This document shows, one piece after another, positions 1 to 30,664 of a stretch of DNA of 30,664 nt. The DNA lies in IMG/VR virus record IMGVR_UViG_3300026116_000081, positions 1 to 30,664 of that record. The stretch is one strand, 5' to 3'. Both the position numbers and the translations under genes were made by a program. The notes under the pieces are model-generated. The model did no database searches. It saw only the letters and a program-made list of their open reading frames with translations, and had not been told where the DNA came from. The DNA comes from a virus. Each line of letters begins with the position of its first letter. Positions within the stretch are counted from its first letter, which is position 1.

Positions 1-251
1 CCGTAAATGAGGAGTACCCAGCCACAAGAGATCATGCGAGGCTTTCCATCTAGGATCTCATGAAAGATGATCCTATCTTCGTCCGCCGCGAACATATTCT
101 CGAGGATTGCCTCTCTGTCGGTGGCTCTTGCAATCTCGTGATCGTCGCCGCCATTATTGATTGAGACTGCGTACCCTAATTTAAGGGCGTCATCAATGAT
201 CTGAGTTCCGATGAGGCGTTCGACTTCGACGAGGCGTGTTGCACTGATCAT
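1..251 (-). CDS. Hypothetical phage protein (partial, C-terminus off the window)
   Basis: An open frame on the minus strand starts at the ATG at 251-249 and runs off the left edge, so at least 83 residues are visible. It begins MISATRLVEVERLIGTQIID and is acidic and soluble, with a repeated D/E-rich character. There is no signal peptide or membrane segment. An AGGAG ribosome-binding site lies 7 nt before the ATG, which fixes the start. It is the last visible gene of a minus-strand run of very small genes (754 to 1) with short gaps, typical of phage early or accessory operons. I do not recognise the family and assign no function. Confidence 0.75.
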   Translation of the reverse strand, partial: MISATRLVEVERLIGTQIIDDALKLGYAVSINNGGDDHEIARATDREAILENMFAADEDRIIFHEILDGKPRMISCGWVLLIY

Positions 252-260
252 ATTTGGCTC

Positions 261-455
261 CTAGTTCTTCTTGTTTGATGGCAAGCTGGTGTTGACGCTG
301 ACTTCTCCCCATGTCCACTCACAAAGCTTCATGAAGGCTTCTTTGGTAGTCCCACCTGCTTTGTGCACCGTAATGAGGTCGACGAGCATAGTCTCAACGT
401 CGACTGTGACACCTCCGTGCGGAGATGGTCTGGAGTATCCTTTGATTCCGTCCAT
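261..455 (-). CDS. Hypothetical small phage protein (64 aa)
   Basis: This 64-residue protein begins MDGIKGYSRPSPHGG and ends in a polar lysine/asparagine tail. The start is supported by an AGGAG site 5 nt upstream of the ATG. The middle contains an amphipathic stretch (KEAFMKLCEWTWGEV) that could form a helix. No membrane segment or recognised motif is present. It sits 9 bp upstream of the partial gene at 251 and belongs to the same minus-strand unit driven from the promoter near 800. The function is unknown. Confidence 0.72.
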   Translation of the reverse strand: MDGIKGYSRPSPHGGVTVDVETMLVDLITVHKAGGTTKEAFMKLCEWTWGEVSVNTSLPSNKKN

Positions 456-470
456 CTTAGCTCCTAACCT

Positions 471-539
471 TCAATGTTGCGTCTGGATCTGCTCTTTAAG
501 GATATCAAGGGCTTTCTGTTCTTCCATGGACGGTTGCAT
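471..539 (-). CDS. Possible 22-aa micropeptide, translationally coupled
   Basis: A 22-residue minus-strand frame (MQPSMEEQKALDILKEQIQT plus QH) fills the gap between the genes at 754-539 and 455-261. Its ATG overlaps the stop of the upstream gene in a TAATG arrangement, and an AGGAG lies about 10 nt before the ATG. The peptide is highly charged and helix-prone. It ends 15 nt before the next start, leaving room only for the next ribosome-binding site, which fits the close packing of the unit. The call rests on context only: so short a frame could be chance, and the gap could simply be spacer. Confidence 0.4.
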   Translation of the reverse strand: MQPSMEEQKALDILKEQIQTQH

Positions 540-754
540 TAGGTCTTCGCTCCTGTGATCCCGTGCTTGACAACGAGATGGGCCATCACACTATTCCATT
601 CGTTGAACTTCTCGCTTATTGGGAGGTCGGATTCCCTCATCCACCTCTTGGCAACGGCGACACACTCTTGTTTCGCCTCGATGCTTCGGATGTTGTTTGC
701 CTTATGCTTGATCACGATGGCTTCGAGCTGCTCAGTGAGATGGTCTGTCGTCAT
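539..754 (-). CDS. Hypothetical phage protein (71 aa)
   Basis: The minus-strand frame is open from a GTG at 793, but that GTG falls at about the expected transcription start of the promoter at 799-827. The ATG at 754 (MTTDHLTEQLEAIVIKHKAN) has GGAG 7 nt upstream, so I take 754 as the start, giving 71 residues. The protein looks largely helical and charged, with no membrane segment or family I can name. It is the first gene of the leftmost minus-strand unit. Confidence 0.72.
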   Translation of the reverse strand: MTTDHLTEQLEAIVIKHKANNIRSIEAKQECVAVAKRWMRESDLPISEKFNEWNSVMAHLVVKHGITGAKT

Positions 755-798
755 TGTGTGGCTCCATTGCATTAGTGGCGTCTTCGCGCTCACATTAT

Positions 799-827
799 AT
801 TATACACCACATTAGAGGTCAAAGCAA
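799..827 (-). promoter_or_regulatory. Sigma-70-type promoter for the leftmost minus-strand unit
   Basis: Read on the minus strand there is TTGCTT (plus 827-822), a 17-bp spacer, then a perfect TATAAT (804-799). The predicted start is near 790, giving a short leader before the ATG at 754. Unlike the other four promoters in the window, this one lacks a TTTGACCAA box 16 nt before the -35; a TTTGACC is present but overlaps the -35 itself. It directly follows the terminator of the preceding minus-strand unit. Confidence 0.7.
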
Positions 828-842
828 TAGGCAAAATTAGGT

Positions 843-881
843 AAAAAGAAGGGCGACCCTCCGTCTTAGAAGAGTCGCCCT
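843..881 (-). terminator. Rho-independent terminator of the minus-strand unit 1701-918
   Basis: On the minus strand an 8-bp perfect stem (AGGGCGAC with GTCGCCCT, plus 850-857 and 874-881, 16-nt loop) is followed at once by a T-rich run, seen on the plus strand as AAAAAGAA at 843-850. It lies just downstream of the stop of the 89-residue gene and just upstream of the next minus-strand promoter, so it separates the two minus-strand units. Confidence 0.8.
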
Positions 882-917
882 CAAGGTTACTGTCAGTGGA
901 GCCAACAGAGTCGTGAA

Positions 918-1187
918 TTAGAGTAGGTCATCCTTCTGAGCGTCCTTGAGGAAGCTGGGCTTGACTTCGAAACCCTGTGCTTCAGCACACTCCAAGTAAA
1001 TGTTGATGGACGTGAGGATATGAGCCTTCGGATCCATTATGTGTAGTGCAGGCCAAACAGCTCGAAGAGCGTCGTCATAGTGCTCGAACGATTCAGTGCC
1101 GAGTAGCCCGTGAGCTTCAAGGTATTGCTCGACATCTAGAACAATGTTCTGATCGCTTGATGGAGCACAGACTTCAGTGACCTTCAT
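918..1187 (-). CDS. Hypothetical phage protein (89 aa)
   Basis: This 89-residue soluble protein starts MKVTEVCAPSSDQNIVLDVE and is rich in acidic residues near its C-terminus. Its ATG overlaps the stop of the preceding gene by 4 bp (ATGA), implying translational coupling. No catalytic motif, signal peptide or membrane helix is visible. It is the last gene of its unit, followed by the terminator at 843-881. I do not recognise the family. Confidence 0.75.
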   Translation of the reverse strand: MKVTEVCAPSSDQNIVLDVEQYLEAHGLLGTESFEHYDDALRAVWPALHIMDPKAHILTSINIYLECAEAQGFEVKPSFLKDAQKDDLL

Positions 1188-1423
1188 TTGGTATCCTCTA
1201 TATACATGGGTTCTGGACGCTTACGAACCTCATCAGGTACCTTAATCCCAACCTTATCGAAAGCGGAGATGATGGCGACCGTGAAGCTAAGAGGATTGTC
1301 ATATCGCTTACGTCCAATACGATACCCGTTGAAGTGGAGAGTATCGATCTCCGCATCCAACTTATGCTCCCTAGCTAGGAGCATAGCCTTCTCGGCTTGT
1401 TCGTATACAGGACGTGCGAACAT
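1184..1423 (-). CDS. Hypothetical phage protein (79 aa)
   Basis: This 79-residue protein begins MFARPVYEQAEKAMLLAREH and looks like a small alpha/beta protein. A GAGGA ribosome-binding site precedes the ATG. It lies 17 bp after the 86-residue gene and overlaps the next gene by 4 bp, so all three genes of this unit are co-translated. I assign no function. Confidence 0.75.
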   Translation of the reverse strand: MFARPVYEQAEKAMLLAREHKLDAEIDTLHFNGYRIGRKRYDNPLSFTVAIISAFDKVGIKVPDEVRKRPEPMYIEDTK

Positions 1424-1440
1424 GTGCGTTTGATCCTCGA

Positions 1441-1701
1441 TCAGAAATGGTCTGGCAGTCGTTGTTCTACGAGTGGCATGAACTTGAATTCCGCCAGGAG
1501 AACGTCAGAACCTTCCTGCGTGACAGTTACAATGTTCTTTTCAACCTTCACGGTGTGAGGAATCTTCAACCATGTAGTCGCGATCGTTCGGCGGAGATTC
1601 TCGAAGTTGTCCACGTAGCGATCAACTTGCTCGCTGGAAGACTTCTTCCCATCAGAATAGCTTGCAGTGATGAGGTAGTTTGCATTTCCGAGAATGCTCA
1701 T
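1441..1701 (-). CDS. Hypothetical phage protein (86 aa)
   Basis: The 86-residue protein begins MSILGNANYLITASYSDGKK. It alternates polar and hydrophobic residues in a way that suggests beta strands, followed by a helical middle (VDRYVDNFENLRRTIATTWL). An AAGGA site lies 7 nt before the ATG. It is the first gene of its unit, and about 300 nt of non-coding, strongly structured sequence separates it from the minus-strand promoter near 2008-2052. The function is unknown. Confidence 0.75.
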   Translation of the reverse strand: MSILGNANYLITASYSDGKKSSSEQVDRYVDNFENLRRTIATTWLKIPHTVKVEKNIVTVTQEGSDVLLAEFKFMPLVEQRLPDHF

Positions 1702-1719
1702 GTGTGAATCCTTGCTGCA

Positions 1720-1836
1720 TGTTAGTGGAGATTATATTGGCAGGCTCAGGATCCATCCTTCGTTTTTGATCCTAGGGCGTATGAAGCTCTTGCGCCTTAA
1801 TCCTGAGCCTACCGATATAATCCTGTTAGTGGAGAT
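1720..1836. repeat. 13-nt direct repeat flanking a structured element
   Basis: The 13-mer TGTTAGTGGAGAT occurs exactly at 1720-1732 and again at 1824-1836. The copies flank the inverted-repeat element at 1731-1821. Read on the minus strand, each copy (ATCTCCACTAACA) directly follows one of the two large inverted-repeat elements. A diverged copy (TGTCAGTGGAGCC) lies at 891-903, downstream of the last gene of the unit. The role is unknown; it could be a processing or protein-binding sequence. Confidence 0.7.
1731..1821. ncRNA. Structured element S2: 22-nt inverted repeat, candidate non-coding RNA or leader structure
   Basis: The arms at 1731-1752 and 1800-1821 match at 20 of 22 positions as Watson-Crick pairs. 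One of the other two becomes a G-U wobble on either strand. Inside, AGGATC (1748-1753) can instead pair with GATCCT (1768-1773), and GGCG-type sequence at about 1775-1779 can pair with CGCC at about 1792-1796. Two mutually exclusive folds, or a multi-branched fold, are therefore possible. There is no reading frame here. The element lies in the predicted leader of the minus-strand unit, but strand and function are not proven. Confidence 0.5.
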
Positions 1837-1994
1837 GTGCTGTCGTCTATCCTAACAACAAGCTGATCAGAAGCACTATTCGCTCTCGTCTAGTTTGCTC
1901 CAAGGATCCTGAATACTTCAAAGGTTGGAGACTGAAGTTTGAGCGAGGGAATAAGTGTCTAGAGGCTCACTGCTAGGATAGACGATAGCACATC
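1834..1994. ncRNA. Structured element S1: 161-nt rod-like inverted repeat, candidate non-coding RNA or site
   Basis: The arms at 1834-1854 and 1974-1994 are complementary at 20 of 21 positions, and the remaining pair is G-U if transcribed from the plus strand. Inside them, 1874-1887 and about 1944-1957 can form a second, imperfect stem, and CTCCAA (1898-1903) pairs with TTGGAG (1925-1930). The whole 161 nt can therefore fold into one long rod. It begins only a few nt after the predicted start of the minus-strand promoter at 2008-2052. A non-coding RNA, a leader structure, a packaging site or an origin element are all possible. Confidence 0.5.
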
Positions 1995-2007
1995 CTTTCT
2001 ATACATT

Positions 2008-2055
2008 ATAATATAATAGAAGCTTAGTGACTTCAAGAGTCCAAATTTGGTCAAA
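2008..2055 (-). promoter_or_regulatory. Minus-strand promoter with GACCAA box (divergent partner)
   Basis: On the minus strand a GACCAAA box (plus 2052-2046) is followed, at a 16-nt offset, by the -35 TTGAAG (2036-2031), a 17-bp spacer and the -10 TATTAT (2013-2008). This is the same geometry as the three plus-strand promoters at 2070, 7794 and 10362. A second TATAAT-like hexamer (2010-2005) lies 3 bp further on. It would transcribe the structured elements S1 and S2 and then the genes from 1701 down to 918. Confidence 0.65.
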
Positions 2056-2066
2056 TGAGAGTCCGG

Positions 2067-2114
2067 TTTGACCAAGAGATTCCTGTTGAAATGCCCAAAG
2101 ACTTACCATATAAT
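2067..2114 (+). promoter_or_regulatory. Plus-strand promoter with GACCAA box, upstream of terminase genes
   Basis: The sequence holds TTTGACCAA at 2067-2075, -35 TTGAAA at 2086-2091, a 17-bp spacer and -10 TATAAT at 2109-2114. The segment GACCAAGAGATTCCTG (2070-2085) is nearly identical to the same segment at 7794-7809 and 10362-10377. The box forms a perfect 9-bp inverted repeat with TTGGTCAAA at 2047-2055, the box of the divergent promoter. Transcription should start near 2121, so the usable start codon of the first gene is the GTG at 2143. Confidence 0.75.
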
Positions 2115-2142
2115 GGGAGCCATACGACTCATAGGTCTTCAA

Positions 2143-3081
2143 GTGGCATTTGAAATCGATCCAGCACCGCCGTGTATAACGCTTGACGCTGCTGAGCGTG
2201 AGCATGACTATATTGGTGAACATGCTGAAGCGATGCCTAGTGAGACGGAGATCGTTGCATTACCCGCTGTATTGCGTGGATTGGATGTTTCGAAGGTAGA
2301 GACTCGTACTGATTTCGTACGCGAACTGAGTCGTACCCTTCCTCTGAACGAGTATAACCTTCCAATATACGTTTACAATCCGGCTTTCCTTGATATCCGC
2401 CTCTTGTTAGATACCCAGAGGACTGAAGCCAAGCATCTTCTTGGAGATATGTTGACAAACGCAGTCACATATGTCCAATATGATCATGGATACCCCACAA
2501 TCAAGGATGATTCTCCTCTTTGGTCGCAGTTGCCCTGGGAGACTACTACTGGGTTTGCTGCGTTCCTCCAATTCCTAGAGCTTGAGGGCGCCCGAGGAAT
2601 TCACAAAATACCCTCAGTTGAGCCTGGTCTCCTGAGAGAATGGTATCACGAAAACATCTGGGCCTTCAGAGCTAAGGCATATGACGCCTATTTAACAGCT
2701 CATCACGCCCGTTTACGTGAGAAACGGATCTTCACAGTCCAAGATGACCAGTTTAAGAAGAGCCAAAAGCTCCTACAAAAGGTCAATGACGCGCTCGAAG
2801 CCAAGTCAAACGAGCATATGGAGTCATTGGACTTCGATAAGTTGGTGACTTCCTTCGCCAGATTGGCCAAAGTTCAGCAGGATTCTCTCGGAATTGGCAC
2901 TTCTAAGGATGGAACTCCTCCAATGGGATCATCCGTCGAAGTGATTATGCGTAAGGCTGCAGAAGGTCAGGGACAAATCCGAAAAGTCGACAACGATACT
3001 GTGGATATGGAGTCTCTTCTTTCTGATCCTCAAGCCTTAGAGGCTGCTCAGGAGTTGATCATCAAGGTCAACCAACGATGA
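2143..3081 (+). CDS. Candidate terminase small subunit (312 aa)
   Basis: The protein of about 312 residues begins VAFEIDPAPPCITLDAAERE, with the initiator read as Met. The frame extends upstream to a TTG at 2068, but that region is the promoter and its -10 hexamer, so the GTG at 2143, with AGG 7 nt upstream, is the likely start. The protein is mostly helical and charged, with a middle region (GFAAFLQFLELEGARGI) that could be a DNA-binding helix-turn-helix. Its stop overlaps the large terminase start by 4 bp. That position supports a role as the DNA-recognition partner of the packaging motor. The family is not recognisable from sequence, so the call is by position; another head or DNA-binding protein is possible. 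Confidence 0.55.
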   Translation: MAFEIDPAPPCITLDAAEREHDYIGEHAEAMPSETEIVALPAVLRGLDVSKVETRTDFVRELSRTLPLNEYNLPIYVYNPAFLDIRLLLDTQRTEAKHLLGDMLTNAVTYVQYDHGYPTIKDDSPLWSQLPWETTTGFAAFLQFLELEGARGIHKIPSVEPGLLREWYHENIWAFRAKAYDAYLTAHHARLREKRIFTVQDDQFKKSQKLLQKVNDALEAKSNEHMESLDFDKLVTSFARLAKVQQDSLGIGTSKDGTPPMGSSVEVIMRKAAEGQGQIRKVDNDTVDMESLLSDPQALEAAQELIIKVNQR

Positions 3082-4610
3082 TGAACGTCCATGACCAAGA
3101 ACAACTCGCGAGAATCGCCAATAATTGGCGACTCACTCCTGCCACAATGGCGACGAAGCTCACTGGAGGACAGTGGATCGCGGCGCCTTGGCTTAAGTAT
3201 GCGTCGACTCGCATTGCTAGTGGGATTGCTCGTGGCGGTGCTCGGATTATCCTCAGTGCTCCTCCTCGTCATGGCAAATCCGAGCTTGTATCAGTGCATA
3301 CACCTACTTGGGTTCTAGAGAATTTTCCTAACAAGAATGTGATCTTAGCAGCCTATGGAGCGGATCTTGCAGAACAGTACGGAAGACGTGTACGAGACCA
3401 GATCCGAGATAAAGAGGACCTCCTCAGGTGTAGAATACGCCAAGATGTCAGCAAGGTTGGAGCATTCCTCACAGAGTCCAATGGTTATATGTATTCCGTT
3501 GGTCTGGGTGGAGCCATCACTGGCAGAGGAGCTCACGTCTTACTGATTGACGACTATATCAAGGAGATCAAAGAGGCATTATCTCCTGCTCAACGCGACT
3601 ATGTATGGAATTGGTTCGTCACAACTGCCATGACTCGTTTAGAGCCTGGCGCATCCGTCATTATCATTGCAACTAGATGGCACTCAGATGACCTCATTGG
3701 ACGTATCCTCAAGAACTTTCCAGGGCAATGGGAAAATATCATTCTTCCCGCCATCGCTACTGAAAATGATATGCTCGGTCGAGCAAAAGGTACTCCCCTT
3801 TTTCCTGAAAGATTCGGTATCGACTTTCTTGAAGGGCAAAGAGAACTCCTCGGAAGCGTGTTCTTTCATGCACTCTATCAGCAGGGCCCGGTAGATGAGG
3901 TAATGAAGATCACGAATCCTGGCTGGATTAAAGTGGTCGCAGTGCTGCCTGAGGCAGATGATTGGAAATGGGCTAGAATCTGGGATTTGGCTGCAACTGA
4001 GGATGGTGGTGACTATACCACAGGTACTTTGTGTGCATATAGCCGTAATTCAAACCAATTCGTCATCTCGAACATCATCCGTAAGCAAATATCCATTGGC
4101 GATGTTGAGAAACTAGTCAAGGATACTGCAGCTTTCGACGGTGAGGATGTTTTAGTCGGCATTGAACAAGAGCCTGGTTCTTCTGGAAAGGGTCTTGTCA
4201 CACATTACCAGACGAATGTGCTGCCAGAACATACTGTCGAGCCTGTTCCAGCTACAAAAGCCAAGCTAATCAGGGCTCAACCCTTCCTAGCAGCTGCTGA
4301 AGCAGGAAAAGTCTATCTCTTGGCTGAAGCTGTCAGCGATTATAGCTCAATCGGCGGTGACTTTGGATGGCATGAACGCTTCCTGAAGGAATTCGAAGTC
4401 TTCCCGGGAGGCGAGAATGACGATCAAGTTGATACTGCTGCAGCTGGATTCGTACGTCTCTCTGGTAAAAAGGTCTTTTCAGTCTCTTGGGGACGAAAAC
4501 CTGCTGATGGATATAAGGCTAACAGCAAAAAGATCCGTCAAGCATCCTTTATAATGGCTGGTCGTGGTAAATCGATCGGCGTTTCATTCGGCAGACGTAG
4601 GAAAGCATAA
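3078..4610 (+). CDS. terL: Terminase large subunit (packaging ATPase and nuclease)
   Basis: This 510-residue packaging motor cuts concatemeric DNA and pumps it into the prohead through the portal. The N-terminal ATPase shows Walker A APPRHGKS (61-68), Walker B VLLIDDY (154-160, D158-D159) and a coupling motif IATRWHS (198-204). The C-terminal RNase H-like nuclease starts at WDLAATEDGGDYTTG (302-316), and further acidic candidates are E363 and D448/D449/D452 in the ENDDQVDT segment. The basic C-terminus (GRRRKA) is typical. The gene overlaps the upstream gene by 4 bp, and its last base is the first base of the portal start codon. The length fits the family. A second ATG at 3081 is an alternative start. 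Confidence 0.95.
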   Translation: MMNVHDQEQLARIANNWRLTPATMATKLTGGQWIAAPWLKYASTRIASGIARGGARIILSAPPRHGKSELVSVHTPTWVLENFPNKNVILAAYGADLAEQYGRRVRDQIRDKEDLLRCRIRQDVSKVGAFLTESNGYMYSVGLGGAITGRGAHVLLIDDYIKEIKEALSPAQRDYVWNWFVTTAMTRLEPGASVIIIATRWHSDDLIGRILKNFPGQWENIILPAIATENDMLGRAKGTPLFPERFGIDFLEGQRELLGSVFFHALYQQGPVDEVMKITNPGWIKVVAVLPEADDWKWARIWDLAATEDGGDYTTGTLCAYSRNSNQFVISNIIRKQISIGDVEKLVKDTAAFDGEDVLVGIEQEPGSSGKGLVTHYQTNVLPEHTVEPVPATKAKLIRAQPFLAAAEAGKVYLLAEAVSDYSSIGGDFGWHERFLKEFEVFPGGENDDQVDTAAAGFVRLSGKKVFSVSWGRKPADGYKANSKKIRQASFIMAGRGKSIGVSFGRRRKA

Positions 4611-6184
4611 TGAACGCGCTATCTGACATTCTAGGTCGTGCTCGAATGATGTTCGCTGGCGGTTTACAAGCTGGCGGTAAGAGGGATCTGTACTATACTT
4701 ATGGCTGGAATAAGAATCCTCTCCACCAAGACTTCGTATCCAAGTATGCTCGACAAGACATCACTAAGAGAATTGTCGAAGCTCCTGTCAATGCACTCTG
4801 GTCAGACCCACCGAAAGTGACTGGGGATGCTGCGTTTCAGACTGCTTGGAACGATCTTCTTGCCAAGATTCCTGTGTTCCATGAGCTTCAGAGGGCAGAT
4901 ATCCTTGCTGCTTTGGGGCGATATTCTGTTTTGGTCATTGGTTTTGATGATGGACAGAAGCTAGATCAGCCTGTTAAGCAGGGAAAGTCTCGCAAGGTTC
5001 TATATTTACAACCCTATGCTGAAGGCTCGACCACTATTAAGGAATATGACAAAAATCAGCAGTCTCCTCGCTTCGGCCTGCCTTTGAAGTACACGATAAC
5101 GCCAGGTGCATTCCAAAAAGGCACTATGGGTGAAACTATCAGTGATGGTTTGATGTCATCTTTCGAGGTACATCATAGCAGAGTCCTGCATATTGCTGAA
5201 GGGGCGCTGGAATCTAAGGTGTTTGGACACTCTAGGTTGGAGAGTGTCTATAATGTGCTGGATGACATCCTCAAAGTGACTGGCGGTAGTGCTGAGATGT
5301 TCTGGCTCTCAGCAAATAGAGGACTCCATGTCAATGTCGATAAGGATATGGAACTCAAAGGAGACGATGCAGAGAATCTTGCCGAAGAAATTGACGAATA
5401 TACCAATGAGCTCCGTCGTGTTATCCGTACGAGAGGTGTTGATGTCAAGTCTCTTGGTTCTGAAGTTGCTGATCCTCGTGGTGTATTTGACGTTCAGCTT
5501 TCTCTTCTGGCTGCTAATACAGGTATTCCAAAGAGGGTTCTCATGGGATCGGAAGCTGGACAGCTAGCTTCGCAGCAAGATCGCGCTAACTGGGCTATCC
5601 AAGTCGAGATGAGGATCTCGTCTCACGGCCAACCCACCATCTTGATTCCGTTTATCCGTACCCTTATTGACGCGGGCGCTCTTCCAGTTCCCTCGCAAAT
5701 GTCGATTGAATGGCCTGACGCATTCAAGATGAACCCCCTAGAGCGTGCTCAGACGAGTGCTCAGATGGCTAGATCTGCTGCAAACTTGTCGAAGACTCTC
5801 AAGACTGTGCAGGATATCAATACTCGGGGAGCAGAGAATGCACGTCCGACCTTCGAAGCGACGTCGGGTGGAGGAGGATTTATGGCTAACGCAACAGCGG
5901 ATCCAGCGGTTACGCCGTCTAGTACGCCAAAACCCGCAGATGGAACCACTACTGCAACCGCACCTACGGAGGGTTTTGGTTCTGCAACGTCGGATCCAAC
6001 GACAGTACCTCCAGGGATGATCGAACGTCCGCCTTTGATTCCCAAGTTTGAGCCTCTTGTCTTGTTGACTGAGGAAGAATGTCGTTCGATCATCGGATTT
6101 GGCAGACATATGCCAGTATTTGACTCCAAGAGCGATTCTTCCACAGCATCTGGTTCAGGTGCAGGCCCAGCTGCGACCGAATAG
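4610..6184 (+). CDS. Portal protein (DUF1073 / PF06381 type)
   Basis: The 524-residue protein forms the dodecameric ring at the packaging vertex that receives the terminase and later the tail. Support comes from its place right after the large terminase and from portal-like features of the DUF1073 family. These are an N-terminal region YYTYGWNKNPLHQDFVSKYA followed by DITKRIVEAPVNALW, a helical stem region, and GIPKRVLMGSEAGQLAS with a following QDRANW near residues 310-335. The last 100 or so residues are Gly/Thr/Ser/Pro-rich and probably disordered. This family shares its N-terminal domain with anti-CBASS Acb1-like proteins in Pfam naming, but I see no separate phosphodiesterase domain here. 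Confidence 0.88.
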   Translation: MNALSDILGRARMMFAGGLQAGGKRDLYYTYGWNKNPLHQDFVSKYARQDITKRIVEAPVNALWSDPPKVTGDAAFQTAWNDLLAKIPVFHELQRADILAALGRYSVLVIGFDDGQKLDQPVKQGKSRKVLYLQPYAEGSTTIKEYDKNQQSPRFGLPLKYTITPGAFQKGTMGETISDGLMSSFEVHHSRVLHIAEGALESKVFGHSRLESVYNVLDDILKVTGGSAEMFWLSANRGLHVNVDKDMELKGDDAENLAEEIDEYTNELRRVIRTRGVDVKSLGSEVADPRGVFDVQLSLLAANTGIPKRVLMGSEAGQLASQQDRANWAIQVEMRISSHGQPTILIPFIRTLIDAGALPVPSQMSIEWPDAFKMNPLERAQTSAQMARSAANLSKTLKTVQDINTRGAENARPTFEATSGGGGFMANATADPAVTPSSTPKPADGTTTATAPTEGFGSATSDPTTVPPGMIERPPLIPKFEPLVLLTEEECRSIIGFGRHMPVFDSKSDSSTASGSGAGPAATE

Positions 6185-6195
6185 GTTAGGTCGTC

Positions 6196-6456
6196 ATGGA
6201 ATGGATAACGCCCAAGTTGGTTGAGGTTGTAGCAGGTTTGATTCGAGAAGGTGGTCTAGCACTTACCTTGACCTTAGTACTCATCGCCTATGTCTTTGAA
6301 ATTAGGCGTGGTATGCATAAGGATAAGATAATTGCAGACAAAGAGAAGGCAAATACCGAATTCCAGATGAAAATGCTGGAAGTAGTCGGTGAGATGAAGA
6401 CCACAGTGTCTAATGGCAACTTACTCTTGGAAATGTTGACAAGAGGACGCAAATGA
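6196..6456 (+). CDS. Small single-pass membrane protein (86 aa), holin-like
   Basis: This 86-residue protein begins MEWITPKLVEVVAGLIREGG. It has one hydrophobic segment (about residues 20-36, LALTLTLVLIAYVFEI), a basic patch RRGMHKDK, then a long charged helix likely to form a coiled coil. An AGG-type site precedes the ATG. It starts 12 bp after the portal gene and overlaps the next gene by 4 bp, heading a cluster of small membrane proteins (6196-7752). The topology would suit a holin or another membrane effector, but no family is recognised. Confidence 0.8.
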   Translation: MEWITPKLVEVVAGLIREGGLALTLTLVLIAYVFEIRRGMHKDKIIADKEKANTEFQMKMLEVVGEMKTTVSNGNLLLEMLTRGRK

Positions 6457-6653
6457 GGGATCTTCTGAAGCCAATTTGTTGGTGGCTAAGTAAGAAACCG
6501 ACCTTGAATCCAACGTCGACCGAGAATATTGATCAAGCACTACAAGAATTGAGGGATCTAAACAAGAGACAGTCTGAAGTCTTGAACAGTGTTAAGCAGC
6601 CAGATATCCTTCGCAGTTTGGTCATATCCATGAACTCAGGGCGTAACAGATGA
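6453..6653 (+). CDS. Hypothetical small protein (66 aa)
   Basis: This 66-residue protein begins MRDLLKPICWWLSKKPTLNP. A short amphipathic, Trp-rich N-terminus is followed by a charged helix (ENIDQALQELRDLNKRQSEV), a possible coiled coil. Both neighbours overlap it by 4 bp in ATGA arrangements, so it is coupled to the membrane proteins on each side. A peripheral membrane partner of those proteins is a reasonable guess; no function is assigned. Confidence 0.75.
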   Translation: MRDLLKPICWWLSKKPTLNPTSTENIDQALQELRDLNKRQSEVLNSVKQPDILRSLVISMNSGRNR

Positions 6654-7033
6654 AAGAATCTCTCTTCCTAGAGATCGTTAACGGCAACTTTTTCATGCTG
6701 TCCTTCTGCGCTATTCTGGTATTTGCCCGTTATATTGTGAGCAATTGGAGAGAAGGTTATACCTTTCTTCGTCCTGCTTTTGCTTTGACGGGTGTCTTTC
6801 TGGGAGAGTTCATCATTAGGTTAAACTTCTGGTTCACAAGGTACAATATCAACACGGGAGGGCAGTACCAGACGCCATCGATAAATATCACTATCCTGGG
6901 ATCCTTAATAGCTTCTTGGGCCATCCTCTGTACGATCGCAGTATTCTCGCCTGCCAAACTGCGCAATCGTGCTTGGATATTGTCGTTACTAGCTACGGCA
7001 ATCTTTCTTTTTCTTTCCCTAACTTGGAGGTAA
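6650..7033 (+). CDS. Multi-pass membrane protein (127 aa)
   Basis: The 127-residue protein has about four hydrophobic segments: near 13-30 (FFMLSFCAILVFARYIV), 40-60 (FALTGVFLGEFIIRL), 80-98 (ILGSLIASWAILCTIAVF) and 105-125 (ILSLLATAIFLFLSL). It is coupled to the previous gene by a 4-bp overlap and followed after 2 bp by the start of the secreted CHAP-like gene. A holin or a superinfection-exclusion protein would have this shape, but the sequence does not decide it. Confidence 0.78.
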   Translation: MKESLFLEIVNGNFFMLSFCAILVFARYIVSNWREGYTFLRPAFALTGVFLGEFIIRLNFWFTRYNINTGGQYQTPSINITILGSLIASWAILCTIAVFSPAKLRNRAWILSLLATAIFLFLSLTWR

Positions 7034-7035
7034 CT

Positions 7036-7557
7036 ATGCGAGTACGGATGTTCAAGGCGTTTTTGTGGCTAATTCCCTTCTTGTGCCTCTCATCTCAACC
7101 AGCTGAGGCTAGAAGGTACCACCATCACCATCATCATCACCAGCATTACCAAAGAGTTGCCAGCTCCAACTCCTGCTTTTTCATCTGTACTCCAACGACA
7201 CAGGCCAGCGGCCCTACTGCTTATTCCCACTCGCGTAGGAGCCTTGAATTTGCCTCATATGAACCTTCTAGAGGGGGCCACTTAGGTGGAAGACCTCGTG
7301 CGTGGTGTGGCTGGTGGATGCGTATGGACACAGGAATTCATGACGTCAGCTTAAACTTGGCTCGTAATTGGGCTCGAGTGGGATCAAACGCTGGAGGTCC
7401 TCGCGTAGGTGCCATTGTAGTATGGGCACATCACGTTGGAAGGATCACAGGACGAACTGCAGACGGTCAATGGATCGTGAAGAGTGGGAATGATGGTCAT
7501 GCAGTTCGTGAACGCCCACGATCTCTAGCAGGCGCGATAGCGTTCCGCAACGTCTAA
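7036..7557 (+). CDS. Secreted CHAP/NlpC-like cysteine peptidase-fold protein (173 aa)
   Basis: The start at 7036 is fixed by GGAGGT just upstream; the frame is open further left but that part lies inside the previous gene. Residues 1-25 form a signal peptide ending in an AEA-type cleavage site. A run of seven histidines (29-35) follows, then a low-complexity linker, then a domain from about residue 85. In that domain Cys91 (RAWCGWW), His132/133 (WAHHVGRI) and Asn152 (SGNDG) fit the Cys-His-polar triad of CHAP/NlpC-P60 amidases. Similar secreted proteins are familiar from rhizobial genomes. A peptidoglycan-cleaving or periplasmic role during infection is inferred. A moron borrowed from the host is possible. 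Confidence 0.78.
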   Translation: MRVRMFKAFLWLIPFLCLSSQPAEARRYHHHHHHHQHYQRVASSNSCFFICTPTTQASGPTAYSHSRRSLEFASYEPSRGGHLGGRPRAWCGWWMRMDTGIHDVSLNLARNWARVGSNAGGPRVGAIVVWAHHVGRITGRTADGQWIVKSGNDGHAVRERPRSLAGAIAFRNV

Positions 7558-7566
7558 GGAGATAAT

Positions 7567-7752
7567 ATGTCAGTGATCGGTTTTATCTACCTCCTAATCA
7601 AGCTTCTAGCTTTAGCCTTAGTGTATTTCGGTATACTTTGGCTCTGTCAATGGCTTGAAATCAGTGTCCCTACTATGGTCATGAAGATCCTTGCAGCCAT
7701 TCTGGTCTTACTAGGAATAGCTGCAATTCTCAGGTTCCTAGGGGTATTCTAG
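7567..7752 (+). CDS. Small two-segment membrane protein (61 aa)
   Basis: This 61-residue, almost wholly hydrophobic protein begins MSVIGFIYLLIKLLALALVY. It has two predicted membrane segments (about 3-28 and 37-58) joined by a short loop (LEISVPT). AAGGAG lies just before the start. It is the last gene before the terminator at 7764-7792. The size and hairpin topology resemble class II holins or small host-like membrane proteins. No specific family is claimed. Confidence 0.75.
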   Translation: MSVIGFIYLLIKLLALALVYFGILWLCQWLEISVPTMVMKILAAILVLLGIAAILRFLGVF

Positions 7753-7763
7753 GTGGAGAGGGG

Positions 7764-7792
7764 AAGAGGGAGCTTCGGCTCCCTCTTTCTTT
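7764..7792 (+). terminator. Rho-independent terminator with UUCG tetraloop
   Basis: A perfect 10-bp stem (AAGAGGGAGC at 7764-7773 with its complement at 7778-7787) is closed by a C(TTCG)G tetraloop and followed by TCTTT. It lies 12 bp after the membrane protein cluster. It ends the transcription unit that begins with the terminase genes. The next promoter starts within its T-run. Confidence 0.93.
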
Positions 7793-7838
7793 GGACCAAA
7801 AGATTCTTCGTGACTGCTCTTAAATTACCATTTATAAT
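7791..7838 (+). promoter_or_regulatory. GACCAA-box promoter for the receptor-binding cassette
   Basis: The sequence holds TTGGACCAAAAGATTC at 7791-7806, -35-like GTGACT at 7810-7815, a 17-bp spacer and -10 TATAAT at 7833-7838. The 16-nt distance from the GACCAA box to the -35 equals that in the promoters at 2070 and 10362. The -35 is the weakest of the set, which would make it the most dependent on a factor bound at the box. Confidence 0.75.
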
Positions 7839-7862
7839 GGTAGGTAGCAAATAGAGGTTGCC

Positions 7863-8384
7863 ATGACCACAGAATCGTTAGGACTCCCAACAACAGCTGG
7901 GAATTCGTTTAATCGTCCGGCTGATACAAATGCCTACGTATCTGGTGATCTCATAGCTAATGTGACGACAACCAGCCCCCAACCCACTCCGTTCACATTC
8001 ATTGTGGCTGATACAATCGACGATGTTGTAGGTATCAGTAGGGTACGTCTTAAAGTAAATGACACGGCATTCGCTGGTAAGCAAGTCGCTCTGCATCTCT
8101 ATCGCAACCTCCCCACATTAGCTGTGGGTGACAATGGCGCATTTGCAGCTGGACTAGGTGCTTCGGAATCCGATAAGCTGGATGTGATCAACATCACGTT
8201 TGGAGTAGCCACTTCTGACGGATATGTCATAGGTTATGGGGTACCTTCAGTAGGAGGGCTAATCATAACCAAGACTTCGGATGGTCTAAAGACCATTTAT
8301 GGTATTCTCGAATGTCTTGCAGCGGTGACCCCGGGCAGTGCAAGAACTTTCGCCGCAGTGCTTGAAATTGCTGGGCGCAGATAA
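7863..8384 (+). CDS. Probable virion protein of unknown role (173 aa)
   Basis: The 173-residue protein begins MTTESLGLPTTAGNSFNRPA and is rich in Thr, Gly and Val with alternating hydrophobicity, as in beta-sandwich virion proteins. There are no Cys-His motifs, signal peptide or membrane segment. AGAGGT precedes the ATG. It opens the cassette with its own promoter and is followed, with a 1-bp overlap, by a 52-residue gene and then the spike. It may be a head or neck protein anchoring the spike, inferred from position alone. Confidence 0.75.
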   Translation: MTTESLGLPTTAGNSFNRPADTNAYVSGDLIANVTTTSPQPTPFTFIVADTIDDVVGISRVRLKVNDTAFAGKQVALHLYRNLPTLAVGDNGAFAAGLGASESDKLDVINITFGVATSDGYVIGYGVPSVGGLIITKTSDGLKTIYGILECLAAVTPGSARTFAAVLEIAGRR

Positions 8385-8542
8385 TGTCAGCCCTCTTCAA
8401 AAATCTGATCGGGAAGAGACTCCTTCTCCTTGGAGCAGGATCTACCTCTAGTTCAGTTCCAGCTGGCTATGGATTCCTTACTCTCGGCGGCACCGATCCA
8501 CTAGTTCTCGGCGGCCAACCTCTCATCTTAGGTACCAGCTAA
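8384..8542 (+). CDS. Small protein with LGG repeats (52 aa)
   Basis: A 52-residue frame starts at the ATG whose first base is the last base of the preceding stop (TAATG), and its TAA directly abuts the ATG of the spike gene. The sequence begins MSALFKNLIGKRLLLLGAGS and ends with the repeated pattern LTLGG, LVLGG, LILG. The exact fit between two genes, with translational coupling on the upstream side, supports a real gene. Very short Gly-rich proteins next to fibre genes are common in phages. Its role, perhaps spike attachment or assembly, is a guess. Confidence 0.75.
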   Translation: MSALFKNLIGKRLLLLGAGSTSSSVPAGYGFLTLGGTDPLVLGGQPLILGTS

Positions 8543-10342
8543 ATGACCAATATTGACATCGAAGTACCTGGCGCAAGCGACACCCGTCTTAAAAAGGCTA
8601 TTAAGAACTTGGCGGGTATCTACATCCCGACGCAGTTCGGTGCAGTTGCTGGAACGGGGCGGTCTGCAGGTGAACGCGCCGCAAACGCTACAGCTATCGG
8701 CTCTATGCTCACAGCAGCTGTGGCAGATGGTGCATTGGCTTATATCGATACAGTCTATGAGATTGCATCTACGCCAATTAACGCCAAGGCCATGAATCGC
8801 CTTAACTTAGACAGTTCACCGACAGGGCGAATTATCCAATACACTAATGACATTCCGGGCATCCAGATTGGTGGTGCATGGTTACGTATTGGACGCTTGC
8901 GAGTTGATTATAATGCTCAGCAAGGTAGCTCAGGTGCTTCTATCACAGCGAACGGAACGGGTGGAGCAAACGCCTTTGAGTTCTGGCAGCTCACGCGATC
9001 CCATATTGGGTTGCTGCAAGCAGATCAAGCCGCTCGTGGAATACACATACCTCAAGCAGATGCTAACGGTAGTGGGCAGAGCCAAGTATTCTCCAACACC
9101 ATCGAGGACATCGAGATCACCCGCTATTCGTATCGCGGGATGGACCTCCAGTCTGTTGGAGGTTCTACAGGTAATGTGTTCGGCAACGTCTATCTTCGGG
9201 GTAACGGCATAGGTAGCAGACCTAACGTCAATATCCCGTTGGTCATGATCAACTTTAACGATGAGTGCATTTTCAACCAGCTAAACATCGAGCACTGTTC
9301 ACCCTTTGCAATTGCGAGTGGTGACTCTGTGAACGCTTCTGGTCTCATCAACCTATCCTCAGCCAATATCATCATCAATGCACTGCACGTCGAGGGCATA
9401 GAGCCGAAGGCAGACGACAAGGCGATTGTCTATGCTCAGTCAGCTAGTGGGTGTGACATTAGAGGCTTCGGCTTCAGCACCAGCTATTTCCTTTCAGCAA
9501 ACGGTTGTACCAAGTTCCACTTGGCTCGTCTCTTTGGAACTGATGCACACGTCAGGATTGACAGAATTGTTGAGCACGCTCACACTCTGACCGGGGCCGT
9601 CATGGATCTCGGCTATGCTGCAAGTGCTTTAACTACCTCATCACTTCATATCGGAAGGTTTATCCAGCGCACGAACATTGGACTACTGAGCAATGTTCTC
9701 CCGACCAACGATCAGAAGGTCCTTAAGGAAGTTAATGCTAGGCCAGTCCCCAACTGGCTCAGGGCTGGTCGTGTATTTGGCCCTCGCGGTAACGGCAACG
9801 GTACGTTGAACCCGATTATTGGATCACGGCTCTACGCCACGCCGTTCCAAGTTGACCATCCGGTGTCGGTGGACAAGCTATATGTCTATTGTGCCAATCT
9901 GGTAGCTAGTTCCGAAGTTCGGATGGCGATATATCACGATGATGGCACCAACCAACCCGGCGCAAAGATTGCGGAAGTCTCTGCTGTTGTGTCCACAGCG
10001 GGAACCGGCAGTAAAAATGGGACTATTACCTCTCCTCCCGTACTGCTTCCGGGACGATATTGGGGTGTGGTTATCGGCTACAACACAGCCGCAGGTGCGC
10101 TCCCGGGTCTCGTAGGCATCAACGCAGCCGTCGCAAACGTTGCGAATCACGATCTTGGTGGAGCCGACATGTCGTTCATGGGCTCGAGTGCCTCTGCGAG
10201 TGGTGGCGTGTATGCGGATGTCACGATTGCGGATGCTACAGCATGGGGTGCTTATGTATTCCCCTCCACGTTCCCTACAGGTACACTCCACACCAACGCC
10301 GTCACACCACACGTAGGAATGAACGCCCTAGCTGTTCCGTAG
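8543..10342 (+). CDS. Tailspike or head-spike protein with pectate-lyase-like beta-helix
   Basis: The 599-residue protein has an N-terminal pectate-lyase-3-like opening (IYIPTQFGAVAGTG, then ANATAIGSML). Next comes a long region of short repeating beta strands and Asn/Gly turns (about residues 30-400) typical of right-handed beta-helices, with segments such as NTIEDIEITRYSYRG and NIIINALHVEG. A C-terminal beta-sandwich (about 430-560, with VDKLYVYCANL and YWGVVIGYN) follows and may bind the receptor or trimerise. Such proteins bind and often cut surface polysaccharide. Catalytic residues cannot be named. Its place between portal and capsid genes, not with the tail fibres, makes a head-spike role possible. 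Confidence 0.8.
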   Translation: MTNIDIEVPGASDTRLKKAIKNLAGIYIPTQFGAVAGTGRSAGERAANATAIGSMLTAAVADGALAYIDTVYEIASTPINAKAMNRLNLDSSPTGRIIQYTNDIPGIQIGGAWLRIGRLRVDYNAQQGSSGASITANGTGGANAFEFWQLTRSHIGLLQADQAARGIHIPQADANGSGQSQVFSNTIEDIEITRYSYRGMDLQSVGGSTGNVFGNVYLRGNGIGSRPNVNIPLVMINFNDECIFNQLNIEHCSPFAIASGDSVNASGLINLSSANIIINALHVEGIEPKADDKAIVYAQSASGCDIRGFGFSTSYFLSANGCTKFHLARLFGTDAHVRIDRIVEHAHTLTGAVMDLGYAASALTTSSLHIGRFIQRTNIGLLSNVLPTNDQKVLKEVNARPVPNWLRAGRVFGPRGNGNGTLNPIIGSRLYATPFQVDHPVSVDKLYVYCANLVASSEVRMAIYHDDGTNQPGAKIAEVSAVVSTAGTGSKNGTITSPPVLLPGRYWGVVIGYNTAAGALPGLVGINAAVANVANHDLGGADMSFMGSSASASGGVYADVTIADATAWGAYVFPSTFPTGTLHTNAVTPHVGMNALAVP

Positions 10343-10358
10343 GATCAAACCTATTTGG

Positions 10359-10406
10359 ATTGACCAAAAGATTCTTGTTGAAGGCCATCTTCGAACCATA
10401 TATAAT
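10359..10406 (+). promoter_or_regulatory. GACCAA-box promoter for the capsid operon
   Basis: The sequence holds ATTGACCAAAAGATTCTTG (10359-10377), -35 TTGAAG (10378-10383), a 17-bp spacer and -10 TATAAT (10401-10406). It has the best -35/-10 pair of the plus-strand set and lies 22 bp before the start codon of the protease/scaffold gene. It would give the capsid and tail genes their own strong late transcript. Confidence 0.8.
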
Positions 10407-10427
10407 AGTCAAGATCAGGGCCCATTC

Positions 10428-12017
10428 ATGACCAATACACGCATCTATCAAGCCGTACGAGCACACGTCAGCGGTGCCTATGACAAAGGTACGCTGCACG
10501 GCAAAGAGTATATTGTTGTGCCCGTAGTTGCTTTGGTAGAAGGTGTATTGCAAGGAATGGCTGCTGAGGGTCCAGAGTTGGCTCTAGCAGAAGAGTTCGG
10601 CAAGTTTCCAGATTCCTGGAATGGCCGTCCCATCGTGATGTCGCATCCCACGAAGGACAGTAAACCTGTAAGCGCAAACTCCCCTGATGTCCTTCAAGAG
10701 TACCAGATAGGTTTCATCTTCAACGCCAAAATGGATGGTTCAAAGCTTTGTCTAGAGGCTTGGTGCGATCCTGATATGATGGCAAACCTGAATGATGATT
10801 CCAAGGCAACTCTAGAGACTCTGCAAGCCGGTACGATGATTGAAGTCTCGACCGGTTATTTTGCTGAGATCGAACCTACTTCAGGGGTATATGCTAATTC
10901 CACTTACGACTCAATCCAACGCTCTGTAGTCCCTGATCATCTTGCTTTCCTTCCCAATGGTGTCCTTGGTGCGTGCAGTAACGCTGATGGCTGTGGAGCT
11001 CAGCTCGCCGTCAATTCCAAACCAACGGATGAATTCCCCCGTGTGAAGACTTTCTACGCCCCTCAACCGTGTTGTGACTCTTGTGCGTCAGGACATACAT
11101 GTGAAGGTACATCGAGCATGCCGAGCACCAACAAAGATATGGCTTCGAAGGACAAGGCCGACAAAAAGAAAAAGCAAGATCCCAAAGCCTACCAAGAGTA
11201 TGCTTCGACTATCGCGAACACCCTCGCTGGCGGAGTTACGTTCTCCGACGCCCGAGACGCAGTATGTGAGGTTCTGAAAGTCACTAATGCTTATTCCTAC
11301 GTTGTAGCTATGACGAAGGATACTGTCATTTATGAGCAGTATAACTCGTTCACAGGTTCATATGAAACCTACCAGCGTGGATACGCAGTTTCAATCGACG
11401 GCAAAGTCACTCTTGACGATAACGTCGAACGAGTTCGGCTCATGACGAAAGTCGTGACCGTTAACGCCGATGGCAGTGTGCCAGAGGATCAACCGGAGCA
11501 GAATATGACCACTTCCAATAATGGGGCTGCTGCGGCCTCGACTACGACCACTGCAGCTGAAACGACCACGACTGTTGAGCCCAAAGTTCATAAGGTTGAG
11601 AATGAACAGGGCACTCTTGAAGTAACCGTGAACGAAAAGGGTGAACCCACCGGATTCGTTCTGACGCCGAAGGCTCAGCCTGTTGCAGCCCATGCGGCTC
11701 CCAAGACTGTTGCTGAGTTCGTCGCTCAGGCGCCTGCCGAAATGCAGGAGATCTTTCAGTCGGGCATTAAGCTCCATGCTGAAAAGAAGGATGGCCTCAT
11801 TAAGGGCCTTCTGGCTACCAACCGTTGCAAGTTTGACGAAGCCAAGCTCAAGACGTTCTCTCTGGACATGCTTGAATCTCTGGCGGAACTCGCACAGGTT
11901 CCTTCGTTCGCTGCCCAGGCGCGTCCTTTCACCATCGTCGACAACTCCTCTGAAGACGATAACGTGACTCCGGCACCTCTGGTGTTCGAAGCGCCCAAGG
12001 CCTCTACGGCTGCGTAA
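10428..12017 (+). CDS. DUF2213-type prohead protease with scaffold region (529 aa)
   Basis: The N-terminal 185 residues match the DUF2213 family, seen with phage capsid genes and likened to HK97-type prohead proteases. They include FPDSWNGRPIVMSHP (60-74, His73), IEVSTGYFAEIEP (138-150, Ser141) and VPDHLAFLPNG (168-178). His73 and Ser141 are candidate catalytic residues. A Cys-rich insert (Cys183, 189, 215, 216, 219, 225) could bind metal. A Lys-rich linker, a small alpha/beta domain (about 250-345), a Thr/Ala-rich linker and a helical C-terminus follow, which would serve as scaffold. The gene starts the capsid operon and is followed by decoration and capsid genes. Confidence 0.82.
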   Translation: MTNTRIYQAVRAHVSGAYDKGTLHGKEYIVVPVVALVEGVLQGMAAEGPELALAEEFGKFPDSWNGRPIVMSHPTKDSKPVSANSPDVLQEYQIGFIFNAKMDGSKLCLEAWCDPDMMANLNDDSKATLETLQAGTMIEVSTGYFAEIEPTSGVYANSTYDSIQRSVVPDHLAFLPNGVLGACSNADGCGAQLAVNSKPTDEFPRVKTFYAPQPCCDSCASGHTCEGTSSMPSTNKDMASKDKADKKKKQDPKAYQEYASTIANTLAGGVTFSDARDAVCEVLKVTNAYSYVVAMTKDTVIYEQYNSFTGSYETYQRGYAVSIDGKVTLDDNVERVRLMTKVVTVNADGSVPEDQPEQNMTTSNNGAAAASTTTTAAETTTTVEPKVHKVENEQGTLEVTVNEKGEPTGFVLTPKAQPVAAHAAPKTVAEFVAQAPAEMQEIFQSGIKLHAEKKDGLIKGLLATNRCKFDEAKLKTFSLDMLESLAELAQVPSFAAQARPFTIVDNSSEDDNVTPAPLVFEAPKASTAA

Positions 12018-12051
12018 CCACGAGTATTAGCTCGTAACTGGAGACTTTTCT

Positions 12052-12516
12052 ATGGCTATTCCGAAGACTGTTACTCGTGCGGCCATTCTTGTAAAGCGTG
12101 GCACTCGAAAAGAGCTGGTGGCAGGGGGTACGATCACTCCTGGTCATCTGATCATGATCAACTCTGCAGGCAAATACGTCGTTCACGGTACCGCTAAGGG
12201 CCGTGCTCTGAAGTGCTTTGCTGACATTGCTGATCATAATGGTAAAGGCCTGGACGACAACTATGTGGCGAATGACCTCGTCATGGGTGAGATCGTCGAT
12301 TCGGGTGCTGAAGTTAATGCGTTGCTGGCCGCTTCGGCGACCGCTGTCGTCATTGGCGCACAGCTCGAATCTGCTGGTGATGGTACTCTCCGCAATATCA
12401 CGGCTGACAACACTACGGGTCCTGTGTTCGGTGGTTATCCGATCGCAATCGCCCTGGAAGCCGTTGATAACTCTGGTGGTGGTACTCCTGCCCGCATTCG
12501 AGTTCTGGTTCTGTAA
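12052..12516 (+). CDS. Head decoration (capsid cement) protein (154 aa)
   Basis: The 154-residue protein is Gly/Ala/Val-rich and predicted to be beta-structured, beginning MAIPKTVTRAAILVKRGTRK. It contains AGGTITPGHLIMINSAGKYV, a pattern usual in small head-stabilising proteins that start with an N-terminal arm. It lies directly upstream of the major capsid gene, where such cement proteins normally sit. GGAG lies upstream of the ATG. It should trimerise on the outer capsid surface. The assignment is from context and composition. Confidence 0.78.
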   Translation: MAIPKTVTRAAILVKRGTRKELVAGGTITPGHLIMINSAGKYVVHGTAKGRALKCFADIADHNGKGLDDNYVANDLVMGEIVDSGAEVNALLAASATAVVIGAQLESAGDGTLRNITADNTTGPVFGGYPIAIALEAVDNSGGGTPARIRVLVL

Positions 12517-12551
12517 CGCGTTCAAAACGCACTCAAAGAGGATTTCAACAC

Positions 12552-13538
12552 ATGTCTGGTGCTAACATTGAACTCGTCAACAATGCAGGCGGGTCTCTGA
12601 AGGGCGGTTTGGTTGCTCAGCGCTTGCTGCAGAGCAACTTCAATATCAATTCCCTTCGAACGAATGACACTCTCCGCAAGGACGAGTGGAAGCTGTACGA
12701 TACCGCGATCGTCAGCATCGCCAAAGCTCGTTTGAATGGCGTGGCAGATCTTATGGCTGCTGGCCTTTCATACAAACTGCCCAATGCTCTTGGCGTTACG
12801 CGCTTAGAGTGGGAAACGGACACTGATATGACTCCTGCCGCGGTTGGCATGAGCGGTATTCAGCGTTCCCAGGACGACCGAATCGAATTCAGCCTCACTG
12901 GTATTCCGATCCCGATCATCTATAAGGATTGGACTCTGAATATCCGTGCGCTTGAAGCTTCTCGGCGTACTGGTCGCCCTCTCGACACCCAGATGGCTGA
13001 AAAAGCTGGTCGGTCTGTCGCGGAGAAGATCGAAGATATCCTCTGGAACGGTTATACGGGTCTTGGCTCGAATAACACGATCTATGGGTATACGACTGCA
13101 GCGAACCGCAATACTGGTTCGGTAACAGCGACCTGGGTCTCCGCTACTGGCGCTCAGATCCTTGCTGACGTCCTTGCGATGATTCAGAAGGCTCAGGACG
13201 ACCACATGTATGGTCCGTACATTCTGTACGTACCGATCGCCGTCATGACGAACATGGGTAACGACTTCAAGACCAACTCTGACAAGTCGATTATGCAGCG
13301 TATCCTTGAGGTACCTGGCATTTCGGCCGTCAAGTCGACTTCTTCGTTGTCGGGCACGAACGTCATCCTGGTTCAGTTGACTTCTGACGTTGTTCAGATG
13401 ATCGACGGTATCCAGCCCACGATGGTTCAGTGGGATTCGCATGGTGGTATGGTCACCAACTTCAAGATCATGGCGATCATGCTTCCTCGTTTCCGAAATG
13501 ACTCGGAATCGCAGTCTGGCATCGTTCACTACTCGTAA
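12552..13538 (+). CDS. Major capsid protein (HK97 fold, 328 aa)
   Basis: The 328-residue protein shows a usual HK97-fold order. An N-terminal arm (about 1-60) comes first, then an E-loop region with IEFSLTGIPIPIIYKDWTLN (about 113-132), the spine-helix segment DTQMAEKAGRSVAEKIEDIL, and P-domain and A-domain strands ending in VTNFKIMAIMLPRFR. The stretch around KDWTLNIRALEASRRTG resembles encapsulin/linocin-like capsid proteins. AGAGGA precedes the ATG. Codon choice in 12552-13538 looks more biased to C- and G-ending codons than in the tail genes, as expected for the most abundant protein. No separate cleavage site can be assigned. Confidence 0.88.
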   Translation: MSGANIELVNNAGGSLKGGLVAQRLLQSNFNINSLRTNDTLRKDEWKLYDTAIVSIAKARLNGVADLMAAGLSYKLPNALGVTRLEWETDTDMTPAAVGMSGIQRSQDDRIEFSLTGIPIPIIYKDWTLNIRALEASRRTGRPLDTQMAEKAGRSVAEKIEDILWNGYTGLGSNNTIYGYTTAANRNTGSVTATWVSATGAQILADVLAMIQKAQDDHMYGPYILYVPIAVMTNMGNDFKTNSDKSIMQRILEVPGISAVKSTSSLSGTNVILVQLTSDVVQMIDGIQPTMVQWDSHGGMVTNFKIMAIMLPRFRNDSESQSGIVHYS

Positions 13539-13570
13539 TGGGTGCGGGAAGCCAACAAGGAAACTGAGAC

Positions 13571-13984
13571 ATGGTGAAGAAAATGAAGAAGTACAAACTT
13601 CTGGGTCGTTCTCACTCAGCAGTTAACGAGGAAGGCGATCGTACTGAGTACAAAACCGGCGACATGGTTCCGTTGACGGATGCTCAGTACGAGAGTTTCT
13701 CGGACAAGTTCGAGCAACCCAAGGCAGAAGCGCAAGCTGACGCCAAGGAAGGTCTCGCACCTGGCGAAGAGAAGACTACGGCAACTGAACCGAAGTCGGA
13801 TGGCAACGATGATACTGCTATCCCGGCTCCGAATGCTCAGAAGACCACTCCTCAGGATGGTGCTGCTGGTGCAGGTGCTGCAGTGAACTCTTCCAATACC
13901 GCTCAGGTTCCGAGTGGTGAAGCCAAGAAAGGTACAACGTCCGCAGGTTCGGGCGTTCCGGGCAATACTGCTTCCAAGCAGTAA
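13571..13984 (+). CDS. Hypothetical head-module protein with disordered C-terminus (137 aa)
   Basis: This 137-residue protein has a short structured N-terminus (about 1-47, with YKLLGRSHSAVNEEGDRTEY and a Tyr-Lys-Thr-Gly turn). A long Ala/Gly/Ser/Thr/Lys/Glu-rich, low-complexity tail follows and is probably disordered. AAGGAA lies upstream of the ATG; the Met at residue 5 is an alternative start. It sits between the capsid gene and the first head-tail connector gene. Similar small domains with acidic tails occur after capsid genes in many siphoviruses. The function is unknown. Confidence 0.72.
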   Translation: MVKKMKKYKLLGRSHSAVNEEGDRTEYKTGDMVPLTDAQYESFSDKFEQPKAEAQADAKEGLAPGEEKTTATEPKSDGNDDTAIPAPNAQKTTPQDGAAGAGAAVNSSNTAQVPSGEAKKGTTSAGSGVPGNTASKQ

Positions 13985-13989
13985 CTTGT

Positions 13990-14011
13990 CACCTCCTGAA
14001 ATGAGGAAGTG
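13990..14011 (+). promoter_or_regulatory. Hairpin that can hide the ribosome-binding site of the connector gene
   Basis: CACCTCCT (13990-13997) can pair with AGGAAGTG (14004-14011) at 7 of 8 positions across a 6-nt loop. The right arm contains most of the GAGGA ribosome-binding site of the next gene. The hairpin lies in the 30-nt gap after the disordered head protein. It could lower translation of the low-copy connector relative to the abundant capsid protein from the same mRNA. Confidence 0.45.
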
Positions 14012-14014
14012 TCT

Positions 14015-14422
14015 GTGACCGTAACTAGTGCTCAAGTCAAAGCGATCATTACTACGTCCATCGCAGACACTTCCTCGTTTATCAATACTGCCACCATTCT
14101 CGTGAATAATGTGCTCGCAGATCAAGGGTTAGACTCTAGTCTTGTAGACCAAATCACCCTTTATCTATCAGCACATTTCGTGTGCCTAACCGAAGAGAAT
14201 GGCGGTCTCCGTCGCTCTAGGCTAGGCGAGTCGGACGAAAGCTATAAGGTACCCGGAGATAAGGATACGGGTTTGGCATCTACTCGTTATGGTCAAACCG
14301 CGATGCTCATGGATACCTCAGGTACTCTTGCAGGTCTCAGTGCCAATAAGGGACTTCCTGCACTATTCACGGTTATTGGGGACGTTGAAGACAATCCTGA
14401 CTATTCTGAGAACACGCTATGA
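14015..14422 (+). CDS. Head-tail connector (gp6-like adaptor), 135 aa
   Basis: The start is taken as the GTG at 14015, which has GAGGA 7 nt upstream; the in-frame GTG at 14009 lies against the same GAGGA and is unlikely. The protein (VTVTSAQVKAIITTSIADTS, then a helical region ending in ALFTVIGDVEDNPDY) is mainly helical. It has the length and position of the adaptor that binds beneath the portal. It contains a conserved-looking LSAHFVCLTEENGGL segment. It overlaps the next gene by 4 bp (ATGA). The assignment is by order and size. Confidence 0.7.
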   Translation: MTVTSAQVKAIITTSIADTSSFINTATILVNNVLADQGLDSSLVDQITLYLSAHFVCLTEENGGLRRSRLGESDESYKVPGDKDTGLASTRYGQTAMLMDTSGTLAGLSANKGLPALFTVIGDVEDNPDYSENTL

Positions 14423-14754
14423 GTCAGCGTCATCTCAACCAGACGCTCACCTATTGGGCTCCGAGTGCAAAGGATTCGACCAATCTGTACGGAAAGCCTA
14501 CTTCAAGTGCTCCTGTACAGCTTAGGTGTAGGTGGGAAGACAGAAATGAGCAACTCCGCAACAAGAGTGGCGAAGAGTTCATTAGCAAGTCAAGGGTATT
14601 TGTTGAAGAGGTAATTGACATCGATGGTTATGTCTTTCTTGGGACTTCTGTAGCTTCTGATCCAGTCTCTGAACCCGAAGCCAAAGAGATCCAAGCAATA
14701 GGAAGACAGCCAGATCTTCGAGGTCTTAGGAATCTAACCGTGATATATCTGTAA
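14419..14754 (+). CDS. Head closure / head-tail joining protein (111 aa)
   Basis: The 111-residue protein begins MSQRHLNQTLTYWAPSAKDS and looks beta-rich, with the segments VQLRCRWEDRNEQL and SRVFVEEVIDIDGYVFLG. This suits the beta-barrel stopper proteins that close the head after packaging. It is coupled by overlap to both the adaptor upstream (4 bp) and the next gene (1 bp). The function is inferred from order within the adaptor, stopper, gp10-like and terminator series. Confidence 0.68.
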   Translation: MSQRHLNQTLTYWAPSAKDSTNLYGKPTSSAPVQLRCRWEDRNEQLRNKSGEEFISKSRVFVEEVIDIDGYVFLGTSVASDPVSEPEAKEIQAIGRQPDLRGLRNLTVIYL

Positions 14755-15212
14755 TGGCAGCAAAGCTTAACCTTAGGATGGGACTTGAGAAGGTTTCGAA
14801 GCCTCAATTCGCTTCAGAACCTGATTATGTTGCTCAGGTTAATGCTCAGATGAAGGCTCTTATGGACGACCTTCAGTATATCATGGATCAATTTGCTGCT
14901 GTTACTCCGGAAATCACGAAAGAGGCTTTACAACCCACTTTCGATAAGTCCCAAGAATACTGTCCTCATAAGACTGGTGCTCTGAAAGACTCCGGATATT
15001 TGGAGATTGTCGGGTTTAGGGGTCAGCCTCGAGTTGAGATGGGCTATGGTAAGGGTGGTGTCCCTCGTTATGCGGTCTTGGTTCACGAAATGGTAGAGGT
15101 TCCTCATGCGCCTCCTACCCGTTCAAAGTTCTTAGAGGCTGCGATCAATGAGGATTACGGCTCTATTATCGATAGAGTCCATGAGGGTTATAAGAGGTTT
15201 ATGGGAGTATGA
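14754..15212 (+). CDS. HK97 gp10-like tail completion protein (152 aa)
   Basis: The 152-residue protein has the usual gp10-like order. A helical N-terminus is followed by YCPHKTGALKDSGYLEI (about 65-83), a strand with VEMGYGKGGVPRYAVLVHE (about 91-109), then HAPPTRSKFLEAAI (about 116-129) and a final helix. This family takes part in neck or tail-completion assembly. It starts at a TAATG junction and overlaps the next gene by 4 bp. Confidence 0.8.
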   Translation: MAAKLNLRMGLEKVSKPQFASEPDYVAQVNAQMKALMDDLQYIMDQFAAVTPEITKEALQPTFDKSQEYCPHKTGALKDSGYLEIVGFRGQPRVEMGYGKGGVPRYAVLVHEMVEVPHAPPTRSKFLEAAINEDYGSIIDRVHEGYKRFMGV

Positions 15213-15628
15213 CTGCGAGTCCTGCCGAAGTTGCTGGTGGTTTGTTGGGCACTTCAGTGGTTGGGGGCTCTACGGGCTGGACTCTTAAAGTCGGGAAGAT
15301 GGTTGGAGAACCTGATCAAGTCATCGTGATGTATGATACAGGAGGTCTCACACCTAATCCGAAATGGGCTGTCGATTATCCTACCATACAAGCAATGGTT
15401 AGGGGTAAACCAAACGATTACGGGGTTACTTGGGCTAAAGCACGTGCAGTTCGAGATGCTCTGTTAGGATTGGATTCTCAAACGGTGGGTAGTGATCGTT
15501 GGGTTTCTATTGTATGTCCAGGTGACGTGGGTTTTGTAGGCTACGATGATGCTCAACGACCTATGGTATCTGTCAACTTCCGAATCATCATTGAACCTGC
15601 AACGGTAGGTAACCGTGAAGCTCTTTAA
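15209..15628 (+). CDS. Tail terminator / minor capsid-like protein (139 aa)
   Basis: The 139-residue protein begins MTASPAEVAGGLLGTSVVGG. It contains IVMYDTGGLTPNPKWAVDYP and a segment MVSVNFRIIIEP near the end. This alpha/beta pattern, with a central helix (TWAKARAVRDALLG) and terminal strand, is typical of tail terminator proteins that cap the tail tube. It lies between the gp10-like and tail tube genes, the expected place. It overlaps the previous gene by 4 bp. Confidence 0.75.
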   Translation: MTASPAEVAGGLLGTSVVGGSTGWTLKVGKMVGEPDQVIVMYDTGGLTPNPKWAVDYPTIQAMVRGKPNDYGVTWAKARAVRDALLGLDSQTVGSDRWVSIVCPGDVGFVGYDDAQRPMVSVNFRIIIEPATVGNREAL

Positions 15629-15646
15629 CGCCTATGGAGGCAAGTA

Positions 15647-16684
15647 ATGTCTAAGCGAATCCAAATTTCCGATGACAGTGGGGCTACTTGGTCAACTTTC
15701 CCCGGCGATAAGGGAGATATGACCCGCACCGCTTCTGACATCAAGGATACCATCTTCGGTGCTGACTATGAATCAGGTCAGACGGGTATTATCAGCTGGA
15801 ACGTGTCGTGTAACGGCGTGTTCAAGGGTTTTGCTGGTTACGTTACCAAGATCCTGAAGAGTGGTACTCCTACCACCTTCACGGCTTCGGCTTTTTCTTT
15901 GGTTTCAGGCAAGACGTACAAGATTACGGACGCCACCAAGAACATCTGGGATCGTACAACTGCTGTTACCGTGTATGACAATGCGGTAGCCGTAGCCTCG
16001 AACAACATCTTGTCTATCGACTACCTATTTGGTCGAGTTACCTTCACTTCTGGGTATACTCCTACTGGGCCCATTACGGCTTCAGGTAAGTATCTTCCAA
16101 TGACTGCTGTTGCAGGTGCTAACGGCTTTACCCTAACGCAAACTGCTAACGCAGTCGACCAGACTGACTATGCGACCGCTCAGGCTAATGGAGGCTTCCG
16201 AGCTTATCAGATTGGTCTACGCACAGTTAAGCTAGCTCTTAAGGGCTTCTACGATGCTGCGAACGGCTTTGAAGCCCTACTCTTGGCTCGTCCTGAACTG
16301 ATTGTCGAGATTGATGTAGACGGTGGCGGCAAGAATATCGCTCGTGGTTGGTTCAAGCCTTTGTCAGTAGGCCAGTCGGGCGGCGTGGGTGAATTGGAAG
16401 ATGCAAGCATCGACTTCTCCCTCTCAGTTCCTTCTCAGGCGGATATCTCGCTTCCGTTCAAGTGGCTCATTGATTCCACTTCCACTCTATCCACAGCCCT
16501 CCAAAAGGCTTTGACTCACTACCAGACGGGTAATGCAATCGAGATCAACTATCTAGCGGATGGTACCACTGGTTGGCGGGGAGATGCTATCATCACGGAC
16601 TTGTCACTCACTGGCGGTCTTGACGTGATGAACAACTTCGACATCAAGTTCCAGGGTTCTGATGCTCCTGTAGCCTACCCATAA
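15647..16684 (+). CDS. Major tail tube protein (345 aa)
   Basis: The 345-residue beta-rich protein has the position of the tube subunit, after the tail terminator and before the assembly chaperone. It is longer than minimal tube proteins. Residues about 85-155 (with SGKTYKITDATKNIWDRTTA and SIDYLFGRVTFTSGY) look like an inserted beta domain between the two halves of the tube fold. The C-terminal half contains GELEDASIDFSLSVPS and ITDLSLTGGLDVMNNFDIKF, resembling tube inner-strand sequences. GGAGG precedes the ATG. A 10-bp hairpin follows the gene. Confidence 0.82.
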   Translation: MSKRIQISDDSGATWSTFPGDKGDMTRTASDIKDTIFGADYESGQTGIISWNVSCNGVFKGFAGYVTKILKSGTPTTFTASAFSLVSGKTYKITDATKNIWDRTTAVTVYDNAVAVASNNILSIDYLFGRVTFTSGYTPTGPITASGKYLPMTAVAGANGFTLTQTANAVDQTDYATAQANGGFRAYQIGLRTVKLALKGFYDAANGFEALLLARPELIVEIDVDGGGKNIARGWFKPLSVGQSGGVGELEDASIDFSLSVPSQADISLPFKWLIDSTSTLSTALQKALTHYQTGNAIEINYLADGTTGWRGDAIITDLSLTGGLDVMNNFDIKFQGSDAPVAYP

Positions 16685-16710
16685 TATGGAGTGTGCATTT
16701 CATTGACTTC

Positions 16711-16737
16711 AGAATGGCAGAGTGGCTGCCATTCTTC
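16711..16737 (+). terminator. Hairpin after the tail tube gene, possible attenuating terminator
   Basis: A perfect 10-bp stem, AGAATGGCAG (16711-16720) with CTGCCATTCT (16726-16735), has a 5-nt loop and is followed by only TCTAA. The poor T-run suggests partial termination or protection of mRNA 3' ends. Its place between the abundant tube subunit and the low-copy assembly chaperone fits control of gene dosage. Confidence 0.55.
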
Positions 16738-16761
16738 TAACTGAGCTGGGAGGCTCATAAC

Positions 16762-17121
16762 ATGTCAAGTTCAGAACTTCGTGATCGTTTGCGTGCTAAG
16801 GTCTTTGCCGAACACAAGGTTAAGACTATTCCAGTTGAGTTCTTTGGTGCTACGATCGAGCTCCGCCAACCTACTATGGAAGACATCGTTAAGGTTCAGG
16901 CAGATCCTGACCGTGAAGCAATTGTCATTCGTACACTGATCGATTACGCTTTCGTTCCGGGTACTGATGAGAGGGCTTTTGAAGCTGGTGACGCAGATTC
17001 CCTTAAGAAACTACCCTTCGGTGCTGACTTCCTGCGCATATCCAAAGCGCTGGAGGAATTGACAGAAGTAAATTTTCTCGACAAACCCGTTTCTTCGAGC
17101 GTAGACCAGACTACTACCTGA
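16762..17121 (+). CDS. Tail assembly chaperone, short form (gpG-like, 119 aa)
   Basis: The 119-residue protein begins MSSSELRDRLRAKVFAEHKV and contains the domain with VEFFGATIELRQPTMEDIVK, common in tail assembly chaperones of siphoviruses. GGGAGG lies upstream of the ATG. The short form ends at 17121. An AAATTTT slippery site at 17070-17076 allows part of the ribosomes to shift by -1 and make a longer product. It should coat the tape measure and recruit tube subunits during assembly, and should not be part of the virion. Confidence 0.85.
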   Translation: MSSSELRDRLRAKVFAEHKVKTIPVEFFGATIELRQPTMEDIVKVQADPDREAIVIRTLIDYAFVPGTDERAFEAGDADSLKKLPFGADFLRISKALEELTEVNFLDKPVSSSVDQTTT

Positions 17122-17243
17122 TCTACCAGGTTGCTTTAGAGCTGGGCAAGGATGAAGACGAGATCCTTGCTTGGCCTAAAGACAAGTTCGAAAGATGGGT
17201 GGGTTTCTTTCACCTCAGGGAAGAAAGATCCAAGCAGAAATAG
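16762..17243 (+). CDS. Tail assembly chaperone, -1 frameshift fusion (gpGT-like, 160 aa)
   Basis: The product is read 16762-17076, then from 17076 again in the -1 frame to a TAG at 17241-17243: 105 residues plus 55. The extension reads SRQTRFFERRPDYYLIYQ, then VALELGKDEDEILAWP and FERWVGFFHLREERSKQ. The YYLIYQVALELG and W...FERWVGFFHL pattern is typical of the T domain. The T frame has no start codon with a good ribosome-binding site and fills the gap before the tape measure. Both facts support synthesis by frameshifting. Lambda makes the equivalent product at a few percent; the rate here is unknown. Confidence 0.85.
17070..17076 (+). other. Programmed -1 ribosomal frameshift site AAATTTT
   Basis: The heptamer A AAT TTT lies in the correct phase: zero-frame codons AAT (17071-17073) and TTT (17074-17076). 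Both tRNAs can re-pair after slipping (AAA and TTT). It is a classical X XXY YYZ site about 43 nt before the zero-frame stop. A weak 5-bp hairpin (ACCTG 17116-17120 with CAGGT 17127-17131) is the only nearby downstream structure, so any stimulator is unclear. Confidence 0.85.
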
Positions 17244-17261
17244 CTCGTCGGGGATATTGTA

Positions 17262-20120
17262 GTGCCAATTAGCTTAGGCGATATCACATTTGGTATAGGT
17301 CCAGATACGACGCGGCTTCGCACTGCGATCGGAGATATCACTAACTTTGGTCATGCGGTTGAAGCCGCTGCTAGAGTCACTCAAGGTGCTGCAACTGGTG
17401 CAACTGCCGCACTTCTTAGACAGGAAGCTGCTGCAATCTCAGCCCTACAGAAGGTTCAAGCCTTTCAGGATAGGGTTGCTAAGTCGGCTGCTCCTACTAA
17501 TCTAACTGCAGGTTTCAACCAGCTTTCTACTACTGGTTTGGACCGTTTTGTTCAGCGAATGACCTCTGGTCAATTGACAGCTATCCAGTTCCAGCGGGAA
17601 ATGGAGCGCTTCAATGCGACTATGAATAACTCCAATCGCATCCTGAACAACTGGGCTTCAGCACAAAGGACTGCATCACAGAACTCTATGGTAGAGTCTC
17701 TGCGTAAATTGTCTGGCGCAGCTGTCCTAGTAGCTGGGCCGCTCTCAGGTATTGCCACGAGAATCTCGGTTATTGCTACTCTTGCAGATCACTTCTCTAT
17801 TGCTTGGGCAGGTGCAATCGTAGGTATTGCAGCTGGTACCTATGCCTTCTACAAGTTTGCCACTGCAGCTGTTGATGTGGAGAGGACTCTACAGAACATC
17901 CAGCAAACGTTGACTGCAGTCTCAGGATCAGAGGTTATTGGACAGACTCAGCTTAAGTATCTGGCTGACTTTGCTGATAGAGCTGGTGTTAAAATTGAAG
18001 ACCTGGCCAAAGGCTACTCTCAACTGACTGCAGCAGCCAAGGGTACAAACCTTGAAGGGGAAAGAGTCAACAAAATCTTCGAAGGCATCACCATGGTTGG
18101 TGCCAAGCTTGGTTTGAGCAATGAAGATGTTAAAGGATCGTTAGTCGCAATCCAGCAAATGATCTCGAAGACAACAGTTCAAGCAGAAGAATTGAAAGGG
18201 CAGTTGGGCGATCGTATGCCTGGTGCTATTCAGGCTTTTGCAGATAGCTTGGGTAAGACTGTTCCCCAGTTCATGAAGATGATGAAGGCTGGTGAAGTTA
18301 CCAGCACTATGCTTGTAGGCTTTGTCGAGAAGTTGAAGCAAAGGTATGGTATTGACGATGCTACCAAGATTGATACAATTGTCGCGGCGGAAAATCGGCT
18401 GGCAACAGCTAGATTCAGGTTAGTTGACAGCTTAGATAAGGTCATTGGCTTCACGTCTGCATATACCAATATCATCAATGGCATGACTAATGCCATCAAC
18501 GGGACCTCCGATAATGCTAGGAAACTAGTTGTCCAGGTTGTCGCTGTGGGTGCCGCCTTAGCTTCTGCATTTGTAGGCTCCCTAGTAACTAGTGCTATTG
18601 CGGGTATTACAGCTGGGGTCTACCGACTTGCTGCAGCCATTGCTACTTTGAACCTGGCATCTCTTGCTGGTGGTTTCACCGCCATTATACGGTTGCTAAT
18701 TGTTGGTGCTACAGCTATTGCAGCATATTATGGCGCTCAAAAATTGATGAATGCGGCCTTAGAAGGTACTAAACAGTCTTATCTATCAGTCAATCCCGCA
18801 GTTGAGGATTATATTAAGGCACAACAACAACTAGCATCTTCAGTTAGAGGCCCAACAATCAGCTATCTGCAAGAGCAGAGAGACCAACTCGGTAAATTGT
18901 TGGGAGCATATTCTGCGACTGCAGTTGCGGTCAAAGATATTGAGATAGCCCAGAGGAAGGCTGCAGAGTCTGGTGCCTCTGATTCGGTTATTGCTAAGAT
19001 CGGGAAAGACAGCGGGCTGGCTGAAAAGAAGAAGGAACTAGATGATCTGAATTCGGCCATGGAGAGGAATAAGAAGATCACTACTGAGTTGATGGACATC
19101 TATAAGAGGCAGACTGCAGAAGAAGAAAGGAATCGTTCGGATCCTATAAAGGAACTTACGAATAGGCAGAATCTTGCCGTCAAGAATGCTCAGGACACTG
19201 TAAATGAGCTCAATGCTACGTACGACAACCTCTTCAAGGCACCTGCAGCTAAAGAGTTTGCCGAGCTTCAGAACACGATCAACAAGCAGATCGAGAATTT
19301 CCGTGACCAATTGACTCGTGCTGAATTGCCTGCAGCTAAAGTAGCTGAGCTTACTGACAAGTATGCAGCTGCCTTGAGGCGTACTAAAGAGGCTGAGGTC
19401 AATCTCTCGCATACGACGTCGTATTTTCAGGCAGTAGAAGGCGTCTTTAGCCGCGGTTTGGATAAGAGTCTTGATGCCTGGATCCAGATGGTTACTGAAG
19501 GCAAGTCTGCTATGGAGGCTCTTAAGGATACAGCTAAGGCAGTTGCTGCAGATATTCTCAAGACGTTCATGACTCTTGCAGTCTTGAATCCCGTCAAGAA
19601 TATGCTGTTCGGAACAAACTACAGTACCTTAGGAGGTTCCGCAGGTCAAGGTGGTCTTGTAGGGGATCTAATCAAAAGCTTCGGGTTCGGAGGCAGTACT
19701 GGGGGAGGTAGTGCTCAGGCGATGTCTGCAGCTACTCTTGCGAACAATACTGGTGGAGCATTCTACGGACCCGGATTTGCTTTGGGTGGTATAATGAGTG
19801 GGCGTGGTCCTCTGCCGCTGAACCGATATGCAGGTGGAGGTATTGCCAACTATCCTCAATACGCAATGTTCGGTGAAGGTAGCAAGCCTGAAGCTTATGT
19901 TCCTCTTCCTGACGGTCGTAGTATCCCTGTCAACATGAAGGGTGCGATAGGTGGAGGTACTGTAGTCAACATCATCAATCAGGGCGATTCCAAGATCGAG
20001 CACAGGAACCGCCAATCTCAAGGAATGGATGTTCACGACATTATCATCTCGTCCGTTAGCAAAGGATTCGTTGGAGGAGACTTCGATAAGGTCGGATCTA
20101 AGAGGGTAGTCCGCAGATGA
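17262..20120 (+). CDS. Tape measure protein (952 aa)
   Basis: This 952-residue, helix-rich protein is the longest but one in the window and follows the chaperone, the fixed order in siphoviruses. It begins at a GTG with GGGGA upstream (MPISLGDITFGIGPDTTRLR). There are hydrophobic blocks near residues 150-203 and 420-495, and a tape-measure-type domain between them (about 205-370). A long charged helical part (about 520-750) follows. The lambda gpH-like C-terminus has ILKTFMTLAVLNPVKNMLFG, then Gly-rich FALGGIMSGRGPLPLN and FGEGSKPEAYVPLPDGRSIP. It sets tail length and may enter the host envelope during DNA delivery. Confidence 0.93.
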   Translation: MPISLGDITFGIGPDTTRLRTAIGDITNFGHAVEAAARVTQGAATGATAALLRQEAAAISALQKVQAFQDRVAKSAAPTNLTAGFNQLSTTGLDRFVQRMTSGQLTAIQFQREMERFNATMNNSNRILNNWASAQRTASQNSMVESLRKLSGAAVLVAGPLSGIATRISVIATLADHFSIAWAGAIVGIAAGTYAFYKFATAAVDVERTLQNIQQTLTAVSGSEVIGQTQLKYLADFADRAGVKIEDLAKGYSQLTAAAKGTNLEGERVNKIFEGITMVGAKLGLSNEDVKGSLVAIQQMISKTTVQAEELKGQLGDRMPGAIQAFADSLGKTVPQFMKMMKAGEVTSTMLVGFVEKLKQRYGIDDATKIDTIVAAENRLATARFRLVDSLDKVIGFTSAYTNIINGMTNAINGTSDNARKLVVQVVAVGAALASAFVGSLVTSAIAGITAGVYRLAAAIATLNLASLAGGFTAIIRLLIVGATAIAAYYGAQKLMNAALEGTKQSYLSVNPAVEDYIKAQQQLASSVRGPTISYLQEQRDQLGKLLGAYSATAVAVKDIEIAQRKAAESGASDSVIAKIGKDSGLAEKKKELDDLNSAMERNKKITTELMDIYKRQTAEEERNRSDPIKELTNRQNLAVKNAQDTVNELNATYDNLFKAPAAKEFAELQNTINKQIENFRDQLTRAELPAAKVAELTDKYAAALRRTKEAEVNLSHTTSYFQAVEGVFSRGLDKSLDAWIQMVTEGKSAMEALKDTAKAVAADILKTFMTLAVLNPVKNMLFGTNYSTLGGSAGQGGLVGDLIKSFGFGGSTGGGSAQAMSAATLANNTGGAFYGPGFALGGIMSGRGPLPLNRYAGGGIANYPQYAMFGEGSKPEAYVPLPDGRSIPVNMKGAIGGGTVVNIINQGDSKIEHRNRQSQGMDVHDIIISSVSKGFVGGDFDKVGSKRVVRR

Positions 20121-20476
20121 CAATATCTTGGCCTGTAGGTATACCTCAAACTGCCCTTATCGATGGGTACGATGAACAACTCATGTCGAATGTGTCTGAG
20201 TTCAAGCCTGACGTGGGTATGCCTTTACTTTCAAGGCGGACATCTGAAGAGTCAGAGGACGTCAAGTTCCAGACTATCATGACTCTGACGCAATATGAGA
20301 CTCTGAGGGATTGGCGTAGAACGACCTTGAAGAGTGGTACTCTACCATTCTTGAGGTATCACCCACGCAAATCCACTGTCGAAGTTACCGCTCTATTCAC
20401 TTCGATTGGAATGCCTACGATTATTTCCGCCACCCAATGCATAGTACCTATGCAGATGATGATTGTGGTGAACTAA
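20117..20476 (+). CDS. Minor tail protein, gpM-like (119 aa)
   Basis: The 119-residue protein begins MTISWPVGIPQTALIDGYDE and overlaps the tape measure gene by 4 bp. The pattern is a strand, a helix with LTQYETLRDWRRTTLKSGTL, then FLRYHPRKSTVEVTALF. It matches the size and order of lambda gpM-like distal tail proteins, which follow gpH. It should link the tape measure end to the tail tip. The assignment rests on order and general pattern. Confidence 0.68.
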   Translation: MTISWPVGIPQTALIDGYDEQLMSNVSEFKPDVGMPLLSRRTSEESEDVKFQTIMTLTQYETLRDWRRTTLKSGTLPFLRYHPRKSTVEVTALFTSIGMPTIISATQCIVPMQMMIVVN

Positions 20477-21027
20477 TGTCTCGTGATCTATCAACTATTG
20501 CACGTACTCAGGTAGAGGCTCAGTTCTCTTCTGAAGTCTGGCTATGGTTTGCCACCATTACACACGATGATCTGCCCGATCCTATCCGTGTCGTGTGCGA
20601 AGGTTTGGGGTCTATTTCGTATAAGAACGGTGGTATTGTCAATTACCAGCTGAATGGGGACCTCTATTTGGCATGTCCCTTCAAGTTGGAATGGATATCA
20701 GACGATGGTACTGCACCTAAAGCTAAGGTGACTGTGCCAGATGTGGATAGATCCATTGGGGTTGAGGTCTTATTGCTGACAGATTCACCTCAAATTGGCT
20801 TCCAACTCTGCAAATTGTCGGATTGGCTCACGACATTCGGCTCCAACAATGAGAGATTGCACAGCGGGACGATAACACCAGAGGTTTCTGCGGACTTCTT
20901 CTTTCTTAGGAACGTCTCTGGGGATGCTATGCAAGTGACTGCGGATCTTACGACCTATGATATCTCTGTTGAACCTTGGCCTAAGTACAGGGCTACTCAA
21001 GACAGACTACCTTGGATTGCACGCTGA
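20476..21027 (+). CDS. Minor tail protein, DUF1833 / gpL-like (183 aa)
   Basis: The start is the ATG whose first base is the last base of the previous stop; the frame is open 39 bp further upstream inside that gene, but translational coupling favours 20476. The 183-residue beta-rich protein begins MSRDLSTIARTQVEAQFSSE and contains EVWLWFATITHDDLPDPIRV, fitting DUF1833 phage proteins. It holds the place of gpL, part of the tail tip, between gpM-like and NlpC/P60 proteins. Confidence 0.75.
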   Translation: MSRDLSTIARTQVEAQFSSEVWLWFATITHDDLPDPIRVVCEGLGSISYKNGGIVNYQLNGDLYLACPFKLEWISDDGTAPKAKVTVPDVDRSIGVEVLLLTDSPQIGFQLCKLSDWLTTFGSNNERLHSGTITPEVSADFFFLRNVSGDAMQVTADLTTYDISVEPWPKYRATQDRLPWIAR

Positions 21028-21449
21028 TGCTGGGACCTTTGAGATGGACTGAGCAATATATTCGTATACCCTTCGCGAATTCAGGGTTTACGAAGATGGG
21101 CTGTCATTGTTGGGGACTAGTTTGTCTGGTATACAAGCGTGAACTCAAGATTGAGTTGCCTAAGTACGATACGATCACTGCAGATCAGATCCGTCATATG
21201 CTTAGGGCTAAGGATGAACAGATCGTTTCAGGTAACTGGGGTCCTGTAGCCAAAGATGATCTAAGACCTTTCGACGTGGTTACAATGAAAGGTAAGGACG
21301 AAAAAGGTCATCTAATCGAAAGACATGTGGGATTGTATGCCGGTAACGGCTACATATTGCACATCGAAGAGGGTACAGACTCTAAATGCGATAGCGTCCA
21401 GGATCCTTTGTTTACTGGACGTATTCTAAGATCATTCAGGTATGCTTGA
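21027..21449 (+). CDS. NlpC/P60 tail-tip peptidase (gpK-like, 140 aa)
   Basis: The start at 21027 overlaps the previous stop (TGATG); a TTG further upstream is less likely. The 140-residue protein begins MLGPLRWTEQYIRIPFANSG and has the catalytic Cys in HCWGLVCLVYKRELKI and the His in ERHVGLYAGNGYILHIEEG. These are the two key positions of NlpC/P60 cysteine peptidases. In gpK-like proteins this activity is linked to tail-tip assembly or local cutting of peptidoglycan during DNA entry. It lacks the N-terminal JAB domain seen in lambda gpK. Confidence 0.88.
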   Translation: MLGPLRWTEQYIRIPFANSGFTKMGCHCWGLVCLVYKRELKIELPKYDTITADQIRHMLRAKDEQIVSGNWGPVAKDDLRPFDVVTMKGKDEKGHLIERHVGLYAGNGYILHIEEGTDSKCDSVQDPLFTGRILRSFRYA

Positions 21450-24400
21450 TGACTATGATACCAAGAGACATTGAAGGTATTCCCGTCACGTGGCGTGATC
21501 AGCCTTGGTCTGATAATCTGCGCTTCATCAAAGTGCGGGAGAGGATGACTATTGCTGAAGTGGCAGCTCTCTTGCCTGATGAAATTGCATCAAGACCTAT
21601 CGCACTTGTTAATGATGTTCCTGTTCCCAGAGAACAATGGCATCTTGTTCGTCTGAAAGCGCCGACTGCACGTAATCCCATCATTGTAACTTTTCCAAGC
21701 ACCCTACAAGGCGGAGGAGGTGGCAGCGGCGGAGGCAAGAATCTCTTATCGGCTATTGCGGGTATTGCAGTCTTGATTGCTGCTATAGTCGTGGCTCCCT
21801 ACATCGCTGGTGCAATTGGACCGACTCTCTTAGCAACCTTCGGAATCTCTGCAGCTACCACTCTTACACTGACCCAAGCAGTTCTTTCAGTAGGTGGTGC
21901 TCTGCTCATCAATGCTTTGACGCCAGCACCTACAAATACTCCTGAAGCATCTCAGGCAGCACAAGGTGAGTTTAAACCTGAATCTTCTGCAGCACTCCAA
22001 GGCAATACGCTATCCCGAGGAGCCTCTATAGCTCGTGTCTGCGGTACTCTTAAGGTGTTTCCTGCTTTCGGGGTTAATCCACTACAGGAGATTGTGGGGA
22101 ACGATACGTTTGTAGAGGCCGCATATATTCTTGCGGGTCCTCATGCTATGACTGATATCCGGATCGATGGAGTCCCTATCGACACAATTCCGGATGTGGA
22201 GTATGAGACACGGGAAGGATTCTCTGGGGAATCGGCTCTCACATTGGTGACTAGGCAATCAAAGACTAACCCCACAGTTGTGGAGATGTCTGAGCATAAG
22301 GTTGATCCTACTGGAGGTTCTGACTTATTAGACCAGTCTACACCATCCACCAGTATACCTGTTTGGCATCCAACGAGGTTCGTGGGGTCTCCGGATGAAG
22401 CCTGGTTGAGCTATCGTTGGCCCACGGGACTCTTAGATCAGAATAACCTTGGTACTACGGTATATCGCCCGTTGAGACTGAGGTTTAAACTCGTTGGGGC
22501 AGCGAATTGGACCTACGTTCCTGAGATTTGGTTCTCTTATTCCAGGAATGAAGGATTCAACAAGGACGTTAGGTTTATTTGGGGGACTCCTCCTGCACTA
22601 CCTACACCTCCTTCGCAGAATGGGCCTGTATATGCATTCATAGCAGTACCTTTTAGAACAGAACTTGTCATTGGAACGCCTTCTCCTTCAGCAGCTAAGG
22701 AATATTGCTTTGACGGCAATACAAATACAGGTACAGTAGCATCTAGCACCAATCTATGGGTAGGGGGCAACTACAGCACTATGGGTGCTAGGTCTATATC
22801 TTATGCTGTAGTACATCCTTATGGCTCCACTCCATTCTGGTCTGGAGGCGCAACCTCTGTCGTTTTGCAGCTTAGGGCTAGTCATACTGCTCCTACCCTT
22901 GCTACAGATGGTACACTCTTAGGTTCAGTCACACAGACAAGTGGCACTACAACCACCGTCATCACTTCTTCAGACTCGACCACTTTGTGGGAGTACATCT
23001 GGATAAATGCGACGGCTACAGGAGCTTCAAGCGTTCAAATATCCGACATCGACTTCTACGGTGGTAGTGATTGGGGTTACTTGGCTAGCTCTTACTTCAG
23101 GTCTGGCGGTAGTGTGCTCAATAGGTTGATGAGCACGGCTTCGAACGGGAATGTTATAAATATAGGTCTATTTGAGGATCGAGTAGAGGTCTATCTCGAT
23201 ACTGGAACCTTCCCTAAAGGAGACTATGAAGTACAGGCATTGGCGGGAGCAGCAGTCACTTCAAACAACTTCATAGCCTCAACATACAACGTCTCTTCCG
23301 GTGACGCTGGGTATCATGGAGCTGTGCCCGTACAGGACTTCTTTAAGTGGAGGACGACATCTGGAGTCAAGCAAGTACCACAGAGCATTAAGAACCTCTA
23401 CTTTAAGATGGTACGCACCAGAGCTACGGCGGTCTGGAACTCACCTCCCATAGTAGGACATGACTTTGCAATCATTGCTATAAGGGCTAAGAATCAACAG
23501 CTCGGTCAATTGTCATGCTTGGCTTCTGGGTATACCTACGACTGGAATGGATCTGCATGGGCGACGCTTACGACTACCTCGAATCCAGCACCTCATCTCT
23601 GGGATGTTCTAACAGGTGCTCATAATGCTGATCCTATTCCGACAGCGCTAATGAACAACACTGACTTTGTTACATGGAGACAGCAGTGTATTGACAAGGC
23701 TTATACTGTGGATGCAGTCTTCGAAGGTAAGACAGTTGCAGATGTCGCCACAGTCTTGTGCGGATGCGGCTATGCTCGTCTACGCCCTGCAGAGAAGTGG
23801 GGAGTCTTCATGGATCGTGACAGATCTGATGAAGGTCCTACCAATGTCTACAGTCACAAGAACATGAGCAATTTCCATTGGGACAAAGCCTTTCCAAGGT
23901 TACCCGACGGATTCAGGGCTAGGTTCACAGATGCTGAGAATGATTACCAGGAATCTGAGATCATTGTCCTTCGTCCGGGTATTACGGATACTGGGAAATA
24001 TGAAGATATCCGCTATGAAGGTCTGATCTACGAACCTGACGTAGAAGCACGTGCCTACTTTGATCTCGCACAAATGTCTGCGAGATCCGTGTTCTATGTA
24101 GGAACGACCAACTTTCAGCACATTGCGAATAGGCGTGGTGATCTAGTTGCACTTCAGGTTGATGTTCTCGACAGGCTTGGAGGTTCTTCATACATTGTTG
24201 ATATCCAGAAGTCAGGATCCCTGATTACAGGAATGACTCTCTTCGGTTCAATTCCTATTGAGACGGGAGCTAACTGGGGAGTAGCTATTAGAGGTCTTGA
24301 TGGATCTCTGCACATCAAGCAGATTCAGGATCCTGGAACCACTGATGACTATAAGACTATCACGTTCACAAATCCCTTCACGGATCCAGGTACATCAGTA

Positions 24401-24694
24401 ATAGATTCAGGATGCCTGATTGTATCGGGACTCGTTGGATCTGAGTACCGAAGAGTTATTGTCCACAGTATCATGCCTAAAGAGGATACTGCGGAAATCA
24501 TGTTTGTGGATGAGGCACCTCAACTATGGGGTTCTTTGACTGCAAGAGCTATTATCCGACAACTAGGTTTGGATGATAGTCTGGCGCTTTGTCTTGATGC
24601 TGGAGATGGCGCCAGCTATACGTCAGGTCAACTTTGGCTTGATACGAGTGGTGAAGGCATCGACTACTACTTTGGCGTTAACGCGATAACATAA
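21446..24694 (+). CDS. Tail tip / host specificity protein (gpJ-like, with fused gpI-like N-terminus)
   Basis: The 1082-residue protein follows the NlpC gene with a 4-bp overlap. Residues 1-85 form a small domain, then a Gly linker (89-97) and a hydrophobic region (99-157), which together resemble lambda gpI. No separate gpI gene is present, so an I-J fusion is inferred. Residues after about 180 hold the J-type body, ending with a hub segment near KTVADVATVLCGCGYARLRP and RARFTDAENDYQESEIIVLR. Residues about 410-550 look like an inserted beta-sandwich (CFDGNTNTG, LWEYIWINATATGASSVQIS). It forms the baseplate hub and probably contacts the receptor. Confidence 0.85.
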   Translation: MMTMIPRDIEGIPVTWRDQPWSDNLRFIKVRERMTIAEVAALLPDEIASRPIALVNDVPVPREQWHLVRLKAPTARNPIIVTFPSTLQGGGGGSGGGKNLLSAIAGIAVLIAAIVVAPYIAGAIGPTLLATFGISAATTLTLTQAVLSVGGALLINALTPAPTNTPEASQAAQGEFKPESSAALQGNTLSRGASIARVCGTLKVFPAFGVNPLQEIVGNDTFVEAAYILAGPHAMTDIRIDGVPIDTIPDVEYETREGFSGESALTLVTRQSKTNPTVVEMSEHKVDPTGGSDLLDQSTPSTSIPVWHPTRFVGSPDEAWLSYRWPTGLLDQNNLGTTVYRPLRLRFKLVGAANWTYVPEIWFSYSRNEGFNKDVRFIWGTPPALPTPPSQNGPVYAFIAVPFRTELVIGTPSPSAAKEYCFDGNTNTGTVASSTNLWVGGNYSTMGARSISYAVVHPYGSTPFWSGGATSVVLQLRASHTAPTLATDGTLLGSVTQTSGTTTTVITSSDSTTLWEYIWINATATGASSVQISDIDFYGGSDWGYLASSYFRSGGSVLNRLMSTASNGNVINIGLFEDRVEVYLDTGTFPKGDYEVQALAGAAVTSNNFIASTYNVSSGDAGYHGAVPVQDFFKWRTTSGVKQVPQSIKNLYFKMVRTRATAVWNSPPIVGHDFAIIAIRAKNQQLGQLSCLASGYTYDWNGSAWATLTTTSNPAPHLWDVLTGAHNADPIPTALMNNTDFVTWRQQCIDKAYTVDAVFEGKTVADVATVLCGCGYARLRPAEKWGVFMDRDRSDEGPTNVYSHKNMSNFHWDKAFPRLPDGFRARFTDAENDYQESEIIVLRPGITDTGKYEDIRYEGLIYEPDVEARAYFDLAQMSARSVFYVGTTNFQHIANRRGDLVALQVDVLDRLGGSSYIVDIQKSGSLITGMTLFGSIPIETGANWGVAIRGLDGSLHIKQIQDPGTTDDYKTITFTNPFTDPGTSVIDSGCLIVSGLVGSEYRRVIVHSIMPKEDTAEIMFVDEAPQLWGSLTARAIIRQLGLDDSLALCLDAGDGASYTSGQLWLDTSGEGIDYYFGVNAIT

Positions 24695-24705
24695 GGAACT
24701 ATAAC

Positions 24706-25134
24706 ATGTCTATGGGTGACACCACCGAAAATGCCATTATGCTGTTGATCTTCAACGCAACAGCATGGGCTAACTATGCAGATAATGCTGCGTCGTCTCC
24801 CCAAACGAACATCTCCTGGGCTTTGCATACTGCAGATCCGGGTGATTCTGGTACGCAATCCACTTCAGAAGCTGCATACACCTCGTATGCTCGAGTCAGT
24901 GTTGCTCGTACTTCAGGCGGTCATACCGTCACGAACAACTCTGTCTCTCCTGCAGCTAACGTTGACTTCCCCGCAGGTACTGGTGGTTCGGGTACTGTCA
25001 CGCACTTCTCTACCGGTAAGACTGGTGGTGGTGCTTCGGCGATCTTGTTCTCAGGAACGGTGACTCCGAACATTGTGACTGGTAACGGTGTAACTCCACG
25101 ACTCACGACCGCCAGCACTATCGTGATTGATTAA
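24706..25134 (+). CDS. Tail fibre-like protein (142 aa)
   Basis: The 142-residue protein begins MSMGDTTENAIMLLIFNATA. It holds WALHTADPGDSGTQSTSEAA followed by SYARVSVARTSGG, a pattern I associate with small fibre or tip proteins found after gpJ-like genes. The rest is Gly/Thr/Val-rich and beta-forming. AGGA precedes the ATG. It probably decorates the tail tip. Exact placement in the virion cannot be told from sequence. Confidence 0.72.
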   Translation: MSMGDTTENAIMLLIFNATAWANYADNAASSPQTNISWALHTADPGDSGTQSTSEAAYTSYARVSVARTSGGHTVTNNSVSPAANVDFPAGTGGSGTVTHFSTGKTGGGASAILFSGTVTPNIVTGNGVTPRLTTASTIVID

Positions 25135-25146
25135 GGATCTATTGCT

Positions 25147-25410
25147 ATGACGGAAGCAGAGATCCAAATCAAGTATGGCCCAGAAATCAAGCGTTGCTTG
25201 ATCGAGCTGGACGTGGAGGGGATGAAGAAGGTGTGGAACCATGTTGCTCCACACTTGACAATACATGGAGATGGTTCTATTCTGGCTACGATGCACCTTG
25301 CTCGTACTCAGATGGAATCTTGCCCTATGGGAATCAAGTTGTATTCACAGCGTTGGTTGAATGAACGAGGAATCGGCTCATTTATGGACAACGACAAGAG
25401 AGGTCATTAA
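25147..25410 (+). CDS. Hypothetical phage protein (87 aa)
   Basis: The 87-residue, mainly helical protein begins MTEAEIQIKYGPEIKRCLIE. Its core is MKKVWNHVAPHLTIHGDGSI followed by a helix MHLARTQMESCPMGIKLYSQ. I have the impression that small proteins of this pattern occur among tail and lysis genes of alphaproteobacterial phages, but I cannot name a family. It lies 12 bp after the fibre gene. No signal peptide or membrane segment is present. Confidence 0.72.
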   Translation: MTEAEIQIKYGPEIKRCLIELDVEGMKKVWNHVAPHLTIHGDGSILATMHLARTQMESCPMGIKLYSQRWLNERGIGSFMDNDKRGH

Positions 25411-25411
25411 C

Positions 25412-25651
25412 ATGAATACCCCCAAAGAAACCAAGGTCGTTGAAGCTGTCGGCGTAGCATCTAAGTCTATGACTCTTGGAGGCAAGAGACTATCTCAAGA
25501 GATTGAGGCAGCTATGAGTCAGGCAGTTTTGGATTCTATGCATGCAGGTATCACCGATCCTAAAGAGATCAAAGCTGCTATGATGGCTGCCCGTCAACGT
25601 ATTCGTGACCGTAAGGAAGCAGAAGACGCTGAGGCAGAGGAAACACGATGA
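25412..25651 (+). CDS. Hypothetical helical protein (79 aa)
   Basis: The start is taken as the ATG at 25412, 1 bp after the previous stop; the frame is open upstream but that part lies inside the preceding gene. The 79-residue protein begins MNTPKETKVVEAVGVASKSM. It has a helical, strongly charged C-terminus (AARQRIRDRKEAEDAEAEET) that could form a coiled coil. It overlaps the next gene by 4 bp. I assign no function. Confidence 0.7.
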   Translation: MNTPKETKVVEAVGVASKSMTLGGKRLSQEIEAAMSQAVLDSMHAGITDPKEIKAAMMAARQRIRDRKEAEDAEAEETR

Positions 25652-25845
25652 AGGTAGGGATCGTATATTACGAGGATGATCCTGCACGAAGAGTATTCCG
25701 TATAGTATATCCAGAGATTTCAGAAGCCGAACTGGATGATCCTAGATGGATTACTGAAGGCCTCAATCCTGAGCGTACTGCTTTCCTTGAAAAAGTCGAA
25801 CCTGACGATCCTAGAGTACTTTCGGGTTTCTCAGGAACGCCTTAA
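25648..25845 (+). CDS. Hypothetical small acidic protein (65 aa)
   Basis: The 65-residue acidic protein begins MKVGIVYYEDDPARRVFRIV. It repeats a short pattern with Asp-Asp-Pro-Arg (DDPARRVFR, DDPRWITEG, DDPRVLSGF), which may be a small internal repeat. It is coupled to the previous gene by a 4-bp overlap and lies 11 bp before the large fibre gene. The function is unknown. Confidence 0.68.
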   Translation: MKVGIVYYEDDPARRVFRIVYPEISEAELDDPRWITEGLNPERTAFLEKVEPDDPRVLSGFSGTP

Positions 25846-25856
25846 AGGCATAACTT

Positions 25857-27983
25857 ATGGCGATTGCAGTAACCAATATAGGTACTAACAACAATAACTC
25901 CGGCTCAACGCTAGCGATCTCTGCGGTAACGGTCCCGGCCGGCTCCCTTATTGTTGTTTGTGTTACTGATAGGTCGGCAACGGCACCTGGTGGCTCCGTA
26001 AGTGATGGAGGCACCAATACCTATGCTAGTGCTGCTAGCAAGAATCTTAATAACTCGACATCCAACGGGTTTGGTGCTATCTTCTATGCGTATAACTCCG
26101 GGGCACTCTCCGGAGCTACGTTAACTTATACTAAAACCGGATCAGTCAACTGCTCAATGTCGGCGTTTTATGCTACGGGTATTCTCTCCGTTAGCGATCC
26201 GCTCGATACAGGTGTAACTGCTACCTCAGCAGGCAACGGTACAGGCGCTTCTGGAACAGTAACTTCAGGTGCACCAGCGGCTTCTGGGGCTTTATTCTTA
26301 GGAATGATTGCAAGAGCAGGTAATACTGCTACGTTTACTCAGGATACTGGTGTTGCGTGGGCAACTCCTCCTGTCGAAGCAAAAAGTGGTACAGCTAGCG
26401 GAGATGCTCGAACTAACGGTGGTACGTTTGTAAATACTGGCACCTCCGCACTAACTTACGCGCCTTCATACTCAGGTAGCTCATTAAATTGGGCAGCTCT
26501 GATTGTTGCATTCAAGAACGGCGTTATCACCTCATCTGCTACTGCGTCGGCATCAGCAGCAAGTACAGTTAGTGGTGTTGCTCTAACCGTTAAGAATAGT
26601 CCTGCGTCTGCTTCTGCTGCAGCCTCAGCAGCTGCTGTTGGTACAGGTATTAACGCAGCTGTCGGTTCAGCCTCTGCCTCTGCTACAGCATCTAGTGTAG
26701 GCCAAGGTCTTGGTATTTTTCCAGGTGTGGGCTCTGCATCATCTACTAGTTCAGTAGATGGCGTCGGTGCAAGCATTGCTTCTGCGGTGGCGGCAGCTTC
26801 GAGTACTGCATCTTCGAGTATAGTAGGTGCTAGCACAGCATCATCTACTGCGGCGTCATCTTCAACTTCGACAGATACGGGTGTAGGTCGTTCAACTGCT
26901 GCATCTACCGCATCTGCATCATCGACGGCTACTGACACAGCTGTAGGTACTGGTATAAATGCCTCAGTAGGCTCGGCTTCAAGTCTAGCTACTGATCTAG
27001 GAGTAGGCAGTGCAATAAATGCTGTAGTTGCTGCTGCGTCATCTACTTCTACGGATACGGCAGTTGGTGCAAGTACTGCAGCTAGTTCTGCAGCAGCCAG
27101 TAGTGTGGCTACAAGTACTAGTATAGGTCGTTCGACGGCAGCCTCTACAGCAGCCGCGTCGAGTCTTGCGACAGATCTTGCAGTTGGTACAGGTATCAAT
27201 TCTGCGGTTGGCTCTGCTTCCTCTTTGGGGACTATTAGCGGAGTCGGTACAGGTATTCGAAACTCAGTAGGTCTTGCCAGCGGTACTTCAGTCGCTCTGT
27301 CGACGGGTCGTTCGACTGCAGCCTCTATTGGTAGTGCCACAACCTCTGCTTCTGCAGTTGCGACAGGTGTTGCTATCTTGCCTGCGGCTGATGACCCCTC
27401 ATTCAATGGGGTTGTAGATGCCAGAGCATCTTCTGACTATATGTCTACTGACGGTGGGGATTACTTCGACGAAGTCACTAAAGGAACCTGGTGTGCTAAC
27501 TGGCATAAGGTTGGTGCTAAGTTTACGATTGCGGCTATTGTCTATTATAATGGTGGCGATTTCCGCATCCTAAATAACCGATCCAACCTCAACGAGCATG
27601 GATTCTCATTAGGTATTGCGTCTGGAGACCTAATTCTTCGGCGTTCTAATGGTAATGCAGTCAGTAATCAAGACAACACCCTTAAAACAGGGATGTCGTC
27701 GGGATGGTATTTCATTGCAGTGTCAGTAGATGAGTCGGGTGGGGCAGCTGCAAGTCATTGGAGAGTGGGCACTAATACAGGCACGTTTAATGGAGTATCG
27801 ACTTTGATATCTACTTCCGCTCCTTCAAACAAGACCCGAATGTTCAATACTCCAGCAGGATCCGCCCCATCTCCAGCAGGAACTAAGATCCATATGGTTA
27901 ATGCATGGGATAGAAACTTATCGGCAACAGAGATCCAGCAACTCTATACCACTTGGAAAGCAACTAGGTTCGCTGGAATCTAA
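25857..27983 (+). CDS. Large repeat-containing tail fibre / adhesin with LamG-like C-terminus (708 aa)
   Basis: Residues 1-215 form a beta-rich N-terminal domain (MAIAVTNIGTNNNNSGSTLA to WAALIVAFKNG). Residues 225-260 are Ala/Ser-rich. Residues 261-502 are twelve tandem repeats of 20 residues (one of 22), each starting with V-G or a variant and rich in Ala, Ser and Thr. Residues about 512-708 resemble a concanavalin-like or LamG carbohydrate-binding domain (FTIAAIVYYNGGDFRILNNR; WDRNLSATEIQQLYTTWKA). The arrangement fits a fibre with a repetitive shaft and a receptor-binding head. Attachment to the virion by the N-terminus is inferred. Confidence 0.8.
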   Translation: MAIAVTNIGTNNNNSGSTLAISAVTVPAGSLIVVCVTDRSATAPGGSVSDGGTNTYASAASKNLNNSTSNGFGAIFYAYNSGALSGATLTYTKTGSVNCSMSAFYATGILSVSDPLDTGVTATSAGNGTGASGTVTSGAPAASGALFLGMIARAGNTATFTQDTGVAWATPPVEAKSGTASGDARTNGGTFVNTGTSALTYAPSYSGSSLNWAALIVAFKNGVITSSATASASAASTVSGVALTVKNSPASASAAASAAAVGTGINAAVGSASASATASSVGQGLGIFPGVGSASSTSSVDGVGASIASAVAAASSTASSSIVGASTASSTAASSSTSTDTGVGRSTAASTASASSTATDTAVGTGINASVGSASSLATDLGVGSAINAVVAAASSTSTDTAVGASTAASSAAASSVATSTSIGRSTAASTAAASSLATDLAVGTGINSAVGSASSLGTISGVGTGIRNSVGLASGTSVALSTGRSTAASIGSATTSASAVATGVAILPAADDPSFNGVVDARASSDYMSTDGGDYFDEVTKGTWCANWHKVGAKFTIAAIVYYNGGDFRILNNRSNLNEHGFSLGIASGDLILRRSNGNAVSNQDNTLKTGMSSGWYFIAVSVDESGGAAASHWRVGTNTGTFNGVSTLISTSAPSNKTRMFNTPAGSAPSPAGTKIHMVNAWDRNLSATEIQQLYTTWKATRFAGI
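26637..27362 (+). repeat. Twelve tandem 60-bp coding repeats in the fibre shaft
   Basis: The repeats are in frame and start at 26637, 26697 (66 bp), 26763, 26823, 26883, 26943, 27003, 27063, 27123, 27183, 27243 and 27303. They fall into subtypes by their first residues: VGTGIN (26637, 26943, 27183), VGAST (26823, 27063) and a GRSTAAS form (26883, 27123, 27303). The subtypes recur with a period of about four units (240 bp). Codons differ between copies, so the repeats are old or selected at protein level. Confidence 0.9.
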
Positions 27984-27996
27984 CACGGAGGCTATT

Positions 27997-29244
27997 ATGA
28001 TCTATGACGGAAGTGAAACTCGATTGCAGCCTGGAGACTTACCTAGGCTAGCTACTACCATTGGGTGCACAGAAGCACACCTTAGGACGGTAATTGAAGT
28101 TGAGACTTCAGGTAAAGGTTTCGATTCCCAAAGACATGTGTCTTTCTTATTCGAGCCGCATATCTTCTACCGTAACCTCAAAGGTGCCCAACTTCAAGAG
28201 GCTATTCAGAAAGGGTTAGCTTACAAGTTCTGGAAAGGCCCTGGAAGTTATCCAAAGACTCCACAACTCCGCTGGCAACAATTCCAAGAGGCAGCTGCCC
28301 TCAACGAGACTGCAGCAATCTGTAGTGCTTCGTGGGGCTTAGGGCAGATCATGGGATCTGAGTTTGCTGAGGCAGGATATCCATCCCCTCAAGCGATGCT
28401 AGTTGCCTTCTACAAGTCAGAAGCGGAACAAGTCCAAGGAATGATCAACCTTATCAGGCACAGAGGCTTGGATGCTGATCTCAGAAACTTTCCTGACATG
28501 ACTGCTTGTAGACATTTCGCCTTGAAGTATAATGGGGCGGCATACGAAAAGAACAATTACCATAACAAGTTGCACGACGCCTATGTGAGGTGGAGTGCTC
28601 GTCTCAAGACTGCAAAGGTGAATGCCGTGCCTCCAGAACATGACAAGGATAGCACATTTAGGATTGGGGATCATGATGAAGTCTACCCCAATGGACCTAT
28701 CTGGCGTATGCAACAGCTCTTCAAAGATAAGGGCTACAGCCTTTTGGTTGATGGCAAGTTTGGTCCAGGCACTAGAGCTACTGTCTTAGCTTGGAAGGGT
28801 AATCAAAACATGGAGAATATCACGCCTGATATGTCTCCTGCTGATGTTGCTCTTCTAATTAAGTCGGATCCAATGCCAGTTGCTGCTGAGAGGGCTGCCG
28901 CAACCGCAGATGATCTTAAGCCTACATCAGTCATTGTCCAGAAGACATCTTTGGGCAAGAAGCTCTTAGGATGGACGGGTCTTGGATTAGGTGGTGCGCA
29001 GGCAGCAGATTCTTCAGGCTTATTGGATACGACACAGTCATATGTGGACAAAGCAACACAAGCAAAGGGTATTGTGGTATCTACACGTGAGTTGGTTGTA
29101 GATTCAGGTGTTAGTGAAGTGTTGCATCTTATCTTAGCCTGGAAATTTGAGATCCTTGTAGTGATTGCCATTGCAGGCTTTTTCATTATGAACCAGATTC
29201 AAAAGCGCCGTGTTGAGATGCATAGAAACGCGGAGGTCGCATAA
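27997..29244 (+). CDS. Endolysin: N-acetylmuramidase with PG-binding domain and C-terminal membrane anchor (415 aa)
   Basis: The start at 27997 has GGAGG 5 nt upstream; upstream codons belong to the fibre gene. Residues 20-203 match the DUF3380/N-acetylmuramidase family, with candidate catalytic Glu36 in VIEVETSGKGF, then SFLFEPHIFYRNL and SASWGLGQIMGSEFAEAGYP. Residues about 225-290 are a peptidoglycan-binding domain with VDGKFGPGTRATVLAW. Residues about 384-401 (FEILVVIAIAGFFIMNQI) form a membrane segment followed by KRR. There is no N-terminal signal peptide. It cleaves the glycan at the end of infection. The C-terminal anchor is unusual and may govern timing or location. Confidence 0.88.
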   Translation: MIYDGSETRLQPGDLPRLATTIGCTEAHLRTVIEVETSGKGFDSQRHVSFLFEPHIFYRNLKGAQLQEAIQKGLAYKFWKGPGSYPKTPQLRWQQFQEAAALNETAAICSASWGLGQIMGSEFAEAGYPSPQAMLVAFYKSEAEQVQGMINLIRHRGLDADLRNFPDMTACRHFALKYNGAAYEKNNYHNKLHDAYVRWSARLKTAKVNAVPPEHDKDSTFRIGDHDEVYPNGPIWRMQQLFKDKGYSLLVDGKFGPGTRATVLAWKGNQNMENITPDMSPADVALLIKSDPMPVAAERAAATADDLKPTSVIVQKTSLGKKLLGWTGLGLGGAQAADSSGLLDTTQSYVDKATQAKGIVVSTRELVVDSGVSEVLHLILAWKFEILVVIAIAGFFIMNQIQKRRVEMHRNAEVA

Positions 29245-29651
29245 TGCCTATTATTGCAACGATAGCTTGGTCTTGGCTTTCAAGTGCTTGGGGAGGTTTT
29301 ATCTTTCCTCTACTCGCAAAGATCCCATGGCAAGTTTGGGCTGGAATCGGGCTCGTGATCGCCTTCTTGTGGTATGGTCATGTGCGTGAGAATCGTGGCT
29401 ACGATAAGTGCCACGCTGAGGTAGTGACGGCTACCAATAAGGAAGAAGCCAAGAGGCTGGAGGCAGCTAATCAGGCTTTGTCGGAGGCCCAAAGTAGGGC
29501 AAGTGAGAGCGCAGATCGTGCTCGTCAATTATCGGAGGCGTTAGATGAAACCCAGAAACAAGTTCGAGACCTCAAGAATGCTAAGACAGTGTGCTTGCCT
29601 GATTCTATTACTCGGCAGTACAACTCTAGCAGGGTGCGGAAGCTTCGGTAA
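29244..29651 (+). CDS. Inner membrane spanin (Rz-like, 135 aa)
   Basis: The 135-residue protein has an N-terminal membrane region (about 27-44, IPWQVWAGIGLVIAFLWY). A periplasmic coiled coil rich in Glu, Ala and Gln follows (about 65-115, for example EEAKRLEAANQALSEAQSRA). This is the Rz topology. With the outer membrane partner encoded in an overlapping frame, it would fuse inner and outer membranes in the last lysis step. It begins at the last base of the endolysin gene. Confidence 0.85.
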   Translation: MPIIATIAWSWLSSAWGGFIFPLLAKIPWQVWAGIGLVIAFLWYGHVRENRGYDKCHAEVVTATNKEEAKRLEAANQALSEAQSRASESADRARQLSEALDETQKQVRDLKNAKTVCLPDSITRQYNSSRVRKLR

Positions 29652-29877
29652 AAAGGAGTTTGTTGCTGTACCCATTAAGTTGGTCGATATTCCAGTTAAC
29701 GTGAAGGCATGCTTGGCTCATCACGTTAAGACACCTAAGGGTGATTGGACTGTCGAGATGGTTGCTCAAGTCGTGTCTCAATACCGTAGACGCGAGGGTG
29801 AGCTGGAAGATTGCCTGAGCGATGTGCAGGAGTTCTATACTTCCTACCAACGTCGCTTAGCATCTAAGGTTAGGTAA
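29545..29877 (+). CDS. Outer membrane lipoprotein spanin (Rz1-like, 110 aa)
   Basis: The gene starts inside the Rz-like gene in another frame, overlapping it by 107 bp, and extends beyond it. Its own GGAGG lies 6 nt before the ATG at 29545. The signal sequence ends in a lipobox (TTLAGC, Cys31), giving a mature lipoprotein of 80 residues. The mature part is longer than lambda Rz1 and is not Pro-rich; its C-terminal half looks helical (YRRREGELEDCLSDVQEF). It should tether to the Rz-like coiled coil across the periplasm. Confidence 0.85.
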   Translation: MKPRNKFETSRMLRQCACLILLLGSTTLAGCGSFGKKEFVAVPIKLVDIPVNVKACLAHHVKTPKGDWTVEMVAQVVSQYRRREGELEDCLSDVQEFYTSYQRRLASKVR

Positions 29878-29900
29878 GGGCCCGTCACTCCTACCTAATC

Positions 29901-29945
29901 TGCCAGGGAGAGAAGACTGCCTCCCATCTCTCCCTGGCACCCTTT
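29901..29945. terminator. Terminator hairpin between converging units
   Basis: A perfect 13-bp stem (TGCCAGGGAGAGA at 29901-29913 with its complement at 29927-29939, 13-nt loop) is followed on the plus strand by CCCTTT. It lies between the end of the lysis cassette (29877) and the end of the minus-strand genes (29944). The plus-strand T-run is short and the minus-strand side has none, so it should work mainly for the plus-strand late transcript. Confidence 0.8.
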
Positions 29946-30087
29946 ACTTTCGGTTGAACCACCTGTCATAGATGCCGAAAGCAATTGCGATAAGTATACC
30001 TGTCATGCAGATATAGGCGGCGAATAACTCACCCCAAGTTACATAGTGGCTAATGATCTTCAATTCCTTGATGCTGTCGGTTAACAT
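29944..30087 (-). CDS. Small single-pass membrane protein (47 aa)
   Basis: The minus-strand ATG at 30087 opens a 47-residue frame (MLTDSIKELKIISHYVTWGE) with one membrane segment (LFAAYICMTGILIAIAFGIY) and a basic C-terminus (RWFNRK). It overlaps the end of the preceding membrane protein gene by 38 bp. The frame is open further upstream, but the extra residues do not look like a natural protein. The ribosome-binding site is weak (GGTGGG). A role in lysis or the membrane is possible; the family is unknown. Confidence 0.55.
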   Translation of the reverse strand: MLTDSIKELKIISHYVTWGELFAAYICMTGILIAIAFGIYDRWFNRK

Positions 30088-30295
30088 CTCTGTGATCCCA
30101 CCAGTTGAAGAATCTACGCATATAGTACTGACGCACGAACGATGCAAAAGTGAAGAGGGCCGTAATCCAACCAGCTTGTGCTGCCTTAGAAGCAAATGGG
30201 AACTGGAGCAGGATATAGTTGATAATGAAGGCATAGATCAAGCCAACGATGATATTAACTATAGCTTCGTTCCGTGATTGCTTCTTTGTCTGCAC
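30050..30295 (-). CDS. DUF7220-like two-helix membrane protein (81 aa)
   Basis: This 81-residue protein starts at a GTG with AGGA 7 nt upstream (QTKKQSRNEAIVNIIVGLIY follows the initiator). Two membrane helices (about 12-31 and 41-56) are followed by FVRQYYMRRFFNWW. The basic N-terminus with a SRNEA-type motif, two helices and the final R-R-FFNW segment fit the small DUF7220-type proteins common in tailed phages. Their function is not known to me. It lies in a minus-strand unit with dCTP deaminase. Confidence 0.75.
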   Translation of the reverse strand: MQTKKQSRNEAIVNIIVGLIYAFIINYILLQFPFASKAAQAGWITALFTFASFVRQYYMRRFFNWWDHRDVNRQHQGIEDH

Positions 30296-30482
30296 TTGTG
30301 CTTCCTTTGTTCAGGATATTCGTCGGAGCCATCCCATCGATCCATTCGTCAGAGGTTCTACCCTGCTTCAGTCGGTGACGCCACCGTCTCTTACGCTTGT
30401 GGCTACCTTTTATGAATACTTCCATTTCCTCTTGATAAAGACTACTATCTTGGGTCATATCAACGAACTGAGGGCAGCTCAT
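30255..30482 (-). CDS. Hypothetical small basic protein (75 aa)
   Basis: The start is taken at the ATG at 30482, with GGAGG 6 nt upstream. The first 23 bp overlap the end of the dCTP deaminase gene. The 75-residue protein begins MSCPQFVDMTQDSSLYQEEM and has a basic centre (KGSHKRKRRWRHRLKQG) that could bind nucleic acid. It ends inside the next gene, overlapping it by 41 bp. I do not recognise the family. Confidence 0.6.
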   Translation of the reverse strand: MSCPQFVDMTQDSSLYQEEMEVFIKGSHKRKRRWRHRLKQGRTSDEWIDGMAPTNILNKGSTSADKEAITERSYS

Positions 30483-30664
30483 CAATCGCCTCCTGAGGGC
30501 CTTTCGATTGGTTCTGGTATTTACCTCTATAGGGCAATTCGGTAGGTTCATCTAGCATGTGGAAGATGATCTGGGCTATTGGATCCCCGCGCTTGATGAA
30601 TATGATCTGCCTGGAGTGGTTGCTGTACTCAAGTGTGAGATACCCTTTCCAACCAGGCTCAATG
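30460..30664 (-). CDS. dcd: dCTP deaminase, C-terminal part (gene continues beyond the window)
   Basis: The last 68 codons are visible on the minus strand. They begin IEPGWKGYLTLEYSNHS, continue with IKRGDPIAQIIFHMLDEPTE and end with LPYRGKYQNQSKGPQEA. These are the substrate-loop glycine and the C-terminal YRGKYQ-type motif of the dCTP deaminase/dUTPase superfamily. The motif spacing favours dCTP deaminase, which makes dUTP from dCTP and supplies the phage with dTMP. The N-terminal half with the catalytic Glu is outside the window. Confidence 0.85.
   Translation of the reverse strand, partial: IEPGWKGYLTLEYSNHSRQIIFIKRGDPIAQIIFHMLDEPTELPYRGKYQNQSKGPQEAIDELPSVR

Follow-up and report, generated by a model that had tools for sequence, protein, structure and literature searches.

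The window, by which we mean the whole stretch of viral DNA analyzed here (30,664 nt; IMG/VR record IMGVR_UViG_3300026116_000081), contains a divergent region close to its left end. The rightward unit, considered as context only, starts at a promoter-like site found by scan (TTGAAA-17-TATAAT, 2086-2114, plus strand) and comprises a 337-aa ORF followed by TerL (phrog_38, E = 1e-80) and then portal. On the minus strand, the consensus scan detected a sigma70-like site, TTGAAG-17-TATTAT (2008-2036), within the conserved block TTTGACCAAATTTGGACTCTTGA, although its score was not by itself above the shuffle background; a TATAAT at 2010-2005 overlaps this site. Reading leftward, the order is the promoter, a long inverted repeat (rod 1), a linker, a second hairpin (hairpin 2), the same linker, an AAGGA-type ribosome site, three small ORFs, and a terminator. 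The minus-strand transcript would be expected to start near 2001, at the foot of rod 1. The three ORFs in the ORF list (1441-1701, 86 aa; 1184-1423, 79 aa; 918-1187, 89 aa; all minus) had no assigned function, and the third has an L007 homologue with 47% identity. The terminator and fold scans placed an intrinsic terminator at 849-882 (minus), in which a 14-pair stem is followed by CTTTTT, and a separate promoter (822-794) serves the next minus operon. Elsewhere in the window, strong hairpins rich in GC, with short stretches of T-rich sequence behind them, were observed at 7762-7790 and 29901-29939, and these are probably intrinsic terminators.

Rod 1 (1834-1994, minus) is supported by folding, by the inverted-repeat scan and by a counterpart in a related phage described below. 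As stated in the preliminary description, this 161-nt inverted repeat has 21-nt outer arms (1834-1854 and 1974-1994) paired at 20 of 21 positions, the exception (1842/1986) being a G-U on the plus strand. We found that the arms extend without gaps to 24 nt (1834-1857 and 1971-1994) at 92% complementarity, with a second exception that is A-C on the plus strand and G-U on the minus strand. The minimum free energy was -65.2 kcal/mol for the plus strand (z = -5.5) and -64.1 kcal/mol for the minus strand (z = -6.4), and none of 200 shuffles folded equally well, in agreement with the earlier view that the repeat is far beyond chance. Because 1% of random 190-nt pieces reach a z of -4.7, fold stability by itself is a weak argument, and the case depends on the geometry. 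Inverted repeats scoring as high occurred once in 400 kb of shuffled relatives. The DNA folding was strong too, both strands pairing about equally well. No credible gene was found at rod 1, as had also been claimed; a 53-aa ORF (1694-1855) overlaps one arm.

The preliminary description had overlooked hairpin 2, a direct repeat around it and the terminator that closes the minus operon. Hairpin 2 (1730-1822, minus; 93 nt) was detected by the inverted-repeat and fold scans and has 23-nt arms (1730-1752 and 1800-1822) that are 91% complementary, with fold z values of -6.5 on the minus strand and -7.6 on the plus strand. In the fold scan of the whole window, rod 1 and hairpin 2 were the top minus-strand structures. 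The perfect 13-nt direct repeat TGTTAGTGGAGAT lies at 1720-1732 and 1824-1836, and its minus-strand form ATCTCCACTAACA ends each hairpin. The first copy (1824-1836) consists of the 10-nt linker TCCACTAACA and the final 3 nt of rod 1, and the second (1720-1732) leads up to the first ORF's ribosome site. Furthermore, the leader segment CCACTAA..TGCA..GGA..CACACA preceding the first ORF recurs before the next minus operon (approximately 752-779; 1 of 2,000 shuffles was as good); thus, the linker is part of a leader segment that the window phage uses twice. No second copy of rod 1 or of hairpin 2 was found in the window.

Related TerL proteins were found at 32 loci in viral contigs and at none in the bacterial and archaeal genome collection. 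When the whole contigs of the relatives were scanned for inverted repeats, one relative, L056 (IMGVR_UViG_3300037258_000125; a 68-kb contig, the phage of L011), matched the window in both place and kind; its TerL is 59% identical to that of the window. In L056, TTTGACCATAATTTGGACTCTTGA...TATAAT, the same promoter block, precedes a minus-strand rod of 165 nt (16839-17003) with 23-nt arms, and this rod begins at the expected transcript start. The two rods are alike in promoter block, length, position at the start and an outer helix in the same alignment columns. They differ in the interior, the sequence of which is not shared, in the downstream gene, which in L056 is a different, unrelated small ORF, and in the distance to the terminase genes, which is approximately 20 kb in L056. 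A strong second hairpin was not found in L056, leaving hairpin 2 without a strong counterpart there.

The alignment of promoter plus rod between the window and L056 scored 165 against a maximum of 117 in 200 shuffles, with the promoter contributing much of this score; the similarity of the rod starts alone was weak (p = 0.015). The rods were aligned with MAFFT from sequence only, without structure. In the columns of the window outer stem, 21 of 21 countable L056 pairs formed, five of them through changes on both sides, whereas the slid controls gave 0-1 pairs. The covariation proposed as a check in the preliminary description was found in the outer helix, but with two sequences, and with 18 of 500 shuffles reaching the observed covariation, it is suggestive and not proof. 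The wobble pair had also been taken to favour a plus-strand RNA. This was not borne out: a strand-neutral count over the window and L056 rods gave nine wobbles in the sense (minus) direction and 11 in the antisense direction, that is, no strand preference.

The promoter was more widely conserved than the rod. The block TTTGACCAAATTTGGACTCTTGA was conserved in L008, L007 and L056, and the divergent promoter was conserved in L008 and recognizable in L007. L007 and L008 have the most similar terminases among the relatives with usable upstream sequence, and their leaders (approximately 270 and 100 nt, respectively) were not unusually structured on the minus strand and had no rods. Two of the 26 promoters of this class, those of the window and L056, are followed by a long rod. 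Hence, because so few carry one and because L007 and L008 do without, a long rod is not generally required. The 1.02 Mb of sequence from relatives contained 48 promoters of the class and about three dozen strong inverted repeats; by our arithmetic, chance would place the start of approximately 0.05 repeats within 30 nt of a promoter of the class, and two were seen, one of which is rod 1 itself. A long early-promoter motif, approximately GACCATCATTTGGACTCTTGA-N17-TATAAT, recurs in the phage group, at 2031-2060 (minus) of the window and in 26 further contigs (L070-L095).

Several other searches were negative. Queries with the first leader ORF, the third ORF or the arm sequence returned no close relatives, and the arm sequence of rod 1 was present in no viral contig. 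A gapped arm pattern matched only the known L056 contig, and the promoter pattern gave 23 matches in genome contigs over unrelated phyla, which by our arithmetic is about chance for 257 billion bases. Rfam gave no match at the gathering score or at E up to 10, and annotated phages gave chance-level matches only.

Other structured elements were seen in the window and its relatives. At 13999-14080 (plus) of the window, 20-nt arms (90%) enclose a GAGG ribosome site and a GTG start (14009 or 14015) of a small ORF that follows the capsid gene region. This hairpin, which might hold back translation of the small ORF, was not seen in homologues. At 1306-1389 (minus) of L007, a hairpin with 18-nt arms includes the ATG of a 67-aa ORF. 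L050 has two paralogous AT-rich rods of approximately 200 nt (911-1105 and 1909-2112). Each is followed immediately by a AGGAGGTG ribosome site and a small ORF (L048, 801-1133 and 1817-2158), and a CUCCU at the 5' foot of the second rod pairs with its ribosome site. The rods of L012 and L024 were considered as kin of the window rod and rejected, as they belong to another family with TAACTCGTTGA arms, and the two rods of L048 and L049 have no sequence in common with the window.

A second, unrelated family of rods, absent from the window, consists of inverted repeats of 150-270 nt with the conserved ends TAACTCGTTGAAATCATT. It was found in L051 (106-315), L057 (12412-12645), L059 (18959-19229), L066 (14676-14824), L121 (1642-1903), L129 (5644-5908), L134 (1340-1593), L147 (9924-10136), L148 (19616-19828) and L154 (5282-5458), at about one place per phage, with an additional half-copy in L147 and L148. 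These rods often lie between divergent units, 1-5 kb upstream of the terminase genes, and their inner and outer arms vary in sequence yet remain complementary. They had no match in Rfam or known phages and are perhaps an origin or a non-coding RNA.

Returning to the locus in the window, we propose with moderate confidence that an early phage mRNA runs leftward (minus strand) here and begins with a structured 5' leader formed by rod 1 and hairpin 2, which would most likely control its life and translation. Given how the elements are ordered on the minus strand and that L056 has a counterpart, a transcribed 5' leader is the simplest reading. The recurrence of the leader segment before the next minus operon and the position of the L056 rod, distant from terminase and ahead of a different gene, also speak for it; the lack of strand preference among the wobbles, the rarity of long rods behind promoters of this class, the missing strong counterpart of hairpin 2, the two-sequence basis of the covariation and the weak similarity of the rod starts speak against it. 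Of the three possibilities raised in the preliminary description, the evidence best supports a non-coding RNA made from the minus-strand promoter, with the modification that it would head an early mRNA as its 5' leader and not exist as a free RNA. RNase III acts on stems of this size (23-24 near-perfect pairs), and messages that begin with a stem are protected from decay that depends on the 5' end. In the proposed mechanism, transcription would begin near 2001, and the RNA would immediately form the 161-nt rod and next the 93-nt hairpin; a copy of the short linker would come after each, and the ribosome site of the three small ORFs would come after the second copy. By analogy with the lambda N leader, the leader would probably work as an RNase III substrate, as a 5'-end stabilizer, or as both: the 24- and 23-pair stems would be long enough to be cut by host RNase III, cleavage would produce a defined end with the linker preceding the ribosome site, and the stem at the extreme 5' end of the message would shield it from 5'-end-dependent decay.

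The element would then belong to a known kind, the structured early leader of phages, with rods and a shared early promoter that had no match in the libraries searched. Early phage messages that begin with large, near-perfect hairpins would lend themselves to RNase III cleavage or be shielded from decay, and the counterpart in two phages provides a defined element to test. In addition, gene control in an uncultured phage lineage can be approached through the shared early promoter and the recurring rods. If the leader were only an mRNA stabilizer, the finding would be a modest one.

The alternative that survives best, albeit as an unlikely one, is a DNA element, either a replication origin or a packaging (pac/cos) site beside the terminase genes, both of which had been suggested earlier. 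The site does lie in a divergent region adjoining the terminase genes, its arm mismatches suit DNA palindromes as well as RNA, its DNA folding is strong, its two strands pair to a similar degree, and many relatives carry the other, unrelated rod family within a few kb of the terminase genes. However, a packaging site is disfavored because the L056 rod is so distant from its terminase genes and because L007 and L008, whose terminases are the nearest among relatives with upstream sequence, keep the divergent promoter without rods, contrary to the conservation expected of pac/cos. We found no positive evidence for a replication origin, and the GC skew does not turn at the site.

Next comes a stand-alone regulatory small RNA, in which the rod would be freed from the leader to act on other RNAs or on a protein. 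The rod is compact, very stable and of small-RNA size, and the linker behind each hairpin could be a cleavage site. Nevertheless, there is no terminator behind rod 1 or hairpin 2, the interior sequence is not common to L056, and the lack of an Rfam match even at the relaxed E value indicates that it is not a recognizable 6S RNA; we therefore regard such an RNA as quite unlikely.

The most interesting rival, which we rank below these two as improbable, is a put-like antitermination leader with which the polymerase would ignore the terminator at 882-849 and continue into the minus genes behind it. HK022 putL likewise has two stem-loops right after an early promoter (PMC9378689), and in the window an intrinsic terminator with further minus ORFs beyond it lies downstream. 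On the other hand, putRNA is approximately 70 nt against the 161 and 93 nt found here, L056 has no strong second hairpin, and the next minus operon, with a promoter of its own, does not need such read-through. Improbable to the same degree is a leader RNA of a new class that modifies the polymerase or acts in trans; such a long rod, linked to the GGACTCTTGA early promoters in this uncultured phage group, would switch early genes without known antitermination proteins. That a recently inserted palindromic mobile remnant (MITE-like) accounts for at least hairpin 2 is very improbable: the perfect direct repeats flanking hairpin 2 could be a target duplication (10-13 nt), and rods are missing from close relatives, but the window has no second copy of hairpin 2 or rod 1, the arm sequence of rod 1 was found in no viral contig, the repeat belongs to a leader segment also placed before another operon, and rod 1 and its L056 counterpart both lie where the transcript is expected to start.

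Finally, we compared the structured early leader proposed here with known systems. The early RNase III sites R1-R5 of T7 lie between genes and are short irregular hairpins. The window resembles them in having RNase III-type hairpins, as candidate sites, in an early phage mRNA, whereas both of its hairpins lie in the 5' leader. HK022 putL is similar by arrangement, its two stem-loops immediately following the early promoter, and differs in length. The nearest well-studied arrangement appears to be the lambda pL-N leader with its RNase III hairpin (Wilson et al. 1997 and 2002, as cited in PMC5725501). The window differs from it in having two hairpins and a repeated linker, and RNase III cleavage here is predicted. 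In the window, as in lambda, a leftward early operon has a long hairpin on its coding strand, located after the early promoter and before the first gene, and the stem in the window has at least approximately 20 pairs; it is in this sense that the leader may work like that of N.

Follow-up and report, generated by a model that had tools for sequence, protein, structure and literature searches.

A lineage-restricted class of sigma-70-type phage promoters with an upstream GACCA box, and a candidate phage-encoded binder

Results

Box promoters in the window

The window, the whole stretch of 30,664 nt of viral DNA analysed here, contains four promoters that carry a GACCAA box upstream of the -35 hexamer. 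The leftward promoter, on the minus strand, has its box at 2047-2052, reading GACCAAATTTGGACTC up to the -35 (TTGAAG, 2031-2036), and its -10 (TATTAT) at 2008-2013. Beside it on the plus strand, a GACCAAGAGATTC box at 2070-2082 precedes the TerS-like, terminase and portal genes, with its promoter core at 2086-2114 (-35 TTGAAA at 2086-2091 and -10 TATAAT at 2109-2114, separated by 17 bp). These two boxes pair as an inverted repeat, TTGGTCAAA-N11-TTTGACCAA. A GACCAAAAGATTC box at 7794-7806 (+) precedes the gene at 7863-8384 and is followed by a core at 7810-7838 (-35 GTGACT at 7810-7815, 17 bp, -10 TATAAT at 7833-7838). Directly upstream of it lies an intrinsic-terminator-like hairpin, AAGAGGGAGC-TTCG-GCTCCCTCTT (7764-7788, plus strand), and the fold over 7755-7795 is predicted at -25 kcal/mol with a z-score of -2.9. 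The fourth promoter, again with a GACCAAAAGATTC box (10362-10374, plus strand), precedes the head maturation protease gene at 10428-12017; its core occupies 10378-10406 (-35 TTGAAG at 10378-10383, 17 bp, -10 TATAAT at 10401-10406). Two of the places are matched in relatives: the phage MaInes has its own site (22014, plus strand) where the window has the 2070 box, and the counterpart of the 10362 site, again ahead of the protease gene, is found in MaInes (26997, plus strand) and in the genome G003 (61255, plus strand).

Inspection of the sequence bore out the initial annotation, which had proposed these four sites as one class: all four lie where it placed them, every box is offset from its -35 by 16 nt, and every spacer is 17 bp. 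The extended plus-strand box that it described, GACCAANAGATTC, occurs exactly three times in the window, each time at a plus-strand site. The bare word GACCAA is more frequent (27 occurrences against 15 expected), and only 4 of these precede a promoter. The sites have the hallmarks of sigma-70-type promoters, namely -35 and -10 hexamers, 16-18 bp spacing, an intergenic position and an orientation into genes.

A fifth, weaker member had been overlooked. It lies on the minus strand at 794-843, carries a degenerate box-like sequence, TACCTAATTTTGCCTA, and has two cores that overlap, TTGCTT-17-TATAAT (from 827) and TTGACC-17-TATAAT (from 822); it comes after a terminator-like hairpin at 882-849. 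Structured leaders proved not to be typical of box promoters: only the leader of the window's leftward promoter was exceptional.

A held-out matrix and lineage-wide statistics

We built a weight matrix from 27 sites on related contigs, leaving the window out of the training, and scanned the window and its relatives. In the window the same four sites ranked first, with scores of 34.4 (leftward promoter, whole site), 34.1 (2070), 33.5 (10362) and 27.6 (7794). The fifth site (827, minus strand) scored 20.4 and everything else 4.2 or less, and the best score in 20 Markov shuffles was 14.2.

On the related contigs, 31 of 195 intergenic promoter-like sites have GACC at one of two offsets, 16 or 17 nt ahead of the -35; among 236 genic look-alikes only 2 do, one at each offset (Fisher p = 1.8e-9). 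Among the intergenic sites, 17 have GACC at -17 and 14 at -16; there is a secondary peak at -28/-27 (5 and 6 sites), and the other upstream offsets have 0-3 sites each. A distal box lies exactly 11 bp upstream of the proximal one in 18 of 88 cases, with at most 3 at any other offset. The consensus of the box is GACCA-N-(A/C)-A-W-W-T-T, sometimes in tandem with a period of 11 bp. The held-out matrix and these cross-lineage statistics rule out a chance resemblance of four sigma-70-like sites. Thus the class proposed as four-membered and fixed at -16 is real, but it also places GACC at -17 and sometimes repeats the box in tandem.

In all, we count 121 distinct sites on 40 contigs of the lineage, and the contigs with at least 2 box sites range in GC content from 0.39 to 0.56. 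As many as 113 of the 121 are intergenic, whereas intergenic DNA makes up 21% of the sequence, so that matches within genes are not as frequent as those at gene boundaries. The position of the box and its helical phase are conserved across the lineage, as the initial annotation had supposed, and features of the core promoter do not account for the box. One mark of activator-dependent phage promoters of the Ogr, CII and Mor/C kind, a conserved non-core element at a fixed distance upstream of or around the -35, is present. Against an activator, box promoters show no clear weakness in their -35 relative to other promoters. The promoter class, its spacing, its 11-bp period, its intergenic location and its restriction to the lineage can all be read from the DNA itself.

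Joint control of the late modules, which had also been suggested, was not supported, because late genes are not the only ones behind the box: it also serves replication and other non-structural genes. One of the strong window sites is the promoter of the leftward non-structural genes. Among the relatives, the genes behind box promoters include those for terminase and head protease, but also those for DNA ligase, primase and exonuclease, together with many small genes of non-structural function. The box class looks like a general phage promoter class for several gene sets.

A candidate box-binding protein

The lineage is a group of siphoviruses with 7-deazaguanine genes, and the only cultured members that we found are the Brevundimonas phages MaInes and StAshley. 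Each has 9 box sites scoring at least 18; promoters go unmentioned in the paper that describes these phages. MaInes, whose host in culture is Brevundimonas pondensis LVF1, has box promoters at 22014 and 26997 on the plus strand and at 3518, 8013, 12091 and 14976 on the minus strand, among others. The matrix scan gave no box match in Strzyga, Poludnitsa and Babayka, three phages that infect the same host but are unrelated to the lineage, and which are higher in GC.

One small helix-turn-helix (HTH) protein (…PYQIVFAATK), hereafter the YQIV protein, is present in a single copy in 13 of 13 near-complete relatives and in none of the three unrelated same-host phages. Its core reads '(R/K)RxDYI...RGEIAKELGVPYQIVFAATK', and in MaInes it is the product of MAINES_00200. 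We did not find its gene in the window, which is a fragment. In 10 of 12 distinct near-complete genomes (the count treats MaInes and StAshley as one), the 400 nt upstream of the gene contain a box promoter scoring at least 15; the fragment G009 has one there too. The protein is predicted to form a three-helix HTH. Most of its nearest solved folds are DNA-binders of the HTH type, among them ArdK on a direct repeat and sigma domains that bind the -35; the Foldseek E-values are above 0.1, and a sequence search of the PDB with the family gave no match. The invariance of the YQIVFAATK helix is partly due to ascertainment, because the helix doubled as a search pattern; MaInes, G003, G008 and G012, which were found by other routes, retain YQIVF..TK. 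The conservation of the protein, its predicted HTH and its box promoter are evident from sequence comparison, and we suggest this conserved, lineage-restricted protein as a candidate for the box-binder.

Discussion

A proposed phage-encoded activator at the box

The dedicated protein beside the sigma-70 polymerase that the initial annotation had postulated is still the best explanation of the box, now with a candidate HTH protein, and its binding and its activating effect are what we infer. We propose, at a confidence that we would call even, that these are lineage-specific sigma-70-type promoters whose 11-bp operator units are bound by a phage-encoded HTH activator in contact with the polymerase. 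To the core (TTGA, 17-18 bp, TATAAT) would be added one or two head-to-tail 11-bp units, GACCA-N-(A/C)-A-W-T-T. The GACC of the proximal unit would start 16-17 nt before the -35, at about -51 from the transcription start, and the optional distal unit would lie exactly one helical turn further upstream. The protein would bind a unit on one face of the DNA, reading GACC through the major groove and the AT-rich part through the minor groove, and would touch the RNA polymerase at sigma region 4 or at the alpha C-terminal domain. The outcome would be activation of replication, other non-structural and late operons, and the YQIV protein, usually transcribed from a box promoter, would regulate itself. 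We infer binding by a protein, its phage origin, its identity with the YQIV protein and activation; for activation rather than silencing, the rigid spacing is the sole ground.

The fuller proposal, which we hold only tentatively, is that the YQIV protein represents an undescribed family of phage activators, whose HTH has a recognition helix, YQIVF(A)(A)TK, that hardly varies and whose N-terminal tail is disordered. It would bind head-to-tail on 11-bp GACCA-N-MAWTT repeats, recruit the host sigma-70 polymerase from about -51 (and -62), and act as the master regulator of the 7-deazaguanine siphovirus lineage. If this is true, the activator family would be new, and a compact pairing of promoter and activator would be available for Caulobacterales. 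The analysis links a specific small protein, as candidate regulator, to a specific DNA box, and phages that have both can be cultured.

Comparison with known systems

Several known systems resemble the box promoters in part. The Ogr protein of P2 and Delta of P4 are small phage activators that bind sigma-70 promoters some 50-55 bp ahead of the start and contact the polymerase. Their sites, however, are dyads (TGT-N12-ACA), whereas the box consists of direct repeats and its use extends beyond late genes. The CII protein of lambda, a small phage HTH protein working with sigma-70 polymerase, binds direct repeats spaced by roughly one turn of the helix, but these (TTGC-N6-TTGC) flank the -35, while the box units have another word, an 11-bp period and a position entirely upstream of the -35. 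Boxes of the PhoB/OmpR type are 11-bp head-to-tail units with a short word and an AT-rich part; Pho boxes, unlike ours, replace the -35 and read TGTCA instead of GACCA. The CtsR operator, GGTCAAA-NAN-GGTCAAA, reads in reverse complement like tandem repeats of TTTGACC, but CtsR is a heat-shock repressor of Firmicutes and its operator has a period of 10 rather than 11. The stoperators of mycobacteriophage L5 are likewise asymmetric, intergenic phage sites oriented with transcription, and they lack the fixed distance to a promoter that the box sites have.

In seven records, the window fragment and 6 near-complete relatives, we found none of the Ogr_Delta, Trans_reg_C and CtsR domains, and no sigma region 4 of a phage sigma factor at the sensitivity of Pfam. 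A T7-like phage polymerase was also rejected: the conserved proteins of about 800 aa are a primase-like protein and a ribonucleotide reductase, and a larger third is a family A DNA polymerase. The sigma-70-like core of the box promoters also disfavours such a polymerase.

Alternative explanations

A host-encoded factor could read the box instead, either an activator of the host or, at an UP-like element, the alpha C-terminal domain of its RNA polymerase, with the phages exploiting it. This we consider possible yet not probable. A/T-rich DNA resembling a proximal UP subsite follows the box units at about -46 to -41, and the alpha C-terminal domain would also be compatible with 11-bp phasing. 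There is precedent in phage promoters of Brevundimonas, Caulobacter and Mesorhizobium: some alphaproteobacterial phages exploit host CtrA, with CtrA sites controlling phage promoters (PMC9437464). Those promoters are like the box promoters in having regulatory sites at phage promoters in the same hosts, but CtrA is a host protein with the motif TTAA-N7-TTAA, which does not occur in the window. Unlike an UP element, moreover, GACC is a specific word that contains G and C, box sites are absent from the unrelated phages Strzyga, Poludnitsa and Babayka, which share the host strain of the cultured members, and the box-bearing contigs span 39 to 56% GC, which suggests different hosts. Another host-dependent reading, that GANTC near the -35 marks promoters dependent on GcrA and CcrM methylation, is very improbable, even though GANTC occurs in all four window sites and the host of the cultured relatives belongs to Caulobacterales. 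GANTC lies within -13..+1 in 26% of box promoters, against 8.5% of the remaining intergenic promoters and 1.7% of genic look-alikes. Across the lineage, however, no more than 24 of the 121 sites carry it, and one genome has GACTC and GACAC alternating at the same position. Because T at -2 is preferred in general (77 of 121 sites), GANTC is a by-product of the motif.

The box could also be a repressor operator, an autoregulator or timing switch for early silencing, through which the HTH protein would keep its own promoter and others shut. Its place before the HTH gene is an autoregulatory arrangement, the cores are fairly good unaided (TATAAT, 17 bp), and in the minus-strand class the words GGACTC/TTGACC extend to the -35. 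Repressor sites, however, usually overlap the core or shift in position, whereas the box is fixed rigidly at -16/-17, well upstream of the -35, as contact with the polymerase would require; we regard repression as unlikely. To a similar, low degree we credit a different binder, the HTH_17 (BldC/excisionase-like) protein, which would bind head-to-tail on the 11-bp repeats in the fashion of BldC. It was present in all 6 near-complete relatives searched, namely both cultured phages (61270-61524 in MaInes) and four large ones; where its gene was mapped, it lies beside queC. BldC, of a family with a MerR-like HTH, binds head-to-tail on AT-rich direct repeats (PMC5859096), as is proposed here for a small HTH protein at the box. 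Its repeat unit, however, is 9 nt (AATTXXXXC) against 11 bp, and the recognition helix of the HTH_17 protein varies (TYQTVLRYVKE versus CTATCRTYVKK) while the box is conserved.

Retrieval of the lineage by the box

A first pattern scan of IMG/VR (GACCAANAGATTC...TATAAT) returned 11 stretches, of which only L005 belonged to the lineage and the rest were mostly AT-rich chance matches. A terminase scan of genome contigs gave three distant MAG matches and no clue to a host. The blind tandem-box scan of 2.9 million IMG/VR contigs gave matches confined to this lineage, a stretch being assigned to it if its contig was already in the set or carried homologues of the lineage terminase, portal or protease. 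The lineage is almost wholly uncultured, and with a matrix that finds its promoters its operons can be read from sequence. Promoter syntax alone can also retrieve members of the lineage: the near-complete genomes G026 and G029 were recovered by the DNA box alone, and both encode the YQIV protein.

Box promoters in the window and its relatives

The initial annotation had placed the word GACCAA ahead of four sigma-70-type promoters (2070, 7794 and 10362, plus strand; 2052, minus strand), and these coordinates were exactly right. The window, which covers the whole IMG/VR virus record as a 30.7-kb fragment, has 27 copies of GACCAA, and only these four stand ahead of a promoter. A matrix was derived from 27 box promoters in the relatives, with the window and the cultured phages excluded. 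On the window, the held-out matrix gave the four sites scores of 34.4, 34.1, 33.5 and 27.6 and revealed a fifth site at 827 (minus strand, 20.4); the next-best score was 4.2, and the highest in 20 shuffles was 14.2.

A DNA search against 50,697 phage records returned no match to the window. A terminase search of IMG/VR yielded 32 relatives (47-71% identity). The near-complete ones are 48-70 kb long and have the gene content of siphoviruses; those that were annotated encode GTP cyclohydrolase, QueE/QueD/QueC-type genes, DNA polymerase A, ribonucleotide reductase, ligase and a primase-like protein. The last of these, used as a query, brought up only two cultured members, the Brevundimonas phages MaInes and StAshley. 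Because 7-deazaguanine pathway genes (GTP cyclohydrolase I, QueE, QueD, QueC-type) are present in the related contig G003 (L053-L056) and in MaInes (L073-L074), the DNA of this lineage is probably modified.

MaInes and StAshley each contain nine matrix sites scoring at least 18, and none was found in three unrelated phages that infect the same host strain (Strzyga, Poludnitsa and Babayka). The enlarged set comprised 121 distinct sites in 40 contigs. Intergenic placement, as originally proposed, held across the lineage (113 of the 121 sites, with intergenic DNA making up 21% of the total).

As a blind test, 2.9 million viral contigs were scanned twice with DNA patterns only, first a tandem box and then GACCATNATTTGGACTCTTGA; together the two scans returned 16 stretches. 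Every tandem-box stretch came from a contig that the set already included or that carried lineage terminase, portal or protease homologues. A 5.8-kb stretch from the second scan (L099) had no homologue, yet its full contig, G029, encodes the lineage HTH protein. A looser first pattern gave mainly AT-rich chance matches and one lineage member (L005, contig G026).

Position of the box

Offset 16/17 was built into the 121-site scan, so the unbiased evidence is a count in which the sigma-70-like sites of some 35 related contigs were aligned on the -35. Of 195 intergenic sites, 17 had GACC at -17 and 14 had it at -16; apart from a secondary peak at -28/-27 (5+6), other upstream offsets had 0-3. Genic look-alikes (n=236) had one at each of -17 and -16 (Fisher p = 1.8e-9). 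The box position is thus nearly fixed, but not at 16 nt exclusively. In the enlarged set, 18 sites had a second upstream GACC at a distance of exactly 11 bp, against no more than 3 for any other offset. In consensus the box reads tGACCA-N-(A/C)-A-W-W-T-T and is followed by pyrimidine-rich DNA that ends in (C/T)T(C/G), and then by TTGA. The word AGGAC(T/C)TTT is conserved in the -35/-10 spacer of leftward promoters of some relatives (L034, L040 and L031, minus strand).

Candidate box-binding proteins

A search of six near-complete relatives and of the window fragment found no domain of the CtsR, OmpR-type, sigma-4 or Ogr/Delta families. There are two conserved small HTH proteins. One, an HTH_17 protein, is encoded beside queC, and its recognition helix in MaInes is unlike that of the others. 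The other, YQIV (83-130 aa), combines a low-complexity tail with a predicted HTH of three helices that ends in (V/I)PYQIVFAATK. Among solved structures, most of the closest folds belong to HTH DNA-binding proteins such as IstA, ArdK (including a direct-repeat complex), KorB, RcsB, sigma -35-binding domains and resolvases. The E-values exceeded 0.1, which is unsurprising for such a short domain, and Pfam gave only sub-threshold matches (CENP-B_N, HTH_7, HTH_23).

All 13 near-complete relatives encode YQIV in single copy, among them G026 and G029, which were found by the DNA box alone; it is missing from all three unrelated same-host phages and from ten chance box-match contigs. MaInes and StAshley were the only cultured phages found with a relative of it. 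Of 12 distinct near-complete genomes (with MaInes and StAshley taken as one), 10 have a box promoter (score at least 15) within 400 nt upstream of the YQIV gene; the exceptions are G029 (12.3) and G030 (3.3). The fragment G009 has such a promoter too. Helix invariance was partly selected, as the search pattern contained YQIVFAA; the proteins that were found through synteny or BLAST instead (MaInes, G003, G008 and G012) nonetheless retain YQIVF..TK.

We infer that a protein binds the box, with YQIV as a candidate. A host factor may read it instead, a less likely alternative for which CtrA in other alphaproteobacterial phages is a precedent (PMC9437464). The rigid offset (one position of freedom), the second unit on the same face at 11 bp and the location of the units at about -51/-62 would suit a protein in contact with polymerase and favour activation over repression. 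Activator-dependent phage promoters are a known kind, as with P2 Ogr and lambda CII. The present ones would be a variant set apart from every family tested by its operator word, geometry and candidate protein, and no description of the class was found in the open-access literature searched.

Genes served by box promoters

In the window, the plus strand carries the TerS-like gene (2068-3081), genes for the terminase large subunit, portal, major capsid and tape measure, and the head protease gene (10428-12017); small non-structural genes and the end of a dCTP deaminase gene lie on the minus strand at both ends. In MaInes, box promoters precede TerS/terminase (22014, plus), the head protease (26997, plus), DNA ligase (3518, minus), the primase operon (12091, minus), an exonuclease (64702, minus) and several small genes, and targets in G003 are similar. 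Box promoters are therefore not confined to late modules, contrary to the earlier suggestion. The window and MaInes have their TerS and protease promoters in corresponding places, and the protease promoter of G003 corresponds as well.

The back-to-back boxes between the divergent promoters make an inverted repeat, TTGGTCAAA-N11-TTTGACCAA (2047-2078). The first in-frame ATG of the gene at 2068-3081 (2113) overlaps the promoter -10, so the true start must be further downstream if the promoter is used; similarity to the MaInes protein starts about 27 residues past this ATG.

A strong terminator-like hairpin immediately precedes the 7794 box. At 7764-7838 and 794-882, such a hairpin closes one operon and a box promoter directly opens the next. 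The palindrome ACCATTTATAATGGT, which holds the -10 of the 7810-7838 promoter and recurs in a relative (L013, 4096, plus), is a possible second operator. Directly 3' of the leftward promoter, about 165 nt without an evident gene (1830-2001, minus) fold as a very long imperfect hairpin (-66 kcal/mol, z -5.6; arms GATGTGCTATCGTCTATCCTA.. / ..TAGGATAGACGACAGCACATC), possibly a structured leader or small RNA; it had no Rfam match, and a comparable hairpin was not seen behind most other box promoters. Elsewhere, 25857-27983 encodes a very repetitive, Ala/Ser/Thr-rich protein (708 aa), the middle part of which contains numerous short, imperfect repeats.
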